A stretch of DNA of 50,415 bases from a virus: IMG/VR virus record IMGVR_UViG_3300046515_000274, positions 1-50,415 of that record; one strand, 5' to 3'. The notes below the pieces were generated by a model. It made no database searches and was not told where the DNA came from. It saw nothing but the letters and a program-made list of their open reading frames with translations. This document shows positions 1 through 50,415 of the stretch, in pieces (position 1 is the stretch's first letter; each line of letters begins with the position of its first letter). The position numbers were made by a program, and so were the translations under genes.

Positions 1-939
1 TTACTCGGACGCCAGGCGGCCCTTGACCTGCCGATCGGCCTTGTACTGCATGGCCACTGCCGGCGCTGGCTTGGCTGCCCCGGTTTCCAGCCACTGACGC
101 ATGCGGCTGGCATCGGCGAAGTGGGTGTATTTGCCGAACGCATCGAGGATGACCATGGCCACCGGGCGGTTGTCCATTCGGGTCAGCAGCACCAGGCAAT
201 GGCCAGCTTCATTGGTGAAGCCGGTCTTGGTCAGCTTGATGTCCCAGTTGCTCTTGTTCACCAGGTGGTCGGTGTTACGGAAGCCCAGGGTGTAATTAGG
301 CTTGCGGAACGCCACGGTCTTCTCGCGGGTGGTCGACAGCTCGCTCAGCATCGGATACTTGCGCGACGCCATCAGCAGCTTGGAGAGGTCGCGGGCAGTG
401 GACACGTTCAGCGTCGACAGGCCAGTCGGCTCGACATAGCGGGTGTGCGCCATGCCCAGGCTACGCGCCTTGGCGTTCATGGCCTTGATGAACGCCGGGT
501 AACCGCCCGGGTAATGGTTGGCCAGGGTGTTGGCGGCGCGGTTCTCCGAAGACATCAACGTGATCAGCAACGTTTCATGGCGGTCCAGTTGGCTCCCCAG
601 GCGCACGCGCGAATACACGCCCTTCATCTCCGGGTTGTTGGCGATGGTCATGGTGAGCATCTCATTCATAGGCAGCTTGGCGTCCAGCACCACCATCGCC
701 GTCATCAGTTTGGTGACCGAAGCGATAGGGACCACACGATCGGCATGGCTCGAATACAGTTCCTGATTGGTATTCAGGTCGATCAGCAGCGCGCTGCCAG
801 AGGCCAGGTGCAATTTGGCCGGGTCGCGTTGCACCTGGGCCGGGGGTTGTGCAGCAGCAGTCGACGGGAGGGTCGCGGTACCTGTGAGCAACAGCAGCAG
901 GCTGAGGATAGACAGGGATGTTTTCACGTTGAGGCTCAC
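1..939 (-). CDS. pbpG: D-alanyl-D-alanine endopeptidase (PBP7), host gene
   Basis: A 312-residue periplasmic penicillin-binding protein that cleaves D-Ala-meso-DAP cross-links in peptidoglycan. An N-terminal signal peptide is visible (hydrophobic core about residues 8-25, Ala-rich cleavage zone near 30). All three serine-peptidase motifs are present: SVTK (74-77), SEN (131-133) and KTG (238-240), in the order of the S11 family. Length fits PbpG. Its stop codon is the first three bases of the window. It is the only clear host gene here and marks the bacterial side of the prophage junction. Confidence 0.95.
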
Positions 940-1057
940 TAAAGGTTGGTATGTCGTTGGCTGTGCAAGGGTTTTCCCCCAAAAACCGCTGCATTCTGGA
1001 GTATGGCTGAATTGCTGTCGAATGCCTTATGACTAAAGGGCGCAACGTGAACGAAAT
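940..1057. other. Host-prophage junction (attL expected here)
   Basis: 118 bp between the start of the host gene and the stop codon of the integrase. By position this should hold attL, since lambdoid integrases usually lie beside attP. No tRNA gene is recognisable. A weak hairpin (GGTTTT, C-run, AAAACC) lies near 966-983. The core cannot be defined because attR is outside the window. Confidence 0.4.
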
Positions 1058-2251
1058 TTAATCCTGTACCAATTTTGTACCAATCAGCTGCATTTCAAGC
1101 TTCGCCAACTCGGCCCAATCGTTAGCCGAGTTCAGCCACTTGGCATAGGTGGAAAGGAGAACCTGAACCGAGTGCCCAAGCTGCCCCGCGATAAAAGCTG
1201 GATTCATCCCTGACATGAGGCACATCGTGGCATATGTATGCCGGCAATTGTACTGCGGCCGGTGTTTGAATCCCTTCGCTTCGACCGCCTGGTTGAAGTG
1301 CTTGCCTGCGGTTTCGGGCACGGTGATGTGTGGCGATGATCCCGACGGTTGAAAGATGAATGGCGATTCGGTTGAAACCCGCCGCTTCTGCTTCGATCGG
1401 TAGTGCGCGATCTCCTTTGCCCTGGCCAGCGCGCCCAAGGCACGGCTGTTCAGCATCACGGTCCGGGTGTATTTGGTCTTGGTCCGCTCAATCACCTGCT
1501 TCTCGACCACGATCCGACAGACGTGGGCCGTCTTCTTCTCGAAATCGATCTCGTCCCAGCGCAGCGCCATTACCTCGCCCGTGCGCATGCCGGTGTAAAA
1601 GGCGAACTCATAGAATGCTGCGAACACCTGGTTGCACTGGGAAAAGTTCCCATACATCCACTCAATCAATGCTTCCGCCTCTTCAACGGTGAAGGGGTCG
1701 ATCTGCTTCTTGTTCTTCTGCGGCAGCTGGATCGATGCCGCCGGGTTCCTTTCTACCACCTCGTCATACACCGCCGCCCTGAACATCGCCTTGACCCTGG
1801 CAATAGCGGCGCGTTTGACTGTCGAGCTCTTCCACTCGGTCTTCGCGACCACCTCCCTCAGCGCCATCGGCGTGACCGCCTTGATAGGCAGCGTCGCCAG
1901 ATGTGGCATCCAGTAGTTGTTCATCAACCCCTTGTAATTGACCCGCGTGTCGTGCACCACTTCCAGGCTGTTCAGCCAGGTTTGAGCGTACTCGCCAAAC
2001 ATCAGCTCGTAGGCTGGCGCCGTATAGCTGGATGCCGGAAATAGCTCGGCGTACCGCTTTTCGTCTAACACGCCGTGGTTGGCCAGGCTGATTACTTGAG
2101 CGCGTAGATCGGCTGCCGCTTTGATCCCCTTGGCTGTTTGGGGATACGAGAGAGTTTCGGACCGACGCTCACCGTTGCAAGTAAAACGGATCCGGATTGA
2201 TTTGCCGATGAACTCGACTCCAGTGGGTAACCCCAGCTTCCTTCCAGCCAC
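1058..2251 (-). CDS. int: Tyrosine site-specific integrase
   Basis: Phage integrase of about 397 residues that would recombine attP with attB. An N-terminal arm/core-binding region is followed by the catalytic domain: first Arg in TGMRTGE, second box YNCRHTYAT, then GHS and the nucleophile Tyr in STYAKW. In the second box the usual His of HxxR reads Tyr. I chose the GTG at 2251 because GGAG lies about 9 bases upstream; a longer reading to an ATG at 2302 adds 17 residues without a good ribosome site. The start lies deep inside the xis gene, so the two products would be translationally linked. It is the last gene of the leftward early operon and abuts the host junction. Confidence 0.9.
   Translation of the reverse strand: MAGRKLGLPTGVEFIGKSIRIRFTCNGERRSETLSYPQTAKGIKAAADLRAQVISLANHGVLDEKRYAELFPASSYTAPAYELMFGEYAQTWLNSLEVVHDTRVNYKGLMNNYWMPHLATLPIKAVTPMALREVVAKTEWKSSTVKRAAIARVKAMFRAAVYDEVVERNPAASIQLPQKNKKQIDPFTVEEAEALIEWMYGNFSQCNQVFAAFYEFAFYTGMRTGEVMALRWDEIDFEKKTAHVCRIVVEKQVIERTKTKYTRTVMLNSRALGALARAKEIAHYRSKQKRRVSTESPFIFQPSGSSPHITVPETAGKHFNQAVEAKGFKHRPQYNCRHTYATMCLMSGMNPAFIAGQLGHSVQVLLSTYAKWLNSANDWAELAKLEMQLIGTKLVQD
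1065..1084. repeat. Direct repeat TGTACCAAT x2 at the int 3' end
   Basis: TGTACCAAT occurs at 1065-1073 and 1076-1084, an 11-bp period, within the last codons of the integrase and beside the expected attL. It could be part of an att core or an Int arm site, or could simply reflect the encoded residues. Only the repeat itself is seen. Confidence 0.35.
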
Positions 2252-2436
2252 GCTTCGTATCTCCTGATGCTGTAAAAAATCCGGCCGTCGATCTTTTTCC
2301 AAACCCCCTCAGGGATCACGCCACGGCTGCGTTTGCCTTCCAAGGCCCGCTTGGTCGTTCCGACCAGTTCGGCCATCTTCTCTTCCGGTACCTTGTCGGA
2401 TACATAGGCCACCGGCTGGCGTTCTTCGTCTCGCAT
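2092..2436 (-). CDS. xis: Excisionase-like DNA-binding protein
   Basis: A 114-residue protein immediately upstream of int. The first ~75 residues have an Xis-type winged-helix pattern (VPEEKMAELVG, then KRALEGKRSRGVIPEGVW, IDGRIFYSIRRYEAWLEG). This small-protein family binds att DNA and turns Int toward excision. The ATG at 2436 has GGAG 7 bases upstream. The last ~53 codons overlap the integrase in another frame. The tail after about residue 75 is Ser/Arg/Lys-rich and may be shaped mainly by the overlapping int sequence. Confidence 0.8.
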   Translation of the reverse strand: MRDEERQPVAYVSDKVPEEKMAELVGTTKRALEGKRSRGVIPEGVWKKIDGRIFYSIRRYEAWLEGSWGYPLESSSSANQSGSVLLATVSVGPKLSRIPKQPRGSKRQPIYALK

Positions 2437-2473
2437 GATGGTCTCCACGCCGCGGGTCGCGGCAGGTTGGTGG

Positions 2474-2797
2474 TCAGTCGACCTGGTAGTAGACGTAGCA
2501 GTCGACGCCTTGGGCGGTAAGCGACTTGTGCATGGCCTGCACGCCAGCGCTGTGCTGGTTGCCCTGACCAGGCCACGGCGTGTCGAGGTGAATACCCTGT
2601 TGATGCCAGCCGCTGCGCTTCCACAGCTTCCCCGGCAGCTCTGGCAGCAGGCTGGCGCGAAGCCCAGGTACAGGGATGACGACGCGGTCCAGGTTGGCGC
2701 TGCCGCCATCATTCGTGCAGGCAGCTGCTGCTGCCTTGCCAGCTTCCGTGGCGATGCGCACCTTCGCCGGCAGGCTGGCGAGTTCTTCTTTCGTCAT
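2474..2797 (-). CDS. Hypothetical phage protein
   Basis: 107 residues beginning MTKEELASLPAKVRIATEAG; no domain recognised. The ATG at 2797 is preferred to one 8 codons upstream because the family-like opening starts there and AGAG precedes it. The C-terminus (GVQAMHKSLTAQGVDCYVYY) resembles a small alpha/beta fold. Leftward early operon, between the methyltransferase and xis. Coding style matches its neighbours, so the gene itself is likely real. Confidence 0.65.
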   Translation of the reverse strand: MTKEELASLPAKVRIATEAGKAAAAACTNDGGSANLDRVVIPVPGLRASLLPELPGKLWKRSGWHQQGIHLDTPWPGQGNQHSAGVQAMHKSLTAQGVDCYVYYQVD

Positions 2798-2853
2798 GGC
2801 AATAGCTCTCCATGCCCGCACATGTCGGCGGGCTTGAGTAGTAGGTGGAGGGG

Positions 2854-3627
2854 TTAGGCTCGCGCTTCGAAAAGTTCGATCTGCGGTGCCGGGGTGTCGC
2901 GAATGCTGATTGCCTCGGCGATGCGCCGCTGCGCGGTTCCGAAGTGAGCCTCGTCCTGCTCAATGCCGATGAAGCGTCGGCCTAGTTGGATGCAGGCAAC
3001 GCCGGTCGTACCGCTGCCCATCGTGTTGTCAAGCACCACTTGGCCCGGATTGCTGTAGGTGGAAATCAGGAACCGCATCCAGGCGACGGGCTTCTGTGTT
3101 GGGTGATGGCTGGCGGTCTGTTTATCGCTCGAGAAGAACTGCACTGATCGCGGGTACCGGTCTGTCGAGTCATACTCAGTTAGTTCAAGGGCCTTGCCGT
3201 AGCACTCGGAGTTGACCGTCTTTCGCCGCGACATCTTCCGCTCGTGGCCGCTGGTCATCTGCGGGTTGTAGACCGGCTGTTTGCGGTAGAACACTTGAGC
3301 GCTTTCATGGGCCCTCAGCGGCTGCTTCTTGGCGTTCAGGAAGCCAGTAGCGGCGCCTTTTTCCCAGATCCATTCGTACTTGTAGTGCTTGGGATTGCTT
3401 GCCACCAGCATGGAAGCAAACGGCTGCGCGGCGCAAAGCACGATAGCTGCCTCGGGCTTTGCGATTCGCAGGTACTGCTCCCAAAGGGGGCCGAATGGGA
3501 TGACGATATCCCATGCGCACTGCGTGGTTCCGTAGGGAAGGTCAGCCAGTACCAGGTCAACGCTGGCATCCGGGATGGACTTCATCAGATCTAGGCACTC
3601 GCCGTGGTACAGGCTGACCTCGTTCAT
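2854..3627 (-). CDS. Site-specific DNA methyltransferase (N6-A/N4-C type)
   Basis: 257-residue SAM-dependent amino-methyltransferase of the D12/N4-N6 type. The catalytic DxPY motif appears as DLPYG (29-33). The SAM-binding box is near the C-terminus (DNTMGSGTTGVAC, about 200-212), followed by FIGIEQD, giving the beta-class order (catalytic motif before SAM motif). No partner endonuclease is adjacent, so it is probably an orphan phage methylase that protects phage DNA from host restriction. Its ATG overlaps the stop of the 16-codon gene upstream (ATGA). Confidence 0.88.
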   Translation of the reverse strand: MNEVSLYHGECLDLMKSIPDASVDLVLADLPYGTTQCAWDIVIPFGPLWEQYLRIAKPEAAIVLCAAQPFASMLVASNPKHYKYEWIWEKGAATGFLNAKKQPLRAHESAQVFYRKQPVYNPQMTSGHERKMSRRKTVNSECYGKALELTEYDSTDRYPRSVQFFSSDKQTASHHPTQKPVAWMRFLISTYSNPGQVVLDNTMGSGTTGVACIQLGRRFIGIEQDEAHFGTAQRRIAEAISIRDTPAPQIELFEARA

Positions 3628-3674
3628 CGCGGCCCCCTGTAGATCAGGTAGGCCATGTAGGCGAGGGCGATCAT
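3624..3674 (-). CDS. 16-residue hydrophobic microprotein
   Basis: A 16-codon frame (MIALAYMAYLIYRGPR) fills the gap between the NinX-like gene and the methyltransferase. Its ATG overlaps the upstream stop (ATGA at 3671-3674) and its TGA overlaps the methyltransferase ATG (ATGA at 3624-3627). The product would be a single short membrane helix with a basic end. The double coupling is direct evidence that ribosomes can run through it. It may be a true microprotein or only a coupling device. Confidence 0.5.
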   Translation of the reverse strand: MIALAYMAYLIYRGPR

Positions 3675-4054
3675 GGCATCAGCTCCTTCGGCACCTGGAC
3701 GGTATCGCCGAGCTTGGCTGCGACGACGGCGCGACAGGCGGCGACCAGATGAGTCGGTCCGCTTGCGTCACCTGCGTCGTCATTCACCCCGGTGCAGGCA
3801 AAATAGGCATTTGGATAAAGCCCGAATCCGATGCGGTGTTTGGGGAGCAGCGGCCCACCAACAGCCCAGTTTTCGTGCGGGGCATACCGTATATCGCGCA
3901 CGGTGACCTCGCCGGTGTAGCGGACGAACACCCGCCATGTGTTGCCGTAGATGGGCGGGGCGAGGAGTACGTCGAGGCCTTCAGCTTTGCCGACAGCCCA
4001 GCCCAGCGCCTCACCCGCCAGGTCTGCCGTCTTCACTTCGATCAGGTCGGTCAT
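3671..4054 (-). CDS. NinX-like protein (DUF2591)
   Basis: 127 residues matching the NinX/DUF2591 pattern: an N-terminal LAGEALGWAVGKAEG, a middle section on planar/aromatic residues (WRVFVRYTGE), then HENWAVGGPLLPKHRIG and a C-terminal PTHLVAACRAVVAAKLGD. Members are lambdoid early proteins of unknown function that look like short enzyme- or nucleotide-binding folds. It is coupled by ATGA to the upstream gene and to the microprotein downstream. Confidence 0.75.
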   Translation of the reverse strand: MTDLIEVKTADLAGEALGWAVGKAEGLDVLLAPPIYGNTWRVFVRYTGEVTVRDIRYAPHENWAVGGPLLPKHRIGFGLYPNAYFACTGVNDDAGDASGPTHLVAACRAVVAAKLGDTVQVPKELMP

Positions 4055-4293
4055 GGCATCACCTCGGGCCGCTCAGGGAACGACGCTTCGGCTTCGGTGC
4101 GGAACCTGATGTCAGCAGAGTCCCCGTGGCGGCCTTCTGACCAGGTGATCCGCTTGCCGCAGTAGCAGCCGGTCACTTGGGCCAGGTCGAAGTTCTGCCG
4201 GAACTCCATCGAGATGCCACTCATGCCGTGCTGGCGCGCGAGGGTGACTACCGCTCGCGCGAATTCAACGTCTTGATCAGTCACTGCGCTCAC
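4051..4293 (-). CDS. Hypothetical early phage protein
   Basis: 80 residues with no recognised family. An N-terminal amphipathic helix (VTDQDVEFARAVVTLARQHG) is followed by a Cys-containing stretch (GCYCGK), perhaps a small metal site. It overlaps the neighbours on both sides by 4 bp, which supports membership of the operon and the chosen start. Confidence 0.65.
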   Translation of the reverse strand: MSAVTDQDVEFARAVVTLARQHGMSGISMEFRQNFDLAQVTGCYCGKRITWSEGRHGDSADIRFRTEAEASFPERPEVMP

Positions 4294-4592
4294 AGCTGAT
4301 ACCTCTCATCAATCCAGCGCCCAGGCGCCAGTGCGGGTGTAGGTTCGGGTTGTGTTTCGTGCGGGGAGAGCTGGCGCTGGTTACCGGCCTGGTCTGGGCC
4401 ACGCAGCATCCAATCAGGCAAGCAGAAGAGGCCGGCGCGGGATTCCCGTGGAACGCTTCGAGCGTCGTCGTGATGCACGACCACATCCGGGAAAGGCCGA
4501 TCCAGCTTTTGCTTGGCAGCCTGCTCTGGCGTCATGGGTTCGCAACCGGCCAGGGTGGCCAGCAGAAGCAGGCAGAGGGCGAGGCGGTTCAT
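4290..4592 (-). CDS. Small predicted lipoprotein
   Basis: 100 residues starting MNRLALCLLLLATLAGCEP: a short hydrophobic signal peptide and lipobox LAGC with Cys17 as the acylation site. The mature part is Pro/Gln-rich and probably disordered. ATGA coupling to the upstream gene (4589-4592) sets the start; a longer reading to 4703 would ignore this and bury the signal peptide. A lipoprotein in an early lambdoid operon suggests envelope modification or superinfection exclusion, but this is inference. Confidence 0.65.
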   Translation of the reverse strand: MNRLALCLLLLATLAGCEPMTPEQAAKQKLDRPFPDVVVHHDDARSVPRESRAGLFCLPDWMLRGPDQAGNQRQLSPHETQPEPTPALAPGRWIDERYQL

Positions 4593-4918
4593 GACGTCAC
4601 CACTCGACGGCCCCACCAGCACACCGGGCCGTCGTCGGTATCGTGGATAGCCAGGCAGAACCAACCATCGTCTTCGGGCTTGCTGGGCTCCCAGTAGCCG
4701 CAATGCGGTTCACCAGCTTCGAAGTAGCGCTCGGCGATCTCTTCCGGAGCGTCGGATTCAAGGTGGACCATGACGAGCTGCAGGCTCTGTTGTGCGACCC
4801 ACGCCTTGCACTTGTCGCCATCGCCCTCATCGAAGTCGGGGAGGTCCGGATGCTGGAACATGCCGTATTCGTCGCGCACGACCGGCGCCGGCTGGATCAG
4901 CTTGATTTTTTCAGGCAT
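4589..4918 (-). CDS. Hypothetical acidic phage protein
   Basis: 109 residues, strongly acidic in the middle (LPDFDEGDGDKCKAW), with several Trp/Cys residues in the C-terminal half (HCGYWEPSKPEDDGWFCLAI). No family recognised. Its stop overlaps the start of the lipoprotein gene. It is the first leftward gene after the rightward 5049-5945 island. Confidence 0.65.
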   Translation of the reverse strand: MPEKIKLIQPAPVVRDEYGMFQHPDLPDFDEGDGDKCKAWVAQQSLQLVMVHLESDAPEEIAERYFEAGEPHCGYWEPSKPEDDGWFCLAIHDTDDGPVCWWGRRVVTS

Positions 4919-5048
4919 GGCTTGTCCTTACGCTGCTTGTTTCAGTGTTGGTAGGGAATGAAATTCGACGAAGGGGTGTCTAGATGGCAGACGGCCAGCA
5001 AGCCCTACTTAATCGAGAGTGACCGGCTAGTGCCGCGAGAGAAATAAA

Positions 5049-5240
5049 ATGCTTAACGCCGACCAGAGATACCGTGCATACCAGCTCCTCAGGGAGCTCG
5101 ATAAGACGACTTCTTCGCTGATGAATCGTGTTGCTTACAGCCACGCGGGAAAACAGTCTTGGGAGGAGGATTTGCAAAGCCAACGCGCAGCCTTTGAAGA
5201 GTGGATGGCCTTCGCCAAAACTATCAGCGATGACTTGTAG
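5049..5240 (+). CDS. Small hypothetical protein
   Basis: 63 residues (MLNADQRYRAYQLLRELDKT...), mostly helical and rich in charged residues, with a weak ribosome site (GAGA about 8 bases upstream). It points against the surrounding early operon. A 7-bp hairpin (AGTTTTC/GAAAACT) lies just after the stop. No family known. It is the first gene of a rightward, AT-richer island ending at 5945. Confidence 0.5.
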   Translation: MLNADQRYRAYQLLRELDKTTSSLMNRVAYSHAGKQSWEEDLQSQRAAFEEWMAFAKTISDDL

Positions 5241-5328
5241 AGTTTTCGCTGAAAACTATACAAAAATCTTGAAATGCATAGATTATTTGCCGATTGTCGG
5301 ATTCAGTTCTTAATTCCAGCACTTTCGG

Positions 5329-5356
5329 TTGTCTGCCTGGATAGGTTCGCTATTTT
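5329..5356 (+). promoter_or_regulatory. Candidate promoter for 5399-5945
   Basis: TTGTCT (5329-5334), a 16-bp spacer and TATTTT (5351-5356) stand about 40 bp upstream of the strong AAGGAGG site of the next gene. Each hexamer matches 4 of 6 consensus bases, so this is only a candidate. Confidence 0.3.
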
Positions 5357-5398
5357 AAGTATCTAGTAAGGAGACAGACGAAATTTTAAGGAGGCTTT

Positions 5399-5764
5399 AT
5401 GAGAACTCGAGGACAAGCGTACTGGGAGTGGGCAGATCCCAGCCTTCACCATCGTAGCCATGACGAAATTCTCGACGATGGCACCATGATCGATGTTCAG
5501 GTCAGATTATCACGGACAGGTACTACGCAGTTGTTCATAGGTATCTACGCGCCATCTGGTGTGGCGCTGAAAGAAGAAGCATTCGATTCCCGGCCGGGAG
5601 AGTCGATGACCAGAGCGCTGGCTTGGGGCGTAGGACGTGCTCGCCGATTTGCTTGTGAGCCATCCTCCACCAGTCTACGTCAGCCTTTGCGAGGGGCAGA
5701 TAACGGGAGAACGTTTGGAGGAAAGACCAATGTCATCAGGCAGCGAAGTGGAAATTCAGCTTGA
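5399..5764 (+). CDS. Hypothetical protein of the rightward island
   Basis: 121 residues with a very strong ribosome site (AAGGAGG, 5 bases before ATG). The first ~80 residues look folded (DGTMIDVQVRLSRTGTTQLFIGIY, then SMTRALAWGVGRARRFA). The last ~35 are Ser/Arg/Gln-rich and may be a frame tail overlapping the next gene. Function unknown. Confidence 0.6.
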   Translation: MRTRGQAYWEWADPSLHHRSHDEILDDGTMIDVQVRLSRTGTTQLFIGIYAPSGVALKEEAFDSRPGESMTRALAWGVGRARRFACEPSSTSLRQPLRGADNGRTFGGKTNVIRQRSGNSA

Positions 5765-5945
5765 GCAAGCTTTACTCTCCGTACTTGCGGCAGCCGACCA
5801 GCTGGGCGTGGATTCAGAAGACCTACGACTCATAGCCATTGGCGGCATTTTGGGTTACGGCTCGTGGAGTTGGGTTGATAATGACCAGGCGCTTGGTACC
5901 GTTGCGGTCCTGAATCGTGCTGCAGAATCCTTAGGGTCAAACTAG
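5730..5945 (+). CDS. Small hypothetical protein
   Basis: 71 residues (MSSGSEVEIQLEQALLSVLA...) with two helices and a Gly-rich turn (IGGILGYGSWSW). The start at 5730 is chosen for the ribosome site GGAGGAAAGACCA directly before ATG; upstream in-frame sequence is poor. It overlaps the preceding gene by 35 bp, so the pair is probably co-expressed. Confidence 0.55.
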   Translation: MSSGSEVEIQLEQALLSVLAAADQLGVDSEDLRLIAIGGILGYGSWSWVDNDQALGTVAVLNRAAESLGSN

Positions 5946-6005
5946 CGATGCGCATAAATCACATTTCATGGCGGGAGTACAAATGTGCTCCTGCCTGCAT
6001 TTTCG

Positions 6006-6710
6006 CTATAGGATGGCGCGCGGCTGGAGACTGAGAGCAAGCCCCTTCACGGCCTCGCTGTAGATGAATTTGATCTGATCCCACGGGATCATGTGGCGCT
6101 GAGCATATTCACCCTCGCCATCGCAGATCTCGCAGCCCTCTGCTGGCTCGTCCAGTTCGAGGCATTCCGGGCACTCGCGCGTGACTTCCAGCTTGAACTC
6201 ACCAAGCAGCAGGGCTTTCGCGCCATTCTCGGCGGTGAGCCGCCTGGGCATGATGCAGTAGCCTTCGGGGATCGATATAGCCGGCACGCTCGATCCCGTC
6301 ATCGGCCCAAGCCCCACGACCGGCAGGCCAACCTCAGCCGCATCCCGCTCTGCCTCTTCTTTGGTCCACCAGATGGCAGTACCAACCATCCAGGCTATCG
6401 GCTCGGCTTGGGGCTGCGTGGTTGGCTCAGCTGTAAGTTGGTGCCAGCTGTCGACTTCGAACTCTGCTGGGCGCAGGCCGAGGCGATTGCCGTCTTCCAT
6501 TACAGCAACAACGGCGCCGTGGCTGTTCGTCCACACCCGGTAGGTTTGGCCTGCTTTAGCCTCTGGGAAGTGCGAGAGCTCGACACCAGGGATCCGGTCG
6601 GCGGTTGCGGTGACCAGCATGCGGACGGTGCGCGGCACCCGATCGCCATACGGGTAGCTGGCGCTTCGCTTGTGAAGTGCCGGGCAATCGATTCTGTTTT
6701 CTGTGGGCAT
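6006..6710 (-). CDS. Hypothetical phage protein with a Cys4 cluster
   Basis: 234 residues. An N-terminal folded region (about 20-90, with KAGQTYRVWTN and EDGNRLGLRP) is followed by a Pro/Gln linker. A middle segment IAWMVGTAIWWTKEEAERDA resembles a short motif common in phage accessory proteins. A C-terminal four-Cys cluster (CPECLE..., CEICDGEG) probably binds zinc. GAGG precedes the ATG. Function unknown; leftward early operon. Confidence 0.65.
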   Translation of the reverse strand: MPTENRIDCPALHKRSASYPYGDRVPRTVRMLVTATADRIPGVELSHFPEAKAGQTYRVWTNSHGAVVAVMEDGNRLGLRPAEFEVDSWHQLTAEPTTQPQAEPIAWMVGTAIWWTKEEAERDAAEVGLPVVGLGPMTGSSVPAISIPEGYCIMPRRLTAENGAKALLLGEFKLEVTRECPECLELDEPAEGCEICDGEGEYAQRHMIPWDQIKFIYSEAVKGLALSLQPRAIL

Positions 6711-6826
6711 GGGGATACCTCGAGCAATTTTGCGAATGGATGGAGAAACAGACCTGTACGAATGGAAGCATTGCTGCTAGTGCGTGATGGCAATATGATT
6801 CCTGCTTTTGCGCTCAGAGGTGACTG

Positions 6827-8023
6827 GTGAGTAAGTACATGCCCCTGGCCGATTTTCTTCGGTCCCAGACTGTTAACTCCATTGAGCTGACCTTCGCGCA
6901 AATTGATGAGCTAGTGGGCGGTCTGCCACCGATCGCGAGAAATCACAACGCTTGGTGGGCAAATTCAAGGACTGATGATTCACACACCTGGGCGCATCTT
7001 TGGATCGAAGCTGGTTGGGAACGCAAGTCCCTCGACCTGAGTGCAGAGGTTGTAGTTTTTGAGCGGCACTCACGCGAGCAAGAAATTTCAGGCTTCTGGT
7101 GGGTCAACCATAAGCAGACTTACCAAGCCGAACTTGAAGGGGGCTACATCTGGTCACCCACAAAAAATAAAAATGGCGCTCGAAACCAGACATACATCAA
7201 CCTGACGTTAGTTAGAGCCGGCGATGTTGTCATTTCCTACGCTGGAGGGCAGATTCGGGCTATAGGCGTTGCGACTTCTGTTTATACCGAACAGGCGAAG
7301 CCGGAAGCTTTTGGTCAAGCCGGCCAGAATTGGTCTGATACGGGATGGTTAGTTCCTATCGAGTGGACCGAACTGGACAAGGCTGTTTTGCCTAAGGATC
7401 ACATTACTGCGATTTCAAGCCTCTTGCCTGCGAAAAACTCCCCTTTACAAGCTAATGGCAACGGTAACCAGGGATGTTACCTCGCTAGTATCTCGCCCGA
7501 GCTAGGCTCCTTCGTTCTACGCTTGTCCAATAGTGCTGGGAGCGCGATTATCGAGCGGGTTCATGAACTGGAAGACCAGGTAAGAGCGGACGAAGCCGAG
7601 CGTGAAATCCAGCTAAATCAGGAACTGGCTGCTACTGAGCGCGAACAGTTGGTCCGCTCACGTGTCGGCCAGGGAACATTCCGCCTTCAAGTACTGGACC
7701 GTGAGAAGTCGTGCCGCCTGACTGGGGTTTCCGATAAGCGATTCCTGATCGCCAGCCACATCAAACCTTGGAAGGATTGCTCGAACATTGAGCGTTTGGA
7801 CGGTAACAATGGATTCATGCTAGCGCCCCATGTGGATAAGCTATTTGACCGAGGCTGGATAACGTTCTTGGACAATGGGGAATTGCTGGTTGCCGATCCT
7901 GCGAAGGAGGTTGTGTCAGCATGGGGATTGGCGTCTGGCATGAATGTTGGGGACTTCACGGTGGAGCAGCGAGGCTATCTGAGCCACCACCGGTCAGAGG
8001 TCTATAAGGGCAAGAAGCATTGA
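6827..8023 (+). CDS. HNH endonuclease with predicted modified-base reader (type IV-like)
   Basis: 398 residues in three parts. Residues 1-85 (SIELTFAQIDELVGGLPPIA, then HTWAHLWIEAGW) resemble the DUF7662 fold. Residues ~88-235 resemble an EVE/PUA-like reader (GFWWVN, YIWSP, AGDVVISYAGGQIRAIGVA, GWLVPIEW). A charged helical linker (245-278) leads to an HNH_2 nuclease domain (~290-360) with SHIKPW (His311), GNNG and APHVDKLFDRG (His335). Known EVE-HNH and SRA-HNH proteins cut DNA with modified cytosine, so a modification-dependent restriction role is the best inference. The GTG start at 6827 has AGGTGA just upstream; ATG 6839 is an alternative. It runs against the operon and is AT-richer, so it is likely acquired cargo. 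Confidence 0.75.
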   Translation: MSKYMPLADFLRSQTVNSIELTFAQIDELVGGLPPIARNHNAWWANSRTDDSHTWAHLWIEAGWERKSLDLSAEVVVFERHSREQEISGFWWVNHKQTYQAELEGGYIWSPTKNKNGARNQTYINLTLVRAGDVVISYAGGQIRAIGVATSVYTEQAKPEAFGQAGQNWSDTGWLVPIEWTELDKAVLPKDHITAISSLLPAKNSPLQANGNGNQGCYLASISPELGSFVLRLSNSAGSAIIERVHELEDQVRADEAEREIQLNQELAATEREQLVRSRVGQGTFRLQVLDREKSCRLTGVSDKRFLIASHIKPWKDCSNIERLDGNNGFMLAPHVDKLFDRGWITFLDNGELLVADPAKEVVSAWGLASGMNVGDFTVEQRGYLSHHRSEVYKGKKH

Positions 8024-8122
8024 GGAAGCACGGTGCCTGCGGGGGTGCGGTCATCTGCGGGCTCTTAGGCCCGGCGGACGTTAGAGCATAAAAAGCACCA
8101 GATACGACCTCAAATACAGCGT

Positions 8123-8218
8123 TCAGTGGTTTGCCGTCCAGAGAACCTGGACGCCTGCGGCGCGCGCGTCGGTGCTCCATCCGCCGAGGCCGGCGAACAG
8201 GTCGATTGCTGTGGTCAT
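8123..8218 (-). pseudogene. Remnant of C5-cytosine DNA methyltransferase
   Basis: 31 codons beginning MTTAIDLFAGLGGWS, the SAM-binding motif I (FAGxGG) of C5-cytosine methyltransferases, then a stop after WTANH. Intact enzymes are several hundred residues with a catalytic PCQ motif, which is absent here. The upstream half of the gene and its start are intact, directly downstream of the PAPS-reductase-like gene, and identity to the family ends at the edge of the rightward HNH gene. The rest of the gene appears to have been replaced. Confidence 0.75.
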
Positions 8219-8231
8219 GGTGATTTCCGTG

Positions 8232-9005
8232 TCAGGCCTTGGCGATGATGTCGGCCTCTGCGATCTCGCAGAAGAACGAACAGGATGGGATCTTCTCGTT
8301 TCGGCGCACCGGACCATCGCCCAGTTCGCGAAGGGAGAAGCGCACGTTTGTGGTTCTGTTGCGGAAAAGGTATGAGCCTTCGCCCAGATCGTCCTGGATG
8401 GTGCACAGCGCCTCGAACTGCTCAGGGAAGTCCTGGCGAATCGCTCGGAAGTAGCCTTCGCCGCCCTTCACGCAGCCGATGCAGTTGGCGTTGTCATAGC
8501 CCATCCGGTACATCAACGGCAGTTCGATGCCGGCGCGCAGCAGAATCGCCTTGCAGTCATCCTTGCTCAGGCCTCGGTCGATCAGCGGCGCGATCACTGG
8601 CCGGTCTGGGTTGCGCGCCCGGAAGTTCTCCAGGCGGTCGGCCTCCTCAGCGGTGTAGCCGAACACCATCACATCACCAGGCTGTTTCCACGTGTCGAGC
8701 AGGCGACGTTTTAGAATCTTCGTGCACGGGGCTCCGATCCGGCCTTTGATGTAGCGCTCGCGGCGGAACACCTCATGAGCATCGGCGCCGTACTTCTCGT
8801 CGCGCAGGACGGTGATCGGCTGGCCGAACCATGCCTCGCAGTCCTGGGCGAACCGGCGGTTGTCGGCTTCTTCGTTGGCAAGGAATGCGTTGATGATCTG
8901 CACGTCGTGCGTGCTGCCGTAGTCGGCCAGGGCCAGCTTGGTGGCCACCGCCGAAGCGGCGCCGCAACTGAACTGGCAGACGATTCTCTGGGTGTAGTTG
9001 GGCAT
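8232..9005 (-). CDS. PAPS reductase-like ATP-pyrophosphatase family protein
   Basis: 257 residues of the adenine nucleotide alpha-hydrolase fold. The PP-loop reads SCGAAS (13-18), a variant of SGGxDS. Later features include GRIGAPCTKILKRRL, GYTAEEADRLENF, and a Cys pair NCIGCVKGG near residue 178. Phage members of this family are often annotated phosphoadenylyl-sulfate reductase, but the Asp of the PP-loop is replaced, and a role in nucleotide or DNA modification chemistry is equally possible. GAGG precedes the ATG at 9005. The truncated cytosine methyltransferase follows 13 bp downstream. Confidence 0.8.
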   Translation of the reverse strand: MPNYTQRIVCQFSCGAASAVATKLALADYGSTHDVQIINAFLANEEADNRRFAQDCEAWFGQPITVLRDEKYGADAHEVFRRERYIKGRIGAPCTKILKRRLLDTWKQPGDVMVFGYTAEEADRLENFRARNPDRPVIAPLIDRGLSKDDCKAILLRAGIELPLMYRMGYDNANCIGCVKGGEGYFRAIRQDFPEQFEALCTIQDDLGEGSYLFRNRTTNVRFSLRELGDGPVRRNEKIPSCSFFCEIAEADIIAKA

Positions 9006-9056
9006 GGGTTGGCCTCGTAGCGTATGATCAAACTTTAGAGCGTTAGGTTTACTTAG

Positions 9057-9707
9057 ATGAAATATGAAACTTCGGTTGTTTACGTTGAGCAGCTCCCAAA
9101 AGTCGTTGTTGATACTGGATTCGATCTGACAACTTTGATGGGTTTTCTTGTTACTGTTGTGTTGTTCGGGTTGGGTACGTGGCTAGCAATGCGTAACGCT
9201 GACAAAAACTCTGCGGTTCAGCGTGATTTGTTGAGGCTGAGTCTAGAGTCGCAGGCAGCTAGCTTGAATGAGCAAATTACCGCTCAGGAAAAAATATCAA
9301 AATCTAATGCGTTGAAAACAAGTAGGCAGGAATGGATTAATAGTCTTCGGAGTGAGATAGCGCATCTCCTATCGGTTGCGCACGAGATTCACAGCTTAGC
9401 CTATGATGTTAAGGCGATGAAAATAGGCGGAGATACAGAGGCGGCTATTCTCAGCTCTTGGAAAGATCATAGGGAAAAATCTGATAAGTTCTATGCGTTC
9501 GTGGCTAAGGCTAGGTTTCATGTGTCGAACATACAGCTGCACTTGAATCCTGCTGAGTCCGAATCGCAGGCGCTGCAAGAACAGATTGAGCAACTTATCG
9601 CTAACGCTTACGAGAACCAACGCATCGCTGATCAAATAGATAAAATAATAAGAATCTCGCAAACTATTCTCAAAAAAGAATGGGTCAGGGTCAAAGAGAT
9701 GGTGTAG
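9057..9707 (+). CDS. Membrane-anchored coiled-coil protein (cargo)
   Basis: 216 residues. One transmembrane helix near the N-terminus (about 25-46, LMGFLVTVVLFGLGTWLAM) is followed by a long charged helical region with coiled-coil character (SLESQAASLNEQITAQEKIS, then LQEQIEQLIANAYENQRIAD). The DNA is distinctly AT-rich and uses AAA, ATA and TTG codons unlike the flanking genes. It stands alone in rightward orientation between two leftward phage genes. A superinfection-exclusion or lysogen-expressed role is possible but not shown. Confidence 0.7.
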   Translation: MKYETSVVYVEQLPKVVVDTGFDLTTLMGFLVTVVLFGLGTWLAMRNADKNSAVQRDLLRLSLESQAASLNEQITAQEKISKSNALKTSRQEWINSLRSEIAHLLSVAHEIHSLAYDVKAMKIGGDTEAAILSSWKDHREKSDKFYAFVAKARFHVSNIQLHLNPAESESQALQEQIEQLIANAYENQRIADQIDKIIRISQTILKKEWVRVKEMV

Positions 9708-9756
9708 TGAGGCGCGAAAATTTTGGAGGAGGTGGTCGGCGGGCAGCGCAGGATGC

Positions 9757-10404
9757 TCAGGCCGCGAGGCGCTTCTTATCGGCGCGGCCCTGAGCGAGAA
9801 GGATCCGTAGCGCTTCTTTGTAGCTGGCCTTGGCCGCTTTCATGGTACGAGCCCACTCGCCTGCGACCTCAACAGTCTCGTAGGGCGACCAGTGCGCGAA
9901 ACGGGTAGGCCGGCGATGCTCGCAGTAGGCACTTCCGCGTGGGTAGCGGACCATCCGGTATTCGTAGTTGCCCCAGGTGCCGCGCTGCTGGAACTGGGGT
10001 TGGTTGATCCCGAGGAAGTGAGCGAAGCCGTCGTAGCACTCGCACTCGTCGAGGTAGGCGTCAAACTTGGTGTACTTCCGGGGCGGGGGAGCCGGTGGCA
10101 GCTTGTTTCGCGCAAACTGCTTGCCTTCAGGCGTTGCCCGGTACACCACGTCATCAGCATCACAGAAGGCTGGCGCCTTACCGCGCGTCATCAGGCCTGC
10201 CTCTACTAGCACATCCAGGTTGTTGGCGTCGTCATAGCCTGGGCTGGTGAGGAAGTGGTTTCTGTTACCGGTACGGCATCCTGGGTTCAGGCCCAGGGTG
10301 TGCCAGAGCAGGCCGAGCTGCTTTTCGGTGGATTCGATCATGGCTTTCTCCATGCATGCGCCGCCCTCCGTGGCCGGATGCGGCGATGTAAAAGTGGCAC
10401 TCAT
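9757..10404 (-). CDS. Hypothetical phage protein
   Basis: 215 residues. Residues 20-105 look like a winged-helix unit (TEKQLGLLWHTLGLNP, then LDVLVEAGLMTRGKA, VVYRATPEGKQFA). The C-terminal half is rich in aromatics (FDAYLDECECYDGFAHFLGI) and ends in a Lys/Ala helix. DNA binding is suggested only by the helix-turn-helix-like pattern. The first ATG (10404) is used; an ATG at 10356 is an alternative. Confidence 0.65.
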   Translation of the reverse strand: MSATFTSPHPATEGGACMEKAMIESTEKQLGLLWHTLGLNPGCRTGNRNHFLTSPGYDDANNLDVLVEAGLMTRGKAPAFCDADDVVYRATPEGKQFARNKLPPAPPPRKYTKFDAYLDECECYDGFAHFLGINQPQFQQRGTWGNYEYRMVRYPRGSAYCEHRRPTRFAHWSPYETVEVAGEWARTMKAAKASYKEALRILLAQGRADKKRLAA

Positions 10405-10474
10405 GGGAGAGTCTCAGCGAAGAAGTATTTTTGGTACAATTGAAAATTGAAGTGGAGATCAATAGGGGGTTAAG

Positions 10475-11128
10475 GTGGCAGCTAAACCAATCGTTTTACC
10501 TAGCAGAACATTCCCAACTAAAGGCAAGGCAGAAGAATTTTTTTCCGAAATGCTTGCTCGGTACAATGATGGCGATCGTGTTTCACCGGACGACGAAGTT
10601 CTGCTTTATGAGTACTTTCTCAGGAATCCGGACTCCCAAGATAAAATGGGTCCAGGTATTCAATATTTTTTCAAGGATAAGTCTCCAGATTACCCGACTA
10701 GCTGCTTTCATGTGTATTGGGTTCGCCCAGTTGGTAACACAAAATCGACTGATTTCGGATTGGGTGCATGTCGCGACGCCAAGGCGCCAACTGTTGCTGA
10801 ATCCTTCTACTCGGCGTGTCGGTACGCGGTTTATGAAGGTTTGAAGGATAAGAAAATAGCTATTTACGAAAACTCAGGAGGTAGAGTTCCTTGCTCAAGA
10901 ACCGGTGTTGAGACAACGTTCTCGACATCGGAGTACCGTCATACTGAGCCTAAGTTTAAAGATATTGTTCGTGACTTCATTTCGCTTCGTGACATACAGC
11001 TCACTGCATCACTCATGACTGCTGGTGAGAATGACCAATATGTAACGAGGTTTACTGACCCGTTGATGGAGCAAGATTTCATTCAGTATCACGAGTCAGT
11101 AGCGGAGCTGGCAATTTTTGCGAAATGA
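10475..11128 (+). CDS. DUF3223/DCL-family protein (cargo)
   Basis: 217 residues. The first ~105 match the DCL/DUF3223 pattern: FPTKGKAEEFFSEMLARYND, then DDEVLLYEYFLRNPD, GPGIQYFFKDKSPDYPTSCF and FHVYWV. The family is named from the plant DeCLuttering protein; its bacterial role is unknown. The C-terminal half has no recognised domain. The start is GTG with GGGGGT upstream. AT-rich composition and rightward orientation inside a leftward operon point to acquired cargo, as with the genes at 6827 and 9057. Confidence 0.75.
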   Translation: MAAKPIVLPSRTFPTKGKAEEFFSEMLARYNDGDRVSPDDEVLLYEYFLRNPDSQDKMGPGIQYFFKDKSPDYPTSCFHVYWVRPVGNTKSTDFGLGACRDAKAPTVAESFYSACRYAVYEGLKDKKIAIYENSGGRVPCSRTGVETTFSTSEYRHTEPKFKDIVRDFISLRDIQLTASLMTAGENDQYVTRFTDPLMEQDFIQYHESVAELAIFAK

Positions 11129-11215
11129 CTTGATCGCCAATTAATCAGCCACTTCTTGTGGCTTAACCCCAGCGCCACGGGTAGGTATCTCGTGACCCGT
11201 GACGCAGCACCTCAC

Positions 11216-12031
11216 TTACTTCGCGTCGAAGGTACCTATGGAAAGTGCAGCAGAGGCTCCGACTTTCTTGTCCAGCACTGCCTTGAACTCTTGGGCAATG
11301 TTCTCGCGCTGGGCTTCTTCACCGATCCAGCGCAGTTTTAGCACCGGTTGCGGGCCGCTGGTGATGACGGACACGCGCAGGCGGATCACTTGCTCGCCCA
11401 GGCCTTCGAACGGAATGACCTTGAAGTCCAACCAGGCCGGCAGGGTTTCTTTGCTGCTGGCCTCGATCTGGTCCATGGTGCTGCGGCTGGCGCGGGTCTC
11501 GCCGACGGCGTGATCGCTCTCGGACGATGCCTTCACGGTGATGGTGCGAACCGCGGCAATCGCTTTGACGATGGTCATGGTCTGGCCATTTTCATCGGTG
11601 GCCGCCAGGTGCTGGTTCCAGTCTTCGATCCAGTCGCTCATGGCCTTCTGCACCAGGCTCTGGCCGCACACCGCCTGAACGGCGGCGAACGCAGCGGAAG
11701 CCTTGAGGCGCAGCACGGCGCGGTCATCGGCATGTCCTGGCTCTTCGGCGGTGCCGATGTTGAACAGCACGATGCAGCTCATGTTGTCCTGATCGATGAA
11801 GCCGCGGGCTGCTGGCGCGGCACGCTCGACGACATAGGTGCTGTAGTCCGCGAGCGAGTGGGTGGAGAAGGTACCGCGGAAGCGGTTGCGACCGGACTGG
11901 AAGCGCTCCAGGTCAACCACATTGAAGTTCTGCGGGAGGACGGCCACCTGGCCGAGGGCCGGGAGCTGAATGCCAGCTGCGGCGACGGCGTTTTCTTGAA
12001 TCAGTTCGATAGCTTCTTTGCTTAGAGACAT
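11216..12031 (-). CDS. DUF2303 family protein (YfdQ-like)
   Basis: 271 residues with the DUF2303 layout: an N-terminal helix (SKEAIELIQENAVAA), NVVDLERFQSGRNRFRGTF, an HAD/DDRAVLRLKASAAF segment, and a C-terminal FEGLGEQVIRLRVSVITSG. The family is common in early operons of lambdoid phages, near recombination genes, and its function is unknown. GGAAAA precedes the ATG. It is co-directional with the next gene upstream at 12058. Confidence 0.85.
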   Translation of the reverse strand: MSLSKEAIELIQENAVAAAGIQLPALGQVAVLPQNFNVVDLERFQSGRNRFRGTFSTHSLADYSTYVVERAAPAARGFIDQDNMSCIVLFNIGTAEEPGHADDRAVLRLKASAAFAAVQAVCGQSLVQKAMSDWIEDWNQHLAATDENGQTMTIVKAIAAVRTITVKASSESDHAVGETRASRSTMDQIEASSKETLPAWLDFKVIPFEGLGEQVIRLRVSVITSGPQPVLKLRWIGEEAQRENIAQEFKAVLDKKVGASAALSIGTFDAK

Positions 12032-12057
12032 GCGCTTTTCCTTGTGGGTGCGGTGGA

Positions 12058-12405
12058 TTACGAGCGTGGGTGAACAGGTGCTTCGTCACGGGTGAAGAGC
12101 TGGTCGTGCTTTTCGGGGAAGAGGGAGATGTTGCCGCCGGTACCGACGTACATCGGTGTATCGAGGCTGGTGTTCTCGCTGCGCGTGCCGCGCTTGGTGG
12201 GCACTTTGTAGTCGAGCTTGTGCTTGATCTTCACCTGGTGGGAGTCGCCGATCTGGCTGAAGTCCAGGGTGATGGTGATCTTTCCGGATTTGCCGTGATC
12301 GACAACGCCCGCGGCTACCTCGGAGAGGGCGTGGCCAATCTGGCTGGCGAAGGCGCCGCCATTGAGCTCCTGCAGGAACTCGGTGGTGTCAGTGGGCTTG
12401 GACAT
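12058..12405 (-). CDS. Hypothetical phage protein paired with DUF2303
   Basis: 115 residues beginning MSKPTDTTEFLQELNGGAFA, containing SEVAAGVVDHGKSGKITITL and a beta-rich centre (VKIKHKLDYKVPTKRG). A protein of this shape commonly precedes DUF2303 in Pseudomonas phages. The ATG at 12405 is set by AGGAGACG upstream; the frame continues upstream as low-quality Arg/Pro-rich sequence and is not coding there. Function unknown. Confidence 0.75.
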   Translation of the reverse strand: MSKPTDTTEFLQELNGGAFASQIGHALSEVAAGVVDHGKSGKITITLDFSQIGDSHQVKIKHKLDYKVPTKRGTRSENTSLDTPMYVGTGGNISLFPEKHDQLFTRDEAPVHPRS

Positions 12406-12493
12406 TGCTGCGTCTCCTGATGAACGATGCCGCTGGGCGGCAGATTGATGTGTTGCTGGCGCCGGCCGTGGCGGGCGCGTGCGGTGGTGCGGT

Positions 12494-12952
12494 TCATGCT
12501 GCTTTCTGGTGATTCCAGGCCCCGACAGCGGCAAAGATCTTTGCGGCCTCTGCTTCGTCGAGCGTTGTGTCGGTGGGTATGGCGATCCAGCCGGCCGCAA
12601 CCAAGTGGTTAGGGTTGGCCGTGGCTCGCAGGTCGGCGTAGGTAGTCTCGATCACGTCGGTCAGGTGGTCGGCCCGGTAGTTGCCCTGTGGCGCGACCTC
12701 AATCGACTTGTGGTACCGCTCGCCGAGCTCTGTCCGGCACAGCACGCTCAAGTAGATGGTCCATCGGTGCGGGATGTCGCACACGGCATCAACCACCTGG
12801 CGCACGCAGATCTGCTTGAGGTTTTTCCAGTTGATCAACACCTGCTGGCCGCTGGGGTCGATGTTCACGACGGCCGCGTGGTTGGCCGAGACCAAAGCCC
12901 GGCAGGTCCGCTCCAGCCGGGAGCGCATGTTGTGCGGCTTACGCTTGCTCAT
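12494..12952 (-). CDS. Hypothetical phage protein
   Basis: 152 residues (MSKRKPHNMRSRLERTCRAL...). A basic N-terminus is followed by a predicted alpha/beta region (AAVVNIDPSGQQVLINWKNL, DIPHRWTIYLSVLCR) and a C-terminal helical tail (TLDEAEAAKIFAAVGAW). The start is fixed by a 4-bp ATGA overlap with the upstream gene. Family not identified; it is a standard member of this operon type. Confidence 0.7.
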   Translation of the reverse strand: MSKRKPHNMRSRLERTCRALVSANHAAVVNIDPSGQQVLINWKNLKQICVRQVVDAVCDIPHRWTIYLSVLCRTELGERYHKSIEVAPQGNYRADHLTDVIETTYADLRATANPNHLVAAGWIAIPTDTTLDEAEAAKIFAAVGAWNHQKAA

Positions 12953-13218
12953 TGCCGCGTGCCTGTCTTGCTCGCTGCCCCGGCTTCCATTGCATCCACG
13001 AATCGCAGCGCGGCTCGATAGCTGAAGGCGAATCCCTGGACAGTGCCAGTGGCAATCTCCACCACATCCCAAGTGCCGCCTTTTCCGGAGGCTTGGTAGC
13101 GCGGCGTTCCCTGGGCTATTCGGGCGAAAGCTTCGTTGCGTGCTTCCTGGCTTCGTTCAAGCAAGGCAGCGAGCACCATCCGCTTGTCCTCGAAAGCTTT
13201 ATGCACGGCTGTTTGCAT
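12949..13218 (-). CDS. Small hypothetical phage protein
   Basis: 89 residues. An N-terminal long helix (HKAFEDKRMVLAALLERSQE) is followed by a beta-rich segment (GKGGTWDVVEIATGTVQGFA) and a helix (YRAALRFVDAMEAG). AGG lies 8 bases upstream of ATG. It is coupled to the downstream gene by ATGA. Function unknown. Confidence 0.7.
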   Translation of the reverse strand: MQTAVHKAFEDKRMVLAALLERSQEARNEAFARIAQGTPRYQASGKGGTWDVVEIATGTVQGFAFSYRAALRFVDAMEAGAASKTGTRQ

Positions 13219-13236
13219 GAGTTGGTCCTCAGTGGG

Positions 13237-13620
13237 TCAGGCGTGGAGCTCGAAGGCCTCGGCCTTGCGAACGATTCGAACTTGGGCGGTGCGCCGCTCA
13301 GGCGCCCGGCGGTCGCGGCGCATGGGGTCGCTGTCGTTGATCACAGCGTGCATGGCGATGAGGACGGCGAGGGCGATGCAGAGCGGGCTGATGATCTGTT
13401 GACGCATGGCCTTGGTAACCGCCTCGATTCGGCGGCCGGCCTCCAGCTTGAACAGAGCGGCCTCGATGCGGTTGGCCACTGTGCCGGGGCTGACTGCCAT
13501 TTCCCGGGCGATTTCTTTGGTGGTGAGGCCTTGGGCCACCCACAGCAGTGCTTCCAGTTCGCGGGGGGCCAGCGCCTTTCCGAGCTGGCCAATCCATGAG
13601 CCGCAAGTGATCGTGTCCAT
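13237..13620 (-). CDS. LuxR-type HTH protein with C-terminal TM helix
   Basis: 127 residues. Residues 15-62 form a LuxR/GerE-type helix-turn-helix (LAPRELEALLWVAQGLTTKE, then IAREMAVSPGTVANRIEAAL). They are followed by one hydrophobic helix (about 75-92, ISPLCIALAVLIAMHAVI) and a basic tail. This makes it a probable membrane-tethered DNA-binding protein with no receiver or ligand domain. It lies directly after the ParB-like gene with 6 bp between them. Role presumably regulatory; targets unknown. Confidence 0.75.
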   Translation of the reverse strand: MDTITCGSWIGQLGKALAPRELEALLWVAQGLTTKEIAREMAVSPGTVANRIEAALFKLEAGRRIEAVTKAMRQQIISPLCIALAVLIAMHAVINDSDPMRRDRRAPERRTAQVRIVRKAEAFELHA

Positions 13621-13626
13621 GAGCTG

Positions 13627-14478
13627 TTATCTCGGTTTGGCGCCGTCCAGGGCTTCGCGCAGTTGCAGGACAAGCGCAGTGGGAATGGAGAGGGATCGGC
13701 TGTCCTCATCGATCGAGTGCAGCGATGCAATTAAATTGCGTGATGCGGTGTGTACTGCTTCAAGCCTGGGCTTCGGTATCGAGGGCCCCTTCATCGAGCC
13801 TGCTGTTACTCGTTTCTTGCCGCTCGCCTGGGCTCTCACCAGCTCGGCACCGAGTACCTTCCCGGCACCGTCGCCGTGTTCTCGAACGACCTGTGCAGCT
13901 GTCGTCGCTGAAACGTGGCCGGCGGCTACCAGGTTCTGCACATCCGTATTTGCGTTACCAACAGTGAGCACCTGCTCAACGTGCTGCCGCGTCTTGCCCA
14001 CCTTTGCTGCTATCTGCTCAACCGACCAGCCAAAGGCGCGGAGGCGCTTGTAGCCTTCAGCCAACTCAAGCGGCGAGAGCTTTTCGTTTTCCTGACTGGT
14101 GATGATGCGCGCTACCCGATCGGCATCACTGCCTTCGAAGGCGATCACGGGCACCCAGGCTTCCAGCACTTCTGGCCTGTCTTTGTTGGGCGTCCGAGGA
14201 AGCTGGCCTTCTGCATCGAGCTTCAACAGTGCCCGGCGCCGGCGGTGGCCATCGACAAGCCAGACACCGCCTTCCGCCCTCGGCCGAACTTCCAACGGCG
14301 GGATCTGGCCGCCCGCCGCGACGAACTCAGCGAGAGAGTTGATGCTCGCCTCGAGCGCGTCGCCTTCGGTGCGGAGGTTGAAACCAGGCTCTTCGTACAG
14401 GTCCTCGAGTTGAACCTTCATGGCGTCGGCGCGGCGCACCTCGCCATCCTTGATCATTTGCTTGAACGACTTCGCCAT
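13627..14478 (-). CDS. ParB/Spo0J-like nuclease-fold DNA-binding protein
   Basis: 283 residues. The N-terminal ParB domain carries QIPPLEVRPRAEGGVWLVDG followed by HRRRRAL, the GHRR/GERR nucleotide-binding box. A central helix-turn-helix follows (WSVEQIAAKVGKTRQHVEQV, about 150-175), then helices and a basic linker (SGKKRVTAGSMKG). No parA neighbour is seen, so partition of a plasmid prophage is unlikely given the integrase; regulation or DNA organisation is more likely. AAGGGAAG precedes the ATG, and a chain of large inverted repeats lies upstream in its leader. Confidence 0.85.
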   Translation of the reverse strand: MAKSFKQMIKDGEVRRADAMKVQLEDLYEEPGFNLRTEGDALEASINSLAEFVAAGGQIPPLEVRPRAEGGVWLVDGHRRRRALLKLDAEGQLPRTPNKDRPEVLEAWVPVIAFEGSDADRVARIITSQENEKLSPLELAEGYKRLRAFGWSVEQIAAKVGKTRQHVEQVLTVGNANTDVQNLVAAGHVSATTAAQVVREHGDGAGKVLGAELVRAQASGKKRVTAGSMKGPSIPKPRLEAVHTASRNLIASLHSIDEDSRSLSIPTALVLQLREALDGAKPR

Positions 14479-14498
14479 TTGAGTTCACTTCCCTTGGG

Positions 14499-14570
14499 CT
14501 GCATTGGTCGTGACGCTCGCTGCCGCGTACCTCCCGGACCAGGGGAGGGCGAACGTCACGACCAATGCAG
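14499..14570. repeat. Perfect 17-bp inverted repeat with nested stem
   Basis: Arms CTGCATTGGTCGTGACG at 14499-14515 and 14554-14570 are exact reverse complements. After one mismatch the stem continues (TCGC/GCGA, 14517-14520 with 14549-14552). A separate 6-bp stem (CCTCCC 14530-14535, GGGAGG 14543-14548) fills the centre. In the leftward transcript the base of this hairpin lies only a few bases before the ribosome site of the ParB-like gene. Confidence 0.85.
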
Positions 14571-14607
14571 TCGATTTAAGGTTGATGGTAGTGAGTGTTA
14601 CGAGCTG

Positions 14608-14631
14608 TAAAGCGCACGGTCGTGCGCTTTA
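14608..14631. repeat. 24-bp palindrome with 11-bp arms
   Basis: TAAAGCGCACG (14608-14618) and CGTGCGCTTTA (14621-14631) are perfect reverse complements around GT. As DNA it looks like a dimer operator; as RNA a 2-base loop is too tight, so the inner pair would open. It lies between the two larger inverted repeats upstream of the ParB-like gene. Confidence 0.8.
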
Positions 14632-14633
14632 TG

Positions 14634-14766
14634 GGCTGCATCGGTGTGTGATCTGTCCGGCGCTGATCTCCGGCATTGGCGCCTGACTCGATATGCCTCA
14701 GTAGCTGCCAAGCGAGGTGCGGCTTGCGCATCAGCCTGCGCATTCAGATCACACACCGATGCAGCC
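14634..14766. repeat. Perfect 22-bp inverted repeat around an 89-bp loop
   Basis: The arm starting GGCTGCATCGGTGTGTG (14634-14655) is matched exactly by its reverse complement at 14745-14766. The left arm shares GGGCTGCAT with the outer arm of the 14499 repeat. A small 6-bp stem (CCTGGT 14765-14770, ACCAGG 14779-14784) abuts its right side. No gene is seen inside the loop, which has small stems of its own (for example GCGCA/TGCGC near 14726-14741). Confidence 0.85.
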
Positions 14767-14826
14767 TGGTGATGGGGAACCAGGTAGATCGGGCAGTTTT
14801 CGTCAGGCTGACGTGGCACTGGTTGT

Positions 14827-15099
14827 TCAGTCGTCTTCGCCTTGGGCCAACATCTTTTCGATGTCGGCGGCTGCCGGCTTCTTCCAGTTCTTGATCTGGC
14901 CTGTTTCCAGGTCGATGTTCAGGATCAGGTAGTCGCCGTAGTGCTCGCCGGGGAAGAAGTCAGGTACATACCCCTCGTAACTGCCCACCTCGTCGCCCTG
15001 CGCGTCCTGGAGACCAGCCGCAAAGCCGTCGCGCACCTTGATGTGAAGGCGAAGCTCGGTTACGTCGACCTGAACCGTTTTCTGTTGGTTGATCTGCAT
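14827..15099 (-). CDS. Hypothetical phage protein
   Basis: 90 residues: an N-terminal beta region (KTVQVDVTELRLHIKVRDGF), then EGYVPDFFPGEHYGDYLILN and IDLETGQIKNWKKP, and an acidic tail. It looks like a compact beta-rich domain. GGAG is 8 bases before the ATG. It is the first well-supported gene of the leftward early operon, separated from the ParB-like gene by the inverted-repeat region. Confidence 0.75.
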   Translation of the reverse strand: MQINQQKTVQVDVTELRLHIKVRDGFAAGLQDAQGDEVGSYEGYVPDFFPGEHYGDYLILNIDLETGQIKNWKKPAAADIEKMLAQGEDD

Positions 15100-15173
15100 G
15101 CTTTGTTCTCCAGTGGATTCCCCCTGATGGGCCCCGCTTGAGGCCCACCGGGGAATCGTCTGGCGTCACCGCC

Positions 15174-15263
15174 TCAGATGGCAGCTCTGCGCTCGGTGCG
15201 TTGGCCTTGGGCTTCCCTCGCATCGCCTTCAATCTGAATACGGCGGTGGTCGTTGGGGATCAT
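15174..15263 (-). CDS. 29-residue candidate small protein
   Basis: Starts MIPNDHRRIQIEGDAREAQG and ends in a basic tail. GGAG sits 5 bases before the ATG. It is highly charged and helical. Its ATG overlaps the stop of another short frame upstream (ATGA at 15260-15263), a pattern shared by the real genes of this operon. No family known. Confidence 0.4.
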   Translation of the reverse strand: MIPNDHRRIQIEGDAREAQGQRTERRAAI

Positions 15264-15359
15264 GTTGCTCCGCGCTTGAGTGCAGCCCGTTGGCCGGCTG
15301 AGTAGGGCACGTATGCGCGGATTGCCGACCCGTTTTGTCGGCTGGACTTAATGCTTCAT
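15260..15359 (-). pseudogene. Possible broken ~30-codon gene (frame break at codon 3)
   Basis: A consensus AGGAGG (15369-15374) precedes ATG AAG CAT TAA at 15359. Shifting one base at the third codon opens a frame reading IKSSRQNGSAIRAYVPYSAG and on to GAT, whose TGA overlaps the next ATG. This suggests a small gene inactivated by a one-base change, or a sequence error. A 3-codon minicistron is the literal reading. Confidence 0.3.
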
Positions 15360-15643
15360 TGGCAGGTTCCTCCTATGGTTTTTGATCCGCGCCATGCTCG
15401 TCGCCGGGTTTCCCCACCACTGCCTGCTGCAGCTACTGGCTACGCATCAGGTGGCTCGCATGGTTTGGCGTCCTCCCATGAGGGGAGTCCGGCAGCTATC
15501 CAGAGGCTGCGTGGTCGACGACTTAGCTTGTCCCGACCCAGGTAATGGCCTGGGTGCGTCGAGGTGGTCACGTCTGGTTGTGTAAAGAGCGGTGGCCGGT
15601 GAGGGCCTCGGCAGTCCCTGGTGAGTGACTGCGTGTTGATGCA

Positions 15644-15672
15644 AATATCACGCATCGTGTTTTTTATGTCAA
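15644..15672 (-). promoter_or_regulatory. Leftward early promoter (PL-like)
   Basis: On the minus strand, TTGACA (15667-15672), a 17-bp spacer and GATATT (15644-15649). The -35 is perfect and the -10 matches 4 of 6. An operator dyad (CACGCATCGTG, 15649-15659) sits in the spacer and another (15673-15683) adjoins the -35, as expected for a repressed phage early promoter. Confidence 0.75.
15649..15659. promoter_or_regulatory. Repressor operator, left site 1
   Basis: CACGCATCGTG, arms CACG/CGTG around three bases. Its reverse complement CACGATGCGTG is identical to the site in the cro promoter at 18175-18185. It overlaps the PL-like spacer and -10. Confidence 0.65.
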
Positions 15673-15683
15673 CACAATGTGTG
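15673..15683. promoter_or_regulatory. Repressor operator, left site 2
   Basis: CACAATGTGTG, arms CACA/TGTG around ATG; same 4-3-4 layout as the other dyads. It lies directly upstream of the PL-like -35. Confidence 0.55.
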
Positions 15684-15730
15684 ATTTATTTTGCCTGAGG
15701 TTGTGTTGAGGATTTTCCCTACGAGGCGGG

Positions 15731-15759
15731 TTCACGTTTCACGAGGCGTGATGTATGCT
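15731..15759 (+). promoter_or_regulatory. Candidate promoter of the DUF1654 gene, with operator
   Basis: TTCACG (15731-15736), a 17-bp spacer and TATGCT (15754-15759), about 40 bp before the DUF1654 start. The spacer contains the dyad CACGAGGCGTG (15740-15750), the third site of the same layout, so this promoter may be under the same repressor. Confidence 0.5.
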
Positions 15760-15801
15760 CATTGCAATAGCTGGATGGATATACAGTAAAGGAGATGGCT
15801 T

Positions 15802-16128
15802 ATGTCCAAGCAGAAGAAGACGGCACCACAAGGACGCCAAGAGATGAGCGGGGTAGAGCGGCTCGGGCTGCGGGTTTCGTCGATGATCAATCACCCCATT
15901 GCACAGTCTCAGCGCTGGGTGACAATCCATCGCCTGGACACGGATGGAGACATGGAGTGGGAGGAGGTGATGGGTCTGCTGGCCGAAACGCCGGAATTGG
16001 ACCTGACGTTCAACGATGACGAAAGCGTGACGGTAAGGTGGGAGCCGCAGAGCGCAACTGATCGTGACGACCTGGTGGTGGATAGGGCCTGGGAGGAGGA
16101 AAAGCTTGAGGAGGAGGCGCCTTTCTGA
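15802..16128 (+). CDS. DUF1654 domain protein
   Basis: 108 residues. Residues 20-80 match DUF1654, a family largely confined to Pseudomonas and its phages: GVERLGLRVSSMINHPIAQS, QRWVTIHRLDTDGD, WEEVMGLLAET and SVTVRWEP. The C-terminus is strongly acidic (REW/EEEKLEEEAPF-like). Function unknown. GGAG lies 7 bases upstream of the ATG. It faces the leftward lysogeny operon and ends just before that operon's terminator. Confidence 0.85.
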   Translation: MSKQKKTAPQGRQEMSGVERLGLRVSSMINHPIAQSQRWVTIHRLDTDGDMEWEEVMGLLAETPELDLTFNDDESVTVRWEPQSATDRDDLVVDRAWEEEKLEEEAPF

Positions 16129-16133
16129 CGCCC

Positions 16134-16162
16134 AAAGAAAAGCCCGCACTGCAATGCGGGCT
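16134..16162 (-). terminator. Terminator of the leftward lysogeny operon
   Basis: Read leftward: an 8-bp stem (AGCCCGCA/TGCGGGCT, 16141-16148 with 16155-16162), 6-base loop, then TTTCTTT. It lies 68 bp past the stop of the BRCT gene. Confidence 0.8.
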
Positions 16163-16229
16163 AACGTAGGGAGCGGATGAGCTTTAACTGTGCAGGGGAC
16201 GGTGTGAAAAAAAGCGTGAAGGGCCTCTG

Positions 16230-16733
16230 TTAAGGCAGTTCTCCTGTTTCAAGCAGGTTCAAAAAATCACCGGCACTGATGATAAATGCACCTGCTTCTT
16301 GCGCTTTGGTGACTTTGCTGGGGCCGGCATTATCGCCATAACAAAGAAAAGTCAGCGACTTGCTGGGTGTTTTAACCACCTTCATACCAAATCCCTGGGC
16401 TAGCATTTCCAGCTCGGACCTATAGGAGGCGGAAAAGCCGGTAAAAAGAATCACGTTCGGGCCATTCGAGGTGTTTATAGGCGCCTTGTTGGACGAGGCT
16501 GCAGCCGCCGCGAGATCTGAGGGCCTGGGTCTTGGTGCGGGAGGGGCTGCTTCCTTGAGCAACAAATCCTCGCCTAGAAGGTATTCTACGATCCGGTCCT
16601 TGCGAAACGTTTTAGGGAATGTGTCACCGCCAGCTCTGCCTTGGATGTAGCTAGAGTTTTCGGACCACTGAAGAAGTTCGCGTTCCGTTACTACGCCCTT
16701 CGAGTCGCAATACCTAAACTTGATAATACTCAC
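16230..16733 (-). CDS. BRCT-domain protein with WYL-like N-terminus
   Basis: 167 residues. Residues 1-52 resemble the beta-barrel of WYL-type modules (IKFRYCDSKGVVTERELLQW, then TFRKDRIVEYL). After an Ala/Pro linker, residues ~92-167 form a BRCT domain of the DNA-ligase type (VILFTGFSASYRSELEMLAQ, SLTFLCYGDNAGPSKVTKAQ, then EAGAFIISAGDFLNLL). BRCT units bind DNA ends or phosphopeptides. The GTG start has GGGAG 7 bases upstream. It lies downstream of cI in the same direction, so it is probably expressed in lysogens. Function unknown; a DNA-sensing or defence role is conceivable. Confidence 0.75.
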   Translation of the reverse strand: MSIIKFRYCDSKGVVTERELLQWSENSSYIQGRAGGDTFPKTFRKDRIVEYLLGEDLLLKEAAPPAPRPRPSDLAAAAASSNKAPINTSNGPNVILFTGFSASYRSELEMLAQGFGMKVVKTPSKSLTFLCYGDNAGPSKVTKAQEAGAFIISAGDFLNLLETGELP

Positions 16734-16767
16734 ATTACCGCTCCCTGGTACTTGCCAATGGTCTAGT

Positions 16768-17190
16768 TCAGATAAGTGCTGCTACTTCTTCATCGCCATC
16801 ATTCTGCTGACTTGCAAGTTTGCGAAGGTCTGGAGTGAAAGTTACTACCATCCCGGTCTTTGAGCAGGTGAGGGTGATCTCGGAATCCATATCTATTTCA
16901 AGGTCTTGGCCGCGCAGACCTTGCCATTGGGCCAAGTAGTGTAGTGAGCCGAATTTTTCACTTTTCTTGAGTTTCTTGCTGACGCCGCCCTTCCAGTTCA
17001 GCGGTGGAAGCTCTTCCAATTTGGCGCATGCAGCTAACGCGGGCTTCTGGAGCGCGAGCTTGCGGCCGATCTCCCAAGACTTAATCAGCCCCAAGTCGGC
17101 ACCTTTCCAAATCGAATCCCAGTCTAGACCGAGCCGCTCAGGTTCAGAGTGGCTACGGTGGATTATTCGACTCAATATTGGCTCATCCAT
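16768..17190 (-). CDS. Hypothetical protein in the lysogeny operon
   Basis: 140 residues, no recognised domain. N-terminal half helical (DSIWKGADLGLIKSWEIGRK), then a basic cluster (KKLKKSEKFG) and a beta-rich C-terminal part (DLEIDMDSEITLTCSKTGMV). The ribosome site is weak. Base composition is more AT-rich than the early genes. It sits 34 bp upstream of the BRCT gene and downstream of cI; the two could act together. Confidence 0.65.
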   Translation of the reverse strand: MDEPILSRIIHRSHSEPERLGLDWDSIWKGADLGLIKSWEIGRKLALQKPALAACAKLEELPPLNWKGGVSKKLKKSEKFGSLHYLAQWQGLRGQDLEIDMDSEITLTCSKTGMVVTFTPDLRKLASQQNDGDEEVAALI

Positions 17191-17308
17191 GATGTTATGT
17201 TACTCGTTGACTATGTATCGCTGGGCTTTGCGTTGTGGACGATATCCAAAGTGTTTTCCTCTTCGGATACCTGGGCGCAGTTGGTGGCTTCGGTTGGTCA
17301 AGGCATGG

Positions 17309-18115
17309 CTACACCAAGTGGGCATTCCAGACCAGTAGCACTCGAGCCTGGATGTAGGTCTCGTCAACCCGAATGTCTTCAGGGGGATGATTTGTGTTGT
17401 CCGAGATCATCTTGAAATGCTCTCGACCCTTCTTTTGCAGGCGCTTGATGTATTGATGGCCCTGATGGGAGAAGTAGTAAATCCCGTCGCCCACGAACTC
17501 ACGGATGCTGATGTCAACGACCAGCGGGTCGCGGCTCTTGATGGTTGGCGCCATGGACTGACCGACACCCGTTATGAGCTTCAGATGGAAATGCTCTTTG
17601 AACTCGACCCCCATCTCTCGCAGGTGAGTAGGGCTGACGCGGATGTCTTGCAGCATTTCAGGGAAGTCGTGAGCCACTTCACCATCGCCCATTGCTCCGC
17701 GCACGTCGTAGTGAGCAATCCACACCTCATCGCCCACGAGGCCTGGGCGAACGAAGTCAGCCGCGACGGCACTGCTGGCGCTCGGCTCCTCAGCCGCAGC
17801 AAGGAGGCGCTGACGGGCCTCTTCCGGAATACCTTTGCCGCTCTTTGCGAGCATCTGCCTGACAAGATCAGTCGTACTCCGGGCTGGCGCCGAAACCTCG
17901 GTCACTGCCGCAGAGTTCAGGAGTAGCTCGGACTGGTCGACTCCAAGGGCAGCTGCCATAGCGGCAATATCCGCCAGCGTTGGCTCTCGCGTACCGGCTT
18001 CATAGTTTCCGACGCGTGACTGCGATTTCCAGCCGCAAGCATCTGCCAGCTGGGCCTGGGACATTCCCGTCGCTTTTCTCAAGCGCTTAATGCGCTGGCT
18101 CAGTGATTCATTCAT
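17309..18115 (-). CDS. cI: CI-type prophage repressor (HTH + S24 peptidase)
   Basis: 268 residues. N-terminal HTH (about 5-62; MSQAQLADACGWKSQSRVGN, then YEAGTREPTLADIAAMAAAL) and C-terminal LexA/CI-like S24 domain with Ser187 in GVGQSMAPTI and Lys224 in QYIKRLQKK as the catalytic pair. The expected cleavage site lies in the linker to the S24 domain but no classic Ala-Gly is obvious; Arg-Gly (139-140) is a candidate. It would hold the early promoters shut and be inactivated during the SOS response. Divergent from cro across a 104-bp operator region. Confidence 0.9.
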   Translation of the reverse strand: MNESLSQRIKRLRKATGMSQAQLADACGWKSQSRVGNYEAGTREPTLADIAAMAAALGVDQSELLLNSAAVTEVSAPARSTTDLVRQMLAKSGKGIPEEARQRLLAAAEEPSASSAVAADFVRPGLVGDEVWIAHYDVRGAMGDGEVAHDFPEMLQDIRVSPTHLREMGVEFKEHFHLKLITGVGQSMAPTIKSRDPLVVDISIREFVGDGIYYFSHQGHQYIKRLQKKGREHFKMISDNTNHPPEDIRVDETYIQARVLLVWNAHLV

Positions 18116-18152
18116 GCGCGGGATTTCATCACGAAATGAAATACACGGCTTT

Positions 18153-18163
18153 CACTTATTGTG
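18153..18163. promoter_or_regulatory. Repressor operator, right site 2 (imperfect)
   Basis: CACTTATTGTG: outer CAC/GTG match the other dyads, the inner pair does not. It sits 22 bp from the strong site at 18175, a typical helical spacing between phage operators. Confidence 0.45.
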
Positions 18164-18164
18164 A

Positions 18165-18193
18165 TTGATATTAACACGATGCGTGTTTATCCT
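18165..18193 (+). promoter_or_regulatory. Rightward early promoter (PR-like) for cro
   Basis: TTGATA (18165-18170), 17-bp spacer, TATCCT (18188-18193), 26 bp before the cro ATG. The spacer contains the operator AACACG-ATG-CGTGTT. Same design as the PL-like promoter at 15644-15672. Confidence 0.75.
18175..18185. promoter_or_regulatory. Repressor operator, right site 1
   Basis: CACGATGCGTG centred in the PR-like spacer; the symmetry extends to 6-bp arms (AACACG/CGTGTT, 18173-18187). Identical core to left site 1. Confidence 0.7.
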
Positions 18194-18219
18194 GAGTGCT
18201 AGTCATTGAGGAACCCCGA

Positions 18220-18444
18220 ATGAACAACGTTCGCAAGATCCGGGTAGCTGCGGGGATTAGCCAAGCCCGGCTATGCCGGGAGCTCCGCTGGAACCAGTCG
18301 CGTCTGGCCAACTACGAGGCCGGGCGACGGTGTGTCGGCCTGGATGCGGCCCGGAAGATTGTCGCTGCGCTGAACGGGCTAGGCGCCGAGTGCAGCCTTG
18401 ACGATGTCTTCCCGCCAACGGCTCGCGACCCAGAAGCAGCCTGA
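18220..18444 (+). CDS. cro: Cro-like HTH repressor
   Basis: 74 residues, a single HTH_3/XRE domain: MNNVRKIRVAAGISQARLCR, then ELRWNQSRLANYEAGRRCVG. It would compete with CI for the shared operators and favour lytic growth. The ATG at 18220 has GAGGA about 8 bases upstream; an earlier in-frame ATG at 18196 lies almost on the -10 and is unlikely. It is the first gene of the rightward transcript. Confidence 0.85.
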   Translation: MNNVRKIRVAAGISQARLCRELRWNQSRLANYEAGRRCVGLDAARKIVAALNGLGAECSLDDVFPPTARDPEAA

Positions 18445-18528
18445 TATTTGAATCATTACTGATCTGGCACTGAGCCAGTAGATGACCGAAACACCTGCTG
18501 ATCCATCCAGTACCTGAATCGCAGGCAT

Positions 18529-18551
18529 AAAAAAACCGGGTGGCAGCCCGG
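18529..18551 (-). terminator. Leftward terminator after the two-TM gene
   Basis: Read leftward: stem CCGGG/CCCGG (18536-18540 with 18547-18551) around a 6-base loop, followed by seven T (18529-18535). It ends the leftward cassette 18658-19221 before it reaches cro, on the opposite strand. Confidence 0.75.
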
Positions 18552-18657
18552 CTTCTTCAACAGCAGTTAATCGAGGTCGATTATGCACTCTGCAATGGAT
18601 GCAAGCAACATCAACGCTGTCGTGTCGGTTGATGACGAGCATCAGGACCAAACGCCT

Positions 18658-19125
18658 TCAAGCCAATACGGACACAAGCCATTCCCATACATTCAGTTTC
18701 CGCAAATGACTCTCTCGGCCATGTCGGCGGAGATTCGCGTTGTAGCTTGGCTTTTGCAGGGCGCTGATGACGTGAAGATCCTCGCCGTACAAAACGCTCA
18801 TGCGCTTGTCGAGCTCCTCCAGGGTGAGGTAGTCCTTTTGAGCTCTGAGATCTCCCCAGCGTCTTTTCATTTCCGCGTGCCTGGCTATTTTGTCGCCAGG
18901 TGCCAGAAGGTGATCAATGATCGCGGTAATGGCTATTGCCGCACCAACCCAAGCACCGTACCCCTGAAAGTCGCCTGCCTTACTGAAAACAGCCGTTCCG
19001 CTGACCAGAAAGATGAAGCTGAAGAACCATTTCAGGTGCCTGTAAAGCTTGATATGGCGATTGTTGAGTTCAATCGCGTAGTCAATATCCAGGCCTGCTT
19101 CGTAATGTGTGCGGCAGTAGCTCAT
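18658..19125 (-). CDS. Two-TM protein, SLATT-like (cargo)
   Basis: 155 residues. Two transmembrane helices (about 31-52, LKWFFSFIFLVSGTAVFSKA, and about 57-75, AWVGAAIAITAIIDHLL) are followed by a helical cytoplasmic tail (PGDKIARHAEMKRRWGDLRA, then TLEELDKRMSVLYGED). Two adjacent helices plus a helical tail resemble SLATT proteins, a family proposed as membrane effectors in nucleotide-signal defence; this likeness is by pattern only. AGGTGA is 8 bases upstream of ATG. It is transcribed leftward, opposite to cro and the replication genes, with its own terminator. Confidence 0.7.
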   Translation of the reverse strand: MSYCRTHYEAGLDIDYAIELNNRHIKLYRHLKWFFSFIFLVSGTAVFSKAGDFQGYGAWVGAAIAITAIIDHLLAPGDKIARHAEMKRRWGDLRAQKDYLTLEELDKRMSVLYGEDLHVISALQKPSYNANLRRHGRESHLRKLNVWEWLVSVLA

Positions 19126-19128
19126 ATC

Positions 19129-19221
19129 TTAATTCACCTGACTGGGAGCCGGGGCCGGCTCCGGTGGGGGATTACGGTATACCGGTACCTGTGTTTTGTG
19201 TTCTACATCACCTTGACTCAT
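19129..19221 (-). CDS. 30-residue Pro-rich peptide upstream of the two-TM gene
   Basis: Thirty codons starting MSQGDVEHKTQVPVYR and ending in a run of Pro-Ala/Glu-Pro (PPPEPAPAPSQVN). An AAGGAG ribosome site lies 5 bases upstream, stronger than most in the window. The stop is 3 bp before the ATG of the two-TM gene. The peptide is soluble and disordered. It may be a leader that controls translation of the two-TM gene, or a small partner or inhibitor. Confidence 0.6.
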   Translation of the reverse strand: MSQGDVEHKTQVPVYRNPPPEPAPAPSQVN

Positions 19222-19284
19222 GAGGACTCCTTGGTATGGATTGAAGTGCTTGGCAGCGCGGAAATCCTAGCATGTGAGTCCTCA
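19221..19284. repeat. 9-bp inverted repeat at the start of the leftward cassette
   Basis: TGAGGACTC (19221-19229) and GAGTCCTCA (19276-19284). The left copy overlaps the ribosome site and start of the 30-residue peptide gene. In the leftward mRNA the two arms could pair and hide the ribosome site; as DNA it could be a pair of operator half-sites. Confidence 0.6.
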
Positions 19285-19355
19285 CCTTTTCTTGCTTCGG
19301 AAAATTATGCGTCCCTAATGCAGCGCTCCCGGCTCATGGCTTGTGAGGTGACGTC

Positions 19356-20099
19356 GTGAGTGTACAAGCCATGACCTGGGCTCTGGCCATTCCGAAGTCC
19401 TACCTGGAGAACCCTGCGGCGCGTCACGTCCTGCTCTGCCTAGCCAACTACGCCGGTAGCGATGGGCGCGGCGCCTTCCCGTCGGCTGCCACGCTATCCG
19501 AGGACACCGGCCTGTCAGAGCGCACCATCCGCCTAAAGCTCGACGAGCTGGAAGCAGCTGGCTGGATCGTCGAAGGGAATCAGGCTATCGCCGCTGCTTA
19601 CATCGACCGCCGCGATCGCCGCCCCACTGTGTACGACCTTCAACTTAAGCGAGGTGCATCTGCTGCACCTCGTATAGAACGGGGTGCAGCAAAGCGTACG
19701 GGGTGCAGCTCACAGCAGAACGGGGTGCAGGAAAACGCAGAACGGGGTGCAGCAGCTGCACCCAATACGTCAGTTAACCGATCTACTCACTCTCTGCGCG
19801 AGCCATTCGAAATGTTCCTGGAATGGGTCCCGGATCAGGACCTGCTCAAAGCGTATGCACTCCGTTCGGGGCTCACCTTGGGCAACTTCGGCTCCAAGGC
19901 AATCGCCGGGTTCGTACTCCACCACGACGCGAAGGGCTTGCTGCAGACCGAGAAGCAATGGCTCGCCGCCCTGGTCAACTGGGTGAAATCGGACCTGGCT
20001 CGGGCAGCCCGATCCGCTACCGGCAAACCGAGCGCGCAACAGTCGAGCTCTTTCGATGACGACGACACCTCATGGCTCAACGGGGGAAATGACCAATGA
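19356..20099 (+). CDS. Replication initiator (HTH N-terminus, DnaT-like C-terminus)
   Basis: 247 residues, the O-like initiator. Residues ~8-75 are a winged helix (IPKSYLENPAARHVLLCLAN, then SEDTGLSERTIRLKLDELEA). A Gln/Asn/Ala-rich linker (~105-150) is encoded by the iteron array. Residues ~155-215 resemble DnaT (FLEWVPDQDLLKAYALRSGL, KQWLAALVNWVKSDL). It would bind iterons in its own gene and bring in the helicase loader. GTG start with GAGGTG 5 bases upstream. Coupled by ATGA to the next gene. Confidence 0.85.
   Translation: MSVQAMTWALAIPKSYLENPAARHVLLCLANYAGSDGRGAFPSAATLSEDTGLSERTIRLKLDELEAAGWIVEGNQAIAAAYIDRRDRRPTVYDLQLKRGASAAPRIERGAAKRTGCSSQQNGVQENAERGAAAAPNTSVNRSTHSLREPFEMFLEWVPDQDLLKAYALRSGLTLGNFGSKAIAGFVLHHDAKGLLQTEKQWLAALVNWVKSDLARAARSATGKPSAQQSSSFDDDDTSWLNGGNDQ
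19651..19763. repeat. Iteron array, candidate replication origin
   Basis: ACGGGGTGCAG occurs four times, at 19679-19689, 19698-19708, 19720-19730 and 19742-19752, spaced 19, 22 and 22 bp. Dyads flank the array: GAGGTGCA/TGCACCTC (19651-19658, 19664-19671) and GGGTGCA/TGCACCC (19745-19751, 19757-19763). The array lies inside the initiator gene, like lambda ori within O. Confidence 0.8.
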
Positions 20100-20779
20100 A
20101 CCAGGTAGCCACCATCGCCCACGGTCTTTGGGCAAAAGTTCAAACCGGCCAGTACATCCCTGCTGGAGACACGCTTCCCGCCGAGATCAAGGCCGAGCTC
20201 GATCGCAAAACTGCTGCAGTGATCAATCGGCTGTTCCGTGATCTACGGACCATCTTCAGCGCCTGGAAACAGGCCTGGCCGGACATGAGCACATACAAGG
20301 CTGCCAAGCAGCAGTGGCTGACGGCGTTCCTCGAGGCAGGTATCAACACCTCCGAGCAGCTGCAGTTCGGCCTGATGCGCTGCCGCCAGTCAGGGCGTGA
20401 GTTCATTCCCGCGCCTGGCAAGTTCATCGAGTGGTGCCAGCCATCGCCGGAGATGCTCGGCCTTCCAACCTTGGCGGCCGCATTTCGCGAGGCTACTCGA
20501 AACGCCCATCCGGCGATGGCAGGCCGGGGCAAGTGGAGTCATGACGCGGTGTGGCACGCGGCCAAGGAGTGCGGATTCGAGAATCTCAACAAGCTGCCAT
20601 CCGATGCCAGCTCGAAGCTGTTCGAGCGCAACTACACCATCGCGGTTCGTCGGCTTATGGCCGGTGAGCCGCTGCAAAAGATGCCGCTGGCACTCCCCGC
20701 AGAGGTTGCCGCACCCCGTACCCCGCAAGTCGGAAATTCTGCTCTGGCAGCCATGCGTGCCCGCTTGGCGGGGCGCTGA
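20096..20779 (+). CDS. Replication protein P-like helicase loader
   Basis: 227 residues resembling lambda-P family proteins that deliver host DnaB helicase to the origin. Recognisable features: AAVINRLFRDLRTIFSAWKQ, KQQWLTAFLEAGINTSEQLQ, FGLMRCRQSGREFIPAPGKF (typical P signature), and a Met/Pro-rich tail with LAAMRARLAGR. It overlaps the initiator stop by 4 bp. Confidence 0.85.
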   Translation: MNQVATIAHGLWAKVQTGQYIPAGDTLPAEIKAELDRKTAAVINRLFRDLRTIFSAWKQAWPDMSTYKAAKQQWLTAFLEAGINTSEQLQFGLMRCRQSGREFIPAPGKFIEWCQPSPEMLGLPTLAAAFREATRNAHPAMAGRGKWSHDAVWHAAKECGFENLNKLPSDASSKLFERNYTIAVRRLMAGEPLQKMPLALPAEVAAPRTPQVGNSALAAMRARLAGR

Positions 20780-20806
20780 TCAATCAACCTGCAAGGAGGC
20801 GATCCT

Positions 20807-21103
20807 GTGCGCCAAACAAAACTGACCAAGGCCGCTCGCGGCCGGGAATGCCAAGTGCGCATCCCAGGCGTGTGCAACGGCAACCCGGAAACCACCGTTC
20901 TGGCGCACTACCGCATGGCTGGAACCTGTGGCGTCGGCAGCAAACCGCATGACCTGCAGGGGGCCTGGGCCTGCAGCACTTGCCACGATGTCTGTGACGG
21001 GCGTAGCAAAGCTGTAGACCGAGAGACGGCGCGCCATTACCACGCTGAAGGAGTGATGCGCACCCAAGCGATTCTGCTGGCTGAGGCGGTGGTGGTCGCA
21101 TGA
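20807..21103 (+). CDS. YbcO-like nuclease domain protein (DUF1364)
   Basis: 98 residues with the DUF1364 metal-binding pattern: CQVRIPGVCNGNPETTVLAH, then HDLQGAWACSTCHDVCDGR and a final helix. The YbcO family comprises small Cys4/His-type nucleases common in lambdoid nin regions. GTG start with AAGGAGG 7 bases upstream. Coupled by ATGA to the recombinase gene. Confidence 0.85.
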   Translation: MRQTKLTKAARGRECQVRIPGVCNGNPETTVLAHYRMAGTCGVGSKPHDLQGAWACSTCHDVCDGRSKAVDRETARHYHAEGVMRTQAILLAEAVVVA

Positions 21104-22398
21104 GCGCGACCCGTGAAGTGAAGCTGAGCGACGCCGAAGTGCGCCGGCAGGCGGCCGACAAGTCGGTGCGCGACCTGCGCGACCCACGTCACCCCGGCCT
21201 GTACCTGCGCTTCTGGAGCAACCGCGAGCGCGGAACGTGGCACCTGGTGCGCGGCAAGAAGTGGGTGCCGGTCGCCCGCTGGCCTGACCTGACCGTGGCA
21301 GCGGTGATCGCCGAGCTTCCTGCGCTGCGTCAGCGTCTGCTGCGCAACCCGGCCACCGCGCCGGTGGTGTCTGGCATGGTAACCGTGGGCCAACTGCTCG
21401 ACTGGTACGGCGACCGCATGGCCCGCGACCGCTCGCTGTCGGCGAAGCGCAAGGCCGGCGCCCGTTCCGCTATCGCCCAGCACCTGAAGCCGCGACTGGA
21501 TGACCTGGCCCTGGCCGAGGTGAGTGCCGACGCGCTGGACAAGCAACTGATGTGGCCGTGCCAGGCCGAGGTGTCGTTGTCCTACCTGCGGCAGATGTTC
21601 GCGCTGCTGCTGACTGCGTTCCGCCAGGCCCTGCAGCTTGGCCTGATCGACCGAAGCCCGATGGCCGGCATGCGCTTCAACGACTTCACCAAGGCCAAGA
21701 TCCTGCCCAAGGCCGCTCGCCTGCGCGACGTGCAACTGCCCGAGCTGATGCAGCAGCTGGCCCAGGCCTTCGAAGCGGCCCCGGGTGACGCCATGCTGGC
21801 CTTGATGATGCTGGCCCACGGCACCCGGATTGGCGAGACCCGCATGACGCGCTGGAGCGAGATCTCCCTGGCTGCTGCCGAGTGGTTCATCCCGGCGGCC
21901 AATACGAAGACCCGCACCGAGCACCGCCTGCCGCTGACCGGTCAGGTGAAGGCGCTGTTGCTTCGGTACCGAGCGACCCAGCAGGCCCGTGGCTACGAGG
22001 GCGTTTACCTGTTCCCGAACCGCCGCGGTCTGCCACTGAGCGAGACTCAGGCCAGCATGGTGTTCACTCGCCTGGGGCAGGGTGAATGGACCAGTCACGA
22101 CCTGCGCAAGGTGTCCCGTACCACCTGGACCGACCTCGGTATCGACGGCCATATCGGCGAGATGCTGCTGAACCACACGCTGGGCAAGATCGCCAGCACC
22201 TACATCAACACCCAGGCCATGCAGCAGCGCCGCGCGGCCCTGGAGAAGTGGCACGCCTGGTTAGACGGCATCGGCTTCTACGCCATCCACGGCCTTACCA
22301 AGGCCTTATCCGGAATTTCACACAGTTCGGCCCAGCAAGCGGAACACATGGGCTCCAGCGACCTTGCCGAATTTGTAATTAGCGAGGATTCGAAATGA
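21100..22398 (+). CDS. Second tyrosine recombinase in the nin-like region
   Basis: 432 residues with a full tyrosine-recombinase catalytic set: Arg in HGTRIGETRM, HDLRKVSRTTW (His-x-x-Arg), NHTLG, and Tyr in ASTYINT. An N-terminal DUF4102-like segment (DPRHPGLYLRFWSNRERGTW) resembles P4-type integrases. It is not beside the att region and is transcribed with replication genes, so it is not the main integrase. It may resolve concatemers or dimers, or act on another site. Intact and coupled on the upstream side. Confidence 0.85.
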   Translation: MSATREVKLSDAEVRRQAADKSVRDLRDPRHPGLYLRFWSNRERGTWHLVRGKKWVPVARWPDLTVAAVIAELPALRQRLLRNPATAPVVSGMVTVGQLLDWYGDRMARDRSLSAKRKAGARSAIAQHLKPRLDDLALAEVSADALDKQLMWPCQAEVSLSYLRQMFALLLTAFRQALQLGLIDRSPMAGMRFNDFTKAKILPKAARLRDVQLPELMQQLAQAFEAAPGDAMLALMMLAHGTRIGETRMTRWSEISLAAAEWFIPAANTKTRTEHRLPLTGQVKALLLRYRATQQARGYEGVYLFPNRRGLPLSETQASMVFTRLGQGEWTSHDLRKVSRTTWTDLGIDGHIGEMLLNHTLGKIASTYINTQAMQQRRAALEKWHAWLDGIGFYAIHGLTKALSGISHSSAQQAEHMGSSDLAEFVISEDSK

Positions 22399-22544
22399 AT
22401 ATTTCCGAGCACGGAGCCGTCGCCTTCCTCTATCGCCTGAACGGTCGAGCCATTGGGCAGGTGATCATTGATGAGTGGTTTGGCGTAGATCTCGGCGAGG
22501 AAGTGACCGTTGTGCCTCGTCAGGGAGGCCTTCTTGGGGATCAT
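22278..22544 (-). CDS. Candidate antisense small gene (alternative to 22395-22655)
   Basis: 88 residues read leftward. The first ~52 (IPKKASLTRHNGHFLAEIYA, KPLINDHLPNGSTVQAIEEG) look like a real folded protein and have about 73% GC at third positions by my count (20 of the first 21 codons). The remaining part runs antisense to the end of the recombinase. Only a moderate ribosome site (AGGG). It could be a displaced, truncated gene. Confidence 0.4.
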   Translation of the reverse strand: MIPKKASLTRHNGHFLAEIYAKPLINDHLPNGSTVQAIEEGDGSVLGNIHFESSLITNSARSLEPMCSACWAELCEIPDKALVRPWMA

Positions 22545-22655
22545 CCTGGTGCCCTGCGGCTCGACGAAATGGCAGTGGCTGGCAGTACTGTCGCTCCATG
22601 CCGACGTTCGGCCAGGCCTTGGCTGCGCGCCAAGAAGGGGCGTTCAAGTCGATGA
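22395..22655 (+). CDS. Candidate small gene coupled to the recombinase
   Basis: 86 residues starting MNISEHGAVAFLYRLNGRAI, with ATGA overlaps at both ends (with the recombinase stop and the zinc-ribbon gene start) and GAGG upstream. The last ~20 residues are Arg-rich and look non-coding, and third-position GC is lower than on the opposite strand. Either this or the antisense frame at 22278-22544 is real. Confidence 0.35.
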   Translation: MNISEHGAVAFLYRLNGRAIGQVIIDEWFGVDLGEEVTVVPRQGGLLGDHPGALRLDEMAVAGSTVAPCRRSARPWLRAKKGRSSR

Positions 22656-22969
22656 GGAAAAGCCACGGCCCGGCTTTCAAGAAGGCCGTAATTGATCTGG
22701 ATGTATGCCCGGTGTGCCGTGGGAGAGCGGTCACTCAGGGTGTGTTTCACGAACTGCCATGCGGCCACTGCCATGCCTCGGGCTTTGTGGCGGCTGCAAG
22801 CGGCGAGGCCCTGCCCCTGGATGAACTGGTGACCCAGCTCAGCATGAGGCTTCGGGCATCGCTCCTGCAGATCGAGCAATTGAAGAACCCTCAGGCATCC
22901 GGGCCTGAGGCGACATATCAGGGAAGCAACCGGCGCGGGGCCGGCGGCACCAACTGGACCGGGGATTGA
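22652..22969 (+). CDS. Zinc-ribbon protein (DnaJ-type Cys motifs)
   Basis: 105 residues. Two CxxC pairs (DVCPVCRGRAV and LPCGHCHASGF) form a DnaJ-like zinc knuckle, followed by helices (LDELVTQLSMRLRASLLQIE) and a Gly/Asn-rich tail. Small proteins of this type lie before the late regulator in many Pseudomonas phages. The start at 22652 is chosen from the ATGA overlap; an upstream ATG at 22598 is possible. Confidence 0.7.
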   Translation: MRKSHGPAFKKAVIDLDVCPVCRGRAVTQGVFHELPCGHCHASGFVAAASGEALPLDELVTQLSMRLRASLLQIEQLKNPQASGPEATYQGSNRRGAGGTNWTGD

Positions 22970-22979
22970 GGGGAAGGAC

Positions 22980-23558
22980 ATGATTTACAGCAGCGTACTC
23001 GCGGCGGTCGTCTCGGCCTTGGCTGCAGAAGCGATCGACAACACCAGCAAGCAGGCCTGGCAGAAGCTATACGAACCCGGCAGCGAAGACGGCCACGACA
23101 TGGCAACCTTGAGCAGGTCGGTAGAGCGTGGCGAAATCAGCCGTATGGATGCCGACTGCTGGGTGTTCGCCAGGCTGCACAGCCAGCTGAAGCCGCGGTA
23201 CTGGGATGTCTTGGTGGCGAGGTTCAGCACGCACAAGGGGCGAAAGGTTCAATCGATAAGCCGCTTGATCCCTATGGTTGCCTCCCATGCTCCGAAGCTG
23301 TTCATCACCAGCGCCGTGACTGCCTGGGCTATTCCCAAGATGAAGGGCGCCGATGGAAAGCGATCGAGCGACATCATCGTACTGCCGGCCCAGTTCTACG
23401 ACATCAATCGCTGGGACGCGGAGGCCCGCCCGGAGCGCACTCGTCGCCGCTGGAGGAAGGGTATCGAAGACGTGCTGGCACAGATGGCCGAGGAGGCACT
23501 GGAGGCGGCGGCAGACATTCTGAACCACGAAGGCCTGTCGATGGAAAATGCCGCTTGA
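22980..23558 (+). CDS. Candidate Q-like late regulator
   Basis: 192 residues with no clear domain. Helical, basic in the middle (RWDAEARPERTRRRWRKGIE) with an acidic Ala-rich end. The call rests on place: last gene of the rightward early operon, with a TTGACA promoter overlapping its stop and a strong terminator 75 bp further on, the Q-pR'-tR' order of lambda. GGGGAAGGA precedes the ATG. It could instead be an unrelated nin-type protein. Confidence 0.5.
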   Translation: MIYSSVLAAVVSALAAEAIDNTSKQAWQKLYEPGSEDGHDMATLSRSVERGEISRMDADCWVFARLHSQLKPRYWDVLVARFSTHKGRKVQSISRLIPMVASHAPKLFITSAVTAWAIPKMKGADGKRSSDIIVLPAQFYDINRWDAEARPERTRRRWRKGIEDVLAQMAEEALEAAADILNHEGLSMENAA

Positions 23559-23584
23559 CATTAAATGGCCGCATGGCCGATTAT
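23555..23584 (+). promoter_or_regulatory. Candidate late promoter (pR'-like)
   Basis: TTGACA (23555-23560) overlapping the end of the preceding gene, an 18-bp spacer and GATTAT (23579-23584). The -35 is perfect, the -10 matches 4 of 6. The terminator at 23629 lies about 45 bp downstream of the expected start. Confidence 0.45.
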
Positions 23585-23628
23585 TTCCCCATCCTGTCAT
23601 TCCTGCGCGTTGTTGGGATTGACACAAG

Positions 23629-23654
23629 AACCCGGCAAAGCGCCGGGTTTTTTT
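23629..23654 (+). terminator. Rho-independent terminator (tR'-like)
   Basis: 8-bp stem AACCCGGC/GCCGGGTT (23629-23636, 23642-23649), 5-base loop, T-run of seven (23648-23654). Confidence 0.85.
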
Positions 23655-23666
23655 ATGGAGTGTCGA

Positions 23667-24284
23667 ATGGAAGCAGATCAGGTCGTCGCAGCCGCACTTG
23701 GATGGGGCGATATTGCGAAGATTGTACTGGCAAGCGGTGTCGTGGCTGCGCTTATTGGCTGGCTTAAAGACTGGGTATTTCGGAGTAGAGATACCAGAAA
23801 GGCTGCGAAGTTTGCAGCGATCGGCATCGTCGGAAAGCTTGATGAATACGCTCATCAATCGAGCCGAAGAGTTAGCTCCTATCGAGAGCAAACGGCTCAA
23901 ATGAATCCTCATGCGCATTATCAGAACTGGCCATCTTGCACCTATCCGGACCTCGACATCAGTCAAGATCTGCTGAAGCTTATTGATACAGAAATCGCGT
24001 GTGAGGTGGCGTGGCTCGCAACGACCCAGGCTCACGCAAATGAGTACCTCTACTACATCTATGACAACTCTGTGGACCCCACTGAAGGTGGTAATGCCCA
24101 AGCTGAGCTTGTTGGCTTCATGGGATACGAGGCGTACGAGTTAGCCACCAAGCTTCGAGATCGCTACGGACTATTGAGATACGCCCACAGGTGGGAGCTC
24201 GCTGGTGAATTCCAAGATCTTCAGAAAGACTGGATAAAAGTCAAAAATGATATCGCTACTCGCCTTAGCTACCGAAGCAGCTAA
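23667..24284 (+). CDS. Membrane-anchored hypothetical protein between two terminators (moron)
   Basis: 205 residues. One N-terminal transmembrane helix (about 12-32, IAKIVLASGVVAALIGWLKD) then a soluble helical domain (KLDEYAHQSSRRVSSYREQT, LDISQDLLKLIDTEIACEVA, YEAYELATKLRDRYG). AT-richer than its neighbours. GGAG is 6 bases before the ATG at 23667. Terminators at 23629 and 24328 bracket it, the usual form of a moron expressed apart from the lytic genes. Function unknown. Confidence 0.65.
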   Translation: MEADQVVAAALGWGDIAKIVLASGVVAALIGWLKDWVFRSRDTRKAAKFAAIGIVGKLDEYAHQSSRRVSSYREQTAQMNPHAHYQNWPSCTYPDLDISQDLLKLIDTEIACEVAWLATTQAHANEYLYYIYDNSVDPTEGGNAQAELVGFMGYEAYELATKLRDRYGLLRYAHRWELAGEFQDLQKDWIKVKNDIATRLSYRSS

Positions 24285-24327
24285 GTGGTGCTTAAGTAAG
24301 CCATCGCCCGCAGCATATGCCACATTG

Positions 24328-24353
24328 AGCCCGCTATAAGCGGGCTTTTTCTT
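24328..24353 (+). terminator. Rho-independent terminator
   Basis: 7-bp stem AGCCCGC/GCGGGCT (24328-24334, 24340-24346) with a 5-base loop and TTTTTCTTT following. It separates the moron from the holin gene. Confidence 0.8.
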
Positions 24354-24381
24354 TACAGCTCCCTAAAAGGGAGGAATCGAG

Positions 24382-24705
24382 ATGCCGAACATGCCCGAGA
24401 AGGATCCTGGCCTGTGGGCCGCTGTGCTCACCTGGGTGCTGGCCCATCAGCCTCAGCTGTATGCCGCTGGCCTGTCAGTCGCCATCGCCGTCCTCCGGGT
24501 GGTTTATGGCGGTGGCACCCGCCGGCAGATGTTCTTGGAGGGCGCGCTGTGTGGCCTCATCACCCTGGCCCTGGTACCGCTGCTCGAATGGATGGGTTTG
24601 CCTCAGGGCATGGCCACCTTCGCGGGCGGCATGGTCGGCTTCATGGGTGTGGAGAAGCTTCGCGGCTACTCCGATCTATTCCTATCTCGCAAGGCTCAAG
24701 GGTAA
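24382..24705 (+). CDS. Holin (lambda S/HP1-type)
   Basis: 107 residues with three hydrophobic stretches (about 12-40 AVLTWVLAHQPQLYAAGLSV, 50-70 LEGALCGLITLALVPLLEWM, 74-90 GMATFAGGMVGFMGVEKL) and a charged C-terminus. It matches the lambda-type holin family that forms lesions in the inner membrane at lysis. GAGG is 7 bases before ATG. It lies 25 kb from the endolysin and spanins. Confidence 0.8.
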   Translation: MPNMPEKDPGLWAAVLTWVLAHQPQLYAAGLSVAIAVLRVVYGGGTRRQMFLEGALCGLITLALVPLLEWMGLPQGMATFAGGMVGFMGVEKLRGYSDLFLSRKAQG

Positions 24706-24709
24706 GTAA

Positions 24710-24904
24710 ATGATCACGTTGACCGATAGCAACGGCCTCAAGCGTTACCTAGCTCCCACCGCAATCGCTCGTGTGGACGAAGCCTGCACCAGCAGTCAGT
24801 GGCACGGCATCTGCGCCATTGTTCGCACCTTCGATGGTCAGGTGCTGGAGGTTAAGCAGCGGGCTGATGACATCGTGCGTCTGATCAGCGAATCGAAAGG
24901 CTGA
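24710..24904 (+). CDS. Small hypothetical protein (FlbD-like pattern)
   Basis: 64 residues (MITLTDSNGLKRYLAPTAIA..., DGQVLEVKQRADDIVRLI). The pattern of an N-terminal MITLT strand, a central strand pair and a final amphipathic helix resembles FlbD-like small proteins. Common before the HNH gene in such phages. It ends 1 bp into the next start. Confidence 0.65.
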   Translation: MITLTDSNGLKRYLAPTAIARVDEACTSSQWHGICAIVRTFDGQVLEVKQRADDIVRLISESKG

Positions 24905-25242
24905 TGGCCAGGCTCAAGACGCTCGGCTCACGCATCAAGGAGAGCGCAGGGTCGCGGGTCAAGGTGGTCACTCCTGGCAGCTGGCGAAGCGGCATGACCA
25001 GCTCCCAGCGTGGCTACGACTACCGATGGCAGAAAGCGCGAGAGCATTACCTCAATGAGCACCCGCTCTGCGTCTTCTGCGAGCGGAACGGACGCACTGC
25101 TGCTGCAAAGGTGGTGGACCACATCGTGGCACACCGCGGTGACATGGCTCTCTTCTGGGATCAGGCCAACTGGCAAAGCCTCTGCAAGCTCTGCCACGAC
25201 TCGGTCAAGCAGGCCGAGGAGGTTGCCGGCCTGGGTGGCTGA
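24904..25242 (+). CDS. HNH endonuclease of the packaging region
   Basis: 112 residues with a compact HNH domain: YDYRWQKAREHYLNEHPLCV, FC, then AAKVVDHIVAHRGDMALFWD and NWQSLCKLCHDSVKQ. Cys pairs bind zinc; DHIVAH supplies the catalytic His. In HK97-like phages HNH proteins next to terminase work with it for cos cleavage. The location just before the probable cos and the terminase genes fits. Confidence 0.9.
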   Translation: MARLKTLGSRIKESAGSRVKVVTPGSWRSGMTSSQRGYDYRWQKAREHYLNEHPLCVFCERNGRTAAAKVVDHIVAHRGDMALFWDQANWQSLCKLCHDSVKQAEEVAGLGG

Positions 25243-25280
25243 CACCTCGCGGTTCAACAAAACCGGCGCGGCCACCTAGA

Positions 25281-25360
25281 GGCACGCCATTGACGTGCCA
25301 CGAAAGGGGTAGGGGGGTCAAAAGCTAGGGATTCTCATCTAGCTAGACCACCTCCGACCC
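25281..25360. other. Probable cos region
   Basis: Between HNH and terminase: a hairpin (GGCACG/CGTGCC, 25281-25286 with 25294-25299), a G-rich tract (25306-25317), and a dyad GGTC-AAAA-AGCTAG / CTAGCT-A-GACC (316-329 with 340-350 of this kilobase, i.e. 25316-25350). Position and symmetry suggest the cos cleavage and binding site. The exact nick sites cannot be set from sequence. Confidence 0.45.
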
Positions 25361-25398
25361 CACGTACACATTTTTTCCCGTTTCAGGAAAAGTTAACC

Positions 25399-25875
25399 AT
25401 GGCTTTAACCGACAAGAAGCGGCGGTTTGTTGACGCTTTGCTGTCGGGTGCCACAAATCGCGAGGCGGCGCTCGCCGCTGAATATTCCGAGAAGACCGCG
25501 TCGCAAGCGGGTTCCAAGCTTGCGAAGGACCCCGATGTCCTTGCTGAAGTCGGACGCCGGTTGAAGCAAAAGCAGGCTTCCAGCACCGAGGTTAAACCCT
25601 CTCGAAAAGTTAAAGCTGAACAGCCGCAGGTTCAGCAGGCTGATGACCTGTCGCTAACCGAGACCGACGATCCGCGCGCCTTCCTGACTGAGCTAATGAA
25701 CGCCGAAGGCGCCGACCTGCGTATGCGACTGGAAGCGGCCAAGACGCTGATGCCTTATGTGCATGGCAAGGTCGCCGACCAGGGCAAGAAAGAGCAGAAG
25801 GCGGAGGCCGCCAAACAGGTCGGTAAAGGCAAGTACTCCCAGGGAAAGCCACCCCTCTCCGTAGTGAAGAATTGA
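25399..25875 (+). CDS. Terminase small subunit
   Basis: 158 residues. The N-terminal HTH (KKRRFVDALLSGATNREAAL, then AAEYSEKTASQAGSKLAKD) matches terminase small subunits that bind cos/pac DNA. A basic linker and a helical region (EGADLRMRLEAAKTLMPYVH) follow. It starts the packaging operon and lies 3 bp before the large subunit. Confidence 0.9.
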   Translation: MALTDKKRRFVDALLSGATNREAALAAEYSEKTASQAGSKLAKDPDVLAEVGRRLKQKQASSTEVKPSRKVKAEQPQVQQADDLSLTETDDPRAFLTELMNAEGADLRMRLEAAKTLMPYVHGKVADQGKKEQKAEAAKQVGKGKYSQGKPPLSVVKN

Positions 25876-25878
25876 CCT

Positions 25879-27558
25879 ATGCAATGGACAACAGCCTGCC
25901 CGGATTGGTGGAGGTGCCTGGCTGCGGGCGAATCAATCATCCCTGAGCCGCTGTTTCCAGACGAAGCTGAAGCCGGCCTCGATGTGTTCAAGGGGCTGAA
26001 AATCGTCGATGCCCCGGGCAGCCCCACCATTGAGGCCGCCTGCGCACCGTGGGTCTTGGCATTCGCCGGGGCCATCTTCGGCAGCTACAACAGCGAGACC
26101 GGCGAGCGCCTGATTCGGGAGGTGATGCTTTGCATCCCCAAGAAAAATAGTAAATCGACGATCGCCGCCGGGATCATGCTGACGGCGCTGATCCGCAACT
26201 GGCGCCTCTCTGCTGAGTTCATCATCCTCGCGCCGACCAAAGAGATTGCCGACAACTCGTTCATCCCGGCCAAAGACATGGTCAACAACGATGACGAGCT
26301 GAAAGCGCTGCTGCATGTGCAGCCGCACCTGCGGTTGATCACCCATCGCGAGACCGGCGCCACCTTGAAGGTGGTTGCTGCGGATAGCGACGTGGTTGGC
26401 GGCAAGAAGGCGGTCGGCGTCCTGATCGATGAGGCCTGGCTGTTCGGGAAGAACCCGAAAGCCGCTGACATGATTCGCGAGGCTACTGGCGGTCTGCTGT
26501 CGCGACCTGAAGGCTTCATCATCTGGCTGACGACCCAATCGAACGAACCGCCGGCCGGTGTGTTCCGCTCCAAGCTCAACTATGCACGCGGCGTGCGTGA
26601 TGGCCGGATCGACGACAACCGCTTCTTGCCGATCATCTATGAGTTCTCTCAGGAGATGATCAAGAGCGGCGAGGCGCGGAAGCCTGAGAACTTCCACCTG
26701 GTCAATCCGAACATCGATTACTCCGTTGACCGGCCTACGCTTGAGCGCCTGTTCATGCAGGCTGAGCTGGACGGCGAGGCTGAGCTGCGCGGCTTCTTGG
26801 CCAAACACCTCAACATCGAGATCGGCCTTGCGCTGATGTCCGACGCTTGGGTCGGGGCGGAGTTTTGGGAGGCCCAGGCTTCAGCGTGGCTCAGCCTCGA
26901 CGAAATCCTCACCCGATGCGAGGTCGTTGATGTTGGCGGTGACGGAGGCGGTCTTGATGACTTGCTCGGTCTTGCCGTGATGGGTCGGGAGACCGGAACT
27001 CGCAGGTGGTTCCACTGGGCTCACGCCTGGGCGCACCCTTCGGTTCTGGAGCGCCGCAAGTCAGAAGCGCCACGCTTGAGGGACCTGGAAAAGGCTGGCG
27101 ACATCACCATTGTGGAACGCATCGGTGATGACGTTGAGCAATTTGCGGCCATCGTGGCCCGTGTCAATAACACCGGGCTTCTCGATAAGGTCGGCCTCGA
27201 TCCGGCAGGCATCGGTGCAGTACTCGACGCGCTTGCGGATGCTGGCGTTGAGGAAGACAAGATCGTGGGCATCTCTCAAGGCTGGAAACTCACCGGCGCA
27301 ATCAAAACGACGGAACGCAAGCTTGCCGAGGGTTCGCTGCTCCATTGTGGTCAGCCGCTCATGGCTTGGTCCTGCGGAAATGCCAAGGGCGTGCCTTCAG
27401 CCAACGCTTTCTTGATTACCAAGCAAGCATCGGGCACCGCAAAGATTGACCCGCTGATGGCTACATTCAACGCCGTTTCACTGCTGAGCCTTAATCCAGA
27501 GGGCAGGGGCGGGATGGACAATTTCATGGCAGGCATTCGGGATCCACTGATCGCATGA
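25879..27558 (+). CDS. Terminase large subunit
   Basis: 559 residues: the packaging ATPase and nuclease. Walker A-like CIPKKNSKS near residue 87, Walker B VGVLIDEAW near 180, coupling motif WLTTQSN, and a C-terminal RNase H-like nuclease starting at VDVGGDGGGLDDL (~350). The HK97-type family. The ribosome site is weak, perhaps relying on coupling with the small subunit. Its stop overlaps the next ATG by 4 bp. Confidence 0.93.
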   Translation: MQWTTACPDWWRCLAAGESIIPEPLFPDEAEAGLDVFKGLKIVDAPGSPTIEAACAPWVLAFAGAIFGSYNSETGERLIREVMLCIPKKNSKSTIAAGIMLTALIRNWRLSAEFIILAPTKEIADNSFIPAKDMVNNDDELKALLHVQPHLRLITHRETGATLKVVAADSDVVGGKKAVGVLIDEAWLFGKNPKAADMIREATGGLLSRPEGFIIWLTTQSNEPPAGVFRSKLNYARGVRDGRIDDNRFLPIIYEFSQEMIKSGEARKPENFHLVNPNIDYSVDRPTLERLFMQAELDGEAELRGFLAKHLNIEIGLALMSDAWVGAEFWEAQASAWLSLDEILTRCEVVDVGGDGGGLDDLLGLAVMGRETGTRRWFHWAHAWAHPSVLERRKSEAPRLRDLEKAGDITIVERIGDDVEQFAAIVARVNNTGLLDKVGLDPAGIGAVLDALADAGVEEDKIVGISQGWKLTGAIKTTERKLAEGSLLHCGQPLMAWSCGNAKGVPSANAFLITKQASGTAKIDPLMATFNAVSLLSLNPEGRGGMDNFMAGIRDPLIA

Positions 27559-27716
27559 ACGCATTTCATATTTTCATCGCCTGCGCAGTAATCGCTTTCT
27601 GCCTGGCATGCGGCGGGGTCTGGATGCTGGCCGGTACCGGCTGGGCTTTGCTGGCGGGATCACTGAGCTTCTTCTGCATCGCCGGCTTCATCCGCAGAGG
27701 GCTTGTCAGTGATTAA
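27555..27716 (+). CDS. 53-residue two-TM protein between terminase and portal
   Basis: MNAFHIFIACAVIAFCLACG starts a protein with two hydrophobic helices (about 4-22 and 24-46) and a short basic end. The ATG overlaps the terminase stop, and the end overlaps the portal start by 8 bp, so it is well embedded in the operon. Small membrane proteins at this place are common in HK97-like phages; function unknown. Confidence 0.7.
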   Translation: MNAFHIFIACAVIAFCLACGGVWMLAGTGWALLAGSLSFFCIAGFIRRGLVSD

Positions 27717-29019
27717 AACCCTATCGCAGGCGTTGGGGGCTGCTGCCACCAAGCCTTCAGCCAGTATGAGTGAATGGCTGGGCAAGACTATCAAGCTGTC
27801 CGATGGAGGTTTCTGGAGTGCTTTTAACGGCGCCCAGTCCAGTAGTGGAAAGTCAGTCAGCGTCGATAAGGCCATGCGTCTGTCCACGGTGTGGGCATGC
27901 GTCCGCATCATTTCGACCTCGGTGGCCGGCTTGCCGCTGAGCATCTACCGGCGCATGCCGGATGGCAGCCGCGAGAGCGCTCGCGACTTCCCGTTGTACG
28001 ACGTGGTGCACAACAGCCCCAACGAAGACATGGCCGCCTTCCACTTTTGGCAGGCAGTCGTCGCTTCGATGCTGCTCTGGGGCAACGCCTATTGCGAGAT
28101 CCACCGCTCTGCTGGTCGCGTCATCGCCCTGGATTTTCTGACGCCATCGAGAGTCGACCTCGAGTTCGACGATGATGGACGACTCAGGTATTTCTTCAGG
28201 CCCCGAAAGGGCGCCCGCCGAGAAATCCAGCGGCAGGACATGCTGCACATTCCGGCCTTTACCCTGGATGGCCGAGTCGGCCTTTCAGCTATTCGATACG
28301 GCGCGGATGTGTTCGGTTCGGCGATGTCGGCAGACGATGCCGCCAACAGTACCTTCCGCAACGGCATGATGCCCACTGTCGCGTTTTCGGTGGACAAGAC
28401 GCTGAACCCCGCTCAGCGCGTTGAGTTTCGTGAATACGTGAAGACTATCTCCGGAGCATTGAATGCCGGCAAGAGCCCCGTGCTCGAGCAGGGTGTGAAA
28501 CCGGAGATGATCGGCATCAACCCCGCCGATGCGCAACTGCTGGAGTCGAGAGGGCACAGCATCGAGGAAATCTGCCGCTGGTTCGGGGTCCCACCTTGGA
28601 TGGTGATGAAGACCGACAAGGGCAGCAACTGGGGCACAGGACTGGAGCAGCAGCAGATTGCGTTTCTCACCTACTGCATCATGTCCTTCACTGCGCCAAT
28701 CGAGCAGTGCGTGAACAAGTGGTGCATGACGGCGGTTGACCGGATCAAGTTTTATGCCGAGTACTCGCTTGAAGCATTCCTGCGTGCGGATAGCGCGGGC
28801 CGTGCGGCCTATCTCAGCACGATGGGGCAGAACGGCTACCTGACCCGAAACGAGGGGCGGCGGAAAGAGAACCTTCCAAGCATGCCTGGTGGCGATGTAC
28901 TGACCGTGCAATCGAACCTGGTGCCGCTGGACCAGCTGGGCAAGCAAAACGATGGTCAGGCCGCACGGGCCGCACTGATGAACTGGCTGCAAGAGCCGGA
29001 AAGCAAATCTCGGGAGTAA
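27709..29019 (+). CDS. Portal protein (HK97 family)
   Basis: 436 residues forming the dodecameric portal at one capsid vertex. Typical features: VWACVRIISTSVAGLPLSIY, HFWQAVVASMLLWGNAYCEI, MLHIPAFTLDGRVGLSAIRY, and EEICRWFGVPPWMV. GTG 27709 is chosen for AGAGGG 8 bases upstream; a TTG at 27703 is an alternative. It precedes the protease and capsid as expected. Confidence 0.92.
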   Translation: MIKTLSQALGAAATKPSASMSEWLGKTIKLSDGGFWSAFNGAQSSSGKSVSVDKAMRLSTVWACVRIISTSVAGLPLSIYRRMPDGSRESARDFPLYDVVHNSPNEDMAAFHFWQAVVASMLLWGNAYCEIHRSAGRVIALDFLTPSRVDLEFDDDGRLRYFFRPRKGARREIQRQDMLHIPAFTLDGRVGLSAIRYGADVFGSAMSADDAANSTFRNGMMPTVAFSVDKTLNPAQRVEFREYVKTISGALNAGKSPVLEQGVKPEMIGINPADAQLLESRGHSIEEICRWFGVPPWMVMKTDKGSNWGTGLEQQQIAFLTYCIMSFTAPIEQCVNKWCMTAVDRIKFYAEYSLEAFLRADSAGRAAYLSTMGQNGYLTRNEGRRKENLPSMPGGDVLTVQSNLVPLDQLGKQNDGQAARAALMNWLQEPESKSRE

Positions 29020-29022
29020 TCC

Positions 29023-29880
29023 ATGAAACACAAGATCCAGTCTCGCGGCCTGCGCAGCGAGATGAGCCCGCGCGCGCTCGACAAGTGGAATCCCGCGATC
29101 CAGGCGGCCGTTGAAAACACATCGGACACCATCACGGTGTACGGCGTGATCGGTGAAGACTGGTACGGCGAGGGGGTCACGCTGAAACGAATCGATGCCG
29201 CGCTGCGTGCTATCGGCGAGCGCGACGTCACCGTTTACATCAATTCGCCCGGCGGCGACATGTTCGAAGGCATTGCTATATACAACCGCCTGCAAGAGCA
29301 CAGTCATGAGGTCACCACCAAGGTGCTCGGCATGGCGGCCAGCGCTGCTTCGATTGTCTTCCTGGCTGGCAAAAAGCGAGAGGTGGCCAGTAGCGCCTTT
29401 CTCATGATCCACAACTGCTGGACCTGGCTCGCCGGAAATCGCAACTACCTGCGCGATATCGCCGCCGACATGGAGGAGTTCGATGCCGCGATGGCCGATC
29501 TCTATGCCGAGACTAGCGGGCAGCCGGCAGAGGACATGGCCGAACTGATGGACGACGAAACCTACATCCGTGGCAAGCGTGCCGTGGAGCTTGGCCTGGC
29601 TACTGGGCTGCTGTCGTCCACCGAGGTCACCGAGCGCGAAACCGAAGATGCCGCCCAAGCCAATGCACTCAAGGCCATGGATGTAGCCTTGGCCAAGGGC
29701 GGCATGCCTCGCTCCGAGCGCCGAGAACTATTCGCCAGTTTCAAGTCCGGCATGCCTCGCGCTGCCGGCGGGGGTACGCATAACGCTGCCCAGCCCGATA
29801 AGCCCCGCGCTGTCGCGCCAGACCTCTCCGCCTCTCTGAGCGCGGCAACCAACCTCCTCAATTCTCTGAAAGGAAAGTGA
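29023..29880 (+). CDS. ClpP-like head maturation protease
   Basis: 285 residues. ClpP fold: VTVYINSPGGDMFEGIAIYN, nucleophile Ser107 in GMAASAAS, His130 in LMIHNCW. It would cleave the capsid precursor's N-terminal delta region during head maturation. The C-terminal ~90 residues (RRELFASFKSGMPRAAGGGT) are probably a targeting tail. Directly upstream of the capsid gene. Confidence 0.92.
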   Translation: MKHKIQSRGLRSEMSPRALDKWNPAIQAAVENTSDTITVYGVIGEDWYGEGVTLKRIDAALRAIGERDVTVYINSPGGDMFEGIAIYNRLQEHSHEVTTKVLGMAASAASIVFLAGKKREVASSAFLMIHNCWTWLAGNRNYLRDIAADMEEFDAAMADLYAETSGQPAEDMAELMDDETYIRGKRAVELGLATGLLSSTEVTERETEDAAQANALKAMDVALAKGGMPRSERRELFASFKSGMPRAAGGGTHNAAQPDKPRAVAPDLSASLSAATNLLNSLKGK

Positions 29881-29882
29881 CC

Positions 29883-31070
29883 ATGGACTTTGAAGCCCAA
29901 GTCAAAGAACTCAACGCCAGCCTCAAGGGCATTGGCGATCAGATCAAAAGCCAGGCCGAGGCGACCGAAAAGCAAATCAAAGCCTCCGGTGAAATGAATA
30001 CCGAAACCCGCGCCAAGGTCGATGAATTGCTGACCAAGCAAGGCGAGCTTCAGGCGCGCCTGGGCGAGGCCGAGCAGAAGCTTGTCAACGCAAGCCGGGA
30101 TCGCAGCCATCAGGAAGAGCCCCAGAAATCGGTCGGCGCTCTCGTGATCGAAAGCGAAGAAATGAAGGATATGAACTCGTCCTTCCGTGGTTCTCGTCGG
30201 GTCTCCGTGCCGCGCGCGGCCATCACCACCGCAACCGGTGGTGACCTGGTGCAGACTCAGCGCTTGCCGGGGATCATTGCCCCGCCTCAACGCCGATTGA
30301 CCGTCCGCGACCTGGTTGCTCCGGGAAACACTGAATCGAACTCCATCGAGTACGTCCGTGAAACCGGCTTCACCAACAACGCCCGTACGGTGGCGGAGAA
30401 TACGGCCAAGCCGTACTCCGATTTGACCTTCGGCCTGGCCACTGCGAACGTGCGGACCATCGCCCATTTGTTCAAAGCCAGCCGCCAGATGCTGGACGAT
30501 GCCAAGGCACTGCAGAGCTATATTGACGGTCGTTCACGCTACGGCCTCACCATGGCGGAAGAAGCTCAGTTGCTTTACGGCAACGGCACCGGCGTGAACC
30601 TGCAGGGCCTCATGACCGTTGCTCAACTGTACGCCGCCCCGGCTGGTGTAGCTGTAGTGGGCGAGCAGCGCATTGACCGCCTGCGCCTGGCGCTGCTGCA
30701 GGCCGAACTGGCCGAGTTTCCATCCGACGGCATCGTGCTCAACCCGATCGACTGGGCGGCCATTGAGCTGACCAAGGACGGGGAAGGCCGCTACATCATC
30801 GGCCAGCCTCAGGAAGGCACCAACGCGAAACTCTGGAATCGCCCTGTGGTTTCTACCCAGGCCATGACACAGAACGACTTCCTCGTCGGTGCTTTCAAGC
30901 TCGGCGCCCAGATCTTCGACCGCATGGAAATCGAAGTGCTGATCTCGACCGAGAACGGTGACGACTTCGAGAAAAACATGGCGACCATTCGGGCAGAAGA
31001 GCGACTGGCCTTTGCGATCTACCGCGAAGAGGCTTTCGTGACCGGCCCGCTGACTACCGTCACCCCCTAA
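29883..31070 (+). CDS. Major capsid protein (HK97 fold)
   Basis: 395 residues. Residues 1-75 are a charged coiled coil (FEAQVKELNASLKGIGDQIK, EAEQKLVNASRD), the scaffold-like delta domain. The rest follows the HK97 capsid pattern: RLTVRDLVAPGNTESNSIEY, NVRTIAHLFKASRQMLDD, LLYGNGTGVNLQGLM, LNPIDWAAIELTKDGEGRYI and a basic/acid C-terminus (RLAFAIYREEAFV). The ATG at 29883 is preferred to GTG 29877 for the AAGGA spacing. Confidence 0.93.
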   Translation: MDFEAQVKELNASLKGIGDQIKSQAEATEKQIKASGEMNTETRAKVDELLTKQGELQARLGEAEQKLVNASRDRSHQEEPQKSVGALVIESEEMKDMNSSFRGSRRVSVPRAAITTATGGDLVQTQRLPGIIAPPQRRLTVRDLVAPGNTESNSIEYVRETGFTNNARTVAENTAKPYSDLTFGLATANVRTIAHLFKASRQMLDDAKALQSYIDGRSRYGLTMAEEAQLLYGNGTGVNLQGLMTVAQLYAAPAGVAVVGEQRIDRLRLALLQAELAEFPSDGIVLNPIDWAAIELTKDGEGRYIIGQPQEGTNAKLWNRPVVSTQAMTQNDFLVGAFKLGAQIFDRMEIEVLISTENGDDFEKNMATIRAEERLAFAIYREEAFVTGPLTTVTP

Positions 31071-31118
31071 ACCTCCCACTATGAGGCGCCGGTAAAGGCG
31101 CCCTGCTGGAGTACTCCT

Positions 31119-31652
31119 ATGGCACGTAAACAGGAAAAACCAGAGTCCACGGTTGGGCCGCAGGATACCGCCTCGACCGCTGAAACGAGCGGCAGCCAGC
31201 CTGAAGATGGGGCTTTGACCCTCTCACCTGGTGATGCAGCGTCGCCAAATTCTGGCGAATCGGGCGCTTCTAAAACTGATCCAGGCTCGGGAGATAGCAC
31301 AGAGCAGACACGGCCAGAAGCACCGGAAAACTCGGGGCCTGGATCGAACGTCTCAGCAACCGACCTGAGCACCAGTGCCGAAGCCTCCGCTTCTGAAGGG
31401 GGAGCATCGGAAGGCGCAGGACAGAACGGGCCGGCGGTAGCTGAGAGTGGCGACGATATCGCCCAGCCAGTTGGCGAGGATCAGGTTGCGGCTAACCCTA
31501 ATCCAGCAACTCTTCAGGTCTACCCGATGCGGTCCTACATGGATGAGGGCGAACTACGTCGCCGCGGAGGTCCCGTTTATGCAGTGCCACGTCGGCATGC
31601 AGAGGAGTTGGTGGAGCGGAAGCTAGCATCGTTCGAGCCGCTGAGGGAGTAG
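31119..31652 (+). CDS. Disordered Ser/Gly/Glu-rich head protein
   Basis: 177 residues. About 130 are low-complexity Ser/Glu/Gly/Pro/Ala (for example SGEPGDAAS-type runs); the last ~45 form a conserved-looking module (YPMRSYMDEGELRRRGGPVY, AVPRRHAEELVERKL). This small module resembles the N-terminal part of some head-tail joining proteins. GGAG-type site 8 bases upstream. It lies between capsid and connector; decoration or assembly role possible. Confidence 0.65.
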   Translation: MARKQEKPESTVGPQDTASTAETSGSQPEDGALTLSPGDAASPNSGESGASKTDPGSGDSTEQTRPEAPENSGPGSNVSATDLSTSAEASASEGGASEGAGQNGPAVAESGDDIAQPVGEDQVAANPNPATLQVYPMRSYMDEGELRRRGGPVYAVPRRHAEELVERKLASFEPLRE

Positions 31653-31656
31653 CGAT

Positions 31657-31998
31657 ATGCCGGTCATCAGCATGACCATCGTCCGGCATCACCTGCGGGA
31701 TCCTGACGACGATAACGCTTACCTTGAACTCCTGATCGAGGCGGCCGAAGGGCAGGCGATGGATTATCTGAATCGTCGCTTCTACGCCGACCAGCAGGCG
31801 TTGGATGAGGCTGTCGCCGGCGGGGATGCTGGCGATTACCCCATGGTCATCAACAAGCAGATCAAGGCTGCCTGCCTGCTGATTCTCGGCCACCTTTACG
31901 CGAACCGTGAGGATGTTGTGACCGGGACCATTGCCACTGAGATGCCGAAGGGCTCCGAGGCACTCCTGACCCCGCATCGTATCGGGTGGGGCGTATGA
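31657..31998 (+). CDS. Head-tail connector protein (gp6-like)
   Basis: 113 residues. The pattern ISMTIVRHHLRDPDDDNAYL, EAAEGQAMDYLNRRFY, then KQIKAACLLILGHLYANRED is typical of phage gp6-like head-tail connectors that sit below the portal. GGGAG precedes the ATG. Coupled by ATGA to the head closure gene. Confidence 0.9.
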   Translation: MPVISMTIVRHHLRDPDDDNAYLELLIEAAEGQAMDYLNRRFYADQQALDEAVAGGDAGDYPMVINKQIKAACLLILGHLYANREDVVTGTIATEMPKGSEALLTPHRIGWGV

Positions 31999-32321
31999 GG
32001 GCCGGCCCGCTGCGTAATCGCTGTCAGGTGACATTTCCGCATCAAGAACGCAACAAGTCCGGAGGTGCGACGGAGACGTGGTTGCCTGCGACGCCTTCCG
32101 AAATGTGGGCGGAAATCAGAACGCCCAGCGGTCGCATGACGGCAGTCGCGGAAGGGCTGACCGCCGTTGTCACCGCCGAAATCATAGCCAGGCCGCGCAG
32201 TGATATCACTGCCGGGTGGCGCATCACCAGGCGAGGCGTGACCTACAAGGTTGAGGCCGTCTTGCCTGACAACGACAGGTCACTGATGAGGCTTCTCTGC
32301 TCATCGGTCCCTAACCCATGA
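31995..32321 (+). CDS. Head closure protein
   Basis: 108 residues of the SPP1 gp16/HK97 gp7-like head closure family: RAGPLRNRCQVTFPHQERNK, WLPATPSEMWAEIRTPSGRM, then YKVEAVLPDNDRSLMRLLC. The start at 31995 follows from ATGA overlap; ATG 31986 is less likely. Confidence 0.88.
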   Translation: MRAGPLRNRCQVTFPHQERNKSGGATETWLPATPSEMWAEIRTPSGRMTAVAEGLTAVVTAEIIARPRSDITAGWRITRRGVTYKVEAVLPDNDRSLMRLLCSSVPNP

Positions 32322-32329
32322 GGTGAACC

Positions 32330-32509
32330 ATGAAAATTCAAGCACTCGGGCCGCTGACTGGCGCTACTGGTGAGCGCGAGAAGGGCGAGATCTTTGAGGT
32401 GAAGAGAGAGCACGGCGAAGGCCTGATCGCCCGCGGCTATGCAGTTGAGATGGCCGAGCCCGCTGGCCTAACTGAAAAGGCAGTGAAGACGGCCCAAGCC
32501 AAGGAGTGA
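32330..32509 (+). CDS. Small head-region protein
   Basis: 59 residues (MKIQALGPLTGATGEREKGE, then IFEVKREHGEGLIARGYAVE), a small beta-rich unit with a Lys/Ala tail. GAGGTG is 5 bases before ATG. It resembles the short conserved module at the end of the 31119 product. Found between head closure and gp10-like genes in related phages. Confidence 0.7.
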   Translation: MKIQALGPLTGATGEREKGEIFEVKREHGEGLIARGYAVEMAEPAGLTEKAVKTAQAKE

Positions 32510-32512
32510 GCC

Positions 32513-33013
32513 ATGGCGCGCCGGTCGAGCATTCGCGGCGACATCCGGTTGCGTCGCACGCTGCGCAACATCCACAAGACGATGGACAACGAGCTGCAGC
32601 CCGCGATGATGGAGGCGTCGAACCGCATTCTCGAAACCCAGCGACAGCTAATGCCCAAGGACACCGGTGCCGCCGCTGCAGCACTACGGGTGTACGTCTC
32701 ACCCAGTGGCCTGGATGCCCAGATCGGGATCCGCGGTAAGCGGGACAATCGGCGGTTTTTTTACCTGCGCTTCATCGAGTACGGCACCAAGGGCTACATC
32801 GGCGGCAAGCGGGCAGGCGATCGCAACCGACGTGTCAGTAACAAGAGCGACGGCCAGCACTTCTTCGGCAAATACCCCGATATTCCCGCCCGGCCAGCTC
32901 ATCCGTGGCTGCGCCCGTCGATGCAGGTCAACAGAGAGTATGTGATGGCTGACATCGAAGCTGCAGTACGCCGCACACTGCGCAAGGCAAGCCTGGGGGT
33001 AGGGAATGGCTGA
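32513..33013 (+). CDS. HK97 gp10-like tail completion protein
   Basis: 166 residues. Typical gp10 features: MEASNRILETQRQLMPKDTG (helix and Thr-Gly), then RFFYLRFIEYGTKGYIGGKR, and PARPAHPWLRPSMQ (the conserved HPFLRPA-like box). Involved in the head-tail junction. It overlaps the next gene by 8 bp. Confidence 0.9.
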   Translation: MARRSSIRGDIRLRRTLRNIHKTMDNELQPAMMEASNRILETQRQLMPKDTGAAAAALRVYVSPSGLDAQIGIRGKRDNRRFFYLRFIEYGTKGYIGGKRAGDRNRRVSNKSDGQHFFGKYPDIPARPAHPWLRPSMQVNREYVMADIEAAVRRTLRKASLGVGNG

Positions 33014-33392
33014 TCCATCACTGGCCCTGCAGGAGGCCATTTTCGCCAGGCTTCAGGCTGAGGTCAGCTGCCCGATCTACGACGGTGCGCCGCTGAATGC
33101 GGACATGCCATACGTCTCCATAGACCGGGAGGTCTCGGTCAACAGCAGCCCGATCTCAGGCCGCAAGCGTGAAACCCGCCTGCTGTACCTGTCTGTCTGG
33201 TCCGATGCTGTCGGCCAGGCCGAGGTCAAGCGTATCAATGGCGAGGTCATCGCTGCTCTGGACGAGCGCCGCCTTCCCCTGGAAGTCGGGCGCGCCGTCT
33301 CCGTTCGAGTCGAGCAGTCCGACGCCCAGCGTGACGCCGACGGCATCACTTACCACGGCTCGATCACCGTCCGCGTGATCACTACCCACTGA
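33006..33392 (+). CDS. Tail terminator/completion protein (DUF3168)
   Basis: 128 residues matching DUF3168: LQEAIFARLQAEVSCPIYDG, ADMPYVSIDREVSVNSSPIS, LSVWSDAVGQAEVKRINGEV, then HGSITVRVIT. The family caps the tail tube at the head-proximal end. Placed between gp10-like and tail tube, as expected. Confidence 0.9.
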   Translation: MADPSLALQEAIFARLQAEVSCPIYDGAPLNADMPYVSIDREVSVNSSPISGRKRETRLLYLSVWSDAVGQAEVKRINGEVIAALDERRLPLEVGRAVSVRVEQSDAQRDADGITYHGSITVRVITTH

Positions 33393-33447
33393 ACATCCCA
33401 CCGGCCGCGCCGCGGCTTTTATCCAATGTGGCTTTGGAGGAATACCC

Positions 33448-33951
33448 ATGCCCGCAGAAGACAATTTGAATACAGCCGCCGGCTGCCGATTCTCAATCGG
33501 CGGAAAGACCGGCGCGAACACCGAAACCGACTATAGGGCCGACACTTACGTTGAAGTGGGCGAGATCGAGGACCTGGGCGAGTTTGGCGACACCTTCAGC
33601 AGTGTGAACTTCACCTCGCTGAGAGACGGCCGCGTGCGCAAGTATAAGGGCACCGCCGACGCTGGCGACCTGACCATCACTGTCGGCTTGGACAATGGTG
33701 ACGCCGGCCAGCGTGCCGTGAAGACTGCGCACAAGGACCGTAGCAAGGGTGATTACAACGTCAAGATCACCTTGAATGATGGTGATCCGACCGCCACCCC
33801 AGTGATCAATCCCACCACCTTCTACATGCGCGTCAAGGTGATGAACAACACCATCGCGCCAGGTGCTGCCGATAACGTGGTGCGCCGCAACATCACCATG
33901 GGTATCAACTCTGACGTGCTGGAAATCGCTGCCGGTCCAGCCACCCCTTGA
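33448..33951 (+). CDS. Major tail tube protein
   Basis: 167 residues, beta-rich, with the lambda gpV/TP901-like pattern (YVEVGEIEDLGEFGDTFSSV, GDLTITVGLDNGDAGQRAVK, TFYMRVKVMNNTIAPGAADN). Builds the tail tube by hexamer stacking. GGAG 8 bases upstream. A GC-rich hairpin with a short T-run (near 33399-33421) lies before it and may slow readthrough. Confidence 0.9.
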   Translation: MPAEDNLNTAAGCRFSIGGKTGANTETDYRADTYVEVGEIEDLGEFGDTFSSVNFTSLRDGRVRKYKGTADAGDLTITVGLDNGDAGQRAVKTAHKDRSKGDYNVKITLNDGDPTATPVINPTTFYMRVKVMNNTIAPGAADNVVRRNITMGINSDVLEIAAGPATP

Positions 33952-33992
33952 TAGCCCGGGGCTCTGGCCACGGCAAGACAGGATCTGATCAT

Positions 33993-34322
33993 ATGAACAA
34001 CACTTTGCACGGCACCGTGACCGTGAAACTGGGCGATGAGGTATTTACCCTGCAGCCCACCCTCAAGGCAGTTCGCGCGATCGAGAGCCGCTTTGGCGGC
34101 TTACGCGGCGCTTCGCAGACGATCAACGCCCTGAGCGTGGAGGGTTGTGCAATTATCTTGGCCGCCGGCGCAGGGCTGGAAGGCAAGGCAGCGGAAGCTG
34201 TGACCGAGAAGGTATGGCAGGAGGGTGTTCTCGAAGTGTCGACGCAGCTCAATGCTTACGTCGTCGCGCTCTACAACCCCCGCGGTGCCGACAAGGGAAA
34301 GGCTCAAGCCGGGACAGCGTAA
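33993..34322 (+). CDS. Tail assembly chaperone, short form (gpG-like)
   Basis: 109 residues: HGTVTVKLGDEVFTLQPTLK, AVRAIESRFGGLRGASQTIN, VWQEGVLEVSTQLNAYVVAL. This is the GTA gp10/gpG-like chaperone that coats the tape measure during tail assembly. The ATG at 33993 has AGGA upstream. Near its 3' end it carries GGGAAAG in the right frame for a -1 shift into the next frame. Confidence 0.88.
   Translation: MNNTLHGTVTVKLGDEVFTLQPTLKAVRAIESRFGGLRGASQTINALSVEGCAIILAAGAGLEGKAAEAVTEKVWQEGVLEVSTQLNAYVVALYNPRGADKGKAQAGTA
34295..34301 (+). promoter_or_regulatory. Programmed -1 ribosomal frameshift site GGGAAAG
   Basis: The heptamer reads G GGA AAG in the frame of the gpG-like gene, the same sequence used by lambda G/GT. 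A -1 slip leads into an open frame to 34573 and gives a fusion of about 193 residues. Confidence 0.85.
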
Positions 34323-34573
34323 GCGTCGTAGAGGACGGCAGCTACGTCGACCGGCTGTATGCAATCGCCACCGGATGGCTGGGCTGGGCGCCAGAAGTGA
34401 CATGGCGCACCCCCTTGCCGGAACTCTTCATGGCGATGGATGCCAGGCTTGAGTGGGTGCAGATGACAAGCCCGTTTGGTGCTGGCAAACCTGGTAGTCA
34501 GCAGGAGAAGCTGAAACCTACTACGGTGGCAGAGAAGCTGAGGCAGGCTCTCACGGGAAGAAAGGCTGCTTGA
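34301..34573 (+). CDS. Tail assembly chaperone T extension (made by -1 frameshift)
   Basis: About 90 residues, read only after the -1 slip: GSSRDSVSVVEDGSYVDRLY, AIATGWLGWAPEVTWRTPLP, ELFMAMDARLEWVQMTSPFG and a Lys-rich end. It has no good start of its own before the shift site. In lambda the GT fusion bridges tape measure and tail tube protein; the same role is inferred. The 0-frame stop is at 34320-34322. Confidence 0.85.
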   Translation, partial: GSSRDSVSVVEDGSYVDRLYAIATGWLGWAPEVTWRTPLPELFMAMDARLEWVQMTSPFGAGKPGSQQEKLKPTTVAEKLRQALTGRKAA

Positions 34574-34623
34574 GTTGGTATCGGGAGTTATCCTATATCC
34601 CGATTTGGTTTGGGGATGGATCC

Positions 34624-34881
34624 ATGCAGCTACTTATCCTACTGGCGCTTCTAATTATCATCGTCCTGATAGCTCCCTGGATGTTGGGGGTGATCGTGAC
34701 TTTCGTAGTCGCCGGAGGTGCGGCTTTTTTCGTCTTCTGTCTCGGCGCTGCTCTCGTTCTCGGCATCGCAGCGCTTGTACTGCGACACCTGGATGACCCG
34801 GTAAAGAACCAAGAGCGCCTCGAAAAGAGAGCCAGAAAGGTTGCCGATGCCGCGAACCGAGCCAACAGAAGGCCCGAGTGA
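34624..34881 (+). CDS. Small membrane protein in the tail operon
   Basis: 85 residues with two long hydrophobic helices (LLILLALLIIIVLIAPWMLG and VTFVVAGGAAFFVFCLGAAL) and a charged helical tail (KNQERLEKRARKVADAANRA). ATG 34624 is used; an in-frame TTG at 34570 overlapping the T stop is possible. No family is recognised. A terminator follows directly, so it may be cargo set between the chaperones and the tape measure. Confidence 0.65.
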   Translation: MQLLILLALLIIIVLIAPWMLGVIVTFVVAGGAAFFVFCLGAALVLGIAALVLRHLDDPVKNQERLEKRARKVADAANRANRRPE

Positions 34882-34902
34882 TATCCGCATTCAATGTTCT
34901 TG

Positions 34903-34925
34903 AGCCCGGCGATGCCGGGCTTTTT
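34903..34925 (+). terminator. Rho-independent terminator before the tape measure gene
   Basis: 8-bp stem AGCCCGGC/GCCGGGCT (34903-34910, 34914-34921), 3-base loop, TTTTT. It would divide the late transcript unless antitermination is active. Confidence 0.8.
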
Positions 34926-34942
34926 ATTTCCTGGAGATCAGC

Positions 34943-37900
34943 ATGGCAGATTCAGACATCCAGGGGATGCTGGTCCGTATTGAAGCGACCACCGCTCAGC
35001 TTCGCTCTGAAATCGCGAGGGCTGAGTCCACTGTCGCCCAAGGCGCCACGGCGATAGACCGCGGCCTTGCTCGAATTGATGAAAGCTTTGATCGCGCAGG
35101 GGAAAGCGCCCAGAGTGCAGGAGCCCTGATCAAGAATGCTCTAGCAGTGGCGGTGGGTGCCGCTTCGGTCCGTTCCATTATCGATGTCGCCGACTCCTAC
35201 TCACAGATGTCGGATCGAATGGGGCTGGCGACCTCCAGCGTCAACGAATACAACCTGGTACAGGAAAGGTTGCTAGAAACGGCCAAGCGCACTTATCGCC
35301 CCTTGAGCGAGGCCCAAGAGCTGTACATCCGGACGGCAGACAGCCTCAAGTCCATGGGGTACAACACCAGCGAAGCGCTGGATGTGATGGACAGCTTCAG
35401 TTTCCTGCTTGTGACCAACTCGGCCACCACTGACAAAGCATCTTCTGCAATCGATGCATATTCCAAGGCGCTGCAGACCGGCAAGGTCGAGGCCGATGGT
35501 TGGCAGTCGATCCTGGCGGCAATGCCAACGATCGTAGATACCCTCGCAAAAGCGACTGGCAAGAGCGCTGAGGAGATCCGTTCTCTCGGGGCAGGCGGCA
35601 AGCTCAGCCTAGATATCCTCACCGAAGGCTTGCAGAAGGCGGCACAGGCAAACGGTGAACTGGCTGACAGTATGGGTGTAGCGGTACGGGATGCGCTGCA
35701 AAATCTCAGCAACGCTTTCTCCGTCTACATCGGTCGTCTGAACGAGACCACTGATGGAACTGGGGTTCTAGCCCAGGGTATCAGCGTCATCGGAGACAAC
35801 TTCGAAATGCTGGCGAACATCGCTGGCGTCGTAGCTGTTGGTGCTCTTGCGGGCTACTCCCGGAGTCTTGCTGGTAGTGCTGCCGCCTCGCTTTTGGCGA
35901 CCAAGAGCGCAATCTCGGACGCCATCGCTCGGAAGGCCCAGGCGAACGCTGTTTTACTGGTCGCGCAGGCTGAGCAGCAGAAGGCTCAAACAGTAGTTTT
36001 TCTTGCTGAAAAAGAGGCCGTTGCCGCACGTGGGACCGCTGTACAGACCCAGATGTCGCTGCAACTCGCTGAGGCGAGGATGCTTGAAACGCGAGCCACG
36101 AACGCAGTCGCTGCTGCCCAAGCAACTGTTAGTCGCGCGTCTATAGGAATCATGGGTGTGCTTGGAGGGCCCGCTGGTATAGCAGCCCTGGCAATCGGCG
36201 CCGCAACTGCCTTCCTCACTCTGCGTGACAACACCAGTGTTCTCGAGCAAAAGCTGGGCGACCTCAGCGACCCGATTGACCAACTGGTTGAGCGCTTCAA
36301 TAAGCTCAACCGTGCCACTCAGTCCGTTACCCTTCGGGAGCTGAAAGCCTCGATTGAAGATGCAGAAAGCGAATTGACAGCTGCCTCCGGGTCGATTGCA
36401 TTCGAATTCCAGAGCAGTCTCACGAATGCAGGCCTGGCCGGTGCTTCTGGGTTCATGGGCGGCATCGCGCCCCTTCCCGCCGAGTTCCAGGCTGCTATGG
36501 ACATCGTGAAGAAGGCCTCAGCCGACCAAGCTTCCGGAATGGCTGTTGACTGGAAGGAAGTCGCAGATCGAATCAGAGAGGTTCCAGGCGTCACCGCTGA
36601 AATGGCAAATGCGCTTGAAAAGAGCGGCGGTGCGGCTACCGAAAAGGCAGAGGTTATTGATCGTCTCAAGCAGGCAATGGCTGAGCTGACGGGCGAGACT
36701 GATGCAAATACCCAGGCCGAGCGGCTGAACGCCGCGGCCAGAGCAACGGCAGCTCAGGAAACCCAGAAGTATCTCGATCAACAGCTGAAGCAGCTTGCCT
36801 CGGCGCAGGACAAAACCAACACTGATGCCGCCAAGCGTTATATCGCCGAGCGGACCGATATGTCTGAGGGCGAGAGGGCCGCGATCCTCTCCGTTGCTGC
36901 TGCACGGGACGCGCAAAAGAAAGCTGACGACGCGGCAACTCAGGCCAAGCGGCAAGGAGCGTCGGAGGCCGAGCAGTCAGCCAAGAAGCAGGTCAAGGAC
37001 TTCGAGTCCACGGAAGAAAGTTACAAGCGCCAAATCCAGCTCATCAACACAACAAGTGACAAGCAGAAGGACGCCACCGAGGTCGCCAAGCTCTCCTTCG
37101 AGTTGCAGGAGGGCAAGCTCGGAAACCTGTCCAAGGTCCAGCAGAAACGCCTACTCGCCCTTGCCGCTGAGCTGGACGCGCTGAACAAGATCAAGAAGAC
37201 GAACGAGGATGACCTGAAGCTCAGCGCCTTCAAGGCAGTCCAGGCCACGGGAACTCAGACCGCCATCAATGGCTATGACCAAGACCTGGCTGGCATCGGT
37301 AGGGGCGACAAGGCTCGGGACCGGATGAGAGCTGATCTGGCTCTGCGTCAGAAGTACGTACAGGATCTGAACGCCCTCAACGAGCAGCGAAACACAGGAC
37401 AGATCAGCCCGGAGCTCTACCAGAAGGAAACCCAGGTACTTACCGATGAACTCACCAAGCGACTCACCGCCCAGCAGAACTACTTCCACCGGGTCGATGA
37501 GGCGCAGTCGAGCTGGTCGAACGGCGCTACGGCGGCCTTGGAAAACTACCTCGATAGCGCGGCAGACGTGGCTGGGCAGACGCAAGAGTTGTTCTCGAAT
37601 GCTTTCGGCAACCTAGAGGACGGCATTACTCAGTTCGTGAAAACCGGGAAGTTTCAGTTCAAGGACTTCGCAGACTCGATCATCGAGGATCTGATTCGAA
37701 TCCAAGTTCGCCAGGCAGCTGCCGGCTTCCTCAGCTCGGCATTCGGTTTTCTGAGCGGAGGCGGTGCAGCGCTTGGTCAGGGCACCATGAGTGGATTCAG
37801 TGAGGGCTCATTTGTGGCAAACGCCAAGGGCGGTGTCTATGACTCCCCCAGCCTGTCGGCTTATTCCGGCGGGGTGTACGACAGCCCGCAGATGTTCGCC

Positions 37901-38197
37901 TTCGCCAAGGGTGCGGGGATCTTTGCCGAGGCCGGCCCTGAAGCAATTCTGCCTCTTCACCGGGGGCCGGATGGTTCTCTCGGTGTCATGGCCGCTGGCG
38001 CTGGAGGAGGTGGCGGGGAGTCCTCGATCTCCTTTGGCGGCATCACGCAGCACTTCCATTTCAGCGGAGGTGCTGGCTCGCTGACCAAGGAGGAGGTCCG
38101 GCAGGTGGCCCAGGACGGCGCTAAGGGCGGCTACGAGATGATGCTCCGAGACTTCAAGACCAACGGCGCCGGGCGGCAGATGCTGCAGCGGCGGTAA
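34943..38197 (+). CDS. Tail tape measure protein
   Basis: 1084 residues; fixes tail length and helps DNA delivery. N-terminal coiled coils (MLVRIEATTAQLRSEIARAE), the TMP domain (SYSQMSDRMGLATSSVNEYN, AYSKALQTGKVEADGWQSIL), hydrophobic helices around 405-425 (GPAGIAALAIGAATAFLTL), a long Lys/Glu/Ala coiled coil, and a C-terminal lambda gpH-like part with DFADSIIEDLIRIQVRQAAA and AEAGPEAILPLHRG. By the usual 1.5 angstrom per residue rule the tail would be about 160 nm. Confidence 0.93.
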   Translation: MADSDIQGMLVRIEATTAQLRSEIARAESTVAQGATAIDRGLARIDESFDRAGESAQSAGALIKNALAVAVGAASVRSIIDVADSYSQMSDRMGLATSSVNEYNLVQERLLETAKRTYRPLSEAQELYIRTADSLKSMGYNTSEALDVMDSFSFLLVTNSATTDKASSAIDAYSKALQTGKVEADGWQSILAAMPTIVDTLAKATGKSAEEIRSLGAGGKLSLDILTEGLQKAAQANGELADSMGVAVRDALQNLSNAFSVYIGRLNETTDGTGVLAQGISVIGDNFEMLANIAGVVAVGALAGYSRSLAGSAAASLLATKSAISDAIARKAQANAVLLVAQAEQQKAQTVVFLAEKEAVAARGTAVQTQMSLQLAEARMLETRATNAVAAAQATVSRASIGIMGVLGGPAGIAALAIGAATAFLTLRDNTSVLEQKLGDLSDPIDQLVERFNKLNRATQSVTLRELKASIEDAESELTAASGSIAFEFQSSLTNAGLAGASGFMGGIAPLPAEFQAAMDIVKKASADQASGMAVDWKEVADRIREVPGVTAEMANALEKSGGAATEKAEVIDRLKQAMAELTGETDANTQAERLNAAARATAAQETQKYLDQQLKQLASAQDKTNTDAAKRYIAERTDMSEGERAAILSVAAARDAQKKADDAATQAKRQGASEAEQSAKKQVKDFESTEESYKRQIQLINTTSDKQKDATEVAKLSFELQEGKLGNLSKVQQKRLLALAAELDALNKIKKTNEDDLKLSAFKAVQATGTQTAINGYDQDLAGIGRGDKARDRMRADLALRQKYVQDLNALNEQRNTGQISPELYQKETQVLTDELTKRLTAQQNYFHRVDEAQSSWSNGATAALENYLDSAADVAGQTQELFSNAFGNLEDGITQFVKTGKFQFKDFADSIIEDLIRIQVRQAAAGFLSSAFGFLSGGGAALGQGTMSGFSEGSFVANAKGGVYDSPSLSAYSGGVYDSPQMFAFAKGAGIFAEAGPEAILPLHRGPDGSLGVMAAGAGGGGGESSISFGGITQHFHFSGGAGSLTKEEVRQVAQDGAKGGYEMMLRDFKTNGAGRQMLQRR

Positions 38198-38206
38198 ATA
38201 GGCTCG

Positions 38207-38231
38207 GCCCGCTTCGGCGGGCTTTCTTTTT
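38207..38231 (+). terminator. Rho-independent terminator after the tape measure gene
   Basis: 6-bp stem GCCCGC/GCGGGC (38207-38212, 38217-38222) with a stable TTCG tetraloop, followed by TTTCTTTTT. Confidence 0.8.
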
Positions 38232-38242
38232 GGAGTGACCCA

Positions 38243-38827
38243 ATGGCGGAGGAATGGCCCGAGGACCTGGAACCCACAGAGGTCACCTGGGGCGTCGTCT
38301 ACAACAACCGGGGGTTCACTTCCTCGCTGTCGAATGCCCAGCAGATCGTGGCTCAGCCTGGATCCTACTGGAAGTGCACCATGACCTTTGGCTTCCTGTA
38401 CGAAGAGGATGAACGCCAGCTGACATCGCTGCTTGGCCGCCTGCACGGCATGTTTGGCACGGTGCACATCCCGTATCTCACCCGGACGCGCACAGACAAT
38501 ATCGGCGCGCCAGCGGTGGCTGTGGCCATTGCTCAGGCCAGCGTCATGCAGCTGCAGGGCATGCTGGCCAGCCGACAAGTGTTCAGTAGGGGCGACCTCA
38601 TCACCATCAAAGGCGAGATGTTTGAAGTGGTCGAGAACGCCTTTTCTGACGCCGCTGGCAAGGCGCTGATCAGCGTGAACAAGCGGATTCGCAAGGTAAT
38701 CCCGGCCGGCAGTGCGGTTGAGTACAAGAATCCCTACTGCGAGATGCGCCGCATGGACGACACCAACGAATGGACCACCCAGCCGGTGGTCTCGAACTCG
38801 ACCCTGCAATTCCGAGAGGCGTTCTGA
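38243..38827 (+). CDS. Minor tail protein (distal tail)
   Basis: 194 residues, beta-rich: VTWGVVYNNRGFTSSLSNAQ, YWKCTMTFGFLYEEDERQLT, LISVNKRIRKVIPAGSAVEY, then a C-terminal NSTLQFREAF. Position after the tape measure and fold pattern fit the distal tail protein (lambda gpM/gpL-like). GGAG 8 bases before ATG. Overlaps the next start by 1 bp. Confidence 0.8.
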   Translation: MAEEWPEDLEPTEVTWGVVYNNRGFTSSLSNAQQIVAQPGSYWKCTMTFGFLYEEDERQLTSLLGRLHGMFGTVHIPYLTRTRTDNIGAPAVAVAIAQASVMQLQGMLASRQVFSRGDLITIKGEMFEVVENAFSDAAGKALISVNKRIRKVIPAGSAVEYKNPYCEMRRMDDTNEWTTQPVVSNSTLQFREAF

Positions 38828-39432
38828 TGGCCACCGGTGTTTTCCCATTCAGCCAGACAGTCGTCGACATCATCGCAAAGGGCAACTTCATGGCGGTCTA
38901 CGCCTGCCAGTTGGACTTCCCCGACGGGATGGTCTTTGCGCACACAGGGACCGGCGACCTGGTGATCGACGGCATCACCTATCAGGGCGTCGGCAGCTTC
39001 GGCGCGGTCGGGCAGTCGCAGGAGAGCAGCAACTCGGGATCGCCCATGTCGGTGGACCTTACGCTCAACGGCCTAGACGCCCAGATCATCACCGAGACTT
39101 CGCTTAAGGGATGCAGGGGGCGCAACGGCAAGCTGATGTTCGTCGTGTTCGACCAGGACGGAACCTATGCCGCTGACATTCTGTTCAGTGGGCGCATGGA
39201 TGCCGCCAAGTTCTCCTACGCGGGCAACGGCGAAGAGGGCAACAGCATCACCGTGCCCCTGATCGACCGCATGGCCGAGTGGAACCGAACCGGTACCGAG
39301 CGCTGGACCGACGAGAACCACCGAGCGCGCCGGCAGGACGACCGCTTCTTCTTCGCGATCGCTCAGATCGCCGACTGGCCCATCTACTGGGGCGCCTCCA
39401 AGGATGCGCCGAAATTCACCTACGAGAAGTGA
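38827..39432 (+). CDS. Minor tail protein (DUF2163/gpL-like)
   Basis: 201 residues: FMAVYACQLDFPDGMVFAHT, GDLVIDGITYQGVGSFGAVG, SVDLTLNGLDAQIITETSLK, ADILFSGRMDAAKFSYAG, and NSITVPLIDRMAEWNRTGTE. This pattern of a base-hub protein with a 'rugged' beta barrel is found in many tail tips. It probably links the distal tail to the NlpC and J proteins. Confidence 0.8.
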   Translation: MATGVFPFSQTVVDIIAKGNFMAVYACQLDFPDGMVFAHTGTGDLVIDGITYQGVGSFGAVGQSQESSNSGSPMSVDLTLNGLDAQIITETSLKGCRGRNGKLMFVVFDQDGTYAADILFSGRMDAAKFSYAGNGEEGNSITVPLIDRMAEWNRTGTERWTDENHRARRQDDRFFFAIAQIADWPIYWGASKDAPKFTYEK

Positions 39433-39434
39433 CC

Positions 39435-39833
39435 ATGCGAAAGCGCGACTGGACGACACAGCTTGCCAACACGATCAAGGCCGCCATCGAGCGGCCTTTT
39501 TCATGGGGCGAATTTGACTGCTGCCTGTTTGCCGCCGACTGCGCTCTGGCGGTGTGTGGTGTCGATCCTGCCGAGGCCTACCGGGACCGTTACGCATCCG
39601 AGGCTGGCGCCAAGCGCCTGCTGAGGAAGCTGCACGGCTCGCTGGAGGGCGCTTGGGACGCCTGCTTTGCCCGCATCCAGCCTGGCCTGATCCAGCGGGG
39701 CGACATAGCCCTATACGACGGCCCCAATGGCCGAGGCGTTGCGGTGTTCTGGGCAGATGAATTCTGGTCGGTTTCCCCTGACGGGGTGTGCCGTATCGAG
39801 TGTGAGCCGTTGACGGTGTGGAGAGTTGAATGA
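39435..39833 (+). CDS. Tail tip NlpC/P60-like peptidase (lambda gpK-like)
   Basis: 132 residues: PFSWGEFDCCLFAADCALAV with a catalytic Cys (WGxxDC motif), then LLRKLHGSLEGAWDACFARI and GDIALYDGPNGRGVAVFWAD. It is the DUF6950/NlpC-type fold that opens peptidoglycan locally during entry. The ATG at 39435 follows the upstream stop by 2 bp. Overlaps J by 4 bp. Confidence 0.8.
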   Translation: MRKRDWTTQLANTIKAAIERPFSWGEFDCCLFAADCALAVCGVDPAEAYRDRYASEAGAKRLLRKLHGSLEGAWDACFARIQPGLIQRGDIALYDGPNGRGVAVFWADEFWSVSPDGVCRIECEPLTVWRVE

Positions 39834-42800
39834 GTTCTGCAGTCAGTAAAGTTGCCCAGATCGCCGTCGGGGCGGTGATTGGCTTCGTACAGGGTGGCCC
39901 GTTGGGCGCCCTGGCGGGTGCTGCGCTGGCGTTCTACGTCGCCTCGCAGCAGGACCAGCTTGATACCGGCTCACTCCGCACGGGTGAACCGTCCAGCCAG
40001 ACCCTGCGCTCGTCCAAGGCGGCCGCTCGCTATGTGCTGGGGCGCGTGAGCACCGGCGGCGTTTTGGCCTGGGGCCAGGAGCAGGCCGGCGATCAGACCG
40101 ACGGCGAATGGCTGCACATGGTCTATGTGCTGTCGGAGGGGGAGATCGATGCCCTGGAGGAGATCTTCCTGGGCGAGGAGCAGATCCAGACCTATGGCGA
40201 GTTCGCGTCCTACGAACTGGTCACCAACCCGGGCCAGGTGAATGCGTTCCTGAAAGCCAACAGCCCGGACTGGCGCGACACGCAGATCGGGCGCGGCCTG
40301 TCCTTCGTGCGGGTGTCGTTCAGGTACAGCGCGGAGAAGTACCCGTCCGGCATTCCTGATGTGCGCTTCGTGCTCCGTGGGCGCCGGGATATCTACGATC
40401 CCCGCACCCGCACCACTGGCTACAGCGAAAACACCGCGCTGCACATCCTCTGGTTCCTGCGTAATCGCTGCGGCGTGCCGGACGATGAGATCGTGTTCCC
40501 AAGCTTTGCCAGCAGTGCCAGCGTGTGCGACGAGATGCTGGCCAACGCAGACGGCAGCAGCTCGGCGCGGTACCGTTCCGGCTGCGTCATCGGCGCGGAC
40601 GAATCGCGCACCCAGGTGATGCAGAAGCTGGAGTCGGCGTGCGGCGGCAAGCTGATCCGTGTCGGTGGCCGTTGGATGCTGCAGGTCGGCGCCTACTACG
40701 GCCCGTATGACTTTGAGATCACCGAGGACATGGTGATCGGCACTGTCACCGGCAGCACTGAGCCGTCCAATGACTCGGCGATCAACACCGTGCGCGGGAC
40801 CTTCGTGGACCCGGCGCAGGCGTGGGCCGAGACAGATTATCCCGAGGTGTCGGTCAACGAGTGGGTGGTTGCCGACGGCGGTGAAGCGGCAGAAACCCTG
40901 TCGTTCTCCTACGTCAGCAATCCCTACCAGGCCCAGCGCCTGGCCAACATCGAGCTGCGCCGTCGGCGCGCAGGCGGCACCTTGTCGATCCCCATGAACT
41001 TCATGGGCTACAACTGCCGTCCAGGCCGCTCGGTGAAGGTCAACCTGCCGTCGCTGAACATCATTGGCGAGTTCATTGTCACCGACTGGTCGATGAGCGC
41101 CGACAGCGGCTGCAGCGTCTCGGTTGCGCAGAACGAACCGGCCATTTTCGACGACGCCGTGGGCCAGCCCTACAACCCGATTGGTTTCATCAGCCTGCCA
41201 ACGGGTGGCCTGGGTAGCCCCACCGGTCTCACCTGGTCGACCGAAGATAATGCCGAGGTCGTCCAAGGCACCCTGGCATGGGTCGCGCCTTATGGCGTGG
41301 TCACCGCATATGCCATCACGGTGCGCCAGGGCACGGCAGCAGTGCAGGCGCAGCAGGTGCCGGCGACGACGCTCAAACTGCCCCTGTCTGGGCTGCCATC
41401 CGGCAACTACACCATGAGCGTGGCCGCCCTGGGGCCGCTGACCCGCTCGGGCGAAGCCAGCATCACCGTCAACATCGATGGCCCACCGGTGCCGGAAGCG
41501 TGCGTGGTACAGGCCACTATCGACACGATCACGCTTTATCCGAGCAACCCGCAGCACGGCTTGAACGGCGGCACCTACGAGTACTTCTACTCGAGCAACC
41601 CACAGGCCACCCAGGGTGAATACCTGGGGCAGGGCCTGACGCTGAGCCATACCGGCCTGGCCTTCGCCACCAATTACGCCTACTTCATCCGCGCCAAGAA
41701 CGCCTATGGCGTTAGCGCCTTCCTGAAGGTGGTGGCGTCCACGTCGACTGACGTGAAGACCATGCTTGATGCGCTCAAGGACAAGATCGAGGCGGGGCAG
41801 CTTGCGCCGGCGCTGCGCCAGGAAGTTTCGCTGATCTCCGGCCCGCCGACCCAGGCGGGGTCTGTCGCCCAACGTCTTGCCGCTGAAGCAGCGGCCCGCG
41901 GCCAGGCCATAGCAGCTGAGGCAACCGCTCGCGGCCAGGCTATTGCGGCAGAGACGACAGCTCGAACCCAGGCCATCGCGGCCGAGGTCGTGGACCGCAA
42001 CAAGGCGATTGCCGTCGAAACCCAAGCGCGCACCAAGGCTATCGGCGACGAAGCCGCAGCCCGTGCACAGGGCCTGCTGTCTGAGGCCCAGGCTCGCGGG
42101 GCGGCGATTACCAGCGAGGCGCAGGCACGGCAGTCGGCGGACGATTCGCTCAGCCAGAAGATCGATACCATCACGGCTTCGGTGGGCAACAATGCCGCTG
42201 CGATCCAGGCGGAGGCAACCGCTCGTGCCAATGCTGACTCGGCGCTCGGCCAAAGTATCGCTACGGTTGCGGCAAACACGGCCTCCAACGCTGCGGCTAT
42301 CGGCAACGAGACCACGGCACGTACCAATGCTGACTCGGCCCTGGCGTCGCAGATCGCCACGCTGCGCGCCGAATCCGGAGGGTTTGACTCGACGTTGAAC
42401 TACGGTTTTGCCTCCACCACTGAGGGCTGGTCTGGTACTCGCTGCACGCTGGTGGTTGAAAACGGCCGCTTGATCGTCACGAACGACGGCGCTGGCGCAT
42501 ACCTCAACGCTCCGGTTGTCTCGATCAAAGGGCGGGATCACGATCGTATCCGTTGCCGGATCACCCGACGCGGGGGTAGCGGCTGGACTGGCCAGGTGTC
42601 CTACGCCACGGTCGGGCACGGCTCGTCGACGGCGTACAACAAGATCATCCCGAACCCTGGTCTGGCAGTCGGGCAGACCATGGTGCTCGAATGGGACATG
42701 TCGCAGCTCACCAATGGTGGCAGCGACTGGTCGGACAGTACGATCAGCAGGTTCTACCTGTGGATCAGCGGCACCGCAGGGGATGTTTTCGAGATCGACT

Positions 42801-45800
42801 GGATTGCCGTCGGCCAGATCGCGCCGTCGGCCTCGGTGGCTTCGGTCGTGGATGAGCGTACCGCGCGGATCAGTGGGGATGAGGCGAACGCCTCGGCTGT
42901 CACTGCGCTGGGCAGCAGCCTGACCACCACCAACCAGAATGTCACCGCCGCCCAGCAGGCCGCCCAGGACGCGGCCACGCTGGCGGGTGGCAAAGGCAAG
43001 GTGCTGGTGCAGGCGACTGCCCCGGTCGCTTCCGACCGTCTTCCGCAGAACCTCTGGATCGACACCACTGGCAATGCCAACACCCCAAAACGGTGGAACG
43101 GCACTGCCTGGGTGGCTGTGACGGACAAGGTGGCCACCGACGCCGCGGCGGCCGCTCAGTCGGCATTGTCGCAGCTGGCCGGCAAGGCCGACGCTTCGGC
43201 ATTGCAGGCGCTCAGCACCACCGTCAGCAACCAGGGCAATACGCTGTCGAGCCAGGGCAGCAGCATCACCGAGCTCAACAACAGCCTGCAGACCACCAAC
43301 GGCAACGTTGCTACGGCTCAGCAGGCGGCGCAGGCAGCGGCCAGTCTGGCCGGTAGCAAGGGCAAGGTGCTGTATCAGTCGGCGGCGCCGGCGGTTGCCG
43401 ACCGCCAGGCCGAGAACCTCTGGATCGATACCACCGGTGCAGCCAACACGCCCAAACGCTGGAACGGCAGTGCCTGGGTGGCCGTCACCGATAAGGTGGC
43501 AACCGATGCTGCTGCAGCTGCTGCCAGCGCGCTGGCGCAGGTGGCGAACAAGGCCGATGCTTCTGCGCTCCAGGCGCTGAACTCGACCGTGACCAGCCAG
43601 GGCACCACCCTGACCAGTCAAGGCGCCGCGCTGACCCAGCTCAAGGCCTCCATTGGCCAGCAGCCCGACAACCTGATCCTGCGGGGCAGCTTCGAGGATG
43701 GCTTAGTCGATCCCTGGTCCGCCGACCCGGTGATTACCAACATATCGGCCCATCCGTCGGCCGGCAAAGGCATCGCGTTCTTCAACAACAGCTTTTGCGG
43801 CATTGGCTATAGCGTGCTGACTACCGGGGGCGAGCAGTTCGACTTATCAGCCGACATCTGGCCGAACTACATGACAGCGGGACAGACGACTCGTTTGCAG
43901 ATGCAGTTTGCGGACAAGGCCGGTAACAGCTTGGGCTACTTCACCGCGTTTGCGGTACCGGCATCGACTACAGGTTTCAAGACCAACACCGGGCGCATCA
44001 CGGCGCCGGCTGGTGCGGTCTCGGCCCGGTTCGTGACCCGCACAGAGCCTTCGGACGGTACCGGGCGTTCGCTGTGGTGCAACATCATCGCTCGTCGAGT
44101 CACGGCGGCCGACACCGCCAACGCTGATGCGGTGTCCAACCTCACCAGCACGGTCACCCAGCAGGGCGCCACGCTGACCAGTCAGAGCCAGGCCCTGACC
44201 GAGCTGAACAGCAACCTGGTGATCACCACTGGCAACGCTGCTGCGGCACAGCAGGCCGCCGATGCTGCCAACGCCCTTGCAGGAGGAAAGGGCAAGGTCA
44301 TCATCCAGGCGGCGGCACCAGCGACAGCGGATCGTCTTCCACAGAACCTGTGGATCGACACAACAGGGAACGCCAATACGCCTAAGCGCTGGACCGGGTC
44401 CGCGTGGGCAGCGGTGACCGACAAAGCTGCAACGGACGCGGCAGCCGCCGCCGCCGCCGCCCTGGCGCTCGCTCAGACCAAGGCAGACGCGTCGGCACTG
44501 CAGACGCTGAGCACCACCGTGTCGAATCAGGGCAGCACCTTGACCAGCCAGGGCGCGAGCATCACCCAGCTGAACAATGGCCTTCAGACCACGAACGGCA
44601 ATGTGACGACCGCGCAGCAGGCCGCCCAGGCGGCGTCTGATAAAGCTGGTGCCAAGGGCGAGGTCATCTATGGCACCGCTGCGCCGACGGCTGATAAGCG
44701 CCTGGCGCAAAACCTTTGGATCGACACCACAGGAGGTGCAAACACCCCGAAACGCTGGACGGGCTCGGCCTGGGTAGCAGTGACGGATAAGGCGGCAACA
44801 GATGCAGCGGCAGCGGCAGCCAGCGCCTTGGCGCAGGTGGCCACGAAAGCCGAGGCCTCCGCGCTGCAGACCCTGAGCAACACCGTCACCAGTCAGGGCA
44901 ATACGCTGACCAGCCAGGGCAACGCGCTCACCGGTTTGCAGGCTTCGATCGGCAATCTGGCCGGCAACGGCGCCAACCTGCTCGACAGTGACTACAGCTG
45001 GTTGGCGTCGACCACATTGCCGGTGACCGGCGGCGCCTTGTTGACCAAGACGGGGGTGTCCGTGCCCGAAGCCGATTCCGGTTTCGGCTACTCGCTGCGA
45101 GCTGATACCGATAGCTTGTTCTCTTACATCGTCATGGCCCCGGCCAACAACCAGGCCAGCTACAACATCCGTGTCGAGCCTGGGATTTACCTGGTGTCGA
45201 TGTATGTGAAGGGCGGTACGGCCGGTTCGATGATGGCCAACCTGTACGACGGGGTAACCTCGCGATCGGTGACCCTGCCGTACACCACGGAACGCACGCG
45301 CATTACGTTCCCGATCACCATCGCTACCAGCGGCAAGGTCGGCCTGTTGATCTACCCGAACCGCCACGCTGCGGCCAGCGCCTCGATGGTGGTGGACTCG
45401 ATCATGGTCGAGAAGCGGGTGGGCGAGAGTGACGTCCCTTCGCCGTTTGTGGCAGGGCCGTCGGCGCGCGCAACTGGCGTGCTGGCGGCGGCCAACCAGG
45501 CTCTGGATGTTCGAGTGACGCAGACCGAGAGCGGGTTGTCCTCGGCCAGCAGCTCGATTACCAGCCTGGGCAACAGCCTGGCGGCCACCAACCAGAACGT
45601 CACTGCGGCGCAGCAGGCTGCACAGTCAGCGTCGAACCTGGCCGGCAGTAAGGGCAAAGTGATCGTGCAAGCGGCGGCGCCTGATGTGGCCGACCGACTG
45701 GCCCAGAACCTCTGGATCGATACGACCGGCAACGCGAATACGCCGAAACGCTGGAGCGGCAGTACCTGGGTGGCGGTCAGTGACAAGGCGGCGACGGATG

Positions 45801-47617
45801 CTGCTGCGGCAGCGGCCAACGCCCTGGCGGTTGCTCAAACCAAGGCAGATGCCTCGGCGTTGCAGGCGCTCAGCACCACGGTGACGAACCAGGGCAACAC
45901 CTTGTCGAGTCAGGGCAGCAGCATCACCAACCTGACCAACGGCCTGCAAACCACGAATGGCAACGTCAGCACCGCCCAACAGGCGGCACAGGCGGCTGCT
46001 GACCTGGCGGGCAGTAAGGGCAAGGTGCTGTACCAGACGGCCACGCCGGTGGTTGCTGACCGGCAGGCCGAGAATCTGTGGATCGACACCGCAGGTAACG
46101 CCAACACACCAAAACGGTGGAATGGCAGCGCCTGGGTGGCGGTGACTGACAAGGTGGCCACGGACGCAGCGGCGGCAGCCCAGTCAGCGCTGACGCAACT
46201 GGCTTCCAAGGCTGATGCATCGGCGCTGCAGACACTACAGTCGACTGTCACCAACCAGGGCTCCACATTGAGCAGCCAGGGTACTGCTCTCACCGAGCTC
46301 AAGGCGTCAATCGCGCAACAGCCTGACAGCTTGCTGCTGCGTGGCAGCTTCGAGGACGGTGTGACGGAACCGTGGACGGCGGCCCCGACGATTGCTGGCG
46401 TGACTGCCCATGCCTCGGCGGGCAAGGCGATTTCGTTTACGGCGAACAGCTTCTGCGGCATCGGTGCCAACGTGCTGACCACTGGAGGTGAGCAGTTCGA
46501 CCTCTCTGCCGACATCTATCGGGGGTACATGACTGCCGGGCAGACCGGCAACTTCCAGATGCAGTTCTTCGACAAGGCGGGGGCGTCTATCGGGTACTAC
46601 AACGCCTTCACGTTCTCGGCCGGTGGCGGTTTCCAGAGCTTTTCTGGTCGCATTACCGCCCCGGTCACCGCGGTATCAGCGCGTTTCCTGACTCGGATTC
46701 AGCCAGCTGACGGTACGGGCCGGGCACTCTGGTGCAACATGGTGGCCCGCAGAGTAACGGCTGCCGACGCTGCCAACGCAAGTGCGATCAGCAGCCTCAG
46801 CAGCACCGTTACTCAGCAGGGCACGGCGTTGACCAGCCAGGGGCAATCTCTGCTCAGCCTGACCAACCGGGTTACCGATGCCGAAGGCGTGAATAGCGCC
46901 CAGGCCTCGGCCATCAGCCAGATGGATACCACGGTGAAGCAGCAGGGTACGGCGCTCACCGCGCAAGCTACCCGCCTGGACGGGCTGTATGTCCAGGTAA
47001 ATCCCGAGCTTGAGGGCGATGCTTCCGGCCTAGCTGGCGCAACGGGCAGCTTGGTCGGTGTCTGGACAGAGCAGTCCGCTCGCGTTGAGGGTGATATCGC
47101 TCAGGGCAGGCGCGTTGATACGGTGCAGGCCCAGGTAGGCCAAACCAATGCGTCAGTGCAGCAGGTCAGTGAGGTTCTTGCAGGGGTTGACGGCAAGGTG
47201 TCGGCTCAGACCACGCTGAAGGTCGAGACGAACCAGGACGGTCGCAGGGTCATCTCGGGCATCGCGATCGGCAGCAACGGGGAGGAGGGCGAGATCCTGC
47301 TGATGGCTCAGCGGCTGGCGATCATCGATGGCGTGAATGGTCAGACGATCCTGCCGTTCGTGGTGCAGAACGGGCAGGTGTTCATCAATCAGGCGGTGAT
47401 CAACAAGGCATTCATCCAGGAGATTGTCGCCGGGATGAGCATTCGCTCTTCGGCATTGAACGCCCAAGGGTTGCCGCTACTGGAGATCAACTTCGCCGCC
47501 GGGACGTTCACGCTGCGCGGCCAGGATGCAGCTGGTTCAACGCTGCTGAATAACGGCGGTTTGTATGTGTATGACGTGAACGGGATCGAGCGTGTAGCAG
47601 TGGGGAGGTTGACCTGA
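39830..47617 (+). CDS. Central tail tip/receptor-binding protein (J-like), 2595 aa
   Basis: More than twice the length of lambda J. Order: membrane-like start (IAVGAVIGFVQGGPLGALAG), J hub domains (~40-440; YVLSEGEIDALEEIFLGEEQ), fibronectin-like modules (~445-640), eight 11-residue coiled-coil repeats (684-771), a lectin-like module (~850-1000), three pairs of 122-residue repeats around NLWIDTTGNANTPKRW, two related lectin-like modules (1277-1430, 2163-2315), a different module (~1690-1860), and a DUF1983-type end (SGIAIGSNGEEGEILLMAQR). It is the host-range determinant by homology. The extra length comes from duplicated modules. Confidence 0.92.
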   Translation: MSSAVSKVAQIAVGAVIGFVQGGPLGALAGAALAFYVASQQDQLDTGSLRTGEPSSQTLRSSKAAARYVLGRVSTGGVLAWGQEQAGDQTDGEWLHMVYVLSEGEIDALEEIFLGEEQIQTYGEFASYELVTNPGQVNAFLKANSPDWRDTQIGRGLSFVRVSFRYSAEKYPSGIPDVRFVLRGRRDIYDPRTRTTGYSENTALHILWFLRNRCGVPDDEIVFPSFASSASVCDEMLANADGSSSARYRSGCVIGADESRTQVMQKLESACGGKLIRVGGRWMLQVGAYYGPYDFEITEDMVIGTVTGSTEPSNDSAINTVRGTFVDPAQAWAETDYPEVSVNEWVVADGGEAAETLSFSYVSNPYQAQRLANIELRRRRAGGTLSIPMNFMGYNCRPGRSVKVNLPSLNIIGEFIVTDWSMSADSGCSVSVAQNEPAIFDDAVGQPYNPIGFISLPTGGLGSPTGLTWSTEDNAEVVQGTLAWVAPYGVVTAYAITVRQGTAAVQAQQVPATTLKLPLSGLPSGNYTMSVAALGPLTRSGEASITVNIDGPPVPEACVVQATIDTITLYPSNPQHGLNGGTYEYFYSSNPQATQGEYLGQGLTLSHTGLAFATNYAYFIRAKNAYGVSAFLKVVASTSTDVKTMLDALKDKIEAGQLAPALRQEVSLISGPPTQAGSVAQRLAAEAAARGQAIAAEATARGQAIAAETTARTQAIAAEVVDRNKAIAVETQARTKAIGDEAAARAQGLLSEAQARGAAITSEAQARQSADDSLSQKIDTITASVGNNAAAIQAEATARANADSALGQSIATVAANTASNAAAIGNETTARTNADSALASQIATLRAESGGFDSTLNYGFASTTEGWSGTRCTLVVENGRLIVTNDGAGAYLNAPVVSIKGRDHDRIRCRITRRGGSGWTGQVSYATVGHGSSTAYNKIIPNPGLAVGQTMVLEWDMSQLTNGGSDWSDSTISRFYLWISGTAGDVFEIDWIAVGQIAPSASVASVVDERTARISGDEANASAVTALGSSLTTTNQNVTAAQQAAQDAATLAGGKGKVLVQATAPVASDRLPQNLWIDTTGNANTPKRWNGTAWVAVTDKVATDAAAAAQSALSQLAGKADASALQALSTTVSNQGNTLSSQGSSITELNNSLQTTNGNVATAQQAAQAAASLAGSKGKVLYQSAAPAVADRQAENLWIDTTGAANTPKRWNGSAWVAVTDKVATDAAAAAASALAQVANKADASALQALNSTVTSQGTTLTSQGAALTQLKASIGQQPDNLILRGSFEDGLVDPWSADPVITNISAHPSAGKGIAFFNNSFCGIGYSVLTTGGEQFDLSADIWPNYMTAGQTTRLQMQFADKAGNSLGYFTAFAVPASTTGFKTNTGRITAPAGAVSARFVTRTEPSDGTGRSLWCNIIARRVTAADTANADAVSNLTSTVTQQGATLTSQSQALTELNSNLVITTGNAAAAQQAADAANALAGGKGKVIIQAAAPATADRLPQNLWIDTTGNANTPKRWTGSAWAAVTDKAATDAAAAAAAALALAQTKADASALQTLSTTVSNQGSTLTSQGASITQLNNGLQTTNGNVTTAQQAAQAASDKAGAKGEVIYGTAAPTADKRLAQNLWIDTTGGANTPKRWTGSAWVAVTDKAATDAAAAAASALAQVATKAEASALQTLSNTVTSQGNTLTSQGNALTGLQASIGNLAGNGANLLDSDYSWLASTTLPVTGGALLTKTGVSVPEADSGFGYSLRADTDSLFSYIVMAPANNQASYNIRVEPGIYLVSMYVKGGTAGSMMANLYDGVTSRSVTLPYTTERTRITFPITIATSGKVGLLIYPNRHAAASASMVVDSIMVEKRVGESDVPSPFVAGPSARATGVLAAANQALDVRVTQTESGLSSASSSITSLGNSLAATNQNVTAAQQAAQSASNLAGSKGKVIVQAAAPDVADRLAQNLWIDTTGNANTPKRWSGSTWVAVSDKAATDAAAAAANALAVAQTKADASALQALSTTVTNQGNTLSSQGSSITNLTNGLQTTNGNVSTAQQAAQAAADLAGSKGKVLYQTATPVVADRQAENLWIDTAGNANTPKRWNGSAWVAVTDKVATDAAAAAQSALTQLASKADASALQTLQSTVTNQGSTLSSQGTALTELKASIAQQPDSLLLRGSFEDGVTEPWTAAPTIAGVTAHASAGKAISFTANSFCGIGANVLTTGGEQFDLSADIYRGYMTAGQTGNFQMQFFDKAGASIGYYNAFTFSAGGGFQSFSGRITAPVTAVSARFLTRIQPADGTGRALWCNMVARRVTAADAANASAISSLSSTVTQQGTALTSQGQSLLSLTNRVTDAEGVNSAQASAISQMDTTVKQQGTALTAQATRLDGLYVQVNPELEGDASGLAGATGSLVGVWTEQSARVEGDIAQGRRVDTVQAQVGQTNASVQQVSEVLAGVDGKVSAQTTLKVETNQDGRRVISGIAIGSNGEEGEILLMAQRLAIIDGVNGQTILPFVVQNGQVFINQAVINKAFIQEIVAGMSIRSSALNAQGLPLLEINFAAGTFTLRGQDAAGSTLLNNGGLYVYDVNGIERVAVGRLT
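41879..42142 (+). repeat. Eight 33-bp repeats encoding 11-residue coiled-coil units
   Basis: Residues 684-771 of the J-like protein: AAEAAARGQAI, AAEATARGQAI, AAETTARTQAI and five more diverged copies, ending TSEAQARQSAD. Eleven-residue periods form right-handed coiled coils, as in other phage tail stalks. Confidence 0.8.
42937..46240 (+). repeat. Six long repeats in three pairs within the J-like gene
   Basis: The codons for NLWIDT start at 43049, 43415, 44345, 44711, 45707 and 46073: exactly 366 bp (122 residues) within each pair, and 1296 and 1362 bp between pairs. Each unit carries GKV, a short strand, NLWIDTTGNANTPKRW, AWVAVTDK and an Ala-rich helix with KADASALQ. The lectin-like modules follow pairs 1 and 3 at the same distance (81 residues). 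Confidence 0.9.
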
Positions 47618-48666
47618 TGGCGACGATCTATGGGCTGCGGACCAAGGATGCGTCCGCAAGGATTACTCTCGATACCGGCACCACGCCGATCCGGTCGCTG
47701 AAAATGCTGCAGGTGACATGCAATGGCGGCTTCGAGCAAACCTTTTCGATTCCGGAGATCAAGAGTGATTCTTTCGTGGTGGTGGATCGGTTGGCACCAG
47801 TGACCGATCCCACCACCAACTGGTCACCCCAAGCCTGGTACTCAGCTGGCCAGCTAACCATTCGACGCGGCTTCAATGAGACCTGGCAGGTGCTGGTGCT
47901 ATCCAGTGGTGGTGCGCCATTCTCAGCGTCGGGTGAGTACGGCATTCGCTCGGTGACTAACAGCTTTCAATCACAGATTGATTCGGTCAACCGAGTCCTG
48001 AATGTGATGTACCAGGGGTCGTTTACTTTTCCTGCGTGGAGGGACGATCAACCGTACTTGAATGGGTTTAACTTCCCAACGCCGATCACGACCGTTGAGC
48101 GCCCCTTGGTATTCTTCAATGGTCCCGGGCATTTGCTGCTGCAGAATTTCTATGTGCAGGGAACGCCTGGAAATTGGACCGGGTGGCGAGTGGCGAAGTA
48201 CGCGCATCCTGATCTAGGCCCCGTGTGGATGGAGGCCATGAAGGTAGATTGGTTTGTAGCAAGTTACTCCGCAAGCCCTGTGCCTGCGGGCTCCTACGGC
48301 GCAACGGTGAGTGACTCAGCGAATGTGAGGATCTTCACGTCAACCAATAATGTCGTTCAGCTGAATAATCAGCCGGCAAGCAATTCCTTTGTTGTCGCTG
48401 GCACCCCGATTGTCAACGTGGGCTACTACGCCACAAGTTGCCAGATGCCTTGGACAAACAATGCGTCAGACTATTTTTTAGGCAATGCCTTATTGACACC
48501 GACCTATGTTCCTGGCGCAGGCACAGCTTGGCCCTGGCGAGCAACAATTGGAGGTTTCTCAAACGGTCGCCGGGATGTGCTGCAGGCATATACGGAAAAC
48601 AATGACGGCATCAATCCTGTTGATCCAAACGGTCGAACGCTCTTCGCAGCACGACCCAATCTTTAG
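47617..48666 (+). CDS. Tail-associated protein downstream of J
   Basis: 349 residues, rich in Asn, Ser, Thr and aromatics, as in beta-structured tail proteins (FEQTFSIPEIKSDSFVVVDR, NWTGWRVAKYAHPDLGPVWM, NVVQLNNQPASNSFVVAGTP). No family recognised. The last two thirds are AT-richer than J, suggesting a recently exchanged tail part. It overlaps the J stop by 1 bp and is probably a fibre or base-plate component. Confidence 0.7.
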   Translation: MATIYGLRTKDASARITLDTGTTPIRSLKMLQVTCNGGFEQTFSIPEIKSDSFVVVDRLAPVTDPTTNWSPQAWYSAGQLTIRRGFNETWQVLVLSSGGAPFSASGEYGIRSVTNSFQSQIDSVNRVLNVMYQGSFTFPAWRDDQPYLNGFNFPTPITTVERPLVFFNGPGHLLLQNFYVQGTPGNWTGWRVAKYAHPDLGPVWMEAMKVDWFVASYSASPVPAGSYGATVSDSANVRIFTSTNNVVQLNNQPASNSFVVAGTPIVNVGYYATSCQMPWTNNASDYFLGNALLTPTYVPGAGTAWPWRATIGGFSNGRRDVLQAYTENNDGINPVDPNGRTLFAARPNL

Positions 48667-48677
48667 CAAGGACTCAC

Positions 48678-49133
48678 ATGGCCAAACAAGCAATCAACCT
48701 CGGCACCGCGCCAACCGGCGCCGGTGGCGATGACCGCCGCAGTGCCTGGCTCAAAGCCAATGCGAATTTCGACGAGCTGTATCAGTTTGTCGATGGGTTT
48801 CAGAGTGGAGCGAATGCCAACGGCTCCTACGTCAAATATCCAGATGGCACGATGGTGGTCACAGGTTTCGTCACGCTTCCGACTCAAGCCCTGAGCATTG
48901 GCGTATCAAACACCAGGCCCTTTGCTGCGCCATTCGTTACGCCGCCTACCGTGGTGTATTCCTGTGATGGCGCCTCCGGTACCGGCGCGCAGAACGACGT
49001 CGGTTTGGTGAACATGAACGGTACGTACACAAACGTCACCGCCAGTCAGTTCACGCTCAACTCCTACTCCTATCGCAGTGCAACGGCCAATGCCACACGC
49101 TGGTCTTTCACCGCAACGGGGCGGTGGAAGTAA
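48678..49133 (+). CDS. Tail fibre-like protein
   Basis: 151 residues. The opening AINLGTAPTGAGGDDRRSAW followed by LKANANFDELYQFVDGFQ is a common N-terminal module of Pseudomonas tail fibres that links to the particle. The C-terminal half (SYVKYPDGTMVVTGFVTLPT, then the final RWSFTATGRWK) is a gp53-like C-terminal beta domain. It may bind the receptor or the J protein. Confidence 0.8.
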   Translation: MAKQAINLGTAPTGAGGDDRRSAWLKANANFDELYQFVDGFQSGANANGSYVKYPDGTMVVTGFVTLPTQALSIGVSNTRPFAAPFVTPPTVVYSCDGASGTGAQNDVGLVNMNGTYTNVTASQFTLNSYSYRSATANATRWSFTATGRWK

Positions 49134-49151
49134 CAACCCAAACCTCAATAC

Positions 49152-49175
49152 ACCTGCTTCGGCGGGTATTTTTTT
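49152..49175 (+). terminator. Rho-independent terminator
   Basis: 6-bp stem ACCTGC/GCGGGT (49152-49157, 49162-49167, one G-T pair) with TTCG loop and ATTTTTTT after it. Confidence 0.75.
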
Positions 49176-49190
49176 GCCTGGAGAAACCCC

Positions 49191-49421
49191 ATGCCTTACA
49201 TCGCCATCAACCTCAGCAACGCCTACGACGCTGAGAACAACACCCGCTTTGCCACTGCCGAGGAAGCCGACGCCCGCGCTCGTGCGATCCTGAACCAGTT
49301 CCCGACCGCGCAGGTGATCACAGCCCAGGTGCTGAAGGAGTACAGCGCCAAGGTGTCAATCACCGCGAAGGCGCCGGTAGAGCCCGAGACCGCACCGGCG
49401 CCTGAAGAACCTGCTGCCTAA
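49191..49421 (+). CDS. Small tail-region protein
   Basis: 76 residues: PYIAINLSNAYDAENNTRFA, EEADARARAILNQFPTAQVI, then a Pro/Glu/Ala-rich end. It looks like a short alpha/beta unit with a disordered tail. GGAG 8 bases before ATG. Between the fibre gene and the lysis genes, flanked by terminators; function unknown. Confidence 0.7.
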   Translation: MPYIAINLSNAYDAENNTRFATAEEADARARAILNQFPTAQVITAQVLKEYSAKVSITAKAPVEPETAPAPEEPAA

Positions 49422-49438
49422 ACCCTTGCAACCATCCC

Positions 49439-49464
49439 AAGCCCGCCTAGTGCGGGCTTTTTTT
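49439..49464 (+). terminator. Rho-independent terminator before the endolysin
   Basis: 8-bp stem AAGCCCGC/GCGGGCTT (49439-49446, 49452-49459), 5-base loop and a run of seven T. Confidence 0.85.
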
Positions 49465-49480
49465 GTGCCTGGAGAAACCT

Positions 49481-49927
49481 ATGACCACACCTCGCGGAGT
49501 CCGCAACAAGAACCCCGGCAACATCGATTACAACCCGCGCAACGCCTGGCAGGGGCAGCTCGGCCTGGAGGTGGGTGTAGCAAACCCGCGCTTCGCCCGA
49601 TTTGACCATCCCGAGAATGGCATCCGCGCCTTGGGCAAGCTGCTGATCAACTACCGCGGCAAGGACGGGATGCCGGGAGTAGGCGGGAAGGGGATCGACA
49701 CCGTGCTCGAAACCGTCAACCGTTGGGCACCGAGCAACGAGAACGACACCCAGACCTACGCCGCTGCCGTGTCCAAGCGCCTGGGCGTTCGCGTAACGGA
49801 CCCTATCGACATCAAAGACCCGGCCACACTGCGCGAGATGGTGCTAGGCATCATCATCCACGAGAACGGCGGTAACCCTTACCCGTCGATGATCATTGAT
49901 GAGGGTATTCGGCGGGCTCTGTCATGA
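49481..49927 (+). CDS. Endolysin-type peptidoglycan hydrolase
   Basis: 148 residues. PRGVRNKNPGNIDYNPRNAW is the hallmark opening of a phage lysozyme/transglycosylase-like family, followed by FARFDHPENGIRALGKLLIN and TDPIDIKDPATLREMVLGII. No signal peptide, so release would depend on the holin. Some relatives are annotated as structural proteins. GGAG 6 bases before ATG. Overlaps the spanin gene by 4 bp. Confidence 0.75.
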   Translation: MTTPRGVRNKNPGNIDYNPRNAWQGQLGLEVGVANPRFARFDHPENGIRALGKLLINYRGKDGMPGVGGKGIDTVLETVNRWAPSNENDTQTYAAAVSKRLGVRVTDPIDIKDPATLREMVLGIIIHENGGNPYPSMIIDEGIRRALS

Positions 49928-50415
49928 GTGCTTGGCCTGCTACGGCTGCCATTGTGCTTGTGCTTCTGGCGTCCCACTGGGGCGCGTACCAGCACGGCAT
50001 ATCGGTAGAGCGGGCGAAGGGCGCTCAGGTATCAGCGCAACGGGACAGTGGCGACCGCTTGGCCGCGGTAATCGGCGAACGATCCGCACGCCAGGAAGAA
50101 CACCGGAGCGCAGACGCGCAGCAAGAGGCGAGGGTAAAAGCGCATGAAGAAAGAACGATTGCTGATGCTGGCGCTGCTGGCGCCGATGCTGCTGGCCAGC
50201 GGCTGCGCGACGAAGGTGCCAAGCTCGCTGCCACCGTCAGTTGCCCCGGCACGGATACCGCCGCTATCGCCCGAGGCCAGGCAGCCACCCGCGCCGCCAT
50301 GGTGCTCTCCGACCTGTTCGCACGGGCTGATGCTCGAGCGGGAGAATTGGCGAAAGCTTATGACCGAGCCCAAATAGCTGGCCAGCAGTGCGAGCGAGAG
50401 CACGACTCGCTGTAA
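49924..50415 (+). CDS. Inner-membrane spanin (Rz-like, DUF2514)
   Basis: 163 residues with an N-terminal signal anchor (about 5-22, PATAAIVLVLLASHWGAYQH) and a long Ala/Arg/Glu coiled coil, then TVSCPGTDTAAIARGQAATR and a C-terminal helix. DUF2514 proteins take the Rz position in Pseudomonas phages. Together with the nested lipoprotein it would span the periplasm and disrupt the outer membrane. Its TAA is the last codon in the window. Confidence 0.82.
   Translation: MSAWPATAAIVLVLLASHWGAYQHGISVERAKGAQVSAQRDSGDRLAAVIGERSARQEEHRSADAQQEARVKAHEERTIADAGAAGADAAGQRLRDEGAKLAATVSCPGTDTAAIARGQAATRAAMVLSDLFARADARAGELAKAYDRAQIAGQQCEREHDSL
50144..50377 (+). CDS. Outer-membrane spanin lipoprotein (Rz1-like), nested in Rz
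   Basis: 77 residues wholly inside the Rz-like gene in another frame. Signal peptide and lipobox LLASGC (Cys21), then a Pro-rich body (PPSVAPARIPPLSPEARQPP) as in Rz1. GAGG stands about 10 bases before ATG. The nested layout is as in lambda Rz/Rz1. Confidence 0.82.
   Translation: MKKERLLMLALLAPMLLASGCATKVPSSLPPSVAPARIPPLSPEARQPPAPPWCSPTCSHGLMLERENWRKLMTEPK

Follow-up and report, generated by a model that had tools for sequence, protein, structure and literature searches.

What would a prophage gain from a nuclease that carries two further domains in front of its catalytic one, and what kind of DNA would such an enzyme attack? This question is raised by the gene at positions 6827-8023 of the window, by which we mean the whole stretch of 50,415 nucleotides that was analysed (IMG/VR virus record IMGVR_UViG_3300046515_000274). 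The gene is a genuine open reading frame on the plus strand, of 398 amino acids and beginning with GTG, and the motifs GFWWVN, YIWSP and AGDVVISYAGGQIRAIGVA, on which the original prediction drew for the middle of the protein, are found in its translation. The division into a DUF7662-like N-terminus, an EVE domain and an HNH_2 nuclease that had been read from the letters alone emerges likewise from Pfam, from phmmer against the PDB and from an AlphaFold2 model taken together; Pfam by itself recovers DUF7662 at residues 4-79 (E=1.4e-16) and HNH_2 at residues 296-347 (E=8.1e-11), whereas its EVE model has no match.

6827..8023, plus strand: DUF7662-EVE-HNH_2 endonuclease gene, 398 aa, GTG start; full-length relatives up to 98% identical
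6836..7063, plus strand: DUF7662 domain, predicted winged-helix-like targeting module, residues 4-79, Pfam E=1.4e-16
7091..7531, plus strand: EVE (PUA-superfamily) domain, predicted 5mC/5hmC base-flipping reader, residues 89-235, by VcaM4I homology
7535..7621, plus strand: inter-domain linker helix, residues 237-265, counterpart of the auto-inhibitory VcaM4I linker 148-178
7622..8011, plus strand: HNH_2 nuclease domain, residues 266-395, catalytic H311, N328, D337 and D341
8232..9005, minus strand: PAPS-reductase-like phage gene (phrog_424, E=7e-49), outside the enzyme, marking the accessory slot

The EVE assignment is carried by homology and by predicted structure. Residues 89-394 align in the PDB search to VcaM4I (6yex; E=1.6e-85), and 143 of 304 aligned residues (47%) are identical across the EVE and HNH parts. 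The AlphaFold2 model (mean pLDDT 86.8) likewise has 6yex as its best match (TM 0.82 by target length), followed in Foldseek by EVE and YTH structures such as THYN1. The suspicion that the middle domain is an EVE fold with a base pocket is thus upheld on both counts. VcaM4I is a crystallised EVE-HNH enzyme dependent on 5mC or 5hmC, which flips the modified base into a pocket formed by P24, W82 and Y130; Q10, T11, E15, W22 and S23 surround the base and Q128 serves as the wedge (PMC7897488). All nine of these pocket and wedge residues are identical in the window protein, namely Q97, T98, E102, W109, S110, P111, W169, Q215 and Y218.

The nuclease site is equally well preserved. The VcaM4I residues H224, N241, D250 and D254 (PMC7897488) correspond in the alignment to the catalytic H311, N328, D337 and D341, which are kept in 47 of the 47 relatives that cover these positions. 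The active site originally proposed therefore stands as regards His311 and Asn328 but not as regards His335, since the alignment makes Asp337 the metal ligand. His335 itself corresponds to VcaM4I His248, is non-catalytic and not invariant in the family, and was rejected as a catalytic residue. Between the EVE and HNH domains a helix is modelled at residues 241-263, where VcaM4I has its linker; as the linker helix of VcaM4I auto-inhibits the nuclease (PMC7897488), we infer that the helix in the window protein may do the same. The two proteins agree in the order EVE, linker helix, HNH, in the degree of identity given above, in the nine pocket and wedge residues and in the H-N-D-D site; they differ in that VcaM4I begins at its EVE domain and has no DUF7662. 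Homology to VcaM4I, the conserved base pocket and the active site all speak for the predicted function, and sequence comparison lends strong support to reading the gene product as a modification-dependent enzyme of the EVE-HNH type. By the same homology, 5mC or 5hmC is its likely target. A single-chain EVE-HNH type IV enzyme is as such a known kind.

Because the order EVE-linker-HNH is that of VcaM4I, the enzyme would naturally be expected to flip the base with its EVE domain, to release its linker and to cut as a dimer of HNH domains. We consider it probable that the protein is a single-chain, NTP-independent type IV enzyme which uses its EVE and DUF7662 domains as readers and excludes phages with modified cytosines. 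According to this proposal, the prophage would express an NTP-independent, modification-dependent restriction enzyme as one chain, which would dimerise via its HNH domains. Flipping of 5-methyl- or 5-hydroxymethylcytosine by the EVE domain, into the pocket of W109-P111, W169 and Y218, would displace the linker helix with its auto-inhibitory effect, after which the two HNH domains would cut the DNA at a distance. DUF7662 would bind DNA as an extra module and contribute further context, of sequence or of modification, giving two readers per enzyme. The likely role would be to keep out incoming phages whose DNA contains modified cytosines, and sibling prophages with C5 methyltransferases are plausibly among them.

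But what would a further N-terminal domain add to such an enzyme? Part of the answer comes from the relatives, which were gathered from 39 loci in viral contigs and 79 loci in bacterial genomes and whose module combinations were assigned with HMMs built in this analysis; single-protein queries with DUF7662 added one new viral locus. In this collection the EVE core is joined to at least five N-terminal modules and to two types of HNH domain. The layout of the window protein, DUF7662-EVE-HNH_2, recurs at L001-L008, L040, L041 and L136, and DUF7662-EVE is combined with a different, CxxC-type HNH at L019, L021, L128-L131 and L137. Enzymes of the McrA-like kind carry a CxxC-type HNH too. At least four other N-terminal modules occur with EVE and either HNH type (L009, L024-L027, L032-L039, L043, L045), and in an EVE-X-HNH_2 arrangement (L028-L031) the additional module lies between the two domains, while plain EVE-HNH is the layout of most genome loci. 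The original expectation of a new layout is hence partly confirmed: the DUF7662 layout appears to be new, yet it is not unique and recurs in many Pseudomonas prophages as one of several module combinations. Three further findings also appear to be new, namely the recurrence of the layout with exchanged modules in a single prophage slot, the association of DUF7662 with PIN genes and the absence of C5 methyltransferases described below. An architecture screen for such enzymes was reportedly carried out by Lutz et al. in 2019 and would be the likeliest to have listed a DUF7662-like N-terminus, and we claim no priority. A few relatives may be decaying or split genes: at L138 (1489-1872 and 1713-2699) and in the match regions of L245, L250 and L260, either the DUF7662 and EVE-HNH parts are in different frames or a stop interrupts or adjoins the match.

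Of interest for the function of DUF7662 are the fusions that lack the EVE domain, DUF7662-HNH_2 at L113 and DUF7662 with a CxxC-type HNH at L133, L134 and L139, as DUF7662 is the sole recognisable targeting module in these proteins. A second line of evidence is independent of the nucleases. Of the 399 genomes of the host genus (Pseudomonas, taken from locus L040), 8 contain DUF7662, as do 22 of the 398 sampled more widely across that host's phylum, and the genomic copies are mostly short proteins. Seven stand-alone DUF7662 genes adjoin a PIN gene (L143, L145, L149, L151, L152, L153, L155), an adjacency that applies to the stand-alone members and not to the window protein; the neighbouring PIN genes match PF01850 (VapC-type) with E values of 3e-8 to 2e-15, and three of the seven DUF7662 proteins match an antitoxin-like C-terminal tail pattern. 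These pairs resemble type II toxin-antitoxin systems in which DUF7662 forms the N-terminal half of the antitoxin, and they are apparently undescribed. Since this half of the antitoxin normally binds DNA in PIN pairs, the association provides independent, albeit indirect, evidence for DNA binding by DUF7662. Both the EVE-less HNH fusions and the PIN pairs point to DUF7662 as a DNA-binding targeting module.

The same PIN pairs could be turned to a different end. DUF7662 might take no part in targeting and instead mediate antitoxin-like autoregulation at the promoter, or serve folding or dimerisation only, leaving restriction to EVE-HNH alone. The stand-alone proteins beside PIN genes do look like antitoxins, which typically autoregulate, and a short conserved element common to diverged relatives lies upstream of the nuclease start; moreover, VcaM4I functions without DUF7662 (PMC7897488). 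We regard this explanation as unlikely, because it would leave the DUF7662-HNH enzymes that lack EVE without any targeting module, and because unrelated modules replace DUF7662 at the same position, which resembles the swapping of specificity modules. A role of DUF7662 in targeting thus remains the preferred reading. The upstream element itself (TTGC-n-G...TGAnnnCAATATG, about 6771-6797, plus strand) is kept in twelve relatives, some of them diverged, and is possibly a promoter or a binding site; a scan for sigma-70 promoters upstream of the nuclease gene gave none above chance.

How DUF7662 might contact DNA is suggested by its predicted fold. The model shows the topology helix-strand-helix-(two short helices)-helix-strand-strand, which is the winged-helix order, in the full-length as well as in the isolated-domain model. 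In Foldseek, many of the top PDB hits are winged-helix proteins, CodY and members of the MarR family among them, but these hits are weak, and the search as a whole gave no significant match (best E 0.49 in the PDB and 0.10 in BFVD). Profile searches of the PDB yielded no convincing relative either, and no DpnI chain was among the hits at E up to 10. The winged-helix assignment is therefore tentative, as it lacks both a significant Foldseek match and a sequence relative in the PDB. Among the papers covered by our literature search, none names DUF7662.

A winged-helix reader would bring to mind HHPV4I, an enzyme of an archaeal virus that still cuts specifically once its SRA/PUA-like domain has been deleted, and in which Gm6ATC is recognised by the winged-helix domain (PMC10101028). 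Could DUF7662 then be the main sensor of another mark, for example 6mA, with the EVE domain degenerate or secondary? We keep this alternative because it is the winged-helix domain and not the SRA domain of HHPV4I that is needed for specific cutting. The predicted topology, the EVE-less fusions to HNH and the sensing of 6mA by winged-helix domains in several nuclease fusions (PMC11037411) would fit it. Yet a degenerate reader would have no use for an intact pocket, and that of the EVE domain is fully conserved in the window protein; DUF7662, for its part, has no sequence link to any solved winged-helix domain. Furthermore, the same prophage encodes an N6/N4-type DNA methyltransferase (2932-3558, minus strand; PF01555, E 1.9e-25), so that the nuclease must tolerate its mark, and 6mA in the context of that enzyme would need to be tolerated. 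Taken together, we think it quite improbable that DUF7662 rather than EVE is the main sensor, and prefer EVE as a reader of modified cytosine with DUF7662 as the additional one. HHPV4I/HhiV4I and HtuIII (PUA-wH-HNH; PMC10101028, PMC11037411) do resemble the window protein in combining a PUA-superfamily domain, a winged-helix or winged-helix-like module and HNH, and HHPV4I is also virus-encoded. They differ in domain order, as the winged-helix-like module of the window protein is N-terminal, and in that their winged-helix domain is related to DpnI and reads Gm6ATC, while DUF7662 has no similarity to solved winged-helix domains. ScoMcrA (SBD-SRA-HNH; PMC7461809, PMC3009677) likewise places two reader modules on one HNH nuclease, but these are a sulfur-binding domain and SRA, and the window protein had no ScoMcrA match in the phmmer search of the PDB.

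The setting of the gene agrees with its description as an AT-rich, counter-directional gene carried by a prophage. Its GC content is 52.5% as compared to 59.7% for the whole record, and its GC3 is 57% as compared to 75-81% in the flanking phage genes. It is convergent with the PAPS-reductase-like gene (8232-9005, minus strand), a phage gene that neighbours the nuclease in many other prophages too, and the homology block among close relatives begins about 130 bases upstream of the start codon, with differing flanks. The PAPS-reductase-like gene adjoins the various module combinations at L001, L019, L024, L032, L033, L035, L036, L038 and L039 and likewise at L112, L116, L128-L131, L133 and L134. 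An EVE or DUF7662 nuclease stands beside it in 12 of 72 viral loci, the others holding unrelated genes. As a PADLOC scan of ten other ORFs from the slot revealed no known defence gene, we do not claim that the slot as a whole is a defence hotspot.

A mobile, AT-rich and counter-directional insert may also be a nuclease that serves the phage itself, for instance as a homing or host-takeover HNH enzyme, and HNH genes are common in phages. We consider such a self-serving role highly improbable, given that the nearest characterised relative, VcaM4I, is a restriction enzyme, that the EVE pocket is conserved, and that plain EVE-HNH relatives occur across phyla in many bacterial genome contigs without a phage label. 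Restriction, on the other hand, fits both the swapping of modules and the lack of C5 methyltransferase genes.

This lack is what would be expected of a 5mC-dependent nuclease. C5 methyltransferases (PF00145) are found in 0 of 45 nuclease-bearing virus records as opposed to 26 of 49 records that contain the PAPS-reductase-like gene without the nuclease (Fisher p=5.6e-10, for records that may be fragments and are not phylogenetically independent). Within the PAPS-gene set the contrast is 0 of 12 with the nuclease to 26 of 49 without (p=6e-4), and the window itself has no PF00145 C5 methyltransferase. The N6/N4 methyltransferases (PF01555), which served as a control, differ little between the two groups (10/45 and 6/49; p=0.27). 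In sibling prophages, the C5 methyltransferase genes are no more than about 3 kb away from the PAPS-reductase-like gene, nine of them on its 3-prime side, like the nuclease slot, and in the nearest PAPS-gene relatives of the window (L169, L170) the slot contains a C5 methyltransferase. These enzymes thus share a neighbourhood with the nuclease, but they write the mark that it is predicted to attack, and the two have no virus record in common here. This suggests that sibling prophages carrying C5 methyltransferases are among the targets of the nuclease.

On a tree of the PAPS-reductase-like gene the nuclease label requires eight changes, two of which are forced by starred branches; an independent-pairs test on the tree had only two supported pairs, too few for significance. 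At the level of the host, 399 genomes of the genus Pseudomonas were compared: a C5 methyltransferase is encoded by 5 of the 14 that contain a close EVE relative and by 202 of the 385 others (p=0.28). As the host genomes show no significant exclusion, a conflict, if real, must hinge on the sequence context, on expression or on location.

A more far-reaching proposal, which we put forward as speculative and rather doubtful, is that DUF7662 constitutes a new family of portable DNA readers, possibly for a base other than 5mC, that is used in PIN pairs as well as in prophage enzymes, where Pseudomonas prophages would shuffle it with other readers on a shared EVE core to give two-input enzymes that exclude rival prophages with C5 methyltransferases. 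If the preferred reading is right, DUF7662 would be an unstudied reader domain, and the slot would be a site at which prophages assemble modification-dependent nucleases anew from exchangeable modules. That virus records carry either the nuclease or a C5 methyltransferase, but not both, suggests direct warfare between prophages that mark cytosines and others that attack DNA so marked, and the swapping of the targeting domain in Pseudomonas prophages suggests how viruses resident in bacteria diversify their weapons against rival viruses. Modular readers of modified DNA would also be useful as epigenetic tools.

Some further genes nearby deserve mention. The PAPS-reductase-like protein itself weakly resembles SspD of the Ssp phosphorothioation system (PADLOC E 1.3e-7). 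Downstream of the nuclease gene lie two more counter-directional, AT-rich accessory genes (44-45% GC) at 9057-9707 and 10475-11128, both on the plus strand. The product of the first has what looks like a membrane segment at its N-terminus, together with a coiled coil, and matches LmuB weakly (PADLOC E 0.002); the second encodes a DUF3223 protein with a strong PADLOC match to HamC2 (E 8e-53), and among the adjacent ORFs scanned none matched the Hachiman nuclease or helicase models. In another prophage, the same slot holds a potassium-channel-like gene of the Ion_trans_2 type (L171, 5990-6943, minus strand).
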